In this document: piece by piece, positions 1 through 64,000 of the stretch
Layout: each line of letters opens with the position of its first letter
How positions within the stretch are numbered: the first letter of the stretch is position 1
Source: an uncultured Paracoccaceae bacterium
GTDB taxonomy: Bacteria; Pseudomonadota; Alphaproteobacteria; Rhodobacterales; Rhodobacteraceae
Length of the DNA stretch: 64,000 nt
Assembly (NCBI GenBank): GCA_938005545.1
Contig: CALKXV010000009.1
Location: 62,001 to 126,000 of the forward strand
Direction of reading: 5' to 3'
The notes under the pieces: model-generated
Databases searched by the model: none
The model's input: the letters and a program-made list of their open reading frames with translations, nothing else
What the model was told of the DNA's origin: nothing
Program-made: the position numbers and the translations under genes

Positions 1-1587
1 GACGTTTCTAAAGCCGACGACGACGTCATGCGCACCATCCGCGGCAATGAAATCGGTATGATTTTCCAAGAGCCAATGACATCGCTCAACCCGGTGTTTA
101 CCGTTGGTCGCCAATTGACCGAAGGTCTGCGCGTTCACATGGGGTTGTCGAAAGACGCCGCCAACGAGCGCGCGCTAGAGCTGTTGCGTCAAGTGCGCAT
201 CCCCGAACCCGAACGCCGGATGACGCAGTATCCGCATGAATTGTCAGGCGGTATGCGCCAACGTGTGGTGATCGCGATTGCTTTGGCCTGCGAACCACGC
301 CTGCTGATCGCAGACGAACCGACAACCGCCCTAGATGTGACCATTCAGGCCGAAATTCTGGCCTTGATTGACCGTCTGAAACGCGAAACCGGCACGGCAG
401 TTTTGTTCATTACGCACGATATGGCAGTTGTCGCGCAAATGGCCGACCGCGTGGTCGTCATGTTCCGTGGCAACAAGGTAGAAGAAGGCACAGTCGAACA
501 AATCTTTGAAAACCCATCCCATGCCTACACCAAGTCGCTGCTGGCGGCGGTGCCGAAGCTGGGTGGTATGAAAGGCAAAGTGGCCCCTGAACCCATGCGG
601 CTGATGGGCGACGAAGGCGGTCGAAAATTCGACGTCGTGCCCGTCGAAGACAAAGTGCTGTTGGACGTGAAGAATTTGGTGACGCGCTTTCCCGTCAAAG
701 GCGGGTTCCTGCGTCGAACGGTGGCCAATGTTCACGCGGTCGAGGACGTGTCGTTTCAGGTGAAAGCTGGCCAAACACTTAGTCTTGTCGGCGAATCAGG
801 ATGCGGCAAGTCGTCGTGCGGGCGGTCTGTCTTGCGGCTGGTTGAACCGGTGTCGGGCGAAGTCTGGCTCGATGGCAAGAACATCATGGAGTTTGAGACC
901 GAAGAGTTGCGCCTTGCGCGCCGCGAAATGCAAATGGTTTTTCAAGACCCCTTCGCATCTTTGAACCCGCAGATGAAACTGGCCGATCAGGTTGCCGAGC
1001 CTTTGCTGAACTACGGGCTGGGCAATGCATCCGAACGCGCCGACCGCGTGGCTTCTTTGTTTGATCGGGTCGAACTACCCCGCAGCTTTCTGAACCGTTT
1101 CCCCCATGAACTTTCCGGCGGACAACGCCAGCGGATCGCAATTGCGCGCGCCTTGTCGCTGAACCCCAAACTGATCATCGCCGACGAAGCGGTCAGCGCC
1201 TTGGACGTTTCGGTTCAGGCGCAGGTCTTGAATCTGTTGATGGAGTTGCAGGCCGAATTAGGGATTTCTATGCTGTTTATCAGCCACGATATGGCCGTGG
1301 TTGAACGGGTCAGCCACAACGTTGGTGTCATGTACCTTGGCCGCATCGTGGAAATTGGCCCGCGTGCGGCGATCTTCGAAGACCCGCGTCACGCCTATAC
1401 GCGCGCGCTTTTGTCCGCTGTGCCTGTGGCCGATCCAAGACAGCGAAAAAGCGAAAAAGATTTGAAATTCAAACCTATTCCATCGCCGATCTTCCCGGTT
1501 GATCACGTGCCGGAGCCTTCGATCTATGACGAAGTGTCACCCGGACATTTCGTTTTGACCGGCGACTGGGGCGGTTTTAACGTATGA
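1..1587 (+). CDS. Peptide ABC transporter, fused double ATP-binding protein (5' partial)
   Basis: This is the ATPase of a dipeptide/oligopeptide or glutathione importer (Dpp/Opp/GsiA type), acting at the cytoplasmic face of the inner membrane. The frame is open from base 1, so the true start and the Walker A of the first nucleotide-binding domain lie outside the window. The first domain keeps its Q-loop ([11 protein letters not shown]), signature (LSGGMRQR) and Walker B ([12 protein letters not shown]). The second is complete: Walker [11 protein letters not shown]-loop [11 protein letters not shown], signature LSGGQRQR and [11 protein letters not shown]. Each is followed by the oligopeptide-type C-terminal extension. 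Two fused ATPases in one chain is the GsiA/YejF arrangement. The stop overlaps the next start (ATGA), so the deacetylase downstream is probably translated with it and may process an imported peptide or acyl-amino acid. The exact substrate cannot be told. Confidence 0.93.
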
Positions 1588-2753
1588 ACGACGCTCCAAA
1601 CCCGCGTATAATACTTGAAGCGCTGGTGAGTTTTCCGACAGTCAGCCGCGATTCCAATTTGCCGCTGATCGACTGGGTCGAAACATATCTGAATGAAATC
1701 GGTGTCACGGCGTACCGAATGCCAAAGGCAGGCGATCCTCGAAAGGCCGCGATCTTTTGCAGCGTTGGTCCGGACGCGCCGGGCGGCGTCGTGTTGTCAG
1801 GCCACACGGACGTTGTGCCGGTTGATGGTCAGGACTGGGCGACTGATCCTTGGGTTGTCACCGAAAAAGACGGCAAGCTCTACGGTCGTGGCACCTGCGA
1901 TATGAAAGGGTTCGATGCGCTGGCTTTGCATGCTTTGCAGCGGGCGCAGACGTCGAACCTGAAACGCCCGCTTCAGGTGGCCCTGTCGTTCGATGAAGAA
2001 ATTGGCTGCATGGGCGCACCGCCTCTGATCGAAGCCCTTGCGGCCGCCGGGTTGCCGAAGGCCGAAGCGGCGATCATTGGCGAACCATCGATGATGAAAT
2101 GCGTTACCGGTCACAAGGGCAGTTCAGGGTTTGATGTGCATATCAAGGGTTTTGAAGTTCATTCCTCGCTGATGCACGAAGGCGTCAATGCCATCATGGA
2201 AGCGGCGCGCCTGATCAATTGGGCCAATGACGCCAATACTCAAATCCGTGCGGAACCACCGGGCACTATGGGTCGGATTTTCACACCACCCTTTACCACC
2301 ATCCACGTGGGTACAATCAATGGCGGTACGGCGCATAACATCACAGCGGGCGATTGCAATTTTGGCATCGACTGGCGGTTTACGCCCGACGATGACACCA
2401 AATCGCGGATTGCAGAATTCGAACGTGTTGTGGCCGATGTCGACACCAAGATGAAGGCCGTCGCGCCCACATCGGGGGTCGAACTGCGCCCCTTTTTCGA
2501 TGTCCCCGGACTGAAACCAGAATCCGACGGCGCAGCAGAAGCCCTGACCCGAAGCATCACCGGCGATAACGGAACCCACGTCGTGAGCTATGGCACCGAA
2601 GCCGGTCATTTCCAGAACGCAGGGTATTCCGCCGTGGTTTGTGGCCCCGGCGACATTGCCCAAGCCCACCAAGCGGATGAATTCATTGACATTTCGCAAC
2701 TCCAGGCAGGCGAAGATTTTCTAAACAAAGTCATCGACCGACTTTGCGAATAG
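1584..2753 (+). CDS. argE: Acetylornithine deacetylase family peptidase (ArgE/M20)
   Basis: Zinc-dependent M20-family amidohydrolase of 389 residues, the usual ArgE length. It should remove an acyl group from an amino acid, classically N-acetylornithine to ornithine. Visible family motifs are [11 protein letters not shown] (metal histidine and Asp), GRGTCDMKG (bridging Asp), and the catalytic/metal pair DEEIGCMG, followed by a dimerisation insert and the late metal histidine near GTEAGHF. The start overlaps the stop of the peptide-transporter ATPase by four bases, which suggests translational coupling. In that setting the true substrate may be an imported N-acyl amino acid or peptide instead of the arginine-pathway intermediate, so the symbol is by family resemblance. 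Confidence 0.87.
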
Positions 2754-2766
2754 CGTTTGCGTGCCG

Positions 2767-5169
2767 CTAGGTGAGCCCCGCCGCCGTCATCAACGATTGA
2801 GTTTCCGCCTGCAACATCCGCTCGCGCCCCTCACCATGGATGGGAATGCGGCTTGGCTCCAGAAACAGCGGCGCGGCCAAGGGTGTGACTTGGTCCAACA
2901 CCACATGATCAACCTGACCGGCTGTACGCTCCAGCATTTCCTCGATCCGGCCAAAATCCACCAGACCGCGCATCGCCTCTTCGCGGGTGATCGTCAGCAT
3001 AAGATGATCGGGATCATACTTGATCAAAGTGTCGTACAAAATGTCGGACGAAAAAGTCGCCTGTCGCCCGCTGCGTCGATCCCCACCATAGTTTCGTTCT
3101 AACATCATCGCGATGGTCGCGGTTGTTCGGAACGTCCGTTTCATCACGGCGTTGCCACCCATCCAACTTTGAAACGCCTCGCGCAATCGATCCGCTTCAA
3201 AAAACAAGGCCGGAGTCGGTACCTGATCCAAACCCCAAATCAAAACGGCATAATCCGACGCCACAAAACCTAGGGGAGCGAGACCAGCGCGTTCCATCTG
3301 TTGGGTGATCAAAAGGCCGAGCGTTTGCATCGCGTTGCGTCCTGCAAACCCGTAGATACAGGTGTTCTGGCGTCCATCATGGGGAAAGCTTTCAACCAGA
3401 ATACGCCCCGATTCGGGCAATTTGGAACGTTGCGCCTGCAAGCTTAGCCAGTCAGCTGTGTGCTTGGGCAGACCCGACCAATCCTCGCTGTGCAACAGCT
3501 TCAAAATCCGATGACTCAGCTGTGTCGACGTTGCAAATTTAGTGCCCGCGAAGGTGGCAATCTTGGGTGCCTTGTCGGCGCGGGGCGAAACCTCAACTGT
3601 CATTTCGCGCAAACCTTCGTACCGAACAATCCGGCCGCCAATCAGGAAGGTGTCGCCGGGTGTCAGAGTCGCTGCAAACCCTTCCTCGATTTCGCCCAAT
3701 GCCTTTCCACCACGACGATTGCGCATCCGTACTTTCAAAGTTTCCGTGTCTTGGATGGTGCCCAGATTGCGCCGGATCAAAGCAGCACTTCGCGGATCGC
3801 GTAGTTGCCACAACCCGTCGTCGCGCTGCATAAGCCGCTGCCAACGATCGTATGCGCGCAAAGCATAGCCGCCCGTGGCAACCAGATCGAGACAGGCATC
3901 AAAATCCGCGCGCGTCAATGTGGTGTAGGCGCCAGCGCTCCGCAGAACATCGAAAAGCGCGCTCGCACAAAACGGCCCACGACAGGCGTGGATCAAAATA
4001 TGTTGGCACATCACATCGCGGGGTCCGGGCCCTCGCGGATCACCATCCAAATCCGCTTCTCGTACCGCCTCCAGGGCCGCAACACATTCAATGACTTCAA
4101 ACCGGTTTGCAGGCACAACCAAAGCTTTCGACGGCGCGTTGTAACGGTGGTTCGCGCGACCAATCCTTTGAACCAGGCGCTTAACGTTCTTTGGCGCGCC
4201 AACCTGAATAATCAGATCAACGTCACCCCAATCGATGCCCAAATCCAGTGTGCCAGTGCAAACAATGGCCCGCAGTTCACCCGCGACCATCGCGGCTTCG
4301 ACCTTGTCGCGTTGCGCGCGCGCAAGCGATCCGTGGTGGATGCCAATTGGCAAATCATCCTCGTTTTGCAGCCAAAGCTGATGAAAGAAGATCTCGGCCT
4401 GAGCACGGGTATTGTGGAAGATCAGCGTGGTCTTATGGCGCTTCACCTCTTCAAGCACCTGTTTTATCGCGTATTTGCCGCCGCCACCTGACCACGGCGG
4501 CAGGGTGTCTGTGGTCAGCATTGCGATGTCAGGGGCCGGGCCCGGATCTGCTTGCAAAATGGGGCATGGGTCTAGGTGGCGGGCCAGAAAAGTCGCAATG
4601 CCATCCGGATCTTCGACCGTGGCCGAAAGCCCGACACGGCGAAGCCCGGGACACAGCGCCTGCAATTCCGCAACCGCCAGCATCAGCTGGTCACCGCGCT
4701 TAGATTCCGCAAGCGCGTGGATTTCATCGACGATCACCCGTTGCAGCCCGTCAAACACGCGCGGCGCATCTTCATAGCTAAGAAGAAGGGCGAGGCTTTC
4801 CGGCGTCGTAAGAAGGATATGAGGCGGATCAGCACGTTGGCGTTTCTTAATGCTGGCCGACGTGTCGCCTGTGCGGTCCTCGACACGGATGGGTAGGGTC
4901 AAATCCGCAATGGGCGTCGACAGATTTCGCTTGATGTCCGCGGCAAGCGCCTTCAGGGGCGAGACGTATATCGTGTGAAGACCGGCGTGCTCGCCCGAGG
5001 CAAGTTCCGCCAAAGTCGGCAGGAAACCCGCAAGCGTTTTGCCTCCACCGGTTGGTGCGATCAGCAAAAGCGAAGGTTCACCGGCGCGGTTTACCATGTC
5101 CTTCTGATGAGGATGCACCTGCCAACCGCGGGAGCGGAACCAGTCGTTGAAGCGAGACGGAAGCGCCAT
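2767..5169 (-). CDS. Ligase-associated DEXH-box helicase (Lhr-like)
   Basis: Superfamily 2 helicase of 800 residues, the size of the 'ligase-associated DNA damage response' subgroup of Lhr. Seen in order: Walker A APTGGGKT near residue 40, motif II VDEIHAL (DEIH box), motif III region GLSATVEDPDG, a second RecA domain with HHGSLARAQR and TGTLDLGIDWG, and motif VI QRIGRANHR, then the winged-helix and Lhr-core C-terminal region. In this family the gene usually sits with an ATP-dependent DNA ligase, a beta-CASP exonuclease and the phosphoesterase PdeM. None of these partners is adjacent here; the upstream side holds an inverted-repeat element instead. It converges on argE. Role in DNA repair is by family inference. 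Confidence 0.9.
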   Translation of the reverse strand: MALPSRFNDWFRSRGWQVHPHQKDMVNRAGEPSLLLIAPTGGGKTLAGFLPTLAELASGEHAGLHTIYVSPLKALAADIKRNLSTPIADLTLPIRVEDRTGDTSASIKKRQRADPPHILLTTPESLALLLSYEDAPRVFDGLQRVIVDEIHALAESKRGDQLMLAVAELQALCPGLRRVGLSATVEDPDGIATFLARHLDPCPILQADPGPAPDIAMLTTDTLPPWSGGGGKYAIKQVLEEVKRHKTTLIFHNTRAQAEIFFHQLWLQNEDDLPIGIHHGSLARAQRDKVEAAMVAGELRAIVCTGTLDLGIDWGDVDLIIQVGAPKNVKRLVQRIGRANHRYNAPSKALVVPANRFEVIECVAALEAVREADLDGDPRGPGPRDVMCQHILIHACRGPFCASALFDVLRSAGAYTTLTRADFDACLDLVATGGYALRAYDRWQRLMQRDDGLWQLRDPRSAALIRRNLGTIQDTETLKVRMRNRRGGKALGEIEEGFAATLTPGDTFLIGGRIVRYEGLREMTVEVSPRADKAPKIATFAGTKFATSTQLSHRILKLLHSEDWSGLPKHTADWLSLQAQRSKLPESGRILVESFPHDGRQNTCIYGFAGRNAMQTLGLLITQQMERAGLAPLGFVASDYAVLIWGLDQVPTPALFFEADRLREAFQSWMGGNAVMKRTFRTTATIAMMLERNYGGDRRSGRQATFSSDILYDTLIKYDPDHLMLTITREEAMRGLVDFGRIEEMLERTAGQVDHVVLDQVTPLAAPLFLEPSRIPIHGEGRERMLQAETQSLMTAAGLT

Positions 5170-5721
5170 GGAGATGACCTAGCGTGTCTGCCGCAGCGCG
5201 GAAAGGTTGGTTAACGCGGATGTTGTTGAAAAAGTCCGGTTGAGATCTGTCAGTCAAAAATTCCAGAACTGTCGTCTCTTTATGGCAAAATTCTAATGAT
5301 GGTGGCACGCGACAATGGCAATCTCCAATAAGGTTGCCCTTTGAAGCATGGCTACCGACTTTTTCAACACCGTCCAGAGCGAGCGTAGGATGGGCGTTGC
5401 GTGCAATGGCGAGAATAGTAAGCGCCATTTTTGAAGGCAATGGAGCGACACCGTCTACGTCAATGTCGCGCCGGTATGGCGTCGGCTTTTAGGGCGATAC
5501 GGGAGGCAGGGCGTAACTAATATACCGGCGTGCGTTAAGGAGTATTAATTTACCGTTAACCCGTTTTGAGGGGCTGGCCTCTCACCCAATACGAATTTGG
5601 CTCAATTGCTCAACAACTGCCAAACGCGAGCGCATATCTCACAGCATCGCCCTCCGACGACCGGTTTTTCGCCACATTCACGCGCAAAACTTCCGGGAAT
5701 ACAGATTCTGAGGGGGGACTC
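5170..5721. other. Intergenic region of about 550 bases with inverted repeats
   Basis: No convincing gene is seen between the helicase start and the orphan gene at 5722. The left part holds a MITE-like inverted-repeat element (5224-5369). Further right, CGCCGGTAT at 5469-5477 is inverted as ATACCGGCG at 5522-5530 (9 of 9 bases). An open frame on the minus strand across 5078-5440 runs through the element and into the helicase gene; its sequence looks like element-derived filler. Confidence 0.5.
5224..5369. mobile_element. MITE-like element or insertion-sequence remnant
   Basis: Terminal inverted repeats are visible: TGTTGAAAAAGTCCGGT at 5224-5240 and its complement ACCGACTTTTTCAACA at 5354-5369, differing by one inserted C. 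They bound about 146 bases with no transposase gene. No clear target-site duplication was found. Short non-coding elements with transposase-type ends are usually mobilised in trans. It lies just upstream of the helicase start, where it could have displaced the normal neighbours. Which IS family the ends belong to was not determined. Confidence 0.45.
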
Positions 5722-6309
5722 ATGTTTTTTCGCGACCTAAAGAAAAAGCCAGGCCAAACGATGAAAATCGTACTTGCTGACGTTCACCTGCCTGTAAAAA
5801 TGGGACACCGCGACGCGGAGAAAGTCTTTGGCGCGCCACTTGATGCCCAGTTGAACGCAATTGGTCTGGGGTCTGTTCTGGGCTGTGAAACCCGCAAACG
5901 GCCATCCGGCACGGCAATCGGCGTCGATATTGCCCTTGGCCTGAAAGATGGAAGCGAAACAACCCGCCAGGTCGTTGCCAATCTGCTCGAAGTCCTGTCA
6001 GCGCCTTGCGGGTCTTCAATCCGTCTGTCGGACCGGGTGGGCGACCCTCTTCTTTTCGGCGTAACAGAAGGGTTGGAAGTCGCAATCAGCGCACCACAAA
6101 CCGACAGCCCGGATGCGCGCCGCGAATTGGCGCACACGTGCACGGGCGCGCTAAAAGACACAGGCGTCAGCCGTGGCTGGGATCGATTGCAGGACCAAAC
6201 GGTGTTCTATTTCTACGGCGAAAGCTACGCCGACATGCGGGATCGACTGACCCGCGTATTGAAAGCCAGCACTGAATTTGGCGACGCAACGATCCGACGT
6301 CTGGCTTAA
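5722..6309 (+). CDS. Uncharacterised protein, 195 residues
   Basis: Not recognised. The frame is open from 5566, but the ATG at 5722 has a strong ribosome-binding site (GAGGGGGG, about 5 bases upstream), so I place the start there. The protein is soluble, has no signal peptide or membrane segment, and begins MFFRDLKKKPGQTMKIVLAD. Its middle is an alpha/beta-looking stretch (SGTAIGVDIALGLKDGSE) and the C-terminus is charged (SYADMRDRLTRVLKASTEFG). It stands alone, 129 bases before fumC on the same strand. Length and codon use look normal for a real gene. No catalytic motif can be named. Confidence 0.75.
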   Translation: MFFRDLKKKPGQTMKIVLADVHLPVKMGHRDAEKVFGAPLDAQLNAIGLGSVLGCETRKRPSGTAIGVDIALGLKDGSETTRQVVANLLEVLSAPCGSSIRLSDRVGDPLLFGVTEGLEVAISAPQTDSPDARRELAHTCTGALKDTGVSRGWDRLQDQTVFYFYGESYADMRDRLTRVLKASTEFGDATIRRLA

Positions 6310-6438
6310 GCGACCAAAAACTCTCTGAATAATTCGAAAGTTGTACGCTTTATCACGCGGACAACTCTGCGCGTGCGGATTTACTCGCACTGTCACAGCG
6401 GCTAAACCTCGCCTAAGCCCGGCAACGAAGGACGCCCC

Positions 6439-7833
6439 ATGACCGAGACCCGCACCGAAACCGACAGCTTTGGCCCACTCGAAGTCCCAACAGACCGCTA
6501 TTGGGGCGCGCAAACGCAACGCAGCCTAAAGAATTTCCCCATCGGTTGGGAAAAACAGCCCGTCGCCATCGTCCGCGCTTTGGGTGTGATCAAACAAGCC
6601 TGCGCCGAAGCGAACAAGGCTTCCGGGAAGATCTCGGGTGATCTGGCCGATGCAATGATTGCAGCGGCAAATGAGGTCGTGACCGGAAAGCTTGATGACC
6701 ATTTCCCGCTGGTGGTCTGGCAAACCGGGTCCGGCACCCAGTCGAACATGAACGCCAACGAAGTGATCTCGAACCGCGCGATTGAAATGCTGGGCGGAGT
6801 GATCGGATCTAAGGAACCCGTCCACCCCAACGATCACTGCAATATGGGCCAATCCTCCAACGACACATTTCCGACAGCCATGCACGTGGCAACCGCCATG
6901 ACCACGCGTGACGTCTTGCTTCCGGGTTTGACGAAGCTCCACACAACTCTTGTCGCCAAGGTCGCCGAATTCGACGGTATTATCAAAATCGGTCGCACCC
7001 ACACCATGGACGCCACGCCATTGACATTGGCTCAGGAATTTTCGGGTTACGCCCACCAGGTCGCGAAATCCATCGAACGGGTGGAAGCTTCGCTGGCCGA
7101 TATCTATGAGTTGGCCCAAGGCGGCACCGCGGTTGGCACGGGCCTAAACACCAGTCCGGGCTGGAGCGAAGACGTTGCCGCCAATATGGCGACGATCACC
7201 GGCCTGCCTTTTGTTACCGCGCCCAACAAATTCGAAGCACTTGCCGCCCATGACGCGATGGTTGCCATGTCAGGTGCGTTGAAAACCACCGCTGCCTCGC
7301 TGTTCAAAATCGCCAATGACATCCGTCTATTGGGTTCTGGGCCGCGCTGCGGTTTGTACGAATTGCTTTTGCCGGAAAACGAACCCGGCTCGTCGATCAT
7401 GCCCGGCAAAGTCAATCCGACCCAATGCGAAGCCATGACCCAAGTCGCCGCTCATGTCATTGGCAACGATGCAGCGGTTGGTTTTGCAGGTTCACAGGGC
7501 CATTTCGAACTCAACGTCTACAAACCAATGATCGCCTATAACGTCCTGCAATCCATGCAGCTTTTGGGCGATGCCGCGTCGGCTTTTAACGATAATTGCG
7601 TCGCGGGCATCAAGGCCAATGAAAGCCGGATCGATCAGTTGATGCGCGAAAGTTTGATGCTGGTCACGGCACTTGCGCCAACCATCGGTTACGACAATGC
7701 CACGACCGTCGCAAAGACGGCGCACAAGAACGGCACAACCTTGAAAGAGGAAGCCATCGCCCTTGGCTTCGTCGACGCCGAAACCTTCGACAAGGTCGTG
7801 CGCCCCGAACAAATGATCGGTCCCAAGGCTTGA
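6439..7833 (+). CDS. fumC: Class II fumarate hydratase
   Basis: Iron-independent fumarase of the TCA cycle, interconverting fumarate and L-malate in the cytoplasm. It has 464 residues, the normal class II length. It carries the superfamily signature [13 protein letters not shown] around residue 320, with the mobile-loop catalytic serine, plus the substrate-site segments [12 protein letters not shown] and [17 protein letters not shown]. Class I enzymes would show cysteines for an iron-sulfur cluster, which are absent. The stop codon is overlapped by a TTG-started small gene, so two downstream ORFs are probably coupled to it. Confidence 0.97.
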
Positions 7834-8003
7834 AGCCGATCAACCTGAACAAAGCGCGCAAGGCCCGCGAACGTGCCGAAAGCCGCGCGCAGGCTGATCA
7901 AAACGCGGTTTCCTTTGGGCGCAGCAAGGCCGAGAAAGCCGCTGATATAGTGGAAACGGCCAAGACAAAGCGCACTCTCGACAGTGCCAAGCGCGATCCT
8001 TAA
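7830..8003 (+). CDS. Small DUF4169-type protein, TTG start
   Basis: A 57-residue basic protein too short for a routine ORF call: it begins [16 protein letters not shown] after the initiator and ends [13 protein letters not shown]. The pattern (I/V)NLN-(K/R)xRK, then FGR(S/T)KAEK, and a late TLD segment is what I recall of DUF4169. There is no in-frame ATG; the TTG at 7830 overlaps the fumC stop (TTGA), so initiation would depend on fumC translation. Its own stop overlaps the next start (TAATG). It is predicted to be helical and strongly charged. Function is unknown in the family. Confidence 0.75.
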
Positions 8004-8218
8004 TGGGTCGCCCGGTCAAACGTTCGCTGACCTTGCACCGGCACCGCACAAGCGTGACGCTGGAAGACGAATTCTGGCAGGCCTTCCGTGACATCGCGGC
8101 TAAAGAAGGTCGGGCCTTGAACGATCTGGCCAGCGAAATCGATGCTGCGAGGGGGCTGGATACTGGGCTTGCTTCGGCGATCCGGCTCTATGTTCTGGCC
8201 CATTATCAAGATCGGTAA
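8003..8218 (+). CDS. Ribbon-helix-helix domain protein (RHH_4)
   Basis: A 71-residue protein matching the short alphaproteobacterial ribbon-helix-helix family: beta strand HRTSVTLEDEFWQAFRDIA, helix KEGRALNDLASEIDAARG and a closing helix ASAIRLYVLAHY. RHH proteins usually bind DNA as dimers through the strand, where RTSV would face the groove. It is coupled to the DUF4169 gene by a TAATG overlap and converges with the P450 gene 13 bases later. The fumC-DUF4169-RHH order suggests one transcript. Its target is unknown. Confidence 0.82.
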   Translation: MGRPVKRSLTLHRHRTSVTLEDEFWQAFRDIAAKEGRALNDLASEIDAARGLDTGLASAIRLYVLAHYQDR

Positions 8219-8231
8219 TCCAAAAACGTAG

Positions 8232-9554
8232 TTATCGCGGTTCCGCCACCAGCTGAATTCCATCGCGCGACCGTACGGTCAGATGTGCCACCGGGACGGG
8301 CGTATCCACTGCGTGAAATCTGTACTTCGTCATCAAGCTGGCCAGCAAAATCGCGGCCTCGGCCATGGCAAATCCAGCGCCCGGACAGACGCGTGGTCCG
8401 GTTGAGAACGGCAACCAGGCCTCGCGGGGTGCAGGATTTCCATTTTCCCAACGGGAAGGGTCGAACTCATCGGGGTTTTCCCAATGATCTTCGTGTCGAC
8501 CCAGATGCCAGGGCGACACGACAATCTGCGCGCCCCGGCGAACTTTGCGATTGCGAAATATCGTTGTTTTGGCCGCTTGGCGCACGAACATCGGAACCGG
8601 TGGGTAAAGCCGCAATGTCTCGCGCAAAACATTCCGCGTCACCAGCATTTTCGACAGTTGCGAAAATTCTGGCGCTTTGACGAAGGCTTTCGCTTCTTCG
8701 GCAACTTGGTCGCCCCACTCAGGGTCAGCAGCCAAACACCAAAGCGCCCACCCAAGAAGCGCAGCGCTGGTTTCGTGACCCGCCAGAAAAAAGATCGCCG
8801 CCTGATCGGTCATACTTTCTTTGGAAAAACCAATCCGTGTCTCGGGATCTGTGCTGTTCATGATTCTGGTCACCAAGTCATCGGGTGCCTGACCCGCATG
8901 GATCAAAGTCTGTCGTTCGACCACGAGCCCCTTAATCAATGCGCGCAGATCAGCCGCGGCGGTACGCGCAGCTTTCCGATGCCGAACGGGAAGCCATGGC
9001 AAAAGCCCCGCCAATGTCGCCACGGGTTGTGCACGCTGGAAGGCTTTGAACGCAGAATAGGTTTTCTGCGCCACCTGATCGTCAATCGGAATAGAAAAAA
9101 GTGTGCGGAAGATCACGTCTGCCGTGGCGTGGCTTGCAAGGCTTTCAACGTCGATCTCGCCGGGTTGAATGCGTGCTGTTGCCGCCTGAGCCGCGTCCCA
9201 CATCGCGGCAAAACTGTCTTTGGTCCGGCCACCTTCAAACGCAGGATCAATGGTGCGGCGCTGTCGTTCCCATTCGGCCCCGTTTGTGACGAAGATCGAC
9301 CGGCCCAAAAGCGGCTTCAGCCCACGGGTTACTCGATCAGACTTTGGGAAATCTACTGCGTCTTCAGATAAAACGCGCCGCACCAAGGACAAATCGTTCA
9401 CAAGAAAGGATCGAAAGAAGGGTGTTCGGAATTCGGCCATCTTGGCGCGATAAAGCCGTTCGGGTTGTGCCGACAAAATATCTTGGCGAAACAATTGCCA
9501 ATACCGCCAAAGCGACACCCGCCCCTGTCGTGCCTCCGGCTTTGGCGGTTTCAT
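8232..9554 (-). CDS. Cytochrome P450
   Basis: Heme monooxygenase of 440 residues. Visible are the I-helix oxygen-binding motif AGHETSAALLGW, the K-helix ExxR in RETLRLYPPVP, and the heme-thiolate loop FSTGPRVCPGAGFAMAEA with its cysteine ligand. The frame extends further upstream, but the ATG at 9554 overlaps the stop of the preceding hydrolase-like gene (ATGA) and gives a normal N-terminus (MKPPKPEARQGRVS), so I choose it. No membrane anchor or fused reductase is present, so it needs separate electron donors, none of which is adjacent. The substrate is unknown; the YPPVP region and class resemble bacterial P450s acting on fatty acids or terpenes, but this is a guess. Confidence 0.92.
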   Translation of the reverse strand: MKPPKPEARQGRVSLWRYWQLFRQDILSAQPERLYRAKMAEFRTPFFRSFLVNDLSLVRRVLSEDAVDFPKSDRVTRGLKPLLGRSIFVTNGAEWERQRRTIDPAFEGGRTKDSFAAMWDAAQAATARIQPGEIDVESLASHATADVIFRTLFSIPIDDQVAQKTYSAFKAFQRAQPVATLAGLLPWLPVRHRKAARTAAADLRALIKGLVVERQTLIHAGQAPDDLVTRIMNSTDPETRIGFSKESMTDQAAIFFLAGHETSAALLGWALWCLAADPEWGDQVAEEAKAFVKAPEFSQLSKMLVTRNVLRETLRLYPPVPMFVRQAAKTTIFRNRKVRRGAQIVVSPWHLGRHEDHWENPDEFDPSRWENGNPAPREAWLPFSTGPRVCPGAGFAMAEAAILLASLMTKYRFHAVDTPVPVAHLTVRSRDGIQLVAEPR

Positions 9555-10831
9555 TTGACGGTGGACGTAAAGCGCGACGCAGGCACGTCGATCCGGCTTT
9601 GCGATGAGCGGCGATCTTGATAGCGCAGGCCAAGCGACATTGGGCCTGCTGTAATCCGGAAATAATCGTAATCCCCTGGTAAATCGAAAGCGCATAAGTA
9701 CTGGAAATGAAGCCTGAAATACCGATATTTCAAGGCTTTTAACGTCTCGGCCTTAAGCGTCTTTGAGAACGCCGCTGAAATGATGATCGGCCACTTCTGG
9801 CCTCGTGTTGGGGCCACGCCCGAGACTGACACCGGATCTGAAAGTGCAAAGCAACAGCCATCGCCGGGTGCCGAAACATCCAACCAGGTTACGTCTTCGG
9901 CTGTGGCTAAAAGGCGTAAGTCCCGCCGAAGACGCCGGGCTTCTGGCAAAAAGCTGACCATTGGGATCACTTGTCCCAAGGTCAAAAGACTAAGCGACGG
10001 CCCCGTCGTCTGAAAACGATTTGACCGCAGAATGTCGGCAACGACCGACACTGCCAATTGAGCGCCAGACGAATGGCCAACAATCAGAACTTCATCAACA
10101 TTTTCGCGCAAGGCTGCTTCGATCCGGTGTCGCCACTCAACCAAACGCGCATCGATTTCTTCGGGATAAGCGCCACGCCGTTTCGCCGTATAGGCGTAAT
10201 CCTGCATGAGGTAATAGGCAAAGGTCTTGTGATCCTGGGATTTGAACCACCGGAGTACGGCGACCACGACAGGAAGGAAAATCACCCAAAACACTGTGGT
10301 GCCCAATATCGTTCCAATGACGCCCGGCCCGCTTGCTCCAAACAACATCCCAATGCCGCTGAAAATCTTCAAGACAACGAAGGCCGCGATGCTGCCCAGG
10401 GCCGAGGCCCCTAAGATAGCGATCAGCAATTGGCCCAAGAGCATCACCACCGGGTATAACGCTGCGAGGACAGGACCCTTGGCCAGCCATGTCAGCCGTC
10501 GGAATGTACCAGATACAAGGTAAATCCAAGCGGTTCGGATCAGCGCCAGATAGGTGCCCAAGATGCCACCGCGCATCGATCCCTGCACCAAATCGTGCCA
10601 GACCAAAACGTCGACCTTGGTTTCAACTTTTGCGCCATCGAATTCCGCACGCACCTGCCAGCCGGTATCGCTGCGATCGGATTTCTGAGCGATCCGATAG
10701 CCCGATATACTGGCCTGCTTGCGGCTCTCCTTTCGATAGAGCTCGCGGTAACGGCGCGGCGGATAGGGATCGTAGCCGGGGATGTAAAACACCCGGCGAC
10801 GCGCCACATGTGTTTTGCCCCTGTGTAACAT
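9551..10831 (-). CDS. Membrane protein with alpha/beta-hydrolase-like motif
   Basis: A 426-residue protein, using ATG 10831 (MLHRGKTHVARRRVFYIPGY); the open frame continues 21 codons further. An N-terminal soluble part with FYIPGYDP is followed by hydrophobic stretches (roughly residues 115-205) that should cross the membrane two to four times, then a soluble part holding VGHSSGAQLAVSVVADIL, a nucleophile-elbow GxSxG as in alpha/beta-hydrolases. The N-terminal 'YIPGYDP' resembles the oxyanion strand of the same fold, so the membrane segments may be an insertion within a hydrolase domain. It is coupled to the P450 by ATGA overlap, which suggests a shared substrate, perhaps a lipid. No defined family could be named. 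Confidence 0.75.
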   Translation of the reverse strand: MLHRGKTHVARRRVFYIPGYDPYPPRRYRELYRKESRKQASISGYRIAQKSDRSDTGWQVRAEFDGAKVETKVDVLVWHDLVQGSMRGGILGTYLALIRTAWIYLVSGTFRRLTWLAKGPVLAALYPVVMLLGQLLIAILGASALGSIAAFVVLKIFSGIGMLFGASGPGVIGTILGTTVFWVIFLPVVVAVLRWFKSQDHKTFAYYLMQDYAYTAKRRGAYPEEIDARLVEWRHRIEAALRENVDEVLIVGHSSGAQLAVSVVADILRSNRFQTTGPSLSLLTLGQVIPMVSFLPEARRLRRDLRLLATAEDVTWLDVSAPGDGCCFALSDPVSVSGVAPTRGQKWPIIISAAFSKTLKAETLKALKYRYFRLHFQYLCAFDLPGDYDYFRITAGPMSLGLRYQDRRSSQSRIDVPASRFTSTVK

Positions 10832-10927
10832 ACAGAAGAAAATAGCTAATTTGCCTATCTTCGGGAAGTCGTAAAATTCGCAGATTTTTAGCAACTGATC
10901 CGGTGTGTGGAAACAGAACGCTCGAAA

Positions 10928-11683
10928 TTAGCCGAATGTTTGTAAAACAGGGAAAGTCTCGTTCAGCCACCAGCTGAAATCGGTGAACTTACCTGTCAAC
11001 ATCAACAAACCTACGGTCCACAACATCAACCCCATGATCCGTTCGATCCGCTCCATATGGCGCTTCATCCAGCCCATCAGCCCCTTTAGACGCGGGAAAT
11101 AAGCTGCAACCAATAGGAAAGGTATCCCAAGGCCCAAGGCATAGAAGGCCAGCAATGTTGTGCCGCGCACAACATCAGCTTCAGAGGCTGCAATCGACAG
11201 GATCGCCCCCAGAATTGGCCCAATACAGGGCGTCCAACCAAAGGCAAATGCCAGGCCCAGAATATAGGCGCCAAAGGCTGATCCGCCCCGGTCACCGGCA
11301 TCGATGCGCATTTCGCGATCCATAAAGCTGATCCGGTAAACACCCACAAAATGCGCGCCAAATATCATAATAATAATGCCCGCCGCGCTCACGAACCAAT
11401 CTTGGTTCGTCAGGAAAAACCGACCAAAAGCGCTGGCAGTGAAGCCAAGAAAGATAAAGACCGTCGACAAACCCAGCACAAAGAACGCAGCCGAGCCCAA
11501 TGCGCGTTTCGGGGCTGCGTCATCGCTGCCTTCCATATCAGACACTGAAATCCCGCTCATGTAGGCGAGATAGGGCGGCACAATTGGCAACACGCAGGGA
11601 CTAAGGAACGACAAAAGGCCAGCCGCCATCGCAACAAGCAAAGCAGGCAACAGGCTAAGGTCAAATATATCGATACCGAACAT
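10928..11683 (-). CDS. ccdA: CcdA-like cytochrome c biogenesis / thiol-disulfide membrane protein
   Basis: Integral membrane protein of 251 residues with about six transmembrane segments, of the DsbD transmembrane-domain/CcdA family, which carries electrons from cytoplasmic thioredoxin to periplasmic thiols for cytochrome c maturation. The hallmark SPCVLPIVPPYLAYMSG (first redox cysteine) is near residue 22, and the second cysteine sits in GWTPCIGPILGA. I chose ATG 11683 because GGAG lies 7 bases upstream (TAGGAGCCCAA). The gene is divergent from tusA, sharing a 113-base promoter region; both handle sulfur chemistry. Confidence 0.9.
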   Translation of the reverse strand: MFGIDIFDLSLLPALLVAMAAGLLSFLSPCVLPIVPPYLAYMSGISVSDMEGSDDAAPKRALGSAAFFVLGLSTVFIFLGFTASAFGRFFLTNQDWFVSAAGIIIMIFGAHFVGVYRISFMDREMRIDAGDRGGSAFGAYILGLAFAFGWTPCIGPILGAILSIAASEADVVRGTTLLAFYALGLGIPFLLVAAYFPRLKGLMGWMKRHMERIERIMGLMLWTVGLLMLTGKFTDFSWWLNETFPVLQTFG

Positions 11684-11796
11684 TTGGGCTCCTACGTTTC
11701 GACGATCTACATACGCCGAAGTGCCGGTCATATCCTAGTCACGTCGTCGTCAATCAATATGGACAAACTGTAACATGCCGCGTACCGGTCAATTTG

Positions 11797-12027
11797 ATGA
11801 CATTTGACGAAGAACTAGACGCCCTGGGGCTGCTGTGTCCCCTGCCCGTTCTGAAGGCCGCAAAACGGCTACGGAGCATGGAACCCGGTGCCGTCTTAAA
11901 GATCATCACCGACGATCCAGCCGCCGTTGTGGACGTGCCGCACTTTTGCGCCGAACAAGGGCATGCCTTGTTGGGCTCGACGGATATCGAGGGCGGGCAG
12001 GTTCATTTTATTCAGAAATCAAAGTGA
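11797..12027 (+). CDS. tusA: TusA-family sulfurtransferase
   Basis: A 76-residue cytoplasmic sulfur carrier. The family motif CPxP is seen at GLLCPLPVLKAAKRL; the cysteine carries a persulfide. The C-terminus ends in VHFIQKSK as in the two-strand end of the fold. TusA family members supply sulfur for tRNA 2-thiouridine, molybdenum cofactor or sulfur oxidation; which role applies is not shown here. A TTG lies one codon upstream, but ATG 11797 is preferred. A clear terminator follows at once. Confidence 0.9.
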   Translation: MTFDEELDALGLLCPLPVLKAAKRLRSMEPGAVLKIITDDPAAVVDVPHFCAEQGHALLGSTDIEGGQVHFIQKSK

Positions 12028-12060
12028 TCGCGCCTCGTTCAATGACGGGCGCGATCTTTT
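12026..12060 (+). terminator. Rho-independent terminator after tusA
   Basis: GATCGCGCC (12026-12034) pairs perfectly with GGCGCGATC (12048-12056) over a 13-base loop and is followed by TTTT. It begins inside the tusA stop codon region and separates tusA from the convergent rne. Confidence 0.85.
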
Positions 12061-12070
12061 GTGTGCGGTC

Positions 12071-14638
12071 CTAGCGACCGATTGACCACCACCCACGTTT
12101 GCGGGTTTTCGGCTCCTCGGCCACCACGGGCTCTGGGGCCGCTACAGGTTCTGCGGCTGCCATCGCGGGTTCCGGGGTCGGCTCCGGCGCAGGTTCCGGA
12201 GTTGGTTCAGGCTCCGGGGCTGGCTCAGGCGCAGGCTCTGCAGCTGCAACCGGCGCTTCGACCTCAGGTTCTTTCTTCTTCCGGGTACGGCGACGCTTGG
12301 GTTTCTCTTCCGGCGCGGGCGCCTCTTCGGCTGCATCAGCAGGCGCCTCAGCAGCTTCAGTCGGGGTCTCTGCCGGAGCTTCCGCGGCCTCAGCAGGCGC
12401 ATCTGCCGTCTTACGACGACGGGTTCTGCGACGCTTGGGCTTTTCTTCCACCTCGGGTTCGGCGTCTGGCGCGGCAGCTTCTTCAGTCACAGGCGCTTCG
12501 GCTGGTGCCTCGGGATCTGTCCCTTCGCCATCACTGGCCTGCCCGTTTTCATCGGTCTGACCTTCGCCACCACGACCCCGACGACGGCGACGACGACGGC
12601 GCTTTTTCTTCGGCTGCTCGTCGTCCTCGGCAACACTGTCTTCCGGCTCGTCGGGCGCTTCTGCGGCTGCTGCGGCCTCTTCCTCGGCCATTTCTTCTTC
12701 AATCTCAGCCATCAACGACGCATCGACCGAGACCACCGGCGTGGTCACTTCGACCTTGCGGGTCGCCGTTTTGAACTTTTCGACTGTAAAATCAGGCGAG
12801 ATCATGGACGGGTCTGCTTCAAGGCGAACCGCCATGCCATACCGTGCTTCGATCTGCGCGATATGTTCCCGCTTCATGTTCATCAGGAAGTTTATGATCG
12901 ACACCGGCGCTTTCACCAGCACCTCGCGAGAGCGACGGCGCACACCTTCTTCTTCCAACTGACGCAGGATGTTCAATCCAACGCTGTCATCGGAACGGAT
13001 CAGGCCAGTACCATGACAAGATGGGCAAGGCTGGGTCGACGCTTCCAACATGCCGGGACGCAACCGTTGGCGCGACATTTCCAGAAGCCCAAAGCCCGAG
13101 ATGCGACCGACTTGAATGCGGGCCCGGTCCGTTTTCAAACGATCTTTGAACCGTTTTTCGACGGCGGCATTGTTCTTGCGTTCTTCCATGTCGATGTAAT
13201 CGATAACGATCAAACCGGCCAAATCCCGCAGGCGAAGCTGGCGCGCAACCTCGTCCGAAGCTTCAAGGTTGGTTTTGAGCGCGGTCTCTTCGATGGACCC
13301 TTCTTTGGTCGCTTTGCCCGAGTTCACATCGATGGCCACAAGGGCTTCCGTGATGCCGATCACGATGTAACCACCTGATTTCAGCTGAACAACCGGGTTG
13401 AACATACCGCCCAGATAGCTTTCGACCTGAAAGCGCGCGAACAGTGGCATTGGGTCGTTATAGTACTTCACGTTCTTGGCGTGCGACGGCATGATCATCT
13501 TCATGAAATCTTTGGCGGTGCGGAACCCGACCTCGCCTTCGACCAGTACTTCGTCGATTTCACGCGTATAAAGATCGCGGATCGACCGTTTGATCAAATT
13601 GCCTTCTTCGTAAATCTTGGCGGGCGCAATCGACTGCAATGTCAACGCCCGGATTTGCTCCCACAGGCGTTGCAGATATTCATAATCGCGTTTGATCTCA
13701 GACTTGGTCCGCTTGGCACCAGCTGTGCGCACGATCAATCCGGCACCTTGCGGCACTTCGATTTCGCCAGCGATGGCTTTCAGTTTCTTGCGGTCAGCCG
13801 CGTTGGTGATCTTACGGCTGATGCCGCCGCCCCGTGCGGTGTTCGGCATCAAGACGCAGTACCGACCGGCAAGGCTGAGATAGGTTGTGAGGGCCGCGCC
13901 TTTGTTGCCACGTTCTTCTTTGACGACTTGCACCAGAAGGATTTGGCGAACCTTTACGACCTCTTGAATCTTATAGCGTTTCTGACGCTGGCGGCGTGGA
14001 CGACGGATTTCTTCGGTCGTGTCGTCGTCGGCGACAGCCTCGATGGTTTCATCCTTGTCGGATGCTTTGACAGGCGCACCTTCGCTATCGGCGTCTTCAA
14101 CCAGACCGGTGTCATCGTCACCGCTTTCCAGATCAACGACGTCCATGCTGGAGATTTCAGCAGGGGCTTCAACGGGTTCAATCGGTGCGTCCTCAGATAC
14201 GGCATCTGGCGCATCATCTTCCACAGCAACGTCGTCTTCTGTGACGTCCAGTGTCGCGGTTTCGTCTTCAGTAACAACGGCTTCTGCCTTCGGCTTTGAC
14301 CGACGACGACGGCGCTTGGGCTTGTCTTCTTCGTCGGCTTCGGCCTGCGCAAACGCCATTTCTTCAGCAATCAGCGCTTCGCGGTCAGCGACGGGAATTT
14401 GATAGTAATCCGGGTGGATTTCCGAGAACGCCAGAAACCCGTGACGATTGCCGCCATAGTCGACAAAAGCGGCCTGCAACGAAGGTTCGACGCGGGTTAC
14501 TTTAGCGAGATAGATATTTCCGGAGAGCTGGCGTTTGTTTTCGGATTCAAAGTCGAATTCTTCAACTTTATTTCCGTCGACGACAACCACACGGGTCTCT
14601 TCCGCGTGGGTGGCATCGATAAGCATCTTCTTTGACAT
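12071..14638 (-). CDS. rne: Ribonuclease E
   Basis: Central mRNA-decay and rRNA-processing endoribonuclease, 855 residues. Order: N-terminal S1 domain (residues 1 to about 270) that is interrupted by an acidic and basic insert (about residues 95-215, rich in D/E, with the basic runs PKRRRRRSKPK and RRPRRQRQKRYK), RNase H-like and catalytic DNase I-like region (GGYIVIGITEALVAIDVNSG, DLAGLIVIDYIDME with the Mg-binding aspartates), the zinc-link CPSCHGTG near residue 560, and a low-complexity C-terminal scaffold rich in Ala, Glu, Pro and basic clusters (KKKRRRRRRRRGRG). It ends in RKRGWWSIGR. The S1 insert is typical of alphaproteobacterial RNase E. The long upstream gap fits a regulated 5' leader, as RNase E is known to control its own mRNA in other bacteria. 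Confidence 0.97.
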   Translation of the reverse strand: MSKKMLIDATHAEETRVVVVDGNKVEEFDFESENKRQLSGNIYLAKVTRVEPSLQAAFVDYGGNRHGFLAFSEIHPDYYQIPVADREALIAEEMAFAQAEADEEDKPKRRRRRSKPKAEAVVTEDETATLDVTEDDVAVEDDAPDAVSEDAPIEPVEAPAEISSMDVVDLESGDDDTGLVEDADSEGAPVKASDKDETIEAVADDDTTEEIRRPRRQRQKRYKIQEVVKVRQILLVQVVKEERGNKGAALTTYLSLAGRYCVLMPNTARGGGISRKITNAADRKKLKAIAGEIEVPQGAGLIVRTAGAKRTKSEIKRDYEYLQRLWEQIRALTLQSIAPAKIYEEGNLIKRSIRDLYTREIDEVLVEGEVGFRTAKDFMKMIMPSHAKNVKYYNDPMPLFARFQVESYLGGMFNPVVQLKSGGYIVIGITEALVAIDVNSGKATKEGSIEETALKTNLEASDEVARQLRLRDLAGLIVIDYIDMEERKNNAAVEKRFKDRLKTDRARIQVGRISGFGLLEMSRQRLRPGMLEASTQPCPSCHGTGLIRSDDSVGLNILRQLEEEGVRRRSREVLVKAPVSIINFLMNMKREHIAQIEARYGMAVRLEADPSMISPDFTVEKFKTATRKVEVTTPVVSVDASLMAEIEEEMAEEEAAAAAEAPDEPEDSVAEDDEQPKKKRRRRRRRRGRGGEGQTDENGQASDGEGTDPEAPAEAPVTEEAAAPDAEPEVEEKPKRRRTRRRKTADAPAEAAEAPAETPTEAAEAPADAAEEAPAPEEKPKRRRTRKKKEPEVEAPVAAAEPAPEPAPEPEPTPEPAPEPTPEPAMAAAEPVAAPEPVVAEEPKTRKRGWWSIGR

Positions 14639-15507
14639 ATTTGCTTTCTGCGCAACGCAAAGCCCCGGCCAGGTGGGGCCAAGATGTTGATGTTACGGCT
14701 TTTTTCTGGGGCGACAGGACGCGGCTGGACCATGGGAAAGTGATCCGCAACAAGCGGATGCATCCTGTATCTGTCCGACGCGCGCGTCATCGCGGTTCTT
14801 CTCCGACACCTCTGACAGAGGTGCCCATTCAAGGCCCGGCGCTGCGGTTGTAGCCGCTTTGCGGGCAATTCTAATTGGGGCTTTTCCGAGCCCATGAGCC
14901 GGACCAGAGGGCCAATGTTTGTGGCCAAGCGTCTGGAACAGCGAAACTTTTTGGCGACGTCCGGTAAAACGACGGAGATATCGCCAGCCCATACATAAGG
15001 CTTTGCGGCGGCACATTACAATGATGAATTTCCCATTAGCGCATTTTGTCGCTGATGGGCGCGATGCGCACCATGTTAACAGTTCCGAAGCAGTACGTTC
15101 GCGGGTTTGCGGGAACGTAGCATTTTGTACGGGAGTTTGGACCCTGAATATCCGTTTTGTACATGCAAGCGTACGTCAGTATTAACAAATTACTTAGTCC
15201 GAATTCCTAACCGATCAGTGCTGGTTTGAGTTAGAAAGTTGGAGCAGAGGTCACTTGTACAAGATAGCATTACGAACTTTCCGTCGCAGCCATCAGATTT
15301 TCGTTTTCTACGGATTCATTCTTGGGATAACAATTTCCTTTAAGACGGGCCCGCAATCGATATTGGCGAGTATCCTGCGGCCAAGTTTGCCCCTGGTATC
15401 AACTTAAGTACATGGATTGCTGCCCATCTTTTGGTCTCGACACCGATTGCATAGGCATTCGAAGACTCCGAAGAGCGCGTGACACACGACGATACTGTCT
15501 CGGTCTT
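14639..15507. other. Long intergenic region upstream of rne
   Basis: There are 869 bases without a convincing gene. Candidate structures: CACCTCTG-A-CAGAGGTG at 14807-14823 (8 of 8 bases) and TACGTTC / GAACGTA at 15094-15100 and 15113-15119. The part near rne (14639-15000) is GC-rich and would be the rne leader; the part from about 15170 to 15500 is visibly richer in A/T than the surrounding genes. An open frame on the minus strand at 14693-15016 has an arginine- and cysteine-rich composition unlike a real protein. A promoter for rne must lie in here, but I cannot place it. Confidence 0.5.
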
Positions 15508-16842
15508 TTAAAGATAATCCGACCGCTGAAGTCCGTACTTTGCCATCTTCTCGTTCAAGGTTCGGCGTGGCAGGCAGAGTTCTTCCATGACGTTGACGAT
15601 AGAACCACGATGACGGCGCATGGTGTTGTCGATCAACATGCGTTCGAAGGCTTCGACGTATTCCTTCAGGGGCTTGCCTTCGGTCGTAACAGTGACGTCG
15701 GCGGCTTCTTCGTTATCGGCCATCAACAGGGATGCGATGGTGCCGGAGCCGCGCCGTGATTGCAGCACGGCGCGTTCTGCGATGTTGATCAGTTGGCGGA
15801 TGTTGCCGGGCCATGGTGCTTGCAGCAGTTGGGCCGCTTCTTGCGCGCTGACTTCTGGTGTGTCGCAACCGTATTCGTCGGCGAACTGGTCTGAGAATTG
15901 TTGGAACAACATCAGGATGTCTTCGCCGCGCTGGCGCAGTGGGGGCAGTGTGATTTTCATCGCGGCCAAGCGGTAGAACAAATCTGGGCGCAATGCGTCT
16001 TCGCAGGTGCGGCCCGCCTCTTGCAGGTTACAGATCGCCACGATGCGGGTTTCGGCGGGCGTGCCCTGATCGTTCATCCAGCTGAGGAGCCGGGCTTGCA
16101 GGGGTTGTGGCAGGGCTTCGATGTCTTCCAGCACCAGCGTTCCGCCGCGGGCTTCTTCCAGAAGTGGCACAGAAGCGCCTTCTTCCATTGGGCCAAACAA
16201 TTGCGCGGCCAGCGTTGCTTCGTCTTGGGCAGCGCAGGAAAACAGCACGAATTTTTTGCCCGCTTTGGCACCAACCGCATGAAGCGCGTGGGCCACAAGG
16301 GTTTTGCCCGTTCCGGTTTCGCCTTCGATCAACACGTGACCGTCGGCTTGGCCCAAATCCAGAATATCTTCGCGCAAGCGTTCCATGACAGGCGATGCAC
16401 CGATCAGCTTTTGCATCAAGCCCGTGCCGTCAGACAATTCGCGACGAAGTGCCCGATTATCGAGCGTCAGGCGGCGGGCATTGGCCGCGCGCTTGGTGAG
16501 TTCCGTCATCTTGTCAGGGTTGAATGGTTTTTCCAGAAAATCGAACGCACCGACCTGCATGGCTTCGACAGCCATCGGAACATCACCGTGACCTGTGATC
16601 ATGATGACCGGAAGCGCGCTGTCGACGCTCATCAGACGTTTCAGGAACCCCATGCCATCCATGCCGGGCATCTTGATGTCGCTGACCACAACGCCGGGAA
16701 AGTCCGGTGTCAGTGCCTTTAACGCGTCTTCAGCGCTGCCAAAAGTTTCGGTGTCAAATCCCGAAAGCGCCAGCCATTGGCTGATGGATTGGCGCATGTC
16801 TTGTTCGTCATCAACAATCGCGACCTTCATTGCCTGGCTCAT
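15508..16842 (-). CDS. dctD: C4-dicarboxylate response regulator DctD, lacking the GAFTGA loop
   Basis: Response regulator of 444 residues: receiver domain (residues 5-120; VVVSDIKMPGMDGMG with the phospho-Asp), AAA+ domain (Walker A GETGTGKTLVAHALH near residue 175) and a Fis-type helix-turn-helix ending RRTLNEKMAKYGLQRSDYL. The AAA+ domain departs from sigma54 activators: where LFGHEKGAFTGA is expected there is LFGPMEEGASVP, so the sigma54-contact loop is gone, and the Walker B region reads TLVLEDIEAL instead of TLFLDEI. This resembles Rhodobacter NtrC, known to work with the housekeeping sigma factor. GGAG lies 9 bases before the ATG. The gene follows dctB after 18 bases and presumably controls dicarboxylate (TRAP) uptake genes, which are not in this window. 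Confidence 0.87.
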   Translation of the reverse strand: MSQAMKVAIVDDEQDMRQSISQWLALSGFDTETFGSAEDALKALTPDFPGVVVSDIKMPGMDGMGFLKRLMSVDSALPVIMITGHGDVPMAVEAMQVGAFDFLEKPFNPDKMTELTKRAANARRLTLDNRALRRELSDGTGLMQKLIGASPVMERLREDILDLGQADGHVLIEGETGTGKTLVAHALHAVGAKAGKKFVLFSCAAQDEATLAAQLFGPMEEGASVPLLEEARGGTLVLEDIEALPQPLQARLLSWMNDQGTPAETRIVAICNLQEAGRTCEDALRPDLFYRLAAMKITLPPLRQRGEDILMLFQQFSDQFADEYGCDTPEVSAQEAAQLLQAPWPGNIRQLINIAERAVLQSRRGSGTIASLLMADNEEAADVTVTTEGKPLKEYVEAFERMLIDNTMRRHRGSIVNVMEELCLPRRTLNEKMAKYGLQRSDYL

Positions 16843-16860
16843 GGTCTTAACTCCATCTGT

Positions 16861-18606
16861 CTATTCCGCTGCTTCCGATTTTCGGTCCGCCAACGGCAAT
16901 ACAATCTCAAAGACTGCCCCGCCGTCCCTGCCGTTTCTTGCAGTCAGACGGCCTCCAAGGTCGTTTACGATCCCTGACGAAATGGCAAGCCCCAGCCCGA
17001 CCCCGTCACCGGGGGCTTTCGTCGTATAGAAGGGTTCGAACAAACTTTCGAGGTCTTCGATGCCTGATCCGTTGTCGCGCACGGTCACCAGAACCTCGTC
17101 ACCGACGGTGACCAAAAGATCGACTTTTGGGTTCGGTGTGGCCTTGATCGCGTCCAGCGCGTTGCGCAACAGATTGACCAAAACCTGTTCCAAGCGGATG
17201 CGGTCGGCTTCGACGATCACGGGATCACGGGGCAAGGACGCGTTGATTTCGATGTCACCCCGCCTGAGTTGTGGTTCCATCATAGAGAGCGCCGAAGACA
17301 CGCTTTTCCCAACGTCTATGGGTTCAAACGCCGTTCCGCCTTTGCGGGCATAGGATTTCAGCTGGCGTGTGATCGCGCCCATACGTTCGATCAGATCGTC
17401 GATGCGTTGAAAGGACGACAGCGCTTCGTCGCCGCGTCGTCGCTGTAACAGAAGTTTGGCGCCCGCAAGATAGGTTTTCATGGCCGCTAAAGGTTGGTTC
17501 AGCTCGTGGCTGACCGCGGCTGACATTTCGCCCAAAGCGGCCAGTTTCGAAGATTGTTGCAAGGTCTGTTCGGCGACTTCGAGGTGCCTTTCGGCCTTTT
17601 CCCGTTCGGCGATTTCCCGCTGTAGCGCCACGTTAAGCTGGCGGAGTTCAGCCGACTCGCGCTGGAAGAATCTGAGACGCGACGTCGCTTTGCGGCTCAC
17701 AAAATAGAAAGCCAGCGCCATGAGAATCGCAATGGCCATGATTTCGAGCGCCAAAACCGCGTTCACGCGTTCGCGCACACCGGCATATGTGGTGAAAGAC
17801 GTGATGCGCCAGCCGCGAAATCCGATCCGTGCTTCTTGCCGCATCACGGCTTCGCCTTGGAGGTAAGCATCCGCCGGTAATGCGCCCCAACGGGCCGTCG
17901 CCGAAAAGGCGCGTTCAATGGCGGACGGTGCGGATTGGACCGACAAGGCTTCTTCTTCATGAAGGCCCCGCCAACGCGCCTCGGTCGCCAATATGATCGT
18001 GGCTTCGCTGTCGGCCACGATGACAGCGTCAGTAAATCCGGCCCACGAGCTTTCGAATTTCTTTAAATCGACTTCGACCATGATGACGCCGATTAGTTCG
18101 CCTTGCGCTTCGATTTTGCGAGAATAGGCAAAGACGCGCGGCCCGGATTCAAGAATACTGGTTGTGAAAACCGTTTCGTTTGAACGGGTTGCTTCAACAA
18201 AATATGGTTCGGCGCGATGGATAGAGCCAATCAGAGCGCGATCTGTGGCCGCAACCGCGCGCCCGTCGCTGTCCATCAGCAACAGGCCTTCGGCCGCAAT
18301 TTCGTCGCGATATTCGATCAAACGGATCGAACTTTGCGAAAAATCCGCCGAATTAAGCGCGCCGATCAACGTGGGATCGCGGGCCAAAAGCTGAGGCACG
18401 ATCTGGTTTCTTTGCAGTTCGCTCAGGATGTTACCGGAATAAAGCGCGAGGCGGACTTCGGCACGTGATCGCGTGGTTTCTGTGAACCGTTCCGTCAGAA
18501 ATATATTGGTCCACCAGACCATGGCTCCACCAACAACGATCAAAAAGAGCATCGCAAGGTGCGTGCGCCTAAACCGTCTATTGGGTTTTTTTGAGGTGTC
18601 GCTCAT
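16861..18606 (-). CDS. dctB: C4-dicarboxylate sensor histidine kinase DctB
   Basis: Membrane sensor kinase of 581 residues. One transmembrane helix (about residues 16-36) leads into a periplasmic double-Cache sensor domain of about 250 residues (including EGLLLMDSDGRAVAATDRAL), then a second transmembrane segment (VLALEIMAIAILMALAFYFV), a coiled-coil linker, the H-box SHELNQPLAAMKTYL and an ATPase domain with N-box LLRNALDAI, DNGSGI and GDGVGLGLAIS. This is the DctB architecture; the signal would be succinate, fumarate or malate. It precedes and pairs with dctD in one operon. Confidence 0.92.
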   Translation of the reverse strand: MSDTSKKPNRRFRRTHLAMLFLIVVGGAMVWWTNIFLTERFTETTRSRAEVRLALYSGNILSELQRNQIVPQLLARDPTLIGALNSADFSQSSIRLIEYRDEIAAEGLLLMDSDGRAVAATDRALIGSIHRAEPYFVEATRSNETVFTTSILESGPRVFAYSRKIEAQGELIGVIMVEVDLKKFESSWAGFTDAVIVADSEATIILATEARWRGLHEEEALSVQSAPSAIERAFSATARWGALPADAYLQGEAVMRQEARIGFRGWRITSFTTYAGVRERVNAVLALEIMAIAILMALAFYFVSRKATSRLRFFQRESAELRQLNVALQREIAEREKAERHLEVAEQTLQQSSKLAALGEMSAAVSHELNQPLAAMKTYLAGAKLLLQRRRGDEALSSFQRIDDLIERMGAITRQLKSYARKGGTAFEPIDVGKSVSSALSMMEPQLRRGDIEINASLPRDPVIVEADRIRLEQVLVNLLRNALDAIKATPNPKVDLLVTVGDEVLVTVRDNGSGIEDLESLFEPFYTTKAPGDGVGLGLAISSGIVNDLGGRLTARNGRDGGAVFEIVLPLADRKSEAAE

Positions 18607-18637
18607 TGTCGGATGTTACGGCTTGGCCCCGAAAGGC

Positions 18638-19306
18638 TCAAGCGTCGACTACTGCGCCCGCCAAGGATCGGAACATGGCAACGCCATCGGTCAGGCCCAA
18701 TGCAGCGTCAGCCGCGCGTTCCGGGTGAGGCATCAGGCCAAGCACGCGGCGGTTTTCTGACAGGATGCCCGCGATGTCATCAACCGACCCGTTCAAAGGA
18801 TCGGAATAGCGAAAAGCGATGCGATCTTCGCCGCTTAGGGCTTTGCGAATGTCGTCCGTTGCCTGATAATTTCCGTCGTGATGGGCCACGGGATACGTCA
18901 CCGTTGTGCCAGAGTTATAGCCTTGGGTGAAGTCGCTGTTCGATGTCGCAACCTGAAGCGTGATGGGCTTGCAAATGAACTTCAGGCCTGCGTTCCTCAT
19001 CAAAGCGCCCGGCAACAGCCCGGTTTCCAGAAGCACCTGAAAGCCGTTGCAGATGCCAATCGCAAAACCGCCCTTTTCAACGTGCGACGTCAGAGCCGCG
19101 ACAATAGGCGAGCGCGCCGCGATGGCTCCACAGCGCAAGTAATCGCCGAATGAAAACCCGCCCGGCACGCCTACGATATCGACGCCGTCCGGCAGCGACG
19201 TATCTTTGTGCCAGACCATGTCGACCTGAAATCCCGCCTGGCGAAAGGCGACGGCAAGATCGCGATCACAGTTGGAGCCGGGGAAAACAAGAACGGCGGC
19301 TTTCAT
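18638..19306 (-). CDS. purQ: Phosphoribosylformylglycinamidine synthase, glutaminase subunit
   Basis: Class I glutamine amidotransferase subunit of FGAM synthase (PurLQS), fourth step of purine synthesis, 222 residues. The nucleophile is in AIGICNGFQVLLETG, and the His-Glu pair of the triad in LMPHPERAAD near the C-terminus. The N-terminus MKAAVLVFPGSNCDRDLA is diagnostic for PurQ. It is the last gene of the purine run here, separated from purS by an alcohol dehydrogenase gene and a 55-base gap. The large subunit purL is not in the window. Confidence 0.96.
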   Translation of the reverse strand: MKAAVLVFPGSNCDRDLAVAFRQAGFQVDMVWHKDTSLPDGVDIVGVPGGFSFGDYLRCGAIAARSPIVAALTSHVEKGGFAIGICNGFQVLLETGLLPGALMRNAGLKFICKPITLQVATSNSDFTQGYNSGTTVTYPVAHHDGNYQATDDIRKALSGEDRIAFRYSDPLNGSVDDIAGILSENRRVLGLMPHPERAADAALGLTDGVAMFRSLAGAVVDA

Positions 19307-19361
19307 GATGCGGGCTCCTATGCGGGGTTTGAGCTGTGATTGCGCGAAGTTGCGCGTTATT

Positions 19362-20399
19362 TCAAGTGGCGAAGTCGGTGATCACGGCAACACCGGGCAA
19401 GGTTGGGCCATTGAAGGCGGCGAGTTCCGCGCTTGTATCCGACAGGGCAACTTCGCGGGCAACAATCGGTGTCAGATCCACGTGCCCGCCATCGATCAGG
19501 CTTAGCAGTGACGGATAGCGGTGCGCAGGCATGCCGCGGGTGCCATAAAGGGCAAGATTGCCCATGTAGACCGTGTTCAGGTTTACCTCTTGTACCGCGT
19601 GTTGGCCGATTGGCATACCAACCTGAACGTGACGCCCCAAGGGTCTGAGACAGGCGAGGCTTGCGGTGACTGTGGCAGGAAAACCAAGCGCTTCTATCGA
19701 TACATGGGCGCCGCCGCTGGTAATTTCGCGAATAACCTCGGCGCTGTTGCAGTTTGACGCGTCGACCGTGTGGTCTGCCCCAAGCGCTTTGGCGTGGGCA
19801 AGTTTTTCAGCAACGATGTCGGTTGCGATGACACGTGCGCCCAAGGCACGACCCAAAAGCATGGTCGCCAAACCGATGCCACCGGTGCCATGAACGGCCA
19901 GCCATTCGCCCGGTTGCAGGGCGGCGCGACCGGTCAGCGCGTGCCAGGCTGTTGTGACGCGACACCCCAAGGCGGCGGCCAGTGTCGGTGACATATCTTC
20001 GGGCAAGTAAGCCAGATTGTGATCGCGCGGCACGGCGACATATTCGGCAAATGCGCCCGGTTCGATAAAGCCCGGAAGACGTTGATCAAGGCAAGTGTTG
20101 CTTTCGCCCGAACGGCATTGTGGGCAGGTGCCACAGGCCAGAATGAAGGGCGCAATCACGCGGTCGCCGGGTTGGAACGTGGCGGACGGGCCTGCTTCGA
20201 TCACTTCGCCGCAATATTCGTGGCCGCCGATCTGGCCCGGTTTGACACGGGGGTGTTCCCCGACCCAGCCGTGCCAATCGCTGCGGCAAATCCCGCAAGC
20301 CAGCACTTTTAGAACAACGCCGTCAGCGGGGCAGTCAGGATCGGATACCGTTTCTAGCGAAAGGGGAGCGTTGTAGTCGCGCAGGACTGCGGCGCGCAT
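19362..20399 (-). CDS. Zinc-dependent alcohol dehydrogenase
   Basis: Medium-chain dehydrogenase of 345 residues, NAD(P)-dependent. Catalytic zinc ligands are seen in ACGICRSDWHGW and GGHEYCGEV, the structural zinc cysteines in CGTCPQCRSGESNTC, and the Rossmann glycine motif in VHGTGGIGLA. Start ATG 20399 overlaps the purS stop (ATGA), giving the clean N-terminus MRAAVLRDYNAPLSLETV; the longer frame is rejected. Its place between purS and purQ is unusual, as it has no known purine role. Substrate unknown. Confidence 0.92.
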   Translation of the reverse strand: MRAAVLRDYNAPLSLETVSDPDCPADGVVLKVLACGICRSDWHGWVGEHPRVKPGQIGGHEYCGEVIEAGPSATFQPGDRVIAPFILACGTCPQCRSGESNTCLDQRLPGFIEPGAFAEYVAVPRDHNLAYLPEDMSPTLAAALGCRVTTAWHALTGRAALQPGEWLAVHGTGGIGLATMLLGRALGARVIATDIVAEKLAHAKALGADHTVDASNCNSAEVIREITSGGAHVSIEALGFPATVTASLACLRPLGRHVQVGMPIGQHAVQEVNLNTVYMGNLALYGTRGMPAHRYPSLLSLIDGGHVDLTPIVAREVALSDTSAELAAFNGPTLPGVAVITDFAT

Positions 20400-20638
20400 C
20401 ACAAAAGCTCGACGGCGTAACTTTCGATCACAGTGTTGGCCAAAAGCGCGTCGCACATAGCGGTGACCTCAGCTTGGGCCTTGGCCGGATCAGCTTCGGC
20501 CAGATCCAGCTCGATCACCTTGCCTTGGCGGACAGCATCGACACCCTCAAACCCAAGGCTTCCCAAAGCATGGCGAACCGCTTCGCCCTGAGGGTCAAGA
20601 ACCCCCGTCTTGAGCATGATGTGAACGCGCGCTTTCAT
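20399..20638 (-). CDS. purS: Phosphoribosylformylglycinamidine synthase subunit PurS
   Basis: A 79-residue subunit that bridges PurL and PurQ. The sequence MKARVHIMLKTGVLDPQGEA and the following HALGSLGF match the small alpha/beta PurS fold, as does the late LLANTVIESYAVEL. ATG 20638 is preferred over a GTG three codons upstream because of a GGGTGG-like ribosome site. It is translationally coupled to the dehydrogenase downstream. Confidence 0.95.
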   Translation of the reverse strand: MKARVHIMLKTGVLDPQGEAVRHALGSLGFEGVDAVRQGKVIELDLAEADPAKAQAEVTAMCDALLANTVIESYAVELL

Positions 20639-20716
20639 CTCGGCCACCCCGCTTTTGTGCCTTTTGCTTCCTATCGCGGAAAAGTGCGGGTTTGTCCAAC
20701 CGGAAACGGGATGTTT

Positions 20717-21142
20717 TCAGGCGACGCGGGACTGATCTTTCGCCAACATCTCGCGGAATTCCAGCAGCATATTGTCTGTTAGCGGTTTGCTTTTGAAACC
20801 GTGCACAAGCGGCGTGGCGCGTGCGCGAGCTTCGTCTTGAGGATCAATGGAGGTGGTCAACATGATCACCATAGGTGCCACGTCGTGGCCAAAGTGTTCG
20901 GCGAGATTTTCGAGGAATTGAAAACCGTCCATTTTCGGCATGTTGATGTCGAGCAAGATAAGATCTGGCAGCGGAGTTAAGCCATCATCAAGATGCACCA
21001 ACGCCTTTTGCGCGCTTAGAAAGCTAAGAATGCCGTCCACGTGATCTGATCTTTCGATCAACCGGCGGTACAGCATCTGGTCTACTTCTTCGTCGTCGAT
21101 CAGCATGACTGATCCGATCTTTGGGGCACTTGTGTTCGTCAT
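20717..21142 (-). CDS. Single-domain response regulator
   Basis: A CheY-like receiver domain alone, 141 residues, with acidic pocket VMLIDDEEVDQ, phospho-acceptor in LILLDINMPKMDGF, the conserved threonine in IMLTTSID and the lysine in GFKSKPL. There is no output domain, so it must act by protein contact or phospho-transfer. Its start overlaps the stop of the histidine kinase (ATGA), so the two form a pair. Target unknown. Confidence 0.92.
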   Translation of the reverse strand: MTNTSAPKIGSVMLIDDEEVDQMLYRRLIERSDHVDGILSFLSAQKALVHLDDGLTPLPDLILLDINMPKMDGFQFLENLAEHFGHDVAPMVIMLTTSIDPQDEARARATPLVHGFKSKPLTDNMLLEFREMLAKDQSRVA

Positions 21143-22296
21143 CGCTTAAGTCTCACTTTAAAGTCTGATCCGTGTTCTGGTGCCGCCTCAACCAAGATTT
21201 CGCCATCGTGGCCGGTGGCAATGCGCCTGCAAATCGCAAGGCCAAGCCCGTTTCCCTGATATTCAGATTGCAGATGCAGGCGTCTGAACATCTCAAATAT
21301 TTTCACCCGGTCGGAATTGGGGATACCGATGCCGTTGTCACGAACCGTGATTTCAACGTATCCATCGTCGGTTGATTTGCTGCTGTCCCAAATTTCAATC
21401 TTTGGGGCGCGTTCGGGGTCGCGGTATTTCAGGGCGTTGGACACAAGGTTTTGGAACAAAGTGCCCATTTGATTGCTGGACGCCGTTATGATCGGCATTG
21501 CAGCGCACTTTAGGGTGCCATTGCAGGCAGCTATTTCCGCATCCAGATCCTGTCTGACGGCGGCCAATACATCGTTTAGCGCGACCCGCCCACGATCAGA
21601 GTTGCGATCAAGAAGCCGCGTCAGATCCAGCACGTCGTCGATCTTGTCTTGCATGCGATGTACGCTGTCGATGGCCAGATCAATCAGATATTGCGCATCG
21701 ACCGGCATCTGGTCGCCATGCTGTTCCATCAGTTCGGACAACAGCATCAACAGCGTGTTTGACGGGGATCGCATGTCGTGGGACACGGAATAAGCAAAGG
21801 CGGTTAGGTCGTTGCTGGCCGCAGCGGCCAAACGACTTTCGTTCAAAGCCTGATCTTCCGATGTTTTCTGAAGCGTGATGTCCGAGGCATTGCCAATATG
21901 GCGAAGAACCGCGCCATCAGAATTTCGTTCAAAAACAGAATCGTGCGACAATAGCCAGATAAAATGGCCGTCTTTGTGGCGCACGCGGTATTCAAGTTGC
22001 GCGACATCATTGTCGTCAAGTTCGCGAATCGTTTGAAAATATTCCAAGACCTTCGGCAAATCATCAGGGTGACAAATTGTGGGCATAAGATCCGCGCCCA
22101 TTTGCGCCACTTCTTTTTGCGAATACCCCAAAGACACCCCAATCGAGCGGTTTGCGTATTCGTTCGACATGGTTTCCTGATTGAATACGTAAACCAGCCC
22201 CGGCATCACACGCAGAACAGCCCCCAAAAAGGACTCCGCCTGCCATTCGCCGGGAATCTCGTCATCGGCCAAGAAGATGTTTTCGCGTATTGTCAC
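21139..22296 (-). CDS. PAS-domain sensor histidine kinase (soluble)
   Basis: Cytoplasmic kinase of 385 residues without membrane segments. A PAS/PAC domain fills about residues 25-150 (YVFNQETMSNEYANRSIG, then RHKDGHFIWLLSHDS), followed by the H-box FAYSVSHDMRSPSNTLL and an ATPase domain (NLVSNALKYRD, DNGIGIPNSD, GNGLGLAICRR). The layout is like phytochrome- or light-type kinases that signal to a single-domain regulator, but no chromophore residue is evident. It is coupled to the response regulator and lies in the purine gene run. Confidence 0.9.
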   Translation of the reverse strand: MTIRENIFLADDEIPGEWQAESFLGAVLRVMPGLVYVFNQETMSNEYANRSIGVSLGYSQKEVAQMGADLMPTICHPDDLPKVLEYFQTIRELDDNDVAQLEYRVRHKDGHFIWLLSHDSVFERNSDGAVLRHIGNASDITLQKTSEDQALNESRLAAAASNDLTAFAYSVSHDMRSPSNTLLMLLSELMEQHGDQMPVDAQYLIDLAIDSVHRMQDKIDDVLDLTRLLDRNSDRGRVALNDVLAAVRQDLDAEIAACNGTLKCAAMPIITASSNQMGTLFQNLVSNALKYRDPERAPKIEIWDSSKSTDDGYVEITVRDNGIGIPNSDRVKIFEMFRRLHLQSEYQGNGLGLAICRRIATGHDGEILVEAAPEHGSDFKVRLKR

Positions 22297-22364
22297 GCGT
22301 CTGGCTTACCGCATCAGCTGTAAACGGGACGTAAATCTAAGGCCTTAGTTCCGAACTATTCGGC

Positions 22365-23126
22365 TTAGTTTATTAGCGTTGGCTTGGTCGCATGGGTGAC
22401 ATTGGACGGCAGAACACCAAGACGGCGAGCAACTTCGGTGTAGGCATCGGCCAGATCGCCCAAATCGCGACGGAAGACATCTTTATCAAGCTTTTCGCCT
22501 GTTTCGATATCCCAAAGCCGGCAGCTGTCAGGGCTGATTTCATCGGCGACGATCAAGCGCTGAAAATCACCTTCCCAGACCCGGCCTATTTCGATTTTGA
22601 AGTCCACCAGACGGATACCAACAGCCATCATACAACCCGACAGGAAATCGTTTACCCGAAGGGCAAGCGCAATCATATCGTCGAGGTCTTGCTGAGCCGC
22701 CCAACCAAACGCGATGATGTGTTCTTCCGACACCAGGGGATCGCCCAGGTTGTCATCTTTCAGGCAGAATTCAACAATGGGGCGCGGCAATTGCGTGCCT
22801 TCTTCCAATCCAAGGCGTTCTGACATGGTTCCGGCAGCATAATTGCGCACGATCACTTCCAGCGGGATGATTTCAACCTGCCGGATCAGTTGTTCGCGCA
22901 TGTTAAGACGCTTGAGAAAGTGGGTCGGCACACCAATTTGTGCGAGCCCCGTCATAAAGAATTCGGACAGGCGATTGTTCAACACGCCTTTGCCGTCGAT
23001 GATGTCTTTCTTTTGTGCATTAAAGGCCGTGGCATCGTCTTTGAAATATTGCACAAACGTGCCCGGCTCGGGTCCTTCATACAGAATCTTTGCCTTGCCT
23101 TCATAGACTTTCTTGCGACGTGCCAT
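22365..23126 (-). CDS. purC: Phosphoribosylaminoimidazole-succinocarboxamide synthase
   Basis: SAICAR synthetase, 253 residues, purine pathway. It begins [18 protein letters not shown] (ATP-binding strand) and has the motifs [17 protein letters not shown] and [14 protein letters not shown] plus [12 protein letters not shown], all typical. ATG 23126 is chosen, with GAGG upstream; a longer frame exists but has no ribosome site. In relatives purC is usually followed closely by purS and purQ; here a two-component pair is interposed. Divergent from the ATPase inhibitor gene across 167 bases. Confidence 0.96.
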
Positions 23127-23293
23127 TTCGACCTCGGGAAAACGGGTCCGCAGGACAAAATCTTGCGGATATCGCGCTTCTTTATGGCAAAGGGTGCTGC
23201 CGGGCAAGCACCGGCCCGAATTTCCGCCTCTTGCGGGGCGGCGACCTTGTAGGCATATGAAGAAAAACCGTCAGACAAGCCGGAGAAATGACC

Positions 23294-23608
23294 ATGAATA
23301 CATTTGATGACCGCCAGAACGCTTTTGAAAACAAGTTCGCCCATGATGCCGATATGCAGTTCAAGGCCGAAGCACGCCGCAACAAACTGCTCGGGCTTTG
23401 GGCCGCCGATCTGATGGGAAAATCCGAGGACGAGGCTAAGGCCTATGCAACGGAAGTCGTAAAATCCGATTTCGAAGAAGCCGGTGACGAAGATGTTTAT
23501 CGTAAGGTTTCGGGTGATTTGGGTGACAAAGCATCCGAAGACGACATCCGCGCCAAAATGACCGAATTACTAAGCGTCGCCAAAGCGCAGTTGATGGACG
23601 AAGTTTAA
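23294..23608 (+). CDS. F1-ATPase inhibitor zeta subunit (DUF1476)
   Basis: A 104-residue protein matching the alphaproteobacterial zeta subunit, shown in Paracoccus denitrificans to block reverse rotation of F1Fo-ATP synthase through its N-terminal inhibitory helix. Typical segments: NTFDDRQNAFENKFAHDA (inhibitory end), ARRNKLLGLWAADLMGK and DFEEAGDEDVYRKV. A second ATG lies two codons upstream at 23288, but GGAG is better spaced for 23294. Being divergent from purC puts energy control next to purine synthesis. Confidence 0.92.
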   Translation: MNTFDDRQNAFENKFAHDADMQFKAEARRNKLLGLWAADLMGKSEDEAKAYATEVVKSDFEEAGDEDVYRKVSGDLGDKASEDDIRAKMTELLSVAKAQLMDEV

Positions 23609-23698
23609 AACGACGTCGCGGCACTGGGGTCACGTTAAGGCCCCATCAATACTCCACACCTAGGGTCGCTTTCAGGGGCGCCTTTTGTGGTGTGAGTG

Positions 23699-25552
23699 AT
23701 GAGTTTTGGTTTTCCGGCGCGCAGTGTTGGCGTGCCTGTTCGTACGCTTCAAAAGCAAGTTCTTCCCATCGGGATCGCGGCACTTTGCGTCTATCTGGTC
23801 TTGAACCGGCTGGACGACGTAGATTTGGCCGAGGTGACATCGTCGATCAAGGCGGTCACCCCGGTTCAGTGGATCGCGGCCATTCTGGCAACTGCCGTCA
23901 GTTTTATTGCCGTCGGACAATACGACGCCTTGTTTCATAGGTGGCTGAAAACCGGTGTACCGGGAAAACGCGCCGCGGTTTCAGGTGCGGCCGCAATTGC
24001 TTTGGCACAGACACTTGGCATGGGCCTTGCGTCGGGAACACTTGCGAGGTGGCGCGCCTTGCCGGAAATTTCGCTGGCAACGTCGCTGAAGGTCACAAAC
24101 TATGTTTCGTTCAGTTTCATGGCCGGACTGGGGTTGTTTTCGATCATGGTGCTGGCACTGCCGGGTGCCGGGGAATTTGGCGCAACTTGGTATTCACTGG
24201 CCGCCGTCGTGGTCGTTTTGATGGCCGTAACGTTGTCTTTCCTGCAGCCCCGGTGGTTGCCCATTTCCTTACCGCCGTTACGCTTATCGCTTCGCCTTAT
24301 AGTCCTGATATCATTGGATATCGCCTTTGCAGCATTGGCGTTATGGGTCTTGCTTCCGGTGGAACAGCAACCAACGTTCACCGTCTTGCTGACCGTTTTC
24401 ACGCTGTCACTTGGTGCCGGGCTTTTGTCGGGTTCGCCGGGTGGCGTGGGGCCGTTCGAGCTGTGCTTATTCACACTGATGCCCGGCTTTCCCGAGCCTG
24501 AGCTGATCGCCAGCGTGCTGGCCTTTCGATTGGTGTACTATGCACTTCCGGCGTGTCTGGCGTTTGGCGTTTTGGTCCGGCCAAGCATGGCCTTTGGCGA
24601 GGCGACCGCGCCCCAAAGCATGGCGGAGCCCGCGTTGATGCGCGCCGAAGCAAAGCTGGCTTACCAACCCGGTCATGGCTTTTTGCGCTTTGGGGCCGAC
24701 CGTGCCTTGCACATTGCAAAAGCCAGTCAAACCCTTGTTGCCATCGGTGATCCGGCCACGGGTGGCACCTTTGGGCGTGACGCCATTCACACCTTGAGCA
24801 AGGCCGCCGACGAAGTTTCGATCTGGCCCGTGATATACAAATGCTCGGCGCGGAGTGCCGTCGCAGCGCGGTCGCATGGCTGGTCTGCGATCCCTGTATC
24901 CGAGGAGGCGTGGCTGTCGCCAAGGGATTTTACGCTCGCCACCCCGGCCCGGCGTCAGCTGCGCCGGAAACTCAAACAAGCGGCCCGTGAGCAGGTTGAG
25001 GTGAGCCTGGCAGAGCACTTGCCGATTGCGGATATGACAGACGTGGCACAGGACTGGGCGCATCGCGTTGGCGGGGAACGTGGGTTTTCGATGGGTGTTT
25101 TCTCGGACGCTCATGTGCAAAAGCAACGGTGTTACCTTGCTCATCGGAACGGTCGGCTGGTGGCCTTTGTCAGCTTTCATACTGTGGCGGGTGAATGGAC
25201 ACTGGACCTGATGCGTAGCGCCTCTGAAATGCCCGACGGCACAATGCATGCCCTTGTGGTCCGCGCACTTGAAGACGCCGCGAACGAAGGCATTCCCCGG
25301 TTGTCGCTTGCCGCCATGCCTTTAGAAAACCCGCACTTTTCTTTGAAAGCACAGGGGCAATCTGTGTCGTCCAAAGGCTTGCGACGATTCAAAACCAGTT
25401 TTGCACCCCGAACCGAACGGCTTTACGCGGCGGCGCCATCGTTGCCTTTGTTGTACTTGGCGGGCGCGGACATCGCGCTTCGGATCGTGGCTCCTGTCAT
25501 CGAACACGCCCGGGCAGAAGATGCGTCCCAGCTGGAGTTTCAGTCGGCCTAG
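23699..25552 (+). CDS. MprF/LpiA-like phosphatidylglycerol aminoacyltransferase
   Basis: Membrane protein of 617 residues. The first half has seven or eight transmembrane helices of the flippase type, including SGSPGGVGPFEL, the conserved loop of the UPF0104/MprF membrane domain. The second half (from about residue 320) is the DUF2156 GNAT-like transferase that moves an amino acid from aminoacyl-tRNA to phosphatidylglycerol: ARRQLRRKLKQAARE, ERGFSMGVFSDAHVQ, and the closing GLRRFKTSFAPRTERLY that is strongly diagnostic. It is shorter than the roughly 840-residue classical MprF. Start is GTG 23696 or ATG 23699. It probably modifies membrane charge and lowers sensitivity to cationic peptides; which amino acid is added cannot be told. 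Confidence 0.83.
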   Translation: MSFGFPARSVGVPVRTLQKQVLPIGIAALCVYLVLNRLDDVDLAEVTSSIKAVTPVQWIAAILATAVSFIAVGQYDALFHRWLKTGVPGKRAAVSGAAAIALAQTLGMGLASGTLARWRALPEISLATSLKVTNYVSFSFMAGLGLFSIMVLALPGAGEFGATWYSLAAVVVVLMAVTLSFLQPRWLPISLPPLRLSLRLIVLISLDIAFAALALWVLLPVEQQPTFTVLLTVFTLSLGAGLLSGSPGGVGPFELCLFTLMPGFPEPELIASVLAFRLVYYALPACLAFGVLVRPSMAFGEATAPQSMAEPALMRAEAKLAYQPGHGFLRFGADRALHIAKASQTLVAIGDPATGGTFGRDAIHTLSKAADEVSIWPVIYKCSARSAVAARSHGWSAIPVSEEAWLSPRDFTLATPARRQLRRKLKQAAREQVEVSLAEHLPIADMTDVAQDWAHRVGGERGFSMGVFSDAHVQKQRCYLAHRNGRLVAFVSFHTVAGEWTLDLMRSASEMPDGTMHALVVRALEDAANEGIPRLSLAAMPLENPHFSLKAQGQSVSSKGLRRFKTSFAPRTERLYAAAPSLPLLYLAGADIALRIVAPVIEHARAEDASQLEFQSA

Positions 25553-25559
25553 TCCAGTG

Positions 25560-26057
25560 TCACGATTGGGCGAGCTTACTGGCCAGGGCCTTGTTCACCG
25601 CAGGGGTTACAAAGTGTGAAACGTCGCCGTTCAGCCGCGCGATTTCTTTGACCAGTTTCGAGGCGATGGCCTGATGTTCGGCTTCGGCCATCAAGAATAC
25701 TGTCTCGACAGTGTCGTCCATCACCCGGTTCATGCCGACCATTTGGTACTCGTATTCGAAATCCGCAACGGCCCGCAAACCACGAATGATCAGACTTGCA
25801 TTCACGTCATGTGCGCATTGGATCAGGAGGTTCTCAAAGGGATGCGCGACAATCTCGCAACCTGTGCTGTCCGAGATTTCGCGGCACTCTGCTTCGATCA
25901 TCGCAACCCGGTCTTCCAGCGAAAACAACGGGCCTTTGTCGCGGTTTATAGCGACGCCGATCACCAAACGATCAACCAAGGCAGTGGCCCGCTTGATGAT
26001 ATCAAGATGACCCAGCGTGACCGGGTCAAAGGTGCCGGGATAGAGTCCGGTGCGCAT
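25560..26057 (-). CDS. coaD: Pantetheine-phosphate adenylyltransferase
   Basis: Fourth enzyme of coenzyme A synthesis, joining ATP and 4'-phosphopantetheine. The 165 residues start MRTGLYPGTFDPVTLGHLDI, with the (H/T)xGH nucleotidyltransferase motif, and include IIRGLRAVADFEYEYQM and the C-terminal SKLVKEIARLNGDVSHFV, all standard for CoaD. It converges with the MprF-like gene, only 7 bases apart. Confidence 0.97.
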   Translation of the reverse strand: MRTGLYPGTFDPVTLGHLDIIKRATALVDRLVIGVAINRDKGPLFSLEDRVAMIEAECREISDSTGCEIVAHPFENLLIQCAHDVNASLIIRGLRAVADFEYEYQMVGMNRVMDDTVETVFLMAEAEHQAIASKLVKEIARLNGDVSHFVTPAVNKALASKLAQS

Positions 26058-26144
26058 TTTGCGGCTCCTAAGCAGACGTTATTACAACTTGCTGCCACGT
26101 CGGGTCCGCATCCACAAGTTATGCCGTTGTCAAATGGTGCGTCG

Positions 26145-26576
26145 TTAGTGCCCCATAATCATGTCGGCGAGAGCCTCTTTTTCCATCGAAAGCTCGGACA
26201 GGCGCGCTTTGACGACGTCGCCGATCGAGATGAATCCAACCATTTCACCATCCGCCATCACCGGCATGTGACGAAAGCGACCGTCGGTCATTTTGGTCAG
26301 TACAAGATCGGTGGTGTCGTCGGGCGCACAGGCGATCAAAGCTTTGGTCATCAGGTCAGAGACCGTATCCCTTAAGCACCTTTCGCCGCGACGACCCAGT
26401 TCACGCACAATGTCGCGTTCCGACAGAATGCCTAAAGGTGCGGCTCCGTCTGCGACAACAAGTGCACCAATCCGATTTTCGGAAAGGAGCCGCGCGGCAT
26501 CGGAAATTGACGCATCCGGTTCGATTGTCACGACGTCGGCGCTGATCTTCGTCCCTAGTATTTGACGTACAAGCAT
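26145..26576 (-). CDS. CBS-domain protein
   Basis: A 143-residue protein made of two CBS motifs (MLVRQILGTKISADVVTIEP to LSERDIVRELG; then TKALIACAPDDTTDLVLTKM to VGFISIGDVVKARLSE). Stand-alone CBS pairs bind adenosine nucleotides and act as energy or redox-linked regulators. The start ATG 26576 has GGAGG upstream; a longer frame to 26612 is rejected. It is followed by an 87-base gap to coaD. No partner enzyme is adjacent. Confidence 0.92.
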   Translation of the reverse strand: MLVRQILGTKISADVVTIEPDASISDAARLLSENRIGALVVADGAAPLGILSERDIVRELGRRGERCLRDTVSDLMTKALIACAPDDTTDLVLTKMTDGRFRHMPVMADGEMVGFISIGDVVKARLSELSMEKEALADMIMGH

Positions 26577-26636
26577 TGGTTTCCTCCAGTGTCCTGCAAG
26601 GTCTGGAACCACGGTCCCACCCGTACAGGCGATCTG

Positions 26637-27521
26637 TCAAGCATTCTGACGCAGACCAATTTCGTGCCGCAAGCCTTCGGTCAATACGGTGGCAAAGCGG
26701 TTCAGACGCTCGACACGTGCATCATCGGCGTGGCGGATCAACCAGAAGGTGCGTTTTAATTCAAGTGCTTCTGGAAGGATTAGGTGTAATTCAGGGGCAT
26801 CGGGAAGCGCGAAGTCATGCACAACCCCAAGGCCCGCCCCGGCACGCAAAAACGCCAATTGAACCGAGACTAAATTTGACGCCAGATCGACCTTTTGAAG
26901 CCCCAGCTCGGCCAGATAATCCAATTCGCGGTCGTGGATCATATCGGGGATATAGCCAACGACCCGATGACCTTTCAGGTCATCACGGTGCAGGATCGGC
27001 GCATGTTCGGCCAAGTAATCGCGGGAGGCTGCAAGGTGCAGCGCATAGTCGGAAATCCGTTGAATACGCAGCCGCCCGGTTTGCGGACGCGACACACCAA
27101 TGGCCATATCGGCTTCGCGTTTTGACAGGTTGAACACGCGGGGCAAGGCGACAACATGGACGTCAAGTCCCGGATTTTCTTCGACAATTTTTGAAATGAC
27201 ATGAGGCAGAAGAAATGTCGCGCAACCATCGGGCGCACCAACGCGGATGGTTCCCGTCAGCCCCTCGCCCCTGCCCCGCAAGCCCGACATACTGCCCATG
27301 GCTTGTTCGGCGGCTTCGGCGTGATCCAGAAATTCTTCGCCCGCCGATGTCAGCACGTAACCTTGGGGGGATTTCACAAACAGCACCGTATCGGCAGCGT
27401 GTTCCAACCGCGCAATGCGTCGCCCGACCGTGGCCGGGTCAAGCCGCAGCGCTTGAGCGGCCCCTGACAGGCTTTCGCGCCGTGCCACGGACAGGAAAAT
27501 TCGCACGTCATCCCAGTTCAA
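26637..27521 (-). CDS. LysR-family transcriptional regulator, TTG start
   Basis: A 294-residue regulator if begun at TTG 27521, giving NWDDVRIFLSVARRESLSGAA right after the initiator, the usual LysR beginning; AAGGA lies 10 bases upstream. The frame is open to 27932 but that extension runs antisense into mmsA and adds residues unlike the family. The winged helix-turn-helix covers residues 1-60 (ALRLDPATVGRRIARLEHA), followed by the periplasmic-binding-protein-like effector domain. Divergent from mmsA across 102 bases, it probably regulates that gene with a valine- or propanoate-related effector. Confidence 0.9.
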   Translation of the reverse strand: MNWDDVRIFLSVARRESLSGAAQALRLDPATVGRRIARLEHAADTVLFVKSPQGYVLTSAGEEFLDHAEAAEQAMGSMSGLRGRGEGLTGTIRVGAPDGCATFLLPHVISKIVEENPGLDVHVVALPRVFNLSKREADMAIGVSRPQTGRLRIQRISDYALHLAASRDYLAEHAPILHRDDLKGHRVVGYIPDMIHDRELDYLAELGLQKVDLASNLVSVQLAFLRAGAGLGVVHDFALPDAPELHLILPEALELKRTFWLIRHADDARVERLNRFATVLTEGLRHEIGLRQNA

Positions 27522-27623
27522 TTCGAAAACATCCTTGCGTTTTTGCAAAGCCCTTTTGGGAAACTGCCGCTTTTCGTAACGCTGTACCAGCCCTAAAGTC
27601 ACAGATAACTCAGGGAGGATTCC

Positions 27624-29123
27624 ATGGAAGAGCTCAGCCATTTCATCAACGGTGCCCTTGTCAAAGGCACATCCGGCAATTTTGCCGATGTTTTCAATCC
27701 CGCGACGGGCGAAGTGCAGGCGAAGGTGCCGCTGGCCTCGGAGGCCGAAATCAACGCGGCCATTGCCGCCGCCGCCGAAGCGCAGGTTGCGTGGGGTGCG
27801 ACGAACCCACAGCGGCGCGCACGCGTGATGATGGCCTTTGGGCATCTGATCAACAAAAACATGGAACACTTGGCCGAAGCCGTGAGCCGCGAACACGGGA
27901 AAACGCTGGCTGACGGACGCGGTGATGTGCAACGCGGCCTTGAGGTGATCGAGGTTTGTATGGGTGCGCCCACGCTTTTGAAAGGTGAATTCACCGACGA
28001 TGGCGGCCCCGGAATTGATCTTTATTCGATGCGCCAGCCTTTGGGTGTGGTTGCGGGCATCACGCCGTTCAACTTCCCGGCCATGATCCCTTTGTGGAAA
28101 ATGGGCCCGGCTTTGGCGAGCGGTAACGCGATGATCCTGAAGCCCTCGGAACGCTGCCCGTCAACCTCGCTGATGCTGGCTGAGTTGCTGAAAGAGGCCG
28201 GATTGCCCGATGGCGTTTTGCAGGTGATCAATGGCGACAAGGGTGCGGTTGACGCGATCCTTGATAATGAGACGGTGCAAGCCGTGGGCTTCGTCGGCTC
28301 GACCCCGATTGCACAATACATTTATGGACGCGCCGCCAATAACGGCAAACGTGCCCAGTGTTTTGGTGGCGCGAAAAACCACATGATCATTATGCCCGAC
28401 GCCGACATGGACAAAGCGGCAGATGCGCTGGTTGGGGCTGGATTTGGCGCGGCTGGCGAACGTTGTATGGCGATTTCCGTAGCTGTGCCGGTTGGTGAAA
28501 CTACCGCGGATGCTCTGGTTGAACGGCTGATCCCACGGATCGAAAACCTGAAAGTCGGCCCTTATACGGCAGGCGACGATGTGGATTTCGGCCCTGTTAT
28601 CACCAAGGCCAGTCAGGACCGTATCAATGGATTGGTCGAAAGCGGTGTCGAACAAGGCGCTGATCTGGTTGTCGATGGTCGTGGTTTTTCGCTTCAAGGC
28701 TATGAAAACGGATACTTTGTCGGCCCAAGTTTTTTCGACAGGGTCACGCCCGAAATGGACATCTATAAGGAAGAGATTTTTGGCCCGGTCCTGAGCCAAG
28801 TGCGCACCGAGACTTACGAAGAAGCGCTAAAGCTGACGATGGACAATCAATATGGCAATGGAACCGCGATCTTTACGGCCGACGGCGACACCGCGCGTGA
28901 CTTTGCCAATCGGGTGAACGTTGGCATGGTTGGCATCAATTTTCCGATCCCTGTGCCGCTGTCGTATCATACCTTTGGTGGTTGGAAAAAATCTGCGTTT
29001 GGCGATTTGAACCAATATGGCCCTGACGCGTTCCGGTTTTACACCAAGACGAAAACTGTCACGGCACGCTGGTTTTCCGGCATCAAAGAAGGCGGCGAAT
29101 TTGCCTTCAAGGCGATGGACTAA
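27624..29123 (+). CDS. mmsA: CoA-acylating methylmalonate-semialdehyde dehydrogenase
   Basis: Converts methylmalonate semialdehyde (from valine, thymine or inositol) with CoA and NAD to propionyl-CoA and CO2. The 499 residues show LSHFINGALVKGTSG at the start, NAD-site KPSERCPSTSLML and GFVGSTPIAQYIYGRA, and the catalytic cysteine in GAAGERCMAISVAVPVG, with the MmsA-typical NHMIIMPDADMDKAADAL. GGGAGG precedes the ATG. The product enters the pcc/scpA pathway encoded further right in this window. Confidence 0.96.
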   Translation: MEELSHFINGALVKGTSGNFADVFNPATGEVQAKVPLASEAEINAAIAAAAEAQVAWGATNPQRRARVMMAFGHLINKNMEHLAEAVSREHGKTLADGRGDVQRGLEVIEVCMGAPTLLKGEFTDDGGPGIDLYSMRQPLGVVAGITPFNFPAMIPLWKMGPALASGNAMILKPSERCPSTSLMLAELLKEAGLPDGVLQVINGDKGAVDAILDNETVQAVGFVGSTPIAQYIYGRAANNGKRAQCFGGAKNHMIIMPDADMDKAADALVGAGFGAAGERCMAISVAVPVGETTADALVERLIPRIENLKVGPYTAGDDVDFGPVITKASQDRINGLVESGVEQGADLVVDGRGFSLQGYENGYFVGPSFFDRVTPEMDIYKEEIFGPVLSQVRTETYEEALKLTMDNQYGNGTAIFTADGDTARDFANRVNVGMVGINFPIPVPLSYHTFGGWKKSAFGDLNQYGPDAFRFYTKTKTVTARWFSGIKEGGEFAFKAMD

Positions 29124-29131
29124 AGCTTTTT

Positions 29132-29158
29132 TCGGCACCTTCCACCGGGGGGTGCCGA
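29132..29158 (+). terminator. Hairpin after mmsA, possible terminator
   Basis: TCGGCACC (29132-29139) pairs with GGTGCCGA (29151-29158) over an 11-base loop, 9 bases after the mmsA stop. No T-run follows, so it may only stabilise the mRNA 3' end. Confidence 0.35.
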
Positions 29159-29160
29159 TC

Positions 29161-29242
29161 CACTTGTATTGATTGAAGCGACAAGTGCTTCAAATTCCGC
29201 TTTCATCTGCACGGCATAGCCCGGTAAAAGCAGCGGGCTATG
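29161..29242 (+). promoter_or_regulatory. Structured leader of hisC with alternative hairpins
   Basis: Three perfect stems are visible. CACTTGT (29161-29167) pairs ACAAGTG (29181-29187). TTGAAGC (29173-29179) pairs GCTTCAA (29187-29193); it shares bases with the first stem, so the two cannot form together. CATAGCCCG (29215-29223) pairs CGGGCTATG (29234-29242), and the last three bases are the hisC start codon. No good Shine-Dalgarno sequence is seen. The arrangement would suit control of hisC initiation, but the regulator is unknown. Confidence 0.45.
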
Positions 29243-30328
29243 ACCAAATCTATTTCTCCCAAGCCCGGTATTGACCGGATCGCGCTTTATCAAGGTGGCG
29301 CCAGCCAACTTGAGGGGCGCAGCGACGTGTTGAAACTGTCGTCGAATGAAAACCCGTTTGGCGCGCCTGATGCAGCGAAAACTGCGTTGGTCGCCTCGGC
29401 GACGAACATTCATCGGTATCCCCCAACGGATCACGCCAGCCTGCGCGCCGCCATTGCCGAAGTGCACGATCTGGACGTCAACCGCATCATTTGTGGTGCG
29501 GGTTCAGATGAGATTATCGCGTTTCTGTGTCAGGCCTATGCAGGCGAAGGAACCGAGGTCATTTACACCGCGCATGGGTTTTCCATGTACAAGATTTCGG
29601 CCCTGGCGTCAGGTGCAACGCCTGTGGAAGTGCCCGAACGCGACCGCACGGTGGATATCGACGCGATCCTTGCAGGGGTAACCGCCAAGACCCGACTGAT
29701 CTTCATTGCGAACCCCGCAAACCCGACGGGCACGATGATTGATGACGAAACGACGCGTCAGTTGGCCGACGCTTTGCCGCCCCATGTTATTCTGGTTCTT
29801 GACGGAGCTTACGCCGAATATGCCGAAGGCTTTGATGGCGGGGCGTCGCTGATCGAAACACGCGACAACGTTGTGATGACCCGTACGTTTTCCAAGCTTT
29901 ATGGGCTAGGTGGGCTGCGCATCGGTTGGGGCTATGGCCCGCAGGATATCATCGACAACCTGAACCGGGTGCGTGGGCCCTTTAACTTGTCAACCAGCCA
30001 GCTGGCCACCGCAGAAGCCGCGATCCGCGACCGGGACTGGGCGGCGCGATGTTTAAGCGAAAACACAAAGAACCGGGCCTGGATGGCGGATGCGCTTGCG
30101 GCTTTGGATGTGCCGTCGGACGCGTCGAGCGCCAATTTCATCCTTGCGCGTTTTCAAAACGAGGCCGAAGCAAATGCATGCGAAGCAGCGTTTCGTGAGG
30201 ACGGTATTCTTGTTCGGAAGGTCGGGGGTTACAAACTACCGCAATGTTTGCGCATCACGGTCGGAACACAAGCCGATTGCCGCCGTGTGGTCGCTTCGGT
30301 TCGACGGTTTCGGGAGACCCAGTCATGA
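29240..30328 (+). CDS. hisC: Histidinol-phosphate aminotransferase
   Basis: PLP-dependent aminotransferase class I/II, 362 residues, converting imidazole-acetol phosphate to histidinol phosphate; such enzymes often also transaminate aromatic amino acid precursors. Motifs: [10 protein letters not shown], the PLP-phosphate region [18 protein letters not shown], and the Schiff-base lysine in [18 protein letters not shown]. It overlaps tyrA (ATGA), so here HisC may also serve tyrosine or phenylalanine synthesis. Its start codon lies in a hairpin. Confidence 0.95.
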
Positions 30329-31242
30329 GTGTGATCTATGAGCGTGTCGCCTTTATCGGCCTTGGGTTGATCGCCTCGTCGATGTCTCATGCGATGCGGC
30401 GCGACAAAACAGTGGATGTCATAACAGGGTTTGCACGATCTGCCGAAACCCGTGAAATTGCCCGCGAAATTGAGCTTTGCGATATCGTAACCGACACTGT
30501 TGTGGACGCGGTGATTGATGCGGATCTTGTGGTTCTGGCAGTTCCTGTTGGTGCCATGGAGGCCGTTGCCAAAGAGATAGGCCCGCACCTCAAACCCGGA
30601 GCCACCGTCACTGATGTGGGGTCCGTGAAGCGTGCTGTATATGATGCCGTCAATCCTCATCTTCCTGAAACCGTTCACTTTATTCCCGGCCACCCTGTGG
30701 CTGGCACAGAACATTCGGGGCCCAGATCCGGGTTTGCCGAATTGTTTGAAAACCGGTGGACCCTTCTGGTTCCGAACAAAAACATAGACCCAGAAGCGCT
30801 GGATCGCTTGACGCGGCTTTGGCAGGCCATGGGCGCCAACGTCGAACAAATGGACATCGATCACCACGATTTGGTGTTGGCTGTGACCAGCCATTGCCCG
30901 CACCTGATCGCTTATACAATGGTGGGCGTTGCCGATGATCTGCGCCGGGTGACAGACAGCGAAGTCGTCAAATATTCGGCTGCGGGCTTTCGCGATTTTA
31001 CCCGCATTGCCGCCAGTGATCCGACCATGTGGCGCGATGTATTTATGAACAACAAGGAAGCCACGCTGGAGATTTTGGGGCGTTTCACCGAAGAGCTTTT
31101 CGCGTTACAACGCGCCATTCGGCAAGGCGACGGTGAACACTTGCACGACTATTTCACCCGCACGCGCGCGATCCGGCGCGGTATTATCGAGGCGGGTCAG
31201 GATACCGATGCGCCGGACTTCGGACGAGGAAAGTCACGATGA
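30325..31242 (+). CDS. tyrA: Prephenate/arogenate dehydrogenase family protein
   Basis: NAD(P)-dependent dehydrogenase of tyrosine synthesis, 305 residues from ATG 30325, which overlaps the hisC stop by four bases. Rossmann motif [17 protein letters not shown] is at the start; [11 protein letters not shown] and [15 protein letters not shown] follow, with the substrate-binding helix [15 protein letters not shown]. No chorismate-mutase domain is fused. The hisC-tyrA pair is common in alphaproteobacteria. Confidence 0.95.
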
Positions 31243-31817
31243 TGAAGCCAATTGTCGCAATCACGCTGTCGCTTTTGTTGTCCGCCTGTGGTGGCGACGG
31301 TGGCGATACAATCGAGCGATCCGGTCTTGTGGCTCAGAAGATCGGCAATGTGCCCGGCCCGGGTGGATGCGGTGTTGTGGATGCCTTTCGTGTGACATCT
31401 GTGGCCGGTGTGCGCCTGTCGCAACCCGCAACGCTTAGCCGGGCCACTTTGGACCGATTGGATGGCTGGTTGCGCACACGCGCCATTCCCACCATTGGCA
31501 ATCGCGGTGGCGGTTTGGTCGGGATCACGGTACCCGCGCATTATGCGTGTCGGACGCGCAACAGCCGGCGCGGTGCGCGGTTATCGGAACACGCCAAAGG
31601 AAATGCCATCGATATTTCGGCCTTTGTGATGGCGGATGGATCGCGGTTGACGGTTCTTGGCGATTGGAACGGGCGCAATTCCAGTGTGATGCGCCAGTTG
31701 CACGCCAGTGCGTGCGGGCCATTCGGTACGGTTTTGGGACCCAACAGCGATAGGTTCCATCAAGACCATTTCCACTTCGATGTCGCCAGTTACCGCAGCG
31801 GACCCTATTGCCGGTGA
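31239..31817 (+). CDS. Extensin-like lipoprotein
   Basis: A 192-residue exported protein: signal peptide [21 protein letters not shown] with a lipobox (LSAC), then the extensin-like C-terminal domain (PF06904). The domain's markers are visible: GCGVVDAFRVTSVAGVRLS, SEHAKGNAIDISAF and the closing QDHFHFDVASYRSGPYC with histidines resembling the metal site of the VanY/MepA-like hydrolases. It may act on peptidoglycan. It overlaps tyrA (ATGA) and the next gene (GTGA), so it is part of the hisC operon. Confidence 0.88.
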   Translation: MMKPIVAITLSLLLSACGGDGGDTIERSGLVAQKIGNVPGPGGCGVVDAFRVTSVAGVRLSQPATLSRATLDRLDGWLRTRAIPTIGNRGGGLVGITVPAHYACRTRNSRRGARLSEHAKGNAIDISAFVMADGSRLTVLGDWNGRNSSVMRQLHASACGPFGTVLGPNSDRFHQDHFHFDVASYRSGPYCR

Positions 31818-32530
31818 AATATCTTGCGGTAATTCTGGGTATTGCTGCCGCCCCGGTTGCCGCAGAGGACAGCGCCTTTGTCAAAGCGAACATTCTAGGC
31901 ATTTTTTATCACGAGCTTGGCCATGCGGTGATCGACATCGAAGGCGTACCGATTTTTGGCCAAGAAGAAGACGCAGCGGATGTTTTCTCTATCTTGATGA
32001 TCGATGCGCTTTGGGAAAGTGAGGCCGCCGAGGCCCTGTCATTCCAAGCGGCCAATGGATTTTGGGCTGAGGCATCGTGGCGCGAAAGTTCTGGTGAAGC
32101 GATTGTATGGGCGGATGTTCATAGCCCGGATGAACGGCGCTATTACAATACGATCTGCCTTTTCTATGGGGCCAACCCCGATGAACGTGACGATTTCGCC
32201 GAAGACTTAGGCCTTCCAGACGAGCGCGCTGAAAGTTGCATCGAGGAATTCGAACTTGCTGATGAAAGCTGGGGGCCTGTGGTCGATGACATGATCGAAC
32301 GCGGTCCGGGTGACAGTTTTCGGTTTTCCGGTAGCGACGACACCTTGACCGGTCGTGTGGTGGCCAAAGAAGTCGACGCGCTGAACAAAGACATGTCGCT
32401 GGCGCAACCGGTTGATATCTTTGTGGAAGACTGCGGTGAGGCAAACGCATTTTATGACCCGGAGGCGGTCAGCATCACCATGTGTGTCGAGTTCGAAGAG
32501 CATCTGATTGAAATCGAAGATCTGCTTTAA
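31814..32530 (+). CDS. DUF4344 metallopeptidase-like protein
   Basis: Exported protein of 238 residues starting at GTG 31814 inside the previous stop (GTGA); the first 20 residues (KYLAVILGIAAAPVAAEDS) are a signal peptide. A zinc-peptidase helix IFYHELGHAVIDIEG is near residue 35, with a following EEDAADVFSILM that may give the third ligand, and DFAEDLGLPDERAESC later. This is the DUF4344 pattern (putative metallopeptidase). The rest is strikingly acidic. Substrate unknown; it is the last gene of the hisC-tyrA-extensin operon. Confidence 0.85.
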   Translation: MKYLAVILGIAAAPVAAEDSAFVKANILGIFYHELGHAVIDIEGVPIFGQEEDAADVFSILMIDALWESEAAEALSFQAANGFWAEASWRESSGEAIVWADVHSPDERRYYNTICLFYGANPDERDDFAEDLGLPDERAESCIEEFELADESWGPVVDDMIERGPGDSFRFSGSDDTLTGRVVAKEVDALNKDMSLAQPVDIFVEDCGEANAFYDPEAVSITMCVEFEEHLIEIEDLL

Positions 32531-32534
32531 CGCC

Positions 32535-33527
32535 TTACCGGATCACCAATCGCGGTGCGTTGCCGAGGGGGATGATGCCAAGCCAGATCTGACCGCCTGA
32601 GAATGTGAGCGGTGCATCCAGCACTTCGGAACCGCCGGACAGCAGTCCAAGGCCCGCTTCCAGTGTCCCCCGCAACGCATTGGGCACGACGCCCGTGGTT
32701 TCTGCCATATCCAGAATACGGCGCCATTCTTCAGCCCGGATCGTGATTTCGCCATCTGGCAGACCGCTTTCGTCGACAGTTACTTGACCGGCGGCGCGGA
32801 ATGTCACATCGCCCCAACGGGCGGACAGATCGGTTAAGATCAACTCTGTCAATTGCGGGCGCGCATCTTCGATTGCGCTTCGATCCCAAGGGGCTGTGAA
32901 GGTCATCTGAGCATCAGCGCGCAGGTTATCAACGCGTTTGGGCAAGACGCGCGCCGGATCAAGCGTGCGCAGGGCCTCATCGGTGGGAAACAGCCCCAGG
33001 ATTTCGGCACCGATCCGATAGGTGTTCGTTTGGTCTTCGACCGCTTCGGCCGCCAGACGGCCTTCTTCTATGGCAAGGCGATCCCCAAGCGAAGAATTTG
33101 CTTCCAGCCCCGTTGTGACAAGTCGCGCGCTGTCCAACCCCAGTTGAGTTGACGCCTGAAGAAAAAGCGAAGCGCGGGCATCTTCGTGGGTGATATCAAG
33201 CGTTTGGAATGGCGTTGAAAACCTGTGTTCGCCCGGCAAAACCGCGATCACCTGATGGGGTTTATAGGCCAGCGACAGGAACTGAACGAAGGGGGCCGAC
33301 CACGCGATGCCGGTTTCGGGGTCAGCCAATGCGACATCTGTGATCGTGGTGTCAAATCGGTTGGGAAAACCGCGTGTCGACAATTCGGAATAATCCGCCG
33401 CCCAGCCTTCGCCCCGACGATCATCAAGCCAGGCCTTCAGGCCTGCCTGATATGCGGTTTGCCCAAAGGCCCACCAACACATCCATATCAATGCGGCAAT
33501 TAAACAGACGACGACCAGTCGCAGCAT
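32535..33527 (-). CDS. DUF2125 membrane-anchored protein
   Basis: A 330-residue protein from ATG 33527, beginning with an uncleaved anchor MLRLVVVCLIAALIWMCWWA, followed by a periplasmic domain. LSTRGFPNRFDTTITDVAL and the lipid-transfer-like repeat of beta strands (ITIRAEEWRRIL) fit DUF2125, a family of periplasmic proteins of AsmA-like character. The frame is open 64 codons upstream, but that part runs into the divergent ChaC gene and lacks a start site. No known role. Confidence 0.85.
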   Translation of the reverse strand: MLRLVVVCLIAALIWMCWWAFGQTAYQAGLKAWLDDRRGEGWAADYSELSTRGFPNRFDTTITDVALADPETGIAWSAPFVQFLSLAYKPHQVIAVLPGEHRFSTPFQTLDITHEDARASLFLQASTQLGLDSARLVTTGLEANSSLGDRLAIEEGRLAAEAVEDQTNTYRIGAEILGLFPTDEALRTLDPARVLPKRVDNLRADAQMTFTAPWDRSAIEDARPQLTELILTDLSARWGDVTFRAAGQVTVDESGLPDGEITIRAEEWRRILDMAETTGVVPNALRGTLEAGLGLLSGGSEVLDAPLTFSGGQIWLGIIPLGNAPRLVIR

Positions 33528-33569
33528 CGGGCTCTTTCCTTGTGCTTCGTGTGCTGTTCTAAGGCGGCC

Positions 33570-34133
33570 ATGACAGAAGAGAAAGTCTTTCAGCAAAAGC
33601 CGCTTTGGGTCTTTGGGTATGCGTCGCTTTTGTGGAACCCCGGGTTTCCGGTGGCCGAACAACGATTGGCGACCCTTGAGGGGTATCACCGGTCGTTTTG
33701 CATGCGTTCGATCCATCATCGCGGCACGGAAGAGGAACCGGGATTGGTGTTGGCGTTAGATTTGGCGGAACGAGAAACCTGCCACGGATTGGCGTTGCGC
33801 GTTGAAGATGGTGCCGAGGCTGACACGATCGCTTATTTGCGAGACCGGGAATTGGTGTCATCGGCATATCTGGAACGATTGGTGCCGCTGGTGTTGGAAG
33901 GCGGTGAAACCGTCACCGCGCTGGCCTATGTGATTGACCCCGATCACGTGCAATACGTGGCCGATCTGTCGCTTGAAGAACAGGCCCAGATCATCGCACA
34001 TGCAGTCGGTGGGCGGGGGCCAAACCCTGAGTATCTTTGGAACACCGCCGACCACCTTATCACCCTTGGTGTTGAAGACACCGATCTGGATTGGCTGTCT
34101 GCCCGCGTGCGAGAGCTTTCCAAAACGCATTAA
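33570..34133 (+). CDS. Gamma-glutamylcyclotransferase, ChaC type
   Basis: A 187-residue protein of the cytosolic glutathione-degrading ChaC family, which splits glutathione into 5-oxoproline and Cys-Gly. The substrate loop LWVFGYASLLWNPGFP is near residue 12, with the conserved RSFCMRSIHHRGTEEEPG and a likely catalytic glutamate in YLRDRELVSSAYL. WNTADHLITLGVEDTDLDWL is the usual C-terminal block. ATG 33570 gives a normal start. Divergent from the DUF2125 gene with 42 bases between them. Confidence 0.88.
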   Translation: MTEEKVFQQKPLWVFGYASLLWNPGFPVAEQRLATLEGYHRSFCMRSIHHRGTEEEPGLVLALDLAERETCHGLALRVEDGAEADTIAYLRDRELVSSAYLERLVPLVLEGGETVTALAYVIDPDHVQYVADLSLEEQAQIIAHAVGGRGPNPEYLWNTADHLITLGVEDTDLDWLSARVRELSKTH

Positions 34134-34216
34134 TATCTGGCGCTTGCCTTATTCTGGTTGGCAGTCCCTTCGGTATTAACTATTGTTCCGAAAAAGCTGA
34201 ATGGGGCCGGGGCCGC

Positions 34217-35374
34217 ATGGACCAACCGGATCGCGACGTCGAGCGACAATTTGCACAACCCTATCGTCAGATCCTGACGATGGTTTTGGTGCTATTACTG
34301 GTCGGAGCTGGGGCCTATCTGGCCTATCCGCAGGTTGCACCGGTGTTTCTGGCTAACCCTTACTTGAACGGTTTCATTGGGTTTGTCTTCGTGATCGGTG
34401 TGTTCGCCTGTTTCTGGCAGGTGCTGCAATTGATTTCGTCGGTGTCCTGGATCGAAGGCTTTGCCCATGATCGTGCGGGCCACCAATTCACCAAAGCACC
34501 CCGTCTTGTGGCATCGCTTGCGGCTTTGTTGCGCAAAAAAGGCGCGCGCAATCAACTGGGCGCTTCCTCGTCCCGGTCGATCCTGGATTCGGTTGCAACA
34601 CGTATTGACGAAGCCCGCGACATCACAAGATACATCGTCAACCTTTTGATTTTCTTAGGTCTTTTGGGAACGTTCTATGGCCTTGCCACAACAGTTCCTG
34701 CCGTTGTCGATACGATCCGATCATTGGCCCCCCAAGAAGGGGATACCGGTCTGGCCGTTTTTGAACGCCTGATGTTGGGCCTTGAAGATCAGCTGGAAGG
34801 CATGGGCATCGCTTTTGCATCATCGCTGTTGGGCCTTGCCGGTTCGTTGGTCGTTGGTCTTTTGGAGCTATTTGCAAGCCACGGCCAGAACCGGTTTTAC
34901 CGCGAGTTGGAAGAATGGCTTTCAACCATCACCCGCGTCGGTTTCACGTCGGACGAGGGAACCAGCGGAAACCAGGATGGTGCAATGGCCCAGCTGGCAG
35001 AACACATGGCTGAACGGATCGACCAGATGCAGGCGCTTTTTGCGCAATCTGCGGGGCAAACTACAGCCGCCAACGAACAACTTGCCGAAGCCGTCGGTGC
35101 GCTGTCGAATAACGTTGGTGGCGGCGATCAGAGCCTGATTGTTCAAAGCCAAGAGCGACTTTCCGCCGCTCTGGAAGGCCTGAGCCAGGAAGGCACCGGC
35201 AATTTCGACGCCGAAAGCCGGATGCGTTTACGGTCAATGGACGTTCAAATGCTCCGTATCCTTGAAGAGATTTCTGCCGGCCGCCAAGAAAGCATGGGCG
35301 AGCTACGCGCAGATATCGCGCAACTGACCAAAGCCATCCGCCTGATGGGACGTCGCGGCCCGGACGGGGGCTGA
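34217..35374 (+). CDS. MotA/TolQ/ExbB-like proton-channel protein
   Basis: A 385-residue inner-membrane protein. Two N-terminal helices (about residues 20-40 and 52-75), a cytoplasmic stretch, then two long helices forming the MotA/TolQ/ExbB domain (ITRYIVNLLIFLGLLGTFYGLATTVPAV and GIAFASSLLGLAGSLVVGLLELFA), and a 140-residue helical cytoplasmic tail. Such proteins form a pentamer around two copies of a partner and use ion flow to move it. The tail is absent in plain ExbB and recalls ZorA of Zorya defence. The partner gene follows 3 bases after the stop. Start ATG 34217 is preceded by a GGGGCC-type ribosome site; the longer frame is rejected. Confidence 0.87.
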   Translation: MDQPDRDVERQFAQPYRQILTMVLVLLLVGAGAYLAYPQVAPVFLANPYLNGFIGFVFVIGVFACFWQVLQLISSVSWIEGFAHDRAGHQFTKAPRLVASLAALLRKKGARNQLGASSSRSILDSVATRIDEARDITRYIVNLLIFLGLLGTFYGLATTVPAVVDTIRSLAPQEGDTGLAVFERLMLGLEDQLEGMGIAFASSLLGLAGSLVVGLLELFASHGQNRFYRELEEWLSTITRVGFTSDEGTSGNQDGAMAQLAEHMAERIDQMQALFAQSAGQTTAANEQLAEAVGALSNNVGGGDQSLIVQSQERLSAALEGLSQEGTGNFDAESRMRLRSMDVQMLRILEEISAGRQESMGELRADIAQLTKAIRLMGRRGPDGG

Positions 35375-35377
35375 TCC

Positions 35378-37555
35378 ATGGCGCTGACCCGGCGATCTGT
35401 CCAACGCATGTCCGGCTCGATCTGGCCCGGTTTCGTGGATGCGATGACGGCGCTTTTGCTGGTCCTGATGTTCGTGTTGACGATTTTCATGGTCGTTCAA
35501 GGGATGCTGCGCGAGACGATCACCGGTCAGGAAAACGAGCTGGATCAACTGGCCAATGAGATCACAGTGCTCAGCCAAGCGCTTGGCGTGTCGCAACAGC
35601 AGACGGCCCAGTTGGAAGACAACCTTTCGACATTGCAGGGTGAAAGCAACCGCCAGGCAACCCTGATCGCCTCGCTAACCGGTCAGATAAACGATCAGGC
35701 GCGCACCATCGCAGACCGGGACGCCGCAATCGCCACGTTCGAAGATCGCGTGGCCAGTCTTTTGGGTGAACGTGACGCGGCATTGGCCGAAGGCGTAACA
35801 TTGGCCGCCGAGATCGACGATCTGGAAGCAGCGCGCGCGCAACTGATCACGCAACAGGAAGCCAACCAACTGGCCCTTGCCCAAGCACGCACCGAGATCG
35901 ACGACCAAGCTGAAGCCGCGCGACTGGCGGCAGCGCAACGCGAAGCCCTTGAAGCATTGACCGCCCAGTTGCAGGACGAAGCCCAAGCGCGCGAGGCGTC
36001 ACTGGTCGATACACTTGCCGCCCTGACCCAAGCGCAAACCGATAGCGCCACTCAGACCGCCTTGCTGGCCGAACTGGAAAGTCAGGCCGAACGCACCACT
36101 GCCGAGCTGAACGCCTCGGAAACTGCCCGTTTGGCGGAAGCTGCCGCTGCCGCTGCCTTGCAAGAACGGCTTGCCAATGCCGAAACCCAACTGACGGCAG
36201 AAGAACAAGCCCGCCTTGCCGAAGCCGCGGCCGCCGAAACCCTGCGTGAACGTTTGCGCAATGCGGATGCCGAACTGACGGCGATGACGCTGGCTTTGGA
36301 AGAACAACGCAAAGCCGCCGAAGACACGCTGACCTTACTGGCTGCTGCCAGTGCCGTGGAAGCCGATCTGGACAGCCGCTTGGCTGACGCTTTGATCCGT
36401 TTGGAAACAGCCGAAGGATCACTGGCCAACACGACCGCAAGCGGTGCGGAGTTGCGCGAACAACTGGCCTTGGCAGAAACCGAACGCGACACCGCCCGGA
36501 TCGAGGCCGCCACGTTGCAATCCCAACTGAGCGAAGCGCAATCGCAAGTCGAAGCGCTTGGCACGTCAGCCGAGGAACGTGACACGGTCCTTGCGCAACT
36601 TTTGACCGAGCGAAACACCCTTCAGGCCGAATTGGATGCCATGCAGGCCGCCTCAACTGACGCCTCAAGTTTGCGCGAACAACTGGCCTTGGCGCTGGCG
36701 GCGAAAATAGCTGCCGAAAACGCAAGCGCGACGCAACTCAGCGAAAGCGAACGCCAAGCCGCGCTTTTGGACACTGCACGCCAAGCGCTGCAAGAAGAAC
36801 AAACGATCTCAAGCCAGGCGCAACGCGAGGCGGCGGTCTTGAACGAACAGGTCACCGCGTTGCGGAACGATCTTGATACGCTCCAAGGGTTGCTTGACAG
36901 CGCAGCAGCAGCAGACAACGCCGCAAAGGTTCGTATTGAATCCCTTGGCAGCGATCTGAACCAGGCGCTGGCACGGGCAGCGGCAGAAGAACGTCGCGCT
37001 GCAACCGAAGCGTCACGACGTGCCGAGCTGGAGGCCGCAGAAGCTGAACGGTTGCGTATTGAAGCCGAACGCCTGAGCGAAGAAGTCACCGATCTGGCCG
37101 AATATCGCTCGGAATTCTTCGGCACCCTTCGACAGGTCTTGGGCGACCGCGATGGCATTCAGGTTGTCGGAGACCGCTTTGTCTTTTCCTCCGAAGTTCT
37201 GTTCGAAAGCGCCTCGGCCACCCTGTCAAGCGAAGGTCAGACCCAGATCGCACAGGTCGCGAACATATTGTTCGATGTCTCGGAACAAATTCCAAACGCT
37301 GTTGATTGGATCATTCGGGTCGATGGCCACACAGACAATGTTCCCTTGTCCGGGACGGGCGCATTTGCCGACAACTGGGAACTTAGCCAAGCCCGCGCGC
37401 TGTCCGTCGTCAGGTTCATGACCGAAGTGCTGGGCTTTCCGCCATTGAGGTTGGCCGCCACTGGCTTTGGTGAATTCCGGCCCGTCAATACCGACGACAG
37501 TCCCGCTGCGCGCGCTCAGAACCGCCGGATCGAGCTGAAGCTGACCGAACGCTAA
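35378..37555 (+). CDS. MotB/OmpA-like protein with giant coiled coil
   Basis: A 725-residue protein. Residues 1-18 are cytoplasmic and basic; a single transmembrane helix (about 19-42) begins PGFVDAMTALLLVLMFVL, with an aspartate in the position used for proton transfer in MotB/ExbD. Residues about 45-574 are almost unbroken heptad-rich helix (many A, E, Q, L; segments such as LAEAAAAAALQERLANAETQ recur in variant form). The last 150 residues are an OmpA-type peptidoglycan-binding domain (IIRVDGHTDNVPLSG, NWELSQARA, AARAQNRRIELKL). It pairs with the channel gene upstream. By topology the coiled coil must be periplasmic. Function unknown. Confidence 0.87.
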   Translation: MALTRRSVQRMSGSIWPGFVDAMTALLLVLMFVLTIFMVVQGMLRETITGQENELDQLANEITVLSQALGVSQQQTAQLEDNLSTLQGESNRQATLIASLTGQINDQARTIADRDAAIATFEDRVASLLGERDAALAEGVTLAAEIDDLEAARAQLITQQEANQLALAQARTEIDDQAEAARLAAAQREALEALTAQLQDEAQAREASLVDTLAALTQAQTDSATQTALLAELESQAERTTAELNASETARLAEAAAAAALQERLANAETQLTAEEQARLAEAAAAETLRERLRNADAELTAMTLALEEQRKAAEDTLTLLAAASAVEADLDSRLADALIRLETAEGSLANTTASGAELREQLALAETERDTARIEAATLQSQLSEAQSQVEALGTSAEERDTVLAQLLTERNTLQAELDAMQAASTDASSLREQLALALAAKIAAENASATQLSESERQAALLDTARQALQEEQTISSQAQREAAVLNEQVTALRNDLDTLQGLLDSAAAADNAAKVRIESLGSDLNQALARAAAEERRAATEASRRAELEAAEAERLRIEAERLSEEVTDLAEYRSEFFGTLRQVLGDRDGIQVVGDRFVFSSEVLFESASATLSSEGQTQIAQVANILFDVSEQIPNAVDWIIRVDGHTDNVPLSGTGAFADNWELSQARALSVVRFMTEVLGFPPLRLAATGFGEFRPVNTDDSPAARAQNRRIELKLTER

Positions 37556-37606
37556 AACGCTGCTTCAGTGCACGTGCTTTAGAATTGTGCGGACAAAAAA
37601 TGGCGT

Positions 37607-37628
37607 GCGCCGACAGGCGCTCCTTTTT
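37607..37628 (+). terminator. Terminator after the motor-like operon
   Basis: GCGCC-GACA-GGCGC (37607-37620) followed by TCCTTTTT. It lies 52 bases after the OmpA-like stop and ends next to the convergent CorC-like gene. Confidence 0.6.
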
Positions 37629-37629
37629 C

Positions 37630-38937
37630 TTAAAGTGCGCGAATTTTCAGACCGGTGATCCGATTGTCTTGTCGTTCAAGAATCTCGAACCGAAACCCAT
37701 GAAAGGAAAAGACCTGACCCTTGGTCGGGATCGTTTGGGCTTCGTGGATCACCAAACCCGCAATCGTCACAGCCTCATCGTCGGGCAAAGACCAATCGGT
37801 CGCACGGTTCAAATCACGGATCGTCATCGCACCATCGACCACAACGTCGCCGCCATCGGTTCTCTTCAGGGGCGTGTCCTCGTCGATGTCGAACTCGTCC
37901 GTAATCTCACCAACGATTTCTTCCAGAATGTCTTCCAGCGTGATCAGGCCTTCAAGCGCGCCATATTCATCGACCACCAATGCAAAATGTGTGGATCTAC
38001 GCAGAAACTGGCGCATCTGTTCGTCCAAGGTCGTCGTCTCGGGCACAAAATAGGGTTCTTTTGCCACGTCAAGAATGTTGAACCCGGCCAATGGGTCCAC
38101 GCCATCCACACGGTCGGAAAACAAGGCATGGGTCGCTCGCAGCAGTTCTTTGGCATGCAAGACACCGATGATATTTTCCTGCGCATCGCGAAAAATCGGT
38201 AACCGGGTGTGTGCCGAGTTCAGGCATAAATCCAGGATTTGATCCGGCGGCAGATCTGCGTCGATCATTTCGATCTGGCTACGGTGAAGCATGATCTCTT
38301 CGACCGTGCGTTCTTCCAGGTCCAGGGCACCCAAAATTCGGTCTCGGTGTTCTTTTTCCACGACGCCTTCGGAATGGCCAAGTTGCAAGGCACCGGCGAT
38401 TTCCTCGTGAACCGACATGATATGGCTGTCAGGGTCGATCTTCACGCCGAACAGATAAAGCACCCCACGCACAATCGAACGGATCGTGCGCACAATCGGA
38501 TTCAAAAGCATCACCAACATGGCGATTGGACGCGCAACCCGCGCGGCTGCGGATTCAGCGTTTGTGATCGCATAGGTCTTGGGCAGGACTTCGGCAAAAA
38601 CCAGAACCAAAATTGTCATAACAAGAGTTGCCCAAGCAATTCCGCTTTCGCCGAATACGCGCGTGAACATTGCGGTCGCCAGAGCGGTCGCCAGAATATT
38701 CACCAGATTGTTGCCTAACAGAATTGAACCGATCAGCCGTTCGCTGTCCTCGGTGATCTCCAACGCGCGTTCCGCACCGCGTTGGCCTTTTTCGGCTTTA
38801 GATTTCAGTTTTCCGCGCGATGCGGCCGTCAAAGCCGTTTCGCTGCCCGAGAAAAAGGCCGAGAATACCAGAAGCAACAGGATCGCGCCGCTGGTCAACC
38901 AAAAGGCAGCATCGATCATCGAAGGGGCGCTTTCCAT
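37630..38937 (-). CDS. CNNM/HlyC-CorC family transporter
   Basis: A 435-residue membrane protein: DUF21 transmembrane domain (residues about 10-190, with FSAFFSGSETALTAASRGKLK, the family hallmark), two CBS domains (VEEIMLHRSQIEMID; FVPETTTLDEQMRQFLRR and VDEYGALEGLITLEDILEEI) and a C-terminal CorC/HlyC transporter-associated domain. The family is linked to magnesium or cobalt efflux. Start MESAPSMIDAAFW. Divergent from the phosphoesterase gene. Confidence 0.93.
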   Translation of the reverse strand: MESAPSMIDAAFWLTSGAILLLLVFSAFFSGSETALTAASRGKLKSKAEKGQRGAERALEITEDSERLIGSILLGNNLVNILATALATAMFTRVFGESGIAWATLVMTILVLVFAEVLPKTYAITNAESAAARVARPIAMLVMLLNPIVRTIRSIVRGVLYLFGVKIDPDSHIMSVHEEIAGALQLGHSEGVVEKEHRDRILGALDLEERTVEEIMLHRSQIEMIDADLPPDQILDLCLNSAHTRLPIFRDAQENIIGVLHAKELLRATHALFSDRVDGVDPLAGFNILDVAKEPYFVPETTTLDEQMRQFLRRSTHFALVVDEYGALEGLITLEDILEEIVGEITDEFDIDEDTPLKRTDGGDVVVDGAMTIRDLNRATDWSLPDDEAVTIAGLVIHEAQTIPTKGQVFSFHGFRFEILERQDNRITGLKIRAL

Positions 38938-39008
38938 TTTTCCTTGTCAATTTAGGGCTTAACCGTCTTATGGGGTGCGAAACGCCGCCAATCAAGGGAG
39001 ACATCGGT

Positions 39009-39800
39009 TTGAAGGTTCAGGATTTTGGCCACTTTGACGATGGGGTCACACTTTTCGGCGGTCCCTACTCCAATATCCATGCGCTTGAGGCTTTGGTGTC
39101 GTTGCAAAACGGGCGGCCTGCGATCTGTACCGGCGATGTCGTGGCCTATGGCGCAGACCCGAAATCCTGTGTCGATCTTATGCGGCAATTGAGTTGGCCG
39201 TTGATCGCAGGCAACTGCGAAGTACAGATCGCGAACGAGGCTGCGGATTGCGGTTGTGGGTTTGAAGACGGCATGGAGTGCAACGTCTTGTCCCGCACGT
39301 GGTATCCTTTTGCCCTGAATGCCATGGATGCAGGCTCGCGGGGCTGGATGGCCGGGCTTCCAGAGATTGGGGTTTTCGTTCAAAAGGGCCGTCGTTATGG
39401 CGTCATTCATGGTGGAGCGACCGCGATCAATCGGTTCCTTTGGCCATCGTCCGAGACATCCGATTTCGAAGTCGAGATCGCCGCCCTTGAAGCTGCCGTT
39501 GGTTCGGTTGACGGCGTGGTTGCCGGGCATTCCGGCATCCCGTTTCACCGGTGGATCGGCAAACACCATTGGATCAATGCGGGCGTTATTGGCCTGCCAC
39601 CGCACGACGGACGCCCCGAAACACGCTTTGCCATTTTGAACAATGGCGACGTTTCATTCCAATCGTTGTCCTATGATCACGCATCCGCCCGCGCGGCGAT
39701 GGAGGCTGCGGGTTTAACGCAAGGCTATGATACGGCGATGGAAACCGGGATTTGGCCGTCCGAAGACATCTTGCCCGATGCGCTAAGGCGCAGCACCTAG
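39009..39800 (+). CDS. Metallophosphoesterase family protein
   Basis: A 263-residue calcineurin-like phosphoesterase if begun at TTG 39009 (GGGAGA about 9 bases upstream, giving KVQDFGHFDDGVTLFGGPYSN); ATG 38970 would add 13 residues. Metal-site motifs: TGDVVAYGADP, IAGNCEVQ (GNxE), and VVAGHSGIPF plus INAGVIGLPPHDGRP. The first canonical DxH site is replaced by FGGPYSN, a known variant in this subgroup. Substrate unknown; it overlaps the 3' end of xerD by four bases, convergent. Confidence 0.83.
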   Translation: MKVQDFGHFDDGVTLFGGPYSNIHALEALVSLQNGRPAICTGDVVAYGADPKSCVDLMRQLSWPLIAGNCEVQIANEAADCGCGFEDGMECNVLSRTWYPFALNAMDAGSRGWMAGLPEIGVFVQKGRRYGVIHGGATAINRFLWPSSETSDFEVEIAALEAAVGSVDGVVAGHSGIPFHRWIGKHHWINAGVIGLPPHDGRPETRFAILNNGDVSFQSLSYDHASARAAMEAAGLTQGYDTAMETGIWPSEDILPDALRRST

Positions 39801-40723
39801 TCTTTGGCCATGGGGTGGTGTTCCAACACCAGTTCTTTCAGGCGATCTTCCAGCACATGGGTATAGATCTCGGTCGTGGCGACGTCGGCATGGCCCAAAA
39901 GTGTTTGGATCGCACGCAAATCCGCCCCGTGAGCCAAAAGATGCGTTGCAAAGGCATGCCGCAACGTGTGTGGCGTTACCTTGTCGGGCGAAACGCCAGC
40001 GACCACAGACAATTCTTTGATCAGCAGATAAAACCGGTGTCGTGTCAGATGCCCGGATTTGCCGCGCGAGGGGAACAGGAATTTCGAAGGAGATTTGCCT
40101 TTTTCGCGTTCACCTATCTCCTCCAGGTCATCGCGGCATTTCAGCCAAACCAACAAAGCTTCGCGAGCGGGCGCGGACAGAGGCACCATCCGTTCCTTGC
40201 CGCCCTTGCCTTTGACGAGCAACATCCGCGGATCGCCGCGCGCCGCCATCACGGGCAAAGACACAAGTTCAGTCACCCGCAATCCGGTGGCATACAGCAC
40301 TTCCATCATACTTGTGTTGCGTAACCGATCATGTTCGCGACCCGTTTCGCGCGCAGCGTTCAACAGGCGTTCGACTTCGTCTTCGCTCAGGGTTTTTGGC
40401 AAGCGTTTTTCACGCGACGGCCCCTTGATGCGAATGGCGGGATTGTCTGTGCGCCAACCTTCCTCAAAGGCAAACCGGAAAAACTGGCGGATCGCTGACA
40501 AGCGTCTGGCACGGGTCGCGCGGGACAACCCAGAACTATCGAGCGAAATCAGATAGCTTTCGATGTCAGTTTGAGAAGCGTTGAGTAGCTGAATGCCATT
40601 TGCATCCAACCAGTGTTCAAAATCACCCAAGTCGCGGGCATAGGCCAGTTGCGTGTTTTCGGCAGCGTCCAGTTCGGCGGACTGAGCTTCCAAAAAAGTT
40701 GCAATGCGTTCGCGTGAATTCAT
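39797..40723 (-). CDS. xerD: Site-specific tyrosine recombinase XerD
   Basis: Resolves chromosome dimers at dif together with XerC. The 308 residues comprise an N-terminal SAM-like core-binding domain and a catalytic domain with arginine in ATGLRVTELVSLP, the lysine hairpin VKGKGGKERMVPL, HTLRHAFATHLLAHGAD, LLGH, and the nucleophile tyrosine in TEIYTHV. Size and flanking genes are those of the housekeeping enzyme, with no sign of a mobile element. Its start overlaps the stop of the secreted-protein gene upstream (ATGA). Confidence 0.95.
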   Translation of the reverse strand: MNSRERIATFLEAQSAELDAAENTQLAYARDLGDFEHWLDANGIQLLNASQTDIESYLISLDSSGLSRATRARRLSAIRQFFRFAFEEGWRTDNPAIRIKGPSREKRLPKTLSEDEVERLLNAARETGREHDRLRNTSMMEVLYATGLRVTELVSLPVMAARGDPRMLLVKGKGGKERMVPLSAPAREALLVWLKCRDDLEEIGEREKGKSPSKFLFPSRGKSGHLTRHRFYLLIKELSVVAGVSPDKVTPHTLRHAFATHLLAHGADLRAIQTLLGHADVATTEIYTHVLEDRLKELVLEHHPMAKD

Positions 40724-42270
40724 GCGGCACCGTCAAGCAAAACAAGTTCGACGGCGACCTGACGGGCAAGGCCGTCCAATCCAAGCTGACGCAACAAGGC
40801 CAGCGACTGTTGCGTCGCCCGTGGATTGCCACCCGCGCCCCGCTTCAAATCGGACAACGCGCGAAACAAGGCTTCGCCCTTACGATCATCGCGGATCAAT
40901 GCTTCGTAAGTGCGCCCCGGTGACAAAGTGGCGAGGCCCCTTTGAACCGATTGGTGCAAGGCGCTTGATCCCGGTTCGCCACCGCCCTGCCCTTGGGCCA
41001 AAGCCAACAAAAACCGGTCATCAGGCGTATCACCAACGAATGTTTCCGCCAGTTCCGTATTGCCGGACAACAACGCCATCTCAAAGGCCACGTGCCGTGC
41101 AGAGCCGCTTAGATCAAAATCACCCAGTTTCGGGGCCACCCAATCAGCCATGGCTGATTCGTACCCCCCGCGACGTGCCGCGATCCAAGCCGGAGACAGG
41201 GTTTTGTCCAGATCGCCAATGTCCTTCCGTTCAAGCGCGGTAAGAAACGCCTGTACCGCACCGACACGCTCCCAAATCCCGCCCGACGCCGCGGGGCTGC
41301 GTTCGCTGAACACAGTGATTATCTTCTCAAATCCAAAGGCGTCCGTCGCAACCAAACGCTCTGTGGCGCGCAATCGCGCCTGCCAGCCTACGGTGCTTCC
41401 CAGATCAGCGAATGCGAAAGCGACGGGCAATTGATCGGTCGGAATGCGTTCGCCCACCGCTTCGAACAGACGGAACAACAAAGGCGTTGGCAGGCGCGGC
41501 GGTGCGGGTATGGGTTCGCCTTCGAACAGCTCTGGGTCAAGGAAATGGAGCAAAAGTGCGTCTTCATCCGGCGTCAAAATCCCAAGCGCTTCGGCGTTGC
41601 GAAGGGTCAAGGCGGCAACATCCCATTGCCCAAGGCGCGCAAGACAAAAAATGCGTGTCGGATAGGTTGGTGACAATTCGGGCGTCGATTCAACGACGCC
41701 GCAGGCGTCCGTTTCTGTGCCACGCAAAAGCGCAACATCAAAGCTGCGGCGAAAACGTTCGGCCTCGGTTGCGCCCGCCAGTTTGATCAGCGCGTCGGCC
41801 TTGTCGAGCCGCCCAGTGGCCAACAACCGGTCAATGCGGGCATAGAAGAAACTGTCGTCAATTGCCGCGTCAATGGGTGGTTCAAAAGTTGTGGTCAAAA
41901 GCTGGGTCAAAAACCGGCGCAAGACAGGTGGTGCGTCCGAACCATCGGGCAATTCGGTCAACGCCCGCGCCAAATCTGTGGCAGAGCTTCGCCCCCACAG
42001 ATCCGGTTCAAGGTTCAGGTCAGTTGCGGGTTGAAGCCCCACAAGGTCGGGCGTCGGCGCATCCAACGGCAAAACGGTGATCTCGGACGGTAAAGTCGCC
42101 AGGGGCGCATCTGTTTCGGGCGGGGTTTCGACCGTAGGCACAGCAATCGAATCAGATAGCCAGTCAATGGCGGACAAAGGGTCTGCGTCTTGCGCCCATA
42201 AGGCAGCCGAAAAGAACCCGTAAAAAACGGCTCCAATCCCCAGCCTTTTCAAGCTGAGCCTAGTTTCCAT
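40720..42270 (-). CDS. Exported protein of unknown function
   Basis: A 516-residue protein from ATG 42270, with signal peptide METRLSLKRLGIGAVFYGFF and probable cleavage after LWAQ. A Pro/Thr-rich acidic linker follows (PTVETPPETDAPLATLPSE), then a helical, TPR-like repeat region of Ala/Leu-rich pairs (RIDRLLATGRLDKADALIKL, FCLARLGQWDVAALTLRNAE). No catalytic motif is seen. It overlaps xerD downstream (ATGA) and the tiny membrane-protein gene upstream. This neighbourhood to xerD looks conserved in related bacteria from memory; function is unknown. Confidence 0.8.
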   Translation of the reverse strand: METRLSLKRLGIGAVFYGFFSAALWAQDADPLSAIDWLSDSIAVPTVETPPETDAPLATLPSEITVLPLDAPTPDLVGLQPATDLNLEPDLWGRSSATDLARALTELPDGSDAPPVLRRFLTQLLTTTFEPPIDAAIDDSFFYARIDRLLATGRLDKADALIKLAGATEAERFRRSFDVALLRGTETDACGVVESTPELSPTYPTRIFCLARLGQWDVAALTLRNAEALGILTPDEDALLLHFLDPELFEGEPIPAPPRLPTPLLFRLFEAVGERIPTDQLPVAFAFADLGSTVGWQARLRATERLVATDAFGFEKIITVFSERSPAASGGIWERVGAVQAFLTALERKDIGDLDKTLSPAWIAARRGGYESAMADWVAPKLGDFDLSGSARHVAFEMALLSGNTELAETFVGDTPDDRFLLALAQGQGGGEPGSSALHQSVQRGLATLSPGRTYEALIRDDRKGEALFRALSDLKRGAGGNPRATQQSLALLRQLGLDGLARQVAVELVLLDGAA

Positions 42271-42397
42271 CCAGCTGAACCGGTGTGCTGACATCCGACT
42301 GGTCAGGGCTGAGATCGCCAATATAGGCGTAGCCAAGCACCATGGCTGCCACCAGAACGATCAGCACAAACAGGAGCTTCAGTATGCGGAACATCAT
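42260..42397 (-). CDS. Small single-span membrane protein, 45 residues
   Basis: A very short gene: MMFRILKLLFVLIVLVAAMV then LGYAYIGDLSPDQSDVSTPV and five more residues. One transmembrane helix, short cytoplasmic end, acidic periplasmic tail. It starts at ATG 42397 or 42394 and overlaps the next gene's start (42270) by 11 bases. It is divergent from aroK. Such DLSP-containing small proteins sit before xerD in relatives, from memory. Role unknown. Confidence 0.72.
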   Translation of the reverse strand: MMFRILKLLFVLIVLVAAMVLGYAYIGDLSPDQSDVSTPVQLDGN

Positions 42398-42502
42398 ATT
42401 ACCCTTTTGCCTCTTGCCCTGATTCGATTGGGCGATTGCCACGCTTTTGCGGATCTTGGGGTATTTATAACTGGTCTTTTCCCGAAGATCACGCCATTCA
42501 CG

Positions 42503-43087
42503 ATGCCGGATCATAAAGTGATGCAGGACGCGGCGGTTTTGCCATTTATACTGAAAAAAACTGTGGCGATGATCGGCATGATGGGGGCCGGTAAAACGGC
42601 TGTGGGAACGGCCCTTGCGCAGAATCTTGGGGTCGCCTTTCTGGACAGCGATACCGAAATTGTGGCTGCGGCCAACCAAACCATCGCCGAAATTTTCGAA
42701 CGCGATGGTGAGGCGTTTTTTCGAGACCGCGAAGCACAGGTGATCGGTCGTTTGCTGGACGGTACGCCAAGCATTCTGTCGACCGGGGGCGGTGCCTTCC
42801 TGAGGGCTGAAAACCGCGCGATGATTGGGGCCAAAGGCGTATCCGTCTGGCTTCGGGCAGACATTGAGCTTTTGTGGCAGCGGGTGAAACACCGAACCAC
42901 GCGCCCGCTTTTGATGACGGACGATCCACGCGCAACGTTGGCCAAAATCCAAACCGAGCGCGATCCTGTCTACGCCCTTGCGGACTTGGCGGTGGATTGT
43001 GACAAATCCTATTCCATCGAAGACATGGCCGAACGCGTGAAGCAGGCCTTGCTGACAAGGCCGGATGTTCTGGAGAAGATTGCATGA
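42503..43087 (+). CDS. aroK: Shikimate kinase
   Basis: Phosphorylates shikimate in the pathway to chorismate; 194 residues with ATG 42503 (a second ATG at 42521 is also possible). P-loop VAMIGMMGAGKTAVG, shikimate-binding DSDTEIV and FFRDREAQVI, GGGAFL, and the lid VWLRADIELLWQRVKHRTTRPLL are all present. It overlaps aroB (ATGA), the standard aroKB pair. Confidence 0.95.
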   Translation: MPDHKVMQDAAVLPFILKKTVAMIGMMGAGKTAVGTALAQNLGVAFLDSDTEIVAAANQTIAEIFERDGEAFFRDREAQVIGRLLDGTPSILSTGGGAFLRAENRAMIGAKGVSVWLRADIELLWQRVKHRTTRPLLMTDDPRATLAKIQTERDPVYALADLAVDCDKSYSIEDMAERVKQALLTRPDVLEKIA

Positions 43088-44199
43088 CCATAGACACGAT
43101 CCGCGTGCCCTTGGGGGAACGCAGTTATGACATCTGCGTCGGTGCGGGTTTGATGGCGCGTGCAGGTGCCAAGATTGCCCCGTTCTTGCCCCGGCCCCGT
43201 GTTGCGGTTCTGACAGACGAGAACGTGGCAGCTGCTCATCTGGACGCGCTCAAAGCTGGATTGGCCACCGACTGGATTGATGTCGTTTCGCTTGCGCTAC
43301 CGGCCGGTGAGGCCACCAAGAGCTGGACGGCGCTGCAACAATCCGTTGAATGGTTGCTGTCAGAACGCATCGAACGCCATGATGTTTTGATCGCATTTGG
43401 CGGCGGTGTGATTGGTGATTTGGCTGGGTTCGCAGCGGCCATCTTGCGACGCGGCATTCGGTTTGTGCAGATACCAACATCGCTTTTGGCGCAAGTTGAC
43501 AGCTCGGTTGGCGGAAAAACGGCGATCAATTCGCCCATCGGCAAGAACCTGATCGGCGCGTTCCATCAACCCAGTCTGGTGCTGGCAGACATTGATGTGC
43601 TGGGCACGCTGACACCTCGCGATTTTCTCGCAGGCTACGGCGAAGTCGTTAAATACGGGATGCTAGGCGACTTGGCGTTCTTTGAGTGGCTGGAAGCCAA
43701 TGGCCCCGCGTTGGCTGCTGGCGATGCGGGCTTGCGCCAATATGCCGTGCGTCGGTCGGTCGAAATGAAGGCCGCGATCGTGGCGCGAGATGAAACCGAA
43801 CAGGGCGACCGTGCGCTTTTGAACTTGGGCCACACGTTTGGCCACGCGCTTGAAGCCGCAACGGGATATTCCGACCGGTTGTTGCATGGCGAAGGTGTCG
43901 CCGTTGGTTGTGCATTGGCGTTCGAGATGTCGTCGCGCATGGGACTTTGTTCTCAGGAAGATCCAAGCCGGGTCCGTGCGCATTTGAAAGCAATGGATTT
44001 GAAGGTGGATCTTGCCGATATTCCGGGCGAATTGCCCGATGCGGATACGTTGATCGACCTTATGGGTCAGGACAAAAAAGTGATCGCAGGCCAGTTGCGC
44101 ATGATTTTGGCACGCGGCATTGGCGACGCGTTTGTGACCAGCGACATACCGCTTGATGTTCTAAAATCGGTGCTAAGTGACGCGTTGGCCGCACGGTAA
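43084..44199 (+). CDS. aroB: 3-dehydroquinate synthase
   Basis: Second enzyme of the shikimate pathway, 371 residues, NAD- and zinc-dependent. Motifs: AFGGGVIGDLAGFAAA, QIPTSLLAQVDSSVGGKTAIN, the zinc ligands within GYGEVVKYGM, NLGHTFGHALEA and LLHGEGVAVG. It is coupled to aroK by a 4-base overlap. Confidence 0.97.
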   Translation: MTIDTIRVPLGERSYDICVGAGLMARAGAKIAPFLPRPRVAVLTDENVAAAHLDALKAGLATDWIDVVSLALPAGEATKSWTALQQSVEWLLSERIERHDVLIAFGGGVIGDLAGFAAAILRRGIRFVQIPTSLLAQVDSSVGGKTAINSPIGKNLIGAFHQPSLVLADIDVLGTLTPRDFLAGYGEVVKYGMLGDLAFFEWLEANGPALAAGDAGLRQYAVRRSVEMKAAIVARDETEQGDRALLNLGHTFGHALEAATGYSDRLLHGEGVAVGCALAFEMSSRMGLCSQEDPSRVRAHLKAMDLKVDLADIPGELPDADTLIDLMGQDKKVIAGQLRMILARGIGDAFVTSDIPLDVLKSVLSDALAAR

Positions 44200-44340
44200 T
44201 GCCCGGAAGGCTTACGGCTTACTTAAAGGTACAAATCTCGAACCAAGACAAAAGAGCCGCCTTTTGATCACCCTGCAACAGATCAGTTGGCGGCAATCAA
44301 ACGCGTGCGCCGCAGGCGCTCAATTTAACAAGGCGAAATC
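44200..44340. other. Gap between convergent aroB and ssb with a hairpin
   Basis: GCGCC-GCA-GGCGC lies at 44307-44319 inside GCGTGCGCCGCAGGCGCTC (44303-44321). No T-run follows on either strand, so it could be a weak two-way terminator. Nearly the same sequence is used in the terminator at 37603-37622. Confidence 0.4.
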
Positions 44341-44826
44341 CTAGAACGGGATTTCGTCGTCCAGTTCCTGACTTGCGGGCGGTGCAGAATCGCCACCACC
44401 GCCGCTGCTTCCGCCATAACCGTCGTTGCGATCTTCGTAACCGCCGCCGCCACCACCGCCGCCTTGGTTGTCACCCCGGCTATCCAGCAACGTCAATTCG
44501 CTGCGATAGGGCCGCAGAACAACTTCGGTGGAATAACGGTCATTTCCGGATTGGTCCTGCCACTTGCGGGTTTCCAATTGGCCTTCGATGTATACTTTCG
44601 AGCCCTTTTTAAGGTACTGCTCGGCGATCCGTGCCAGAGGTTCTGAAAAAATAGCGACTGAATGCCATTCGGTGCGTTCTTTACGTTCGCCAGTGTTGCG
44701 GTCTTTCCAGTTTTCCGACGTTGCAATGCGAAGGTTGCAGACTTTGCCGCCGTTCTGAAATGTGCGCACTTCTGGATCGCGGCCCAAATTGCCCACGATA
44801 ATGACCTTGTTGACCGAACCTGCCAT
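44341..44826 (-). CDS. ssb: Single-stranded DNA-binding protein
   Basis: A 161-residue SSB: OB-fold [20 protein letters not shown] to about residue 110, a glycine-rich linker ([13 protein letters not shown]), and the acidic protein-docking tip [11 protein letters not shown] 44826 is the usual MAGSVNKV start; a GTG-like or upstream ATG four codons earlier is rejected. Binds ssDNA as a tetramer in replication and repair. Confidence 0.97.
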
Positions 44827-44900
44827 GACGTCCTCCACCGAATCTAGTTGTTGGACAACTTACACTCACCAGATGATGGTTGACAGAGGATTAATGCCCC

Positions 44901-45893
44901 TCAGATGTCGAGATCGACCGAAACTGGAAAGTGGTCAGATGCGGTCAGAAGTGCTGACTGAAGCTCAGGGATTTTGGCGCAGGACGGATCATCAAAGGGG
45001 TGCCAGATGCACCACTCGCCTGCCCGTTCCCGCAAATCGGGCGACACCATCACATAGTCCAGCAAGGCCTGCATCCAACGGTTTTTGATCCAAAACCGCG
45101 CTGTTGTCGGTGCAAACCCCCCGATCCGACGTTGCAAAAGAGCTTCGGCATGGGGATCATAGAGCCTTCGATCTTCGCCCTCGCCGATCACGATTTCCAC
45201 GCCAGACCGCCCGAAAAGCCGTTCGTATTCGTCCAGCCCCGGACCATCGTTGAAGTCCCCCAAGACAATCAGAGGATCGCCAGCATCAAGGTGATCGTCG
45301 ACGCGTTCGCGCAACCAAATGCATTGCGCCAGTTGTTTGCGGCGATTGGCGATTGCGATGCGCATAACCTCGTCCTTGCCGCGCGCGCCGTGTGGAGCTT
45401 TGGATTTGGCGTGAACACCGATCAACCGTAGGTTTGTCCCTGCGCGCGTTTCCACAGCCAGTTCAAGTGGCGGTTTAGACCAACGCACGTCATCCGGTGC
45501 GGCATCCACGTCCAGATCAATCTCGTACTTTTCATTGAAAGCCGGATCACCCTGGGAGTCGTGCCGCACCGTTAATGCATCCGGATCATACAGCAGCGAG
45601 ATTTCCTGTTGCGTGTCGTTCACAAAACCCTGCACTGCTTTTCGGGTACGTAGCCCCATTGTGTCAGCGAAGTTTTCCAGGGCTTTCACACCGTCGCGGC
45701 GGCGATGGCTGTCTGGCGCTTCAATGATCATAACGGCATCCGCGTTCAACGCGGTGAAGACAATTCCAAGCGCCGCTAACTGATCACGCCGCTTTACATC
45801 ATGGCGCCCCGACCATGCGCCGTCGTTCAAAAGCGCACCGTCGTCATCAAATAAATTCGAAAACCATTCAACGTTGTACGTCGCAATCCTCAT
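44901..45893 (-). CDS. Endonuclease/exonuclease/phosphatase family protein
   Basis: A 330-residue EEP-fold enzyme from ATG 45893 (MRIATYNVEWFSNLFDDDG), with the metal and catalytic motifs TYNVEW, IEAPDS, GVHAKSK, VLGDFNDGPG and the closing ASDHFPV. The family includes nucleases, phosphodiesterases and lipid phosphatases; no targeting signal is present. It overlaps the stop of the DjlA-like gene (ATGA). Confidence 0.9.
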   Translation of the reverse strand: MRIATYNVEWFSNLFDDDGALLNDGAWSGRHDVKRRDQLAALGIVFTALNADAVMIIEAPDSHRRRDGVKALENFADTMGLRTRKAVQGFVNDTQQEISLLYDPDALTVRHDSQGDPAFNEKYEIDLDVDAAPDDVRWSKPPLELAVETRAGTNLRLIGVHAKSKAPHGARGKDEVMRIAIANRRKQLAQCIWLRERVDDHLDAGDPLIVLGDFNDGPGLDEYERLFGRSGVEIVIGEGEDRRLYDPHAEALLQRRIGGFAPTTARFWIKNRWMQALLDYVMVSPDLRERAGEWCIWHPFDDPSCAKIPELQSALLTASDHFPVSVDLDI

Positions 45894-46573
45894 GCGGCTT
45901 CGGCTTCCTGGATCGCGTCCCAGGCTCGATTGATTGCAATCAAACGTTTTTCGGCCATGCGGATCGCTTCTTCCGGAACGCCGCGCGCCATCATCTGATC
46001 GGGGTGGCTTTCGCGCACCTTCTGACGCCAAACGACACGGATATCAGCAAGCTTGGTGCCGGGTTCGACCCCCAGAACATCCCAAGGATCAGGCTCAGCA
46101 TCGGTGACAAAGCGTGCACGCAGACCTTTGAACTCACGATCCGACAGCCCAAAGATGGTGGCGACGCGGGACAAAAAGGTGTCTTCCTGATCGTGGTAGT
46201 TTCCGTCCGCCACCGCGATGTAGAACAGCCCTTCCATCAGATCGTAAAGCGGGCCATCGGCTTGATCGAACATGCCCGCAACCCGCCGCGCATAGTCTTC
46301 GAACCCGGCCACGTCCTGTCGCGCCAGATTGAACACACGGGCGGCATTCTTTTCATCCTCGGAAGGGATCAGAAAAACCTGGCGAAATGCGGCGACCTCG
46401 TCGCGCGTCACCAGCCCATCGGCCTTGGCCATTTTCGCGCCCAACGCGATCACCGCGATGGTAAAACCCACGGATTGCTCTGGCGGAGACCGCAACTTAT
46501 CGAAGATTGCCGTCAGGCTTTCTCCTGCGGCAAGGGCTGCAATAGCTTCGGCGATACGGGTCCAAATCGACAT
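45890..46573 (-). CDS. DjlA-like TerB/DnaJ-domain protein
   Basis: A 227-residue soluble protein: a TerB-like helical domain (GFTIAVIALGAKMAKADGLV, with acidic AKADG and AVADGNYHDQED metal-type motifs) and a C-terminal J domain (DPWDVLGVEPGTKLADIR, with HPD in RESHPDQMM). It should stimulate DnaK. Unlike E. coli DjlA there is no N-terminal membrane anchor. Forms an operon with the EEP enzyme. Confidence 0.88.
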   Translation of the reverse strand: MSIWTRIAEAIAALAAGESLTAIFDKLRSPPEQSVGFTIAVIALGAKMAKADGLVTRDEVAAFRQVFLIPSEDEKNAARVFNLARQDVAGFEDYARRVAGMFDQADGPLYDLMEGLFYIAVADGNYHDQEDTFLSRVATIFGLSDREFKGLRARFVTDAEPDPWDVLGVEPGTKLADIRVVWRQKVRESHPDQMMARGVPEEAIRMAEKRLIAINRAWDAIQEAEAA

Positions 46574-46641
46574 AAGAATAGACTATGGGTTGGTGTGAGG
46601 CGCGTCATCCGTTGATTTTCGCGCAAGCCTTGCGCAAATTG

Positions 46642-47268
46642 TCACGCCAAGACGCGGGTGCCTTCAGGTGTTGAAATCGACGCAATCAGACGTTTTTCGG
46701 GGCCTTCGCGTACGGCAACCAGATCAAGGTTGTGCAGGACCGGAAAGGCGTTGATCAGATCACCGGCATTGGGATGAAACACATCAAGGCGCGACAGCCT
46801 TAAGCCGTGATCCGGCAACAGGCGGTTGGGATGTTGATCCGTGTCCCATTCGATCAGCGCCGGCATTGCGGCATCAAAGGGTAAATACCCATCCTCCGGC
46901 ACCGCCATGCGCCACGTCATGTCGCCGCGCGAGAGTTCCAGCGGCGCGCCTGTTCCGGGGGGGGCTGCGTCCAATGCGTCTTCCAGATGATCGGTCGCAC
47001 AAATCCAGTTCGTGATGCGTGGTGGTCCGTTGTAGTGATCCAGTCCAAACCATCGCCGGTGTTCTGGCGGACGGGCATCCGGATCAATCGCAATCACCTC
47101 AAGATAGGCATTGGGCCCCAGCGACAAAAGCATGTTGTGGGTGCCCATTGCGGTATGCTGACCACCCGGCGACATTCTTACGCCAAGCACGGCTTCGACG
47201 TAAGACATACCTTCTTCGATGGTTCGGCAAACAACGGCAAGATGATCGAGGGTAAGGGAAAAGCGCAT
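46642..47268 (-). CDS. VOC-superfamily (glyoxalase_3-like) protein
   Basis: A 208-residue protein with the paired beta-alpha-beta-beta-beta modules of the VOC fold. It begins MRFSLTLDHLAVVCRTIEEG with a likely metal histidine, and has GQHTAMGTHNMLLSLGPNAYLEV and LPDHGLRLSRLDVFHPNAG. This is the Glyoxalase_3 subgroup, whose enzymatic role is not established. Its length and motifs differ from methylmalonyl-CoA epimerase. Divergent from nhaA over 170 bases. Confidence 0.86.
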   Translation of the reverse strand: MRFSLTLDHLAVVCRTIEEGMSYVEAVLGVRMSPGGQHTAMGTHNMLLSLGPNAYLEVIAIDPDARPPEHRRWFGLDHYNGPPRITNWICATDHLEDALDAAPPGTGAPLELSRGDMTWRMAVPEDGYLPFDAAMPALIEWDTDQHPNRLLPDHGLRLSRLDVFHPNAGDLINAFPVLHNLDLVAVREGPEKRLIASISTPEGTRVLA

Positions 47269-47438
47269 GAGGTGTCTTTGCGGATGTCAACACGCGCTGC
47301 AAGCGCGAATTTGTGCGGAATAGCGGTGAAACATCAATATTTGTTCGTTTGGCTGCGACATTCACGCAAGTGGCCTTGACCAGAATGCCCGGTGGGCCAT
47401 ATCTCGTCCAGATCCAACAAAAAGAGTCAGATAATATT

Positions 47439-48641
47439 ATGCTTGTGCGCGCCTTCGACAAATTCTTTTCGTCCGATTCCGCCGGGGGTATTCTTCTGAT
47501 CCTGTCTGCTGTTGCTGCGATGATCGCTGCGAACTCGGTTCTGGCGCCTTATTATGATGGTGCGCTCAACGCCTATTTGTCGATCACCATCAACGGCTCG
47601 GGGCTGGAAAAACCGCTGATCCTTTGGATCAATGACGGCCTGATGGCGATCTTCTTTTTTTTGATCGGTCTGGAACTGAAACGTGAATTGTTGGAAGGCA
47701 AACTCAAGAACCCGCGTGACGTCTTGCTGCCCGGAGCCGCGGCGGTTGGCGGTATGGTCGTCCCGGCGCTGGTCTTTGTGTTTTTCAACTGGGGTGATCC
47801 GGCCGCACTTGGCGGTTGGGCCATTCCGGCGGCGACCGATATTGCCTTTGCCCTTGGCATCCTGGCCCTGGTCGGCACCCGCGCACCTGCGTCGCTGAAA
47901 GTGTTTCTTCTGACGCTGGCGATCCTTGATGATATGGGGGCGATCCTGATTATCGCGATTTTCTACACCGCCAATTTGGATGTGAGTTATTTGTTTATGG
48001 CTCTTTTGCCGCTGGCGGGCATGATCTGGATGAATATGCGCGGCGCGCACCGCGTTGCGCCGATCCTGTTACTGGGTGTCGTCTTGTGGGTTTTGGTCTT
48101 GAAAAGCGGGGTGCACGCGACCTTAGCGGGCGTCGTCACCGCTTTCCTTATTCCGTTGCGTGATGTCTGGGGGAAATCGCCCCTGCACTCGCTGGAACAC
48201 GGCCTTCACCCATACGTCTTGTTCTTTATCGTTCCGGTCTTTGCCTTTGCCAATGCGGGCGTTGTCCTAAGCGGACTTTCCCTGTCTGACTTTCTGGCCC
48301 CCTTGCCGCTTGGCATTGCGTTGGGTTTGATCGTCGGAAAACAGCTCGGGGTCTTTGGCATCACGTGGCTTGTGGTTAAATCCGGCATTGCCAGCCTGCC
48401 CCATGGCGCAAACTGGATGCATATTTACGGTGTCTCGTGCCTTGCGGGCATTGGATTTACCATGTCGCTGTTCATTGGCGGGCTAAGCTTTGCCGATGCC
48501 GAACTGATGAACCAAGTGCGATTGGGTGTTCTTTCAGGTTCTTTGGTGTCAGCGATTGTTGGCTTTACGGTGCTGTATCTGGCCGGTTCGACGGAAGAGA
48601 ATGAAGTCAACTCAGACGCCGAACCCGTCGCGGCACAGTGA
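47439..48641 (+). CDS. nhaA: Na+/H+ antiporter NhaA
   Basis: Inner-membrane antiporter of 400 residues with about 12 helices. Key motifs are the sodium-site aspartate pair in LTLAILDDMGAILIIA, FFLIGLELKRELLEGKL near the N-terminus, IPAATDIAFALGILALVG, and GIGFTMSLFIGGL. The longer frame from 47313 is not needed; ATG 47439 gives the usual beginning (MLVRAFDKFFSSDSAGGILL). Suits a marine, saline habitat. Confidence 0.95.
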   Translation: MLVRAFDKFFSSDSAGGILLILSAVAAMIAANSVLAPYYDGALNAYLSITINGSGLEKPLILWINDGLMAIFFFLIGLELKRELLEGKLKNPRDVLLPGAAAVGGMVVPALVFVFFNWGDPAALGGWAIPAATDIAFALGILALVGTRAPASLKVFLLTLAILDDMGAILIIAIFYTANLDVSYLFMALLPLAGMIWMNMRGAHRVAPILLLGVVLWVLVLKSGVHATLAGVVTAFLIPLRDVWGKSPLHSLEHGLHPYVLFFIVPVFAFANAGVVLSGLSLSDFLAPLPLGIALGLIVGKQLGVFGITWLVVKSGIASLPHGANWMHIYGVSCLAGIGFTMSLFIGGLSFADAELMNQVRLGVLSGSLVSAIVGFTVLYLAGSTEENEVNSDAEPVAAQ

Positions 48642-48654
48642 GGCCATTGATCGC

Positions 48655-49104
48655 CTAGCCGCGTGCATCCTTTGACGATTCCATTACGACATAGGTGGTC
48701 AATCCGTTGACCTGCGGCAGAACGCCCAAGATGTCGGTGTGGAACGCCTTATAGGCCGCCAAATCGGCCACTTCGACACGCAGCAGGTATTCAACTGTGC
48801 CGGTCACGTTGTGGCACTCCAGAACTTCGGGCGTGCGGGCAACGGCGCTTTCAAACGCTTCCTGCCCGGCCTTCGTGTGGTCATTCAGCCCGACCGCAAT
48901 ATAAGCCACGAAACCGCGTCCCAAGGCCTGCCGGTTCAAAACGGCGCGATACCCCTGAATGACGCCACGACGTTCCAGATCCTGTACACGGCGCAAACAG
49001 GCCGAAGGCGAAAGCCCCACACGATCCGCGAGTTCAAGATTCGAAATACGACCATCGACCTGAAGAACCTGCAATATCTTTTCGCTTACATCATCCATAT
49101 CCAT
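48655..49104 (-). CDS. Lrp/AsnC-family regulator
   Basis: A 149-residue regulator using ATG 49104. Helix-turn-helix: EKILQVLQVDGRISNLELAD and VGLSPSACLRRVQDLERRG; the ligand-binding RAM domain is VAYIAVGLNDH to YVVMESSKD. It is divergent from the lysE-type exporter, 75 bases away, the classic arrangement in which the regulator senses an amino acid and induces its exporter. Confidence 0.92.
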   Translation of the reverse strand: MDMDDVSEKILQVLQVDGRISNLELADRVGLSPSACLRRVQDLERRGVIQGYRAVLNRQALGRGFVAYIAVGLNDHTKAGQEAFESAVARTPEVLECHNVTGTVEYLLRVEVADLAAYKAFHTDILGVLPQVNGLTTYVVMESSKDARG

Positions 49105-49179
49105 TATTAATTGCAAATTCATCGGAGATAGCAACAAAATAGGCGTTCAATTGCATTCAAAGTCGCATAAAGTTGCTAA

Positions 49180-49785
49180 ATGATCTTTGAAACATTCTTT
49201 GCGCTTGCAATTTTCGCCATGGGAACCTCGATCACGCCGGGCCCGAACAACCTTATGCTGATGGCATCGGGTGCCAATTTTGGTTTCCAGCGGACCATTC
49301 CACATATGTTGGGGATCAGCATTGGCCATGGATTTATGATCGTGGTGATCGGTCTTGGGTTGATCCAATTGTTCGAAGCATTCCCGTTGTTGCACACTGT
49401 CATGCAGGTCTTAAGCGTCGCGTACCTTTTGTTCCTTGCGTGGAAGATCGCAAATTCCGCCCCACCTGCCGAAGGCGAAGCCGCCGGAAAACCATTTACG
49501 TTTCTGCAAGCGGCAGGGTTTCAATGGGTCAACCCAAAGGGCTGGTTCATGGCGCTGACGGCGATCTCGGTTTATGCACCGTCGGAAAACCTGATCGCAA
49601 TCCTGTTAGTGGCGCTGGTTTTTTCCTCGGTGAACTTGCCGTCGATCGTTGTCTGGGTGTGCCTTGGCCAATCGGTACGGCGGTTCCTGACAAACTATAA
49701 ACGTCTTCGCATCTTCAACTGGACCATGGCCGGGTTGCTGGTTGCTTCGCTGGCACTGATTTTCCAGCCGATTTCAGGTCACTGA
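49180..49785 (+). CDS. LysE/RhtB-family amino-acid exporter
   Basis: A 201-residue protein with five or six transmembrane helices and the family signature GTSITPGPNNLMLMASGANFG near the N-terminus (residues 15-35), then MLGISIGHGFMIVVIGLGL and GFQWVNPKGWFMALTAIS. It likely exports an amino acid or homoserine lactone-like compound. Divergent Lrp-type regulator suggests induction by its substrate. Confidence 0.9.
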   Translation: MIFETFFALAIFAMGTSITPGPNNLMLMASGANFGFQRTIPHMLGISIGHGFMIVVIGLGLIQLFEAFPLLHTVMQVLSVAYLLFLAWKIANSAPPAEGEAAGKPFTFLQAAGFQWVNPKGWFMALTAISVYAPSENLIAILLVALVFSSVNLPSIVVWVCLGQSVRRFLTNYKRLRIFNWTMAGLLVASLALIFQPISGH

Positions 49786-49796
49786 CGCACCCATTT

Positions 49797-51917
49797 CTAA
49801 ACGTTGCGGGTCGCGCGGATCAGGCGCAGGATGTCTGCCGCCGCTTCGGGGATATTGGTGCCGGGGCCAAAGATCGCCTTCACCCCTGCGTCTTTGAGGA
49901 AATCATAGTCTTGCTGCGGGATCACGCCGCCACAGATCACAATGATGTCGTCGGCATCCGCGGCCTTCAACGCTTCGATCAATTTCGGCGCAAGGGTTTT
50001 GTGCCCGGCCGCCTGTGACGATATCCCGACCACGTGCACGTCGTTGTCGATGGCATCCTGCGCGGCTTCGTCTGGCGTTTGAAACAAGGGGCCAACATCC
50101 ACATCAAATCCGATGTCCGCAAATGCTGTTGCGATCACTTTTGCGCCCCGATCATGCCCATCTTGTCCCATCTTCACGACCAACATGCGTGGGCGGCGGC
50201 CTTCATCTTTGGCAAAAGCTTCGACGTCCTTCTGGATTTTCGCGAAACCTTCGTCGCCTTCATAGGCGGCCCCATACACCCCGGCCAAAGTCTTCACCTC
50301 GGCCCGGTGCCGACCAAATACTTTTTCCATCGCCATGCTGATTTCTCCTACTGAAGCGCGTGCGCGGGCCGCTTCAACCGCTGCCGTCAAAAGATTTCCA
50401 TCGCCCTGTGCCGCCGTTTCGACAGCGTCCAAAGCCGCCTGGCAAACGGCTACGTCGCGACTTGACCGCATGGCGTCCAAACGCGCGATCTGAGACGCAC
50501 GCACTGCGTCGTTGTCGACTTCAAGAATGTCGATTGGGTCTTCTTGGTCTTTGCGGTATTTGTTGACGCCGACGATCACTTCGTCGCCGCGATCAACCAT
50601 GGCCTGACGGCGGGCTGCAGACTCCTCAATCCGAAGCTTGGGCATTCCCGAGGCCACAGCACGGGTCATCCCGCCCATGTCCTCGATCTCCTCCATCAAT
50701 GCCCAGGCTTTCTCCGCCAATTCCGCCGTCAGACTTTCAACGTAATACGAACCCGCCAGCGGGTCGACTACATTTGTAACGCCGGTTTCTTCCTGTAAAA
50801 CCAGCTGGGTATTTCGTGCAATGCGCGCGCTGAATTCTGTGGGCAGCGCAATCGCTTCGTCCAACGCATTTGTATGCAAAGACTGTGTGCCGCCCAGAAC
50901 CGCGCTCATCGCTTCATAGGCCGTGCGGACAACATTGTTGTAAGGGTCTTGTTCTTGCAGGCTGACACCTGATGTCTGGCAATGGGTGCGCAACATCGAG
51001 GACTTGGGGTTCTTCGGTTCGAATTCTTCCATAACCCGCGCCCAAAGAAAACGAGCAGCGCGCAGTTTGGCGGCTTCCATGAAGAAGTTCATCCCGATGG
51101 CAAAGAAAAACGACAAACGCCCGGCAAAGGAATCCACGTCCATTCCGCGTGCTATCGCGGTTCGCACGTATTCGCGCCCATCCGCCAGCGTATAGGCCAA
51201 TTCCTGAACCAGGTTCGCGCCCGCTTCCTGCATGTGGTAGCCCGAGATCGAAATCGAATTGAACCTCGGCATTTCATCGGACGTGTATTGAATGATGTCG
51301 GCCACAATCCGCATCGAAGGTTCGGGCGGATAGATATAGGTGTTTCGCACCATGAATTCTTTCAGAATGTCGTTCTGAATTGTGCCAGACAAAAGCGCCT
51401 TGTCATGACCCTGTTCTTCGCCAGCCACAATGAATGACGCCAAGATGGGGATCACCGCGCCGTTCATGGTCATCGAGACACTGACCTTGTCCAAAGGGAT
51501 ACCGTCGAACAGGATTTTCATGTCTTCGACGCTGTCGATAGCCACACCGGCCTTGCCCACATCGCCAACAACGCGCGGGTGATCGCTGTCGTAACCACGG
51601 TGCGTTGCAAGATCGAAGGCAACCGAAACGCCTTGCTGACCGGATGCCAGATTGCGCCGATAGAATGCGTTAGACTCTTCTGCCGTTGAGAACCCGGCGT
51701 ATTGACGGATCGTCCATGGGCGGCCTGCGTACATCGTTGCTTTTACGCCGCGCGTGTAAGGTGCAAAGCCCGGCGTACCGTCCATATGATCCAGTTTTTT
51801 GGTGTCATCGGGGGTGTAAAGCGGCTTTACGCGGATGCCTTCCAGCGTTTCCCACTCAAGATCTGCAAGGGCACGCCCGCGCAGCTCTTTCTCGGCCAAA
51901 GCTTTCCAATCTGTCAT
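49797..51917 (-). CDS. scpA: Methylmalonyl-CoA mutase
   Basis: Adenosylcobalamin-dependent isomerase of (R)-methylmalonyl-CoA to succinyl-CoA, 706 residues, a single-chain mutase. The TIM-barrel part has [20 protein letters not shown] (CoA/substrate site) and [19 protein letters not shown]; the C-terminal cobalamin domain has the DxHxxG motif in [15 protein letters not shown]. It works downstream of PccAB in the propionate pathway. The chaperone MeaB and an epimerase are not adjacent. Confidence 0.97.
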
Positions 51918-51998
51918 TTTACACCCTCATTTCGGCTATTCGTCGGAAAACCCTTCGTTTTCCGCGATTGCGACATATATTCAGTGCATGGAGGTGGC

Positions 51999-52484
51999 AT
52001 GAAACCACGTATCGCCCTGACTTGTTTGTTGTTGCTGGCCGGAACGCCGGTGCTTGCTGCCGATGGTGGCGACACCGGAACGTCAGCCCTTGACGCTTGG
52101 ACCGCCGAGCCAACAACGATTTTCGACGCCAAAGACGTTGATATAACTGCCTTTAAATGGGTCGCGCGGCCTTTGATCATCTTTGCCGATGCGCCACTGG
52201 ATCCGGCATTTCGCGAACAAATGGACTTGTTGCAATCCCGGATAGACGCACTTGTCGAACGCGACGTTGTTCTTATCACGGATACGAACCCCGACCGCGA
52301 AACCCGATCCGAGCTCCGAAAAGATATGCGGCCACGTGGTTTTACGCTGACGCTTGTGGGAAAGGACGGCACAGTGAAACTTAAAAAACCGTTCCCATGG
52401 AATGTCAGGGAATTGTCACGCCAGATCGACAAAATGCCCATAAGGCAAGGTGAAATCCGGGATAGGTTGACGAACGGCGAATAA
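51999..52484 (+). CDS. DUF4174 exported protein
   Basis: A 161-residue protein with signal peptide MKPRIALTCLLLLAGTPVLA, then a thioredoxin-fold-like DUF4174 domain (RPLIIFADAPLDPAFREQM, VVLITDTNP, GFTLTLVGKDGTVKLKKP, RELSRQIDKMPIRQ). The CxxC pair of thioredoxins is missing. ATG 51999 has GGAGGTGGC right before it. It lies opposite to the propionate genes, between scpA and the pccA operon. Function unknown. Confidence 0.85.
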   Translation: MKPRIALTCLLLLAGTPVLAADGGDTGTSALDAWTAEPTTIFDAKDVDITAFKWVARPLIIFADAPLDPAFREQMDLLQSRIDALVERDVVLITDTNPDRETRSELRKDMRPRGFTLTLVGKDGTVKLKKPFPWNVRELSRQIDKMPIRQGEIRDRLTNGE

Positions 52485-52485
52485 G

Positions 52486-53148
52486 TCAATGTGCCACGCC
52501 CAATTCCGGGGCGATGGGCAAAGTGCCTTCAAGCCGGAACAACGGTGGGTGGTCGCCATCATAGCGAAAGCCAGTTTCGTCGGCGAACCAGTTTCCAAGA
52601 AGTACGTTGACGTTTTCCGAAATAACGTCGGCAAGGTTTGCCGGAATTGTGTCTTCGTCGGGCTCCCAACTATCTTCAAATCCATCGCCAACCAAAAGGG
52701 AAAATTGCCCGTCCCGATAGGCGCGGGCGAGTTCGGACAAGTCCAATGGCGGTGTACCGATCACGTCATGGGGATAACCCACTGTGCCAGCGACGGACCA
52801 TACGATTTCGCCATCCTGCCACTTTTCAACGGTGGCTGATGGATTGGCTTCAACAGCCAGATGAACGATGCAGGGTGCCACGCGAGACATCTTGGTGAAG
52901 TCCGGGTGTCTTTTGGGTTCGATCTGCCTAAGGTCGATATAGACGAAAAAGTACCCGTCACCCTCCGCGGATGAAAAGTGCGGATTGGTCTTTTTCTGAA
53001 ACGTCGCGGACACGACGACATCCCAAGGCAAAGTTTCCAGATCGATGGGTTCGCCAACTGGTTCGTCTGACGTCGTCCACCCCATGCGATCCAGAACGGC
53101 CGCCTTGTCAACGATATTAAAGGCTATGATGGCAACCGAGACCGCCAT
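52486..53148 (-). CDS. Unknown protein linked to pccA
   Basis: Not recognised; 220 residues. Its ATG overlaps the pccA stop (TAATG), so it is translated with pccA. The beginning MAVSVAIIAFNIVDKAAVLD lacks a typical signal peptide; the body has beta-rich stretches (DVVVSATFQKKTNPHFS, GYFFVYIDLRQIEP) and an acidic C-terminal half (LVGDGFEDSWEPDEDTIPA). No cysteine motif or catalytic triad is visible. Context suggests a role near propionyl-CoA carboxylase. Confidence 0.75.
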   Translation of the reverse strand: MAVSVAIIAFNIVDKAAVLDRMGWTTSDEPVGEPIDLETLPWDVVVSATFQKKTNPHFSSAEGDGYFFVYIDLRQIEPKRHPDFTKMSRVAPCIVHLAVEANPSATVEKWQDGEIVWSVAGTVGYPHDVIGTPPLDLSELARAYRDGQFSLLVGDGFEDSWEPDEDTIPANLADVISENVNVLLGNWFADETGFRYDGDHPPLFRLEGTLPIAPELGVAH

Positions 53149-55148
53149 TACTCAAATTCCATGATCACATCGTCCACAGCAAGACTTTCGCCGGCAGCCG
53201 CATTGATTTTCTTAACGGTTCCCTTGCGTTCTGCACGGAGGATGTTTTCCATCTTCATCGCCTCGACCGTGCATAAGGTTTGCCCCTCTTGCACCTCGTC
53301 CCCATCGGCCACGTCGATCTTAACGATCAGCCCTGGCATGGGACACAGCAGCATTTTGGACGTATCGGGCGGCGTTTTTTCGGGCATCAGCTGGGCAAGT
53401 TCGGCTTGGCGCGGCGTATGGAGCGTGACCGTCATATCTGCGCCGCGATAACGGATGCGGAACCCTTGGCTGTGACTTTCGACTTTCAAGATCATCGGCT
53501 GACCACCGACCATGAGACGCGCCAAGGTCTGACCCGGTGTCCAACCGCTTTCAACTCGGGTTTCTTCACCGTCATCAAAGCGCACCGTCGCCCCTTCGCG
53601 GTCGGCATGAACCGAAACGGGAATGGGCGTTCCTTGCAGTGTAACAACCCAGTCGCCACCCACGTGCCGCGTGTGATTATCCATCCGTCCTGAAATGCGG
53701 GTGCGCCTAATTTCGGCAACGCGGTTCATCGCCGCTGTCGCCGCTGCGATCTGGCGAAGCGTGGCGTTATCAATCGTAACCCCTTCAAAACCATCGGGAT
53801 ATTGTTCTTCGATGAACGCTGTTGTCATGTCACCAGACACAAAAACCGAGTGATCCATGACGGCGGCAAGGAAAGGCAGATTGTGACCAATACCTTCCAG
53901 TTCGAAACCGTCGAGTGCGGTGCGCATTTCCTCAATCGCCGCACCGCGATCCGGGGCCCAGGTGCATAGTTTTGCGATCATGGGGTCGTAGTACATGCTG
54001 ATCTCGCCGCCCTCAAAGACGCCCGTGTCATTGCGCACGGCACGTGTTTCTTCGGCGATTTCCTCGGGCGGGCGGTATCGTGTCAGGCGCCCAATCGACG
54101 GTAAGAACCCGCGATAAGGGTCTTCGGCATAAAGCCGGGATTCCATCGCCCAACCGTTGATGCCGATGTCGTCTTGACCAAAAGCCAAAGCCTCGCCCGC
54201 CGCGACGCGGATCATTTGTTCGACCAGATCGATGCCGGTGATCAGCTCGGTCACAGGATGTTCGACCTGAAGGCGGGTATTCATTTCAAGGAAATAGAAG
54301 TTCTTGTCACCATCGACGATGAATTCGACCGTGCCCGCGCTGGTATAGCCGACGGCCGCCGCAAGATCGCAGGATTGCTTGCCCATGGCGGCTCGGGTTG
54401 CTTCGTCAAGGAATGGCGAGGGGGCTTCTTCGATCACCTTTTGGTTTCGGCGTTGGATCGAGCATTCGCGTTCGTTCAGATAGAGCGTATTGCCGTGCCC
54501 ATCCGCAAGCACCTGAATTTCGATGTGACGGGGTTGAGTGACGAATTTTTCGATAAAAATCCGGTCGTCCCCGAATGAAGAAGCCGCTTCGTTTTTGGAC
54601 GATTGAAACCCCTCGCGCGCCTCATCATCGTTCCACGCAATCCGCATGCCCTTGCCACCGCCGCCGGCGCTGGCCTTGATCATGACGGGATAGCCAACTT
54701 GGTTCGAAATTTTTACGGCGTCTTCGGCGTCTTCGATTAACCCCATGTAGCCCGGCACAGTCGAAACGCCCGCCTCTCGCGCGATTTTTTTTGAGGTGAT
54801 TTTGTCGCCCATGCTTTCGATCGCGCCCTTGGGCGGACCAATGAAGGCAACGCCTTCGGCTTCCAAAGCTTCGGCGAACTTGGGGTTTTCCGACAGGAAC
54901 CCGTATCCCGGATGCACAGCTTCGGCACCGGTTTGGCGAATGGCCTCCATGACCTTGTCGATCACGATATAGGATTGGTTGGCGGGGGCTGGACCGATGT
55001 GAACCGCTTCATCTGCCATTTTGACATGCAACGCATTGGCATCCGCGTCGGAGTAAAGTGCAACCGTCTGAATGCCCATCTTGCGTGCCGTCTTGATCAC
55101 ACGACACGCAATTTCGCCCCGGTTGGCGATGAGAATCTTCTTAAACAT
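53148..55148 (-). CDS. pccA: Propionyl-CoA carboxylase alpha subunit (biotin carboxylase)
   Basis: A 666-residue alpha subunit. ATP-grasp biotin carboxylase starts MFKKILIANRGEIACRVIKT and has ASAGGGGKGMRIAWND and the family motif EMNTRLQVEHPVTE; a BT/linker domain follows, then the biotinyl domain at the end with biotin lysine in VEAMKMENIL. Carboxylates biotin and passes CO2 to PccB. 'Propionyl' is inferred from scpA, pccB and pccR nearby. The gene starts inside the end of an uncertain upstream frame. Confidence 0.96.
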   Translation of the reverse strand: MFKKILIANRGEIACRVIKTARKMGIQTVALYSDADANALHVKMADEAVHIGPAPANQSYIVIDKVMEAIRQTGAEAVHPGYGFLSENPKFAEALEAEGVAFIGPPKGAIESMGDKITSKKIAREAGVSTVPGYMGLIEDAEDAVKISNQVGYPVMIKASAGGGGKGMRIAWNDDEAREGFQSSKNEAASSFGDDRIFIEKFVTQPRHIEIQVLADGHGNTLYLNERECSIQRRNQKVIEEAPSPFLDEATRAAMGKQSCDLAAAVGYTSAGTVEFIVDGDKNFYFLEMNTRLQVEHPVTELITGIDLVEQMIRVAAGEALAFGQDDIGINGWAMESRLYAEDPYRGFLPSIGRLTRYRPPEEIAEETRAVRNDTGVFEGGEISMYYDPMIAKLCTWAPDRGAAIEEMRTALDGFELEGIGHNLPFLAAVMDHSVFVSGDMTTAFIEEQYPDGFEGVTIDNATLRQIAAATAAMNRVAEIRRTRISGRMDNHTRHVGGDWVVTLQGTPIPVSVHADREGATVRFDDGEETRVESGWTPGQTLARLMVGGQPMILKVESHSQGFRIRYRGADMTVTLHTPRQAELAQLMPEKTPPDTSKMLLCPMPGLIVKIDVADGDEVQEGQTLCTVEAMKMENILRAERKGTVKKINAAAGESLAVDDVIMEFE

Positions 55149-55608
55149 TCAGTTTTCCTTGTTCGGTACGATCGGAGTGACCGATGCGGGTCATGTGCAG
55201 TTGCGTGGCGCAGAGATCACAATCTGTGGTTTCGCGCGGGCTGAAGTCTTTTGTGATTTCGAATTCGAAAGAGGAGATTAGCAACGCGCGGGCGACATCG
55301 GCGGTCCCGTTGGCATCACTTTCGCATGACAATCCCAGGCTCGATATTCGAACCTGCTCGGAAGTTTGCAATATTCGATGTCCCTGGAAAAAAGTAGTGG
55401 CTCGTCGGACGACCCTGCTCTGACCGGTACCGCGTTCTATTTTGAGGGTTTCGCGTTTGAATTCTGCCAGAAAATTAGAAAGTCGCTGAACGTTGGCGTT
55501 GCGTAAGGTAACGAAAGCTATGACTTGCCAACTGCGCGTGCTGTGAGCAAAACCGCATTCACCGACGTAGAAACGATCCACCTCAACGCATTCTGGTCTC
55601 CGGTTCAA
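55141..55608 (-). CDS. Uncertain open frame upstream of pccA
   Basis: A frame of up to 398 codons (56337 to 55141) has no stop, which is unlikely by chance without any other long gene here. The last 155 codons, from TTG 55608 with AGG upstream, look most protein-like (NRRPECVEVDRFYVGECGF; ANGTADVARALLISSFEFEI; HMTRIGHSDRTEQGKLNV). The N-terminal part is Ser/Arg-rich and looks like shadow sequence. It ends 8 bases into pccA. No family recognised. It may be a real small gene, a decayed one, or chance. Confidence 0.3.
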   Translation of the reverse strand: MNRRPECVEVDRFYVGECGFAHSTRSWQVIAFVTLRNANVQRLSNFLAEFKRETLKIERGTGQSRVVRRATTFFQGHRILQTSEQVRISSLGLSCESDANGTADVARALLISSFEFEITKDFSPRETTDCDLCATQLHMTRIGHSDRTEQGKLNV

Positions 55609-55798
55609 CGCCTGACGATGACGCTGGAGTATGTCTAAGGCAAGCGTTCGCTTTCGGGCGGCGGCTCGAAAGAGGCCGGTTGAATTGGCGCTTCGGTTAC
55701 TTTCACTTTCTGGAACTTTTCTCCTGGATGGTGAGGGAAACCCTGTCCGAAATTCGGTTCGGGCCGGGGTTTTGTTTGTTTGTTGGCGGGATCGCCCT

Positions 55799-55993
55799 TT
55801 AGAAGTCGTTGGAAAGCGCGCCTGCGACACCACCGAGAAGTGCGCCCGGAATGCATTCGCCTTCGTCAATGGCGTCTGCCACGATACACCCGGCAAGGCC
55901 GCCAACAGCGGCGCGTTCGATGTCTGTACCCTGATTGCAGGCCGAGAGCGCGAGAAAAGCGGTGATCGTTGCGATTGCGTTTGTCTTATACAT
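55799..55993 (-). CDS. Small glycine-rich lipoprotein
   Basis: A 64-residue lipoprotein: MYKTNAIATITAFLALSAC is a signal peptide with lipobox, then an Ala/Gly-rich membrane-binding-like stretch (RAAVGGLAGCIVADAIDEGE, then IPGALLGGVAGAL) resembling glycine-zipper motifs. The ATG at 55993 has AGAGG 8 bases upstream. It overlaps, on the same strand, the longer open frame of uncertain status. Role unknown, perhaps outer-membrane stress. Confidence 0.68.
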   Translation of the reverse strand: MYKTNAIATITAFLALSACNQGTDIERAAVGGLAGCIVADAIDEGECIPGALLGGVAGALSNDF

Positions 55994-56324
55994 GATGATT
56001 TGCCTCTGATGTTGTGGAACTTTTTGCCCCTTAACGTCAGAAGACAATTTTCAGGTTGATAGGCAATAACATCGTTCAGATCCGTGGAAAAACCGGCAAA
56101 GCCTCGCTGGAAAATGCGAAAACGCGCAGGTCCGATCAGAGAATTCTGATCAGACCCACGTGAAGGGGAAGGGTAACGGTTTTGACAATTTGAGACGTGT
56201 CGCGTTCTGGTTTGACTCGCCTCGGGGATCAACATGCCCGCCCGTTCCGTCGATCCAAAGCGAAACCGCGCAGGCGTAGCAAAACCGGCAGTTCTCCGCC
56301 AAGTTGTGCGACATCCGCGCGTTT
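55994..56324. other. Intergenic region within the pcc cluster
   Basis: No convincing gene. A hairpin GATCAGA-GAAT-TCTGATC at 56134-56151 is extended by GGTC/GACC to 56129-56156. It lies downstream of the gene at 56325-56684 on the minus strand and could end or protect that transcript; there is no T-run on either side. Confidence 0.45.
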
Positions 56325-56684
56325 TCATGCCACCCAAGTCCCGTCAAAGGCTTCCGGGAAGGACGCACGTGCCCGATTTTCATCGATTTTCAGGAGCGCG
56401 TCATAGCTTGCGGGATCAAACGGGTCTGTCGCGGGAATCACTTCACGGCCAAATAGCCACGACAGACGCCCGGCGTCTAAGTTGCCGCGTTCAAAGGGTT
56501 CTGTGCCAAAATGCTCCCAAAGACAGGCCATAAAAGCTGAATCAGCCTTGCGATCAGGTGGCCGACGATCGGCAAAACGTTCGCGAGGTGCCAAAGGGGT
56601 CACACCTTTAGGGTTCGCGCGCCGGATTGTGAATTGAAAATCTGTGCCGGGGAACCGGCCGGGGAAGCCTTTGTGCTTCAACAT
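56325..56684 (-). CDS. Unknown protein, 119 residues, in pcc cluster
   Basis: Not recognised. It is soluble, basic at the N-terminus (MLKHKGFPGRFPGTDFQFTI), with RRPPDRKADSAFMACLWEHF and DAGRLSWLFGREVIPATDP; no signal peptide. GAGG precedes the ATG by 8 bases. It lies between the small lipoprotein genes and pccA in the same direction, so it may be part of the propionate transcript. Codon use looks normal. Confidence 0.68.
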   Translation of the reverse strand: MLKHKGFPGRFPGTDFQFTIRRANPKGVTPLAPRERFADRRPPDRKADSAFMACLWEHFGTEPFERGNLDAGRLSWLFGREVIPATDPFDPASYDALLKIDENRARASFPEAFDGTWVA

Positions 56685-56715
56685 AGCCCCACCTCATTCG
56701 GTTGGGCTAAGGTGT

Positions 56716-56744
56716 GGAACCGGGCGCGAAAGACGCCCGGTTCC
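56716..56744. repeat. Perfect 11-bp inverted repeat
   Basis: GGAACCGGGCG (56716-56726) and CGCCCGGTTCC (56734-56744) with a 7-base loop, just after the stop of the second lipoprotein gene (minus strand). It forms a strong hairpin but has no T-run, so a transcript-processing or attenuating role is as likely as termination. Confidence 0.6.
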
Positions 56745-56753
56745 GAAAAGTTC

Positions 56754-56882
56754 TTAGAACTTTCCTGTAGGCTCTTCGGCGATGATTGGCTCTTCAACCA
56801 CAATAGCTTCTTCTTGCTGCGAGCAAGCTGCGACGATTGTGAACAGGCCAAGGGCCAAAAGTGTTTTGATAGATGTGGACAT
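56754..56882 (-). CDS. Tiny lipoprotein, 42 residues (tandem copy 2)
   Basis: Translates to MSTSIKTLLALGLFTIVAAC then SQQEEAIVVEEPIIAEEPTG and KF. Lipobox at VAAC; the mature part is only 24 residues, acidic. GGGAGACAGT precedes the ATG. It is a near copy of the gene at 56934-57062, 51 bases upstream, same length. Too short for standard ORF calls. Mature chain looks like a flexible acidic peptide on a lipid anchor. Confidence 0.75.
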   Translation of the reverse strand: MSTSIKTLLALGLFTIVAACSQQEEAIVVEEPIIAEEPTGKF

Positions 56883-56933
56883 AACTGTCTCCCGCTGAGT
56901 GTGGACCGGGTTAGGGCCGATCCTAGATGTTGA

Positions 56934-57062
56934 TTAGAATTTGTTAGAAGTAGGCTCTTCGATGATTGGTGCATCGATGATGACTTCTTCTTCTTGCTGG
57001 CTGCAAGCAGCAAACACGGTGAAAAGGCCAAGGGCCAAAAGCGATTTAACTGTGAGCGACAT
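56934..57062 (-). CDS. Tiny lipoprotein, 42 residues (tandem copy 1)
   Basis: MSLTVKSLLALGLFTVFAAC then SQQEEEVIIDAPIIEEPTSN and KF. Signal peptide with lipobox FAAC and acidic tail, paralogous to the copy at 56754-56882 (identical LLALGLFT, AACSQQEE and EEPT blocks). AAGGAGACAGT precedes the ATG. The start at 57062 is preferred; the frame extends to 57158 but without a ribosome site. Confidence 0.77.
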   Translation of the reverse strand: MSLTVKSLLALGLFTVFAACSQQEEEVIIDAPIIEEPTSNKF

Positions 57063-57303
57063 GACTGTCTCCTTCGATCCGTCAAGGCCGTTACAGTTGC
57101 TCGGCCTTTCCTTTTTTCCCGCACACCCATTCGAGCGTACGAGGCTATGGTAACCCACCGAGAACCAAGACCCAATGCCTGAGGCTCCGCTTCGGCGGCT
57201 ATACGTTGATTAACGCATTTTATGGACGGGTTTCCACCCCTTCCATAAAGTGAAGCATTTCTGAGGATTATGTGGCAGGAAAGCTTCATGCGCGGATTTT
57301 TGA

Positions 57304-58836
57304 CTATAGCGGAATATTGTCGTGTTTCTTCCATGGATTTGTCAGCTTTTTGGTTCGGAGGGACGCAAACGCCCGGCACACCCGGCGACGGGTAGAATGG
57401 GGCAAGATCACTTCGTCGATAAAGCCACGTTCGGCCGCCCGGAAAGGATTTGCGAAGTTTTCTTCATAATCTGCCGTTCTTTTGGCGATTTTGTCGGGCT
57501 CGCCCAATTCGGAACGGTACAGGATTTCGGTCGCCCCCTTGGCCCCCATCACCGCAATCTGGGCGGTTGGCCAAGCATAGTTGAAATCACCCCGAAGGTG
57601 CTTTGAAGCCATAACATCATAGGCACCACCATAGGCTTTGCGTGTGATCAACGTCACCTTCGGCACCGTTGCTTCGCCGTATGCGAACAGCAGTTTCGCG
57701 CCATGTTTGATTACACCACCATATTCCTGTGCGGTTCCGGGCAGGAATCCGGGCACATCCACGAATGTCAGAATGGGGATTTCGAAGGCATCGCAAAACC
57801 GCACGAAACGGGCCGCTTTGCGCGAACTATCGATATCCAGAACACCGGCAAGCACCATCGGCTGGTTCGCCACAACGCCGACGCTTTGGCCTTCCAAACG
57901 GATGAAACCGGTGATGATGTTGGCGGCAAAATCCGCCTGAGTTTCGAAAAAATCGCCTTCGTCGGCAACTTTGTGGATCAGCTCTTTCATGTCGTAGGGC
58001 TGGTTCGGGTTGTCGGGGATCAAAGTATCAAGGCTGTCGTCAATGCGGCTCGGGTCATCAAAGAAAGGGCGCGAAGGCGCTTTGTCTGTGTTGTTCAGGG
58101 GTAAGAAATCGAAGAACCGCCTGATTTCGGCCAGCGTTTCGACGTCGTCTTTAAACGCCCCATCGGCGACCGAGCTTTTCTTGGTATGGGTCGAAGCACC
58201 ACCCAGTTCTTCTGCCGTAACGACCTCATTCGTCACCGTCTTCACAACGTCGGGGCCGGTCACGAACATGTACGAACTGTCTTGCACCATAAAGATAAAG
58301 TCCGTCATTGCAGGGCTATAGACCGCGCCACCTGCGCAGGGGCCCATAATTACGCTGATCTGAGGTACAACACCCGACGCCAAAATATTGCGCTGGAACA
58401 CCTCGGCATACCCTGCAAGCGAGTCGACGCCTTCCTGAATGCGCGCACCACCTGAATCGTTCAGACCAATCACGGGCGCACCGTTCTGCATGGCCATATC
58501 CATGATTTTACAGATTTTCTGGGCATGTGTTTCCGACAGAGATCCGCCGAAAACCGTGAAATCCTGGCTGAACACATAGACCATGCGCCCGTTGATTGTG
58601 CCCCACCCGGTTATGACACCATCGCCAGCGGGCTTATTGTCGGCCATGCCAAATTCGGTGGCGCGGTGCGTGACGAACATGTCGAATTCTTCGAATGACC
58701 CATCATCCAAAAGCAATTCAACCCGTTCACGTGCCGTAAGTTTTCCCTTGGCGTGCTGCGCTGCCACGCGCTTTTCTCCGCCACCCGCTGCGGCGTCGAC
58801 ACGTCGCTGTTTCAGCTCTTCAAGGATATCGGACAT
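57304..58836 (-). CDS. pccB: Propionyl-CoA carboxylase beta subunit
   Basis: Carboxyltransferase of 510 residues that moves CO2 from biotin to propionyl-CoA. It begins [20 protein letters not shown] and contains crotonase-fold oxyanion-hole segments ([19 protein letters not shown] and [17 protein letters not shown]) and [19 protein letters not shown]. Operator-like repeats lie 70-120 bases upstream. Its partner pccA is 2.2 kb further on, separated by small genes. Confidence 0.96.
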
Positions 58837-58900
58837 TGTTGCGCTCTTTTATCATGGATGGGTGTGGGTACCTTAGCGGCTGCCCTCACGGAAGCGAAAC

Positions 58901-58956
58901 CTTGAAAATTTGCAAACCCGGCGAATAGTTCTTGCAAAGATTTGCAAAATTGCGAA
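58901..58956. promoter_or_regulatory. Putative PccR operator upstream of pccB
   Basis: TTTGCAAA occurs at 58909-58916 and 58941-58948, with variants CTTGCAAA at 58931-58938 and ATTGCGAA at 58949-58956. The stretch CTTGAAAATTTGC also precedes pccR. In Rhodobacter sphaeroides, PccR is reported (recalled, not looked up) to bind paired TTTGCAAA motifs. Confidence 0.7.
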
Positions 58957-59002
58957 GTCGTTTCGCATAGACAGGTCTTGGGCAAACGATTAAACCGCAA
59001 GT

Positions 59003-60223
59003 ATGCCAGATGGTCCTACCGTCCGCTTTTTAGACAGGACGACCCCACCCCATGTTCTGACTTTGGTGCTGATTGCGGGCCTTGGCGCAATGGCCATGTC
59101 TGCCTTTCTGCCGTCGCTGCCGAATATGACCCGCGATCTGAACACCCAATACGAGGTGATGCAGCTATCGGTTTCGGGCTATTTGGCTGTGACGGCCGTT
59201 CTTCAACTGATCATCGGCCCGATCTCGGATCGGTATGGCCGCCGGATCGTTTTGCTTTGGTGCCACGGGATTTTCGTTGTCGCGACGATTGGCTGTGCGT
59301 TGGCAACGACCGTGGAAGCCTTCTTGGCGTTTCGCATGATACAAGGCGCGGTTGCCGTGGGCATCGTTTTATCCCGCGCCGTTGTGCGCGACATGTACGA
59401 TCAGGACAAAGCGGCATCGGTCATTGGGTATGTGACCATGGGCATGGCTCTGGCCCCCATGATCGCGCCATCGCTTGGCGGCGCGATTGATCAGGCGTAT
59501 GGCTGGCAGGCTGTTTTCTGGTGCCTTTCCGCGGCTGGTTTCTTGATATTCGCGCTTTGCTTTTTCGATCTGGGCGAAACAGCGCGGGGCGGAGGCGTCG
59601 GTTTTTCGCAACAATTCAAGGAATACCCGGAACTCTTGTCGTCCCGGCGGTTTTGGGGCTATGTCTTTTCGGCGGCCTTTTCCAGTGGCGCGTTCTTCGC
59701 ATTTTTAGGTGGCGCGCCTTTCGTCGCTTCAACCGTTTTCGGGTTATCATCCTTTTGGACCGGCATTTGTCTTGGCGCGCCGGCGGTTGGGTATGCGATC
59801 GGCAATTTCCTGTCGGCGCGGTTTACGATGCGTGTGGGGATCAACTGGATGATCCGGACCGGCGGCTATGTGGGATGTGCAGGCATGGCGGCGGCAGCCA
59901 TTCTGACGATGATGGGGTTCGTTTCGCCATTTGTCTTTTTCGCGGCCTGTAGTTTTGTGGGCCTTGGCAACGGCTTGGTCATTCCGAATGCCAGTGCTGG
60001 GATGTTGTCGGTGCGACCGCATCTGGCCGGAACAGCATCCGGGCTTGGGGCTTCGATCATGATTGGTGGGGGGGCTGCCCTATCGGCCATCTCGGGTGTG
60101 ATGATCCAAAAAGGAGGCGGAAGCCTGACTTTGATCCTGATTATGTTCGCGTCGCTAGCCTTTGGTCTATTGTCGATCCTTTACGTGGCTTGGCGCGAAA
60201 AGAAGATTGCCCCCCAGACTTGA
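59003..60223 (+). CDS. MFS exporter, Bcr/CflA type
   Basis: A 406-residue transporter with 12 transmembrane helices. MFS signature DRYGRRIVLLWCHG in the first loop and the Bcr/CflA-type SRAVVRDMYDQDKAASVIGY are seen. It is divergent from pccB and sits upstream of pccR on the same strand, so PccR may also control it. Natural substrate unknown; drug export is by family analogy. Confidence 0.9.
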   Translation: MPDGPTVRFLDRTTPPHVLTLVLIAGLGAMAMSAFLPSLPNMTRDLNTQYEVMQLSVSGYLAVTAVLQLIIGPISDRYGRRIVLLWCHGIFVVATIGCALATTVEAFLAFRMIQGAVAVGIVLSRAVVRDMYDQDKAASVIGYVTMGMALAPMIAPSLGGAIDQAYGWQAVFWCLSAAGFLIFALCFFDLGETARGGGVGFSQQFKEYPELLSSRRFWGYVFSAAFSSGAFFAFLGGAPFVASTVFGLSSFWTGICLGAPAVGYAIGNFLSARFTMRVGINWMIRTGGYVGCAGMAAAAILTMMGFVSPFVFFAACSFVGLGNGLVIPNASAGMLSVRPHLAGTASGLGASIMIGGGAALSAISGVMIQKGGGSLTLILIMFASLAFGLLSILYVAWREKKIAPQT

Positions 60224-60256
60224 AAATTTGCGAATTTGCGACCATAAATTTGCAGT
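60219..60256 (+). promoter_or_regulatory. Putative autoregulatory operator of pccR
   Basis: CTTGAAAATTTGCGAATTTG and adjacent bases: TTTGCGAA at 60227-60234, TTTGCGAC at 60235-60242 and TTTGCAGT at 60249-60256, directly after the MFS stop. It shares the 13-mer CTTGAAAATTTGC with the pccB operator region. Confidence 0.6.
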
Positions 60257-60277
60257 TATTCAAATTGGCGGACGGCA

Positions 60278-61672
60278 ATGGCAACGCAAAAACTATATGC
60301 AGGCGCAAAACTGCGTGAAACGCGCAAACGGCTTGGCTTGACGCAAAAGGCTTTTGCCGAACGGTTGGGTGTTTCGCTGCCCTATCTCAATCAAATGGAA
60401 AACAACAACCGGCCTGTGTCATCCACGGTGATCCTGGCCCTGGTGCAGGAATTCGATTTTGACGTCAGCGAATTGGCTGTTGGTGAAGGCGAACGCATGG
60501 TCAGTGATCTGCGCGAAGCCTTGGCCGACCCAATTTTTCGCGACGTGGCACCGGCCCAAGTCGATCTTCAGCTTGTCGCTTCGAATGCACCGCTTGTGGC
60601 GCGCGCTTTTCTGACAATGCACCGCGCCTATACACAATCCAACGAACGCCTTGCATCGTTGGACGCGGCTCTTGATCAAGATGGCGTGCGTCCGGGGGCA
60701 TCACCTTGGGACGAAGTGCGCGACTTTTTCCACTATTGCGACAATTACATCGACGCCATCGACCGCGCAGCCGAACATTTCGCGCAAGATCGTTCCGCCG
60801 ATGACACCATCGCAAACGCAAGTGAGAAATTGGGCATTCGCATCCGCGAGGCAGATGGCGACATGATTGTCCGACGATACGATCCGGCGTCCCGCACATT
60901 GTCTTTGTCACCACTGTCCAGCAAAGCCACCCGGCGGTTTCAGGCCCTGCACCAGATTGCATTGATCACCCAAGACGATCTGATCGAAGCCACGCTGGAA
61001 CTTGCGCGGTTCCAATCCGAAACGGCGCGCAAAATCGCCAAGATCGGGCTGGCCAACTATTTTGCCGGGGCCGCGCTTCTGCCCTATCAGTCTTTTCTAG
61101 CGGCGGCTCGTGAAACACGCCACGATCTGGAACGATTGTCGCAACGCTTTGGTGCGTCGCTTGAACAGGTGTCGCACCGGCTTTCGACATTGCAACGCCC
61201 CGGCGCCAAAGGTGTGCCGTTTTTCTTTGTTCGCGTTGATCAGGCGGGAACAATCACCAAGCGGCATTCGGCAACGCGGTTGCAGTTCGCACGCTATGGC
61301 GGGGCCTGTCCTTTGTGGAATGTGCACGCCGCCTTTGAAACACCCGGGAGGTTCCTGCGCCAACTGGCCGAAACACCCGATGGGGTTCGATATTTGTGTC
61401 TCGCGCGCGAGATTTCTGCAACCGGCGCGGCCTTTCGGGCACCCGTGCGCCGCTTCGCCATCGCGCTTGGTTGCGAAGTCAGTCATGCCAGTGAAGTGGT
61501 TTATTCGGACGGGCTTGATTTAGGGGATGCCAAAAACTTTGAGCCAATCGGGATTTCGTGTAGGATCTGCGAGCGTCGAAACTGTCATCAACGATCTGTC
61601 CCGCCGCTGGAAAGCGAGTTGACGATCCATCCGAACCGACGCGAGACGTTGCCCTATGAGGTTGCCGGTTAG
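60278..61672 (+). CDS. pccR: Short-chain fatty acyl-CoA regulator PccR (ScfR family)
   Basis: A 464-residue regulator: XRE-type helix-turn-helix (residues 8-60, LRETRKRLGLTQKAFAERLG), a middle domain with an IrrE-like stretch, and the DUF2083 C-terminal domain with a cysteine cluster (GISCRICERRNCHQRSVPP). This is the PrpR/PccR class that senses propionyl- or methylmalonyl-type CoA and activates or represses pcc genes. Neighbouring pccB operator sites support the call. ATG 60278. Confidence 0.93.
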   Translation: MATQKLYAGAKLRETRKRLGLTQKAFAERLGVSLPYLNQMENNNRPVSSTVILALVQEFDFDVSELAVGEGERMVSDLREALADPIFRDVAPAQVDLQLVASNAPLVARAFLTMHRAYTQSNERLASLDAALDQDGVRPGASPWDEVRDFFHYCDNYIDAIDRAAEHFAQDRSADDTIANASEKLGIRIREADGDMIVRRYDPASRTLSLSPLSSKATRRFQALHQIALITQDDLIEATLELARFQSETARKIAKIGLANYFAGAALLPYQSFLAAARETRHDLERLSQRFGASLEQVSHRLSTLQRPGAKGVPFFFVRVDQAGTITKRHSATRLQFARYGGACPLWNVHAAFETPGRFLRQLAETPDGVRYLCLAREISATGAAFRAPVRRFAIALGCEVSHASEVVYSDGLDLGDAKNFEPIGISCRICERRNCHQRSVPPLESELTIHPNRRETLPYEVAG

Positions 61673-62449
61673 ATGTTGAAAGTCTCGCTTCTCGTACTCT
61701 CGACCAGCTATGTCGCATGGTACTTGCAGCAATTCGAAACACGCGCTGTCTATCCTTTCGATGCCACTTATTCGACGCCAGCGGATGCCGGTGTGCCGGG
61801 TTTGATGGAAGAAAAACTGGCAACCCGTGATGGCGAAACATTGGTGATCTGGCGCGCAGATGCCGCGCTTGGAATGCCAACTGTTTTATACTTTCCCGGC
61901 AATGCCGGCGGGTTGAAAGAGCGCGCAAACCGGTTTCAGTCTTTGATTAAGGCTGGATTTGGCGTTGTTGCCCCGGCCTATCGTGGTTCCAGCGGATCAA
62001 CGGGCATGCCAAGTGAAGCCGCGCTTTTGGACGATGCCCGCGCCATCGCGAGCCGGGAAAATTCTGTCGAACTTGTGCTTTACGGCGAAAGTCTGGGCAC
62101 TGCGATTGCCATCCGCCTGGCGGCTGAAGGCAATGGGAAACGTCTGGTGCTTGAAGCGCCGTTCACATCGATCCCGGATTTAGTTCTGGCTCAGCACCCG
62201 TCCGAGAAACTCGATCACCTGATCACTCAACGATGGGAAAGCGATCAGCACATCGCTGCCGTCACCCAACCCTTGCTGGTGATTCACGGCGACCGGGATC
62301 ATTTGGTACCGTTTGCCATGGGTGAGATGATTTTTGACACGGCGGGATCGCCTGACAAACGGTTGTTGCGGATCGAAGACGCCGGGCATTCCGGGCTTTG
62401 GGCTGAACCGATGTTGGCGGATCTTTTTGCATTTTTGACGGCCGAGTAA
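61673..62449 (+). CDS. Membrane-anchored alpha/beta-hydrolase
   Basis: A 258-residue protein with an N-terminal hydrophobic helix (VSLLVLSTSYVAWYLQQF) and a hydrolase domain: oxyanion YFPGNAGG, nucleophile elbow YGESLGTA, acid in HGDRDHLVP and histidine in EDAGHSGLW. It resembles the BEM46/ABHD13 group. The ATG at 61673 follows the pccR stop (61670-61672) directly; the stop and start abut with no spacer, so it is likely co-transcribed. Substrate unknown. Confidence 0.86.
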   Translation: MLKVSLLVLSTSYVAWYLQQFETRAVYPFDATYSTPADAGVPGLMEEKLATRDGETLVIWRADAALGMPTVLYFPGNAGGLKERANRFQSLIKAGFGVVAPAYRGSSGSTGMPSEAALLDDARAIASRENSVELVLYGESLGTAIAIRLAAEGNGKRLVLEAPFTSIPDLVLAQHPSEKLDHLITQRWESDQHIAAVTQPLLVIHGDRDHLVPFAMGEMIFDTAGSPDKRLLRIEDAGHSGLWAEPMLADLFAFLTAE

Positions 62450-62454
62450 CTCCC

Positions 62455-63204
62455 TTAGCCCGTCGCGTGCATCGACACTTCTTCAATTGCCGCGCGGATC
62501 ATCGCCAGACACTCGGGATCAGAAAACCTGTGATCCGCGCCTTTCATCAACGTCAGCCGCATGTCGACGCCTTTGGCATGGTGCAACAACCGGGTCGCTG
62601 TCATCGTTGAAACAGCCGTATCTTCCGTGCCTTGCAGAAATCGCACCGGAAACGGCAAGGTCAAGGGGCTGCGTAAGACCAACTGGTTGCGCCCCTCTTC
62701 GATCAGGCGCCGGGTGATGATGTAGGGTTCGTCAGAATATTCGGATCGCAGCGTAATTTGGCCATCGGTTTGCAAAGCCAGCTTTTGCGCATCATCGAAA
62801 TTGGACCAATAGCCGTCTTCTGTGAAATCCGGGGCGGCGGCGATTGTGACCAGGCCGGCAACTCGTTCCGGCATCCGGCGGGCTAGTAAAAGTGAAATCC
62901 AACCGCCCATGGACGATCCAACAAGGATTTGCTTGTCTTTGGTCAAACCTTTGATGATCGTTTCTGCGTCTTCCGCCCAGTCGCCAATGGAACCGTCCAG
63001 AAAATCACCCGAAGATGATCCGTGCCCGGAGTAATCAAATCTTAGGAACGCGCGACCGTTTTCTTTGGCCCAGTTTTCCAGATCAATCGCCTTGGTGCCT
63101 TCTTTGTCCGACTGAAACCCACCAAGGAACACAACACCCGGTCCGGCACCGCCGGTTTGATTGTAGGCCAATTGGCGAACGTCGCTTTGAAAAGTCTCGG
63201 TCAT
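62455..63204 (-). CDS. Alpha/beta-hydrolase (ABHD10-like)
   Basis: A 249-residue soluble hydrolase: FLGGFQSDKEG oxyanion loop, RFDYSGHGSSSG, nucleophile elbow VGSSMGGWISLL, acid near QGTEDTAV and histidine in GADHRFSDPE. Similar proteins act as thioesterases/deacylases. It is convergent with the previous hydrolase and divergent from thrS. Confidence 0.87.
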   Translation of the reverse strand: MTETFQSDVRQLAYNQTGGAGPGVVFLGGFQSDKEGTKAIDLENWAKENGRAFLRFDYSGHGSSSGDFLDGSIGDWAEDAETIIKGLTKDKQILVGSSMGGWISLLLARRMPERVAGLVTIAAAPDFTEDGYWSNFDDAQKLALQTDGQITLRSEYSDEPYIITRRLIEEGRNQLVLRSPLTLPFPVRFLQGTEDTAVSTMTATRLLHHAKGVDMRLTLMKGADHRFSDPECLAMIRAAIEEVSMHATG

Positions 63205-63240
63205 GCGGGCTCCTTTCGACTTAAGGCTCAGGCTAACCGA

Positions 63241-63269
63241 TCACAGAGCAGGCGCAATTGGCTCTGTGA
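63241..63269. promoter_or_regulatory. 9-bp inverted repeat between hydrolase and thrS
   Basis: TCACAGAGC (63241-63249) and GCTCTGTGA (63261-63269), perfect, 11-base spacer, in the divergent promoter region upstream of thrS. Could be a regulator-binding site or leader hairpin. Confidence 0.4.
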
Positions 63270-63372
63270 AAGCAAAGGCCGTTGACAGCAGAAGGGCGCT
63301 GTATCATTTCAAAGCAACATAACTTGCAACCGGGCGTTCCGTGGGCGCCAAACTGACGAGGAGCCGTGGCTT

Positions 63373-64000
63373 ATGGCCCAGATTTCCCTTACTCTTCCTG
63401 ACGGCAACGCGCGTGTTTTCGACGCAGGTGTGACCCCGGCCGAAGTTGCAGCCGACATTTCGACGTCACTTGCGAAAAAAGCGATCAGCGCAACGGTCGA
63501 CGGAACGCATTGGGATTTGGCCTGGCCGATCGAAACCGACGCCGCGATCGCCATCCACACGATGAAGGACGCAGAACCGTCTCTAGAATTAATCCGCCAC
63601 GATTTTGCGCACGTCATGGCCCGTGCCGTTCAGTCAATTTGGTCCGACGTTAAAGTGACGATTGGCCCTGTCACGGACCATGGTTGGTTCTATGATTTTG
63701 ATCGTGACGAGCCTTTTACGCCCGAGGATCTTGGTCAGATTGAGGCTAAGATGAAAGAAATCATCAACGACCGTGATCCCGTCCGAACCGAAATTTGGGA
63801 CCGCGCGCGCGCACGATCTTTTTATGAAGACAGTGGTGAGCCCTATAAAGTCGACCTTGTTGATCGCATTCCCGAAGGCGCGGACCTGCGAATGTATTGG
63901 CATGGTGATTGGCAGGATCTGTGCCGTGGCCCGCATTTGCAGCACACCGGGCAATTACCCGCGGATGCCTTCAAATTGATGGGCGTTTCCGGGTCGCATT
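63373..64000 (+). CDS. thrS: Threonyl-tRNA synthetase (3' partial)
   Basis: Only the first 209 residues are in the window; the gene runs off the right edge. It starts [20 protein letters not shown] (TGS domain), followed by the editing/second additional domain with [20 protein letters not shown] (HxxxH) and [20 protein letters not shown], all characteristic. GAGGAG about 9 bases upstream supports ATG 63373. Charges tRNA-Thr. Confidence 0.96.

Follow-up and report, generated by a model that had tools for sequence, protein, structure and literature searches.

A motor-like gene pair of Alphaproteobacteria with a coiled coil of free length and fixed heptad register

Introduction

Two adjacent genes, called A and B here, lie within a 64,000-nucleotide stretch of genomic DNA from an uncultured Paracoccaceae bacterium (the window). 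The first encodes a four-span membrane protein and the second a one-span protein in which 556 residues of coiled coil separate the membrane from an OmpA domain. What could such a pair do, and where would so long a coil be housed? As a single straight rod, the coil of B would measure about 83 nm (556 × 0.1485 nm), in agreement with the length near 80 nm given in a preliminary description of the locus. From one membrane to the other, the periplasm spans a few tens of nanometres, and the same description was right that the coil is much longer; at 83 nm it is well above that depth, so that coils of such length would have to be bent or placed sideways.

The family annotation of both genes was already known, and the pair is thus not the undescribed machine that it was first taken for. 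In particular, B is a full-length member of the "peptidoglycan -binding protein" family PRK09039.1-1, one of the curated NCBI models for B (PRK09039.1-1 to -5, NF006542-NF006546), and A is annotated in databases as a "MotA/TolQ/ExbB proton channel". A record from S. meliloti names the same adjacent pair, a MotA/TolQ/ExbB proton channel family protein followed by a peptidoglycan -binding protein, flanked by genes for an inositol monophosphatase and an ABC transporter. The PRK09039 sister models describe whole proteins of about 343 aa, with coils about three times shorter than the one here. No functional study or experiment on the pair in any organism was found in the literature, and publications on PRK09039, MotAB evolution, 5:2 motors, CenKR, DalA and NCR peptides yielded nothing on it. 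What is new here is a coil of free length and fixed register.

Results

Anatomy of the gene pair

The coordinates and anatomy of both genes in the preliminary description (open reading frames, four spans, a tail of ~140 residues, the Asp-bearing span, the coil and the OmpA domain) are correct and are detailed in Table 1. B starts 3 bases past the stop codon of A.

Table 1. Coordinates of the features of genes A and B within the window.
Feature	Position	Strand	Basis
Gene A, 385-aa four-span subunit of the MotA/TolQ/ExbB fold	34217..35374	+	PADLOC ZorA1, E 2e-11; AF2 match to TolQ, ExbB, ZorA and MotA
A, third span, bearing the family-signature core LGLLGTFYGL (T152), conserved	34649..34705	+	Invariant columns in 41 class-wide sequences
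A, cytoplasmic helical tail, about 140 residues, with conserved SRMRLRSMD...SAGRQES region	34949..35371	+	
Gene B, 725-aa one-span protein (putative axle) with coiled coil and OmpA domain, PRK09039 family	35378..37555	+	NCBIfam NF006542, 782 bits, cut-off 388
B, WPGFVDAMT motif, membrane Asp21 and single span (22-40)	35423..35497	+	Asp in 100/100 family members checked
B, heptad coiled coil, 556 residues between fixed landmarks (residue 42, residue 599)	35504..37171	+	Period 3.50; no proline; AF2 helix
B, block b1, conserved Ala-rich coil, residues 173-202	35894..35983	+	109/109 Rhodobacterales in one phase modulo 7
B, block b2, conserved coil, residues 291-327	36248..36358	+	b1-b2 phase constant in 102/109
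B, block b3, class-wide conserved C-terminal collar of the coil, residues 483-537	36824..36988	+	55/59 class and 41/41 order members
B, OmpA peptidoglycan-binding domain, residues 608-716, NWELSQARALSVV motif	37199..37525	+	Pfam PF00691, E 7e-16

The hydrophobic spans of A lie at about 19-37, 52-70, 136-163 and 195-217. The Pfam MotA_ExbB model (PF01618) scores 12.9 bits on A, below its cut-off of 22.9, and the best named sequence matches are ZorA models in PADLOC; these models are 420-1063 long, whereas A has 385 aa and a tail near 140 aa, which is not the very long cytoplasmic tail of the ZorA type. The AF2 model of A (mean pLDDT 78) matches the structures of TolQ, ExbB, ZorA and MotA with Z of about 11, 11, 10 and 9 over 180-200 residues, where the Foldseek E-values are weak (best 0.04) and a Z near 11 is indecisive for helical bundles. 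The helical tail of the model by itself matches unrelated bundles, and a profile search of the PDB with A1 returned unrelated coiled coils only. A combines the multi-span fold with the conserved TM3/TM4 signature, and B has one span bearing an acidic residue, as expected of the MotA/TolQ/ExbB 5:2 motor superfamily. The tail length of A does not track coil length in Rhodobacterales, and the two covary weakly in Alphaproteobacteria. Elsewhere, two A open frames are oversized, at 929 and 561 codons (L165:5644-8433 and L160:3908-5593) versus the usual 385-430, and have either extra domains or mis-set starts.

The coil of B contains 15 glycines, and its hydrophobic periodicity has a power of 0.224, compared to a maximum of 0.132 over 500 shuffles. 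Between residue 43 and about residue 406, nearly all 28-residue segments share one heptad register, with the segment at 155 fitting another heptad offset slightly better. The AlphaFold model of B is an almost continuous helix from 20 to 588 followed by the OmpA fold (mean pLDDT 71, pTM 0.34), and the monomer has low-confidence breaks in the coil at about 174-180, 282-295, 394-397 and 506-512; the structure predictions used Rhodobacterales-only alignments. Block b1, which overlaps a low-confidence break at 172-186, usually lies about 130 residues from the membrane (typically 123-137, about 19 nm) and is, as a conjecture, a candidate bend or contact site, while b2 overlaps a low-confidence stretch at 275-300. 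Homology of the Asp-bearing span to that of MotB (YADF-TAMMA), together with the basic N-terminus, would place the coil on the periplasmic side. At the far end, the wall-binding motif N..LS..RA..V of the OmpA domain is intact in 99 of 101 sequences.

Coil length and heptad register across relatives

Measured from the end of the span to the start of the OmpA domain, the coils of relatives range from 137 to 988 residues, so that the 556 residues of B are not extreme. The proteins came from sampled genomes and from one scan dominated by Rhodobacterales, and what is said of groups outside Rhodobacterales draws mainly on the sampled genomes. Outside this order, 59 proteins have coils of 137-610 residues, 44 of them multiples of 7 (best period 3.50, vector length 0.84); within it, 41 proteins have coils of 294-731 residues, of which 20 are divisible by 7 and most others leave remainders of 3, 4 or 6. 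Across all 100 proteins, the coil length is divisible by 7 in 64. When each length is counted once, to limit the effect of shared ancestry, 37 of 71 unique lengths are divisible by 7 (p = 7e-14), and moduli other than 7 and its multiples give nothing comparable. A further 74 proteins, mostly from Rhodobacterales genomes, have coils of up to 988 residues. Moreover, the coils contain only 0.19 prolines per 1000 residues, and their power at 3.3-3.8 residues exceeds that of all 200 shuffles in 93 of 100 cases.

The conserved blocks served as rulers for locating these changes in 113 distinct coils. The interval from the membrane to b1 keeps one phase in 109 of 109 coils with 11 different lengths, the interval from b1 to b2 does so in 102 of 109 with 21 lengths, and the interval from b3 to the OmpA landmark in all 113 with 6 lengths. 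Most of the growth (70 lengths, from 51 to 666 residues) and most of the off-register changes fall between b2 and b3. In 90-100 of 100 proteins, b3 is followed by a conserved register slip, which lies about 33 residues upstream of the OmpA landmark. Overall, the evolutionary growth and shrinkage of the coil nearly always proceed in whole heptads. Counts of register slips did not discriminate the coils from shuffles. Slip bookkeeping could explain 35 of 36 remainders, but since the phase is fixed at both coil ends, this agreement is largely tautological and was not counted as independent support.

Tandem DNA repeats account for coil growth in only a few members, and a tandem-repeat search found no close repeat in the B gene of the window. 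In one relative (L173:11168-14152), the B gene contains two sets of tandem repeats, one with 8 copies of a 105-base unit (35 aa) and the other with 3.6 copies of an 84-base unit (28 aa). Both units span whole heptads, a pattern that points to growth of its coil by tandem duplication. In another (L129:6453-8474), a hendecad-like unit of 11 residues recurs about 13 times in the coil, with a 66% match.

Whole-heptad steps are expected wherever coil flanks coil; they thus indicate that insertions and deletions were selected to keep the local register throughout. By themselves they prove neither a straight rod nor rotation, and they leave bends possible. The coil acts like a rod that is locked in register but free in length, which is at odds with a spacer for a fixed gap. 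In addition, the coil lengths show no preference on the scale of the superhelix, from which the angle of the coil's end relative to the membrane seems free; this freedom would suit, and hints weakly at, a rotating part.

Discussion

A probable envelope motor

With somewhat better than even confidence, we read the pair as an ion-driven 5:2 envelope motor whose dimeric axle is extended as a long periplasmic coiled coil held by the cell wall. The fold of A, the Asp-bearing span and the wall-binding domain all fit motors of this type. Five A subunits would ring the spans of two B subunits, with an ion path along Asp21 of B and polar TM3/TM4 residues of A, and ion flow would turn the A ring and the B axle against one another. 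Both B chains would emerge from the membrane in a single parallel, two-stranded coiled coil that ends in OmpA domains gripping the peptidoglycan. Being free in length but constant in heptad register, such a coil would be no strut across a fixed gap and must bend, possibly at b1/b2, or follow the wall. It could transmit torque, and its great length could let it store twist. A published estimate places the torque of 5:2 motors (about 40 pN nm) close to the torque that uncoils a coiled coil (PMC9389320), so that over hundreds of residues the coil could serve as a compliant spring. For scale, simulations of E. coli place the outer membrane about 8 nm from the wall (PMC8824477). The task of such a motor in Alphaproteobacteria would probably be a housekeeping one, the upkeep of the envelope or cell wall.

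A more ambitious version of this mechanism, in which the register-locked shaft is many times as long as the periplasm is deep, runs along the wall as a torsion spring or as a long-range drive cable to distant wall sites, and has its length tuned in each species, seems to us rather unlikely.

Two other readings share this modest standing. The pair might be a wall-tethered ion channel or tension sensor that does not rotate; a pull or twist on the coil would gate A, and the tail of A would relay the signal. A long compliant tether, a wall-binding end and the conserved cytoplasmic tail on A would all suit such a device, and a free coil length suits a tether as well as a shaft; however, the conserved Asp and the ring fold of A belong to ion-driven motors, and a tether could do without so strict a heptad register, although the stability of the coil might by itself call for one. 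On balance, we consider it improbable. We are similarly doubtful of a compact bundle of folded-back helices of ~100 residues, which would fit into an ordinary periplasm and be compatible with motor function. The four breaks in the AF2 monomer, two of them near conserved Ala-rich blocks, may indeed reflect a segmented or folded-back coil, but single-chain models tend to fold long helices back, and one heptad phase spans the first two breaks. Further, length changes of one heptad occur as often as those of two, a mild argument against paired hairpin arms.

Distribution and inheritance

The preliminary description had proposed a survey of co-occurrence and neighbours in Rhodobacterales. A is present in 148 of 149 sampled genomes of this order, covering all 73 genera. 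In 97 of 101 loci it sits immediately upstream of B, and the sampled loci have housekeeping neighbours. The usual neighbours are an elongation factor P-like gene, inositol monophosphatase and an ABC transporter in the class, and prephenate dehydrogenase, an aminotransferase, ChaC and others in Rhodobacterales. Taking E below about 1e-31 as strong, the B family has strong matches in about 180 of 289 sampled alphaproteobacterial genomes, and the misses are mostly small genomes or belong to a few families. In a 398-genome sample of the phylum, strong matches outside the class are confined to six genomes of three families. The pair is chromosomal and vertically inherited, unlike a defence island.

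Several loci add observations of their own. The six genomes placed outside the class (G492, G552, G586, G567, G776 and G681) have strong A homologues (E 1e-99 to 1e-144), through either transfer or a wider root of the family. The sole sampled Rhodobacterales genome lacking A (G006) is rated 100% complete, and its genus-mates keep a diverged copy, so its copy was either recently lost or replaced. In 12 of 60 loci outside Rhodobacterales, a gene just upstream of A (for example L109 position -2, 352 aa) encodes a secreted, proline-rich protein with an OmpA-like C-terminus, a possible third partner of the pair. Convergent and downstream of B in about half of the class loci, a gene shared by 31 loci (for example L118 position +1, 606 aa) encodes a fused membrane-ATPase ABC transporter. 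In the window itself, a putative DUF4344 metallopeptidase gene (31808-32530) shares 10 bases with an extensin-like gene and lies close to a DUF2125 gene; these are ordinary neighbours.

This distribution makes a diverged phage defence motor of the Zorya type very improbable. ZorA models are the best named matches of A and the plan of the pair is the same, but A is in nearly every genome of the order, the sampled loci have housekeeping flanks, none of 50,697 phage records contains A, and the five "plasmid" matches are replicons of 3.5-4.6 Mb. Moreover, a search for zorC plus zorD/zorE beside the pair found no PADLOC defence match among ten neighbours, where Pfam detects housekeeping families. 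The zorC profile PF15611 gave no match across the genome but none in any control either, and is neutral on the matter. The likeness to ZorA/ZorB without the other Zorya genes, pointed out in the preliminary description, is real as a layout, but does not extend to the long part, a cytoplasmic tail in ZorA and the coil of B here. Least credible of all is an accessory flagellar stator, for although the fold, Asp span and OmpA domain are related to those of MotA/MotB, A is kept in 18 of 18 Rhodobacterales genomes without FliP and the sole genome without A has FliP, making the pair independent of flagella, and the genome's own MotA (contig C2) and MotB (C1) are separate genes away from the pair. 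TolQ and Pal (both on C5) are likewise encoded elsewhere, and the Tol-Pal operon (tolR, tolA, tolB, pal) is absent at the pair, which has different neighbours; the earlier view that the pair is neither TolQR, ExbBD nor flagellar Mot is upheld.

A natural length series

A motor-like pair is thus spread over most Alphaproteobacteria, Sinorhizobium included. Its coils form a natural length series, from about 20 to 147 nm if straight, in which motor and anchor stay constant. The series makes testable both the torque that is borne by a coiled coil in a 5:2 motor and the housing of a rod that is longer than the periplasm.

Comparison with known systems

ZorA/ZorB shares with the pair the fold of A, a one-span B with an OmpA domain, and adjacent genes. 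Wall binding by ZorB matters for function in Zorya, as do ion flow and the tail of ZorA, and the long part there is this cytoplasmic tail (PMC11890865), whereas here it is the coil of B; the pair also differs by its vertical inheritance and the absence of other Zorya genes nearby. The MotA/MotB stator has the membrane Asp motif and the OmpA wall anchor in common with it, but MotB has a short plug and linker in place of a coil of hundreds of residues, and the pair is present without flagella. By Z-score, TolQ/TolR and ExbB/ExbD provide the closest fold to A, tied with ZorA within about 1; in contrast to TolR and ExbD, B has an OmpA domain and a coil. SMC arms are also long coils under evolutionary length constraints (PMC5344682), as here, although their lengths cluster at superhelix-scale modes that the B coils lack. 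Finally, GldL/GldM is also a 5:2 motor with a long periplasmic shaft, of 18 nm (PMC9389320); the GldM shaft is built from four folded domains, whereas the coil described here is variable in length.
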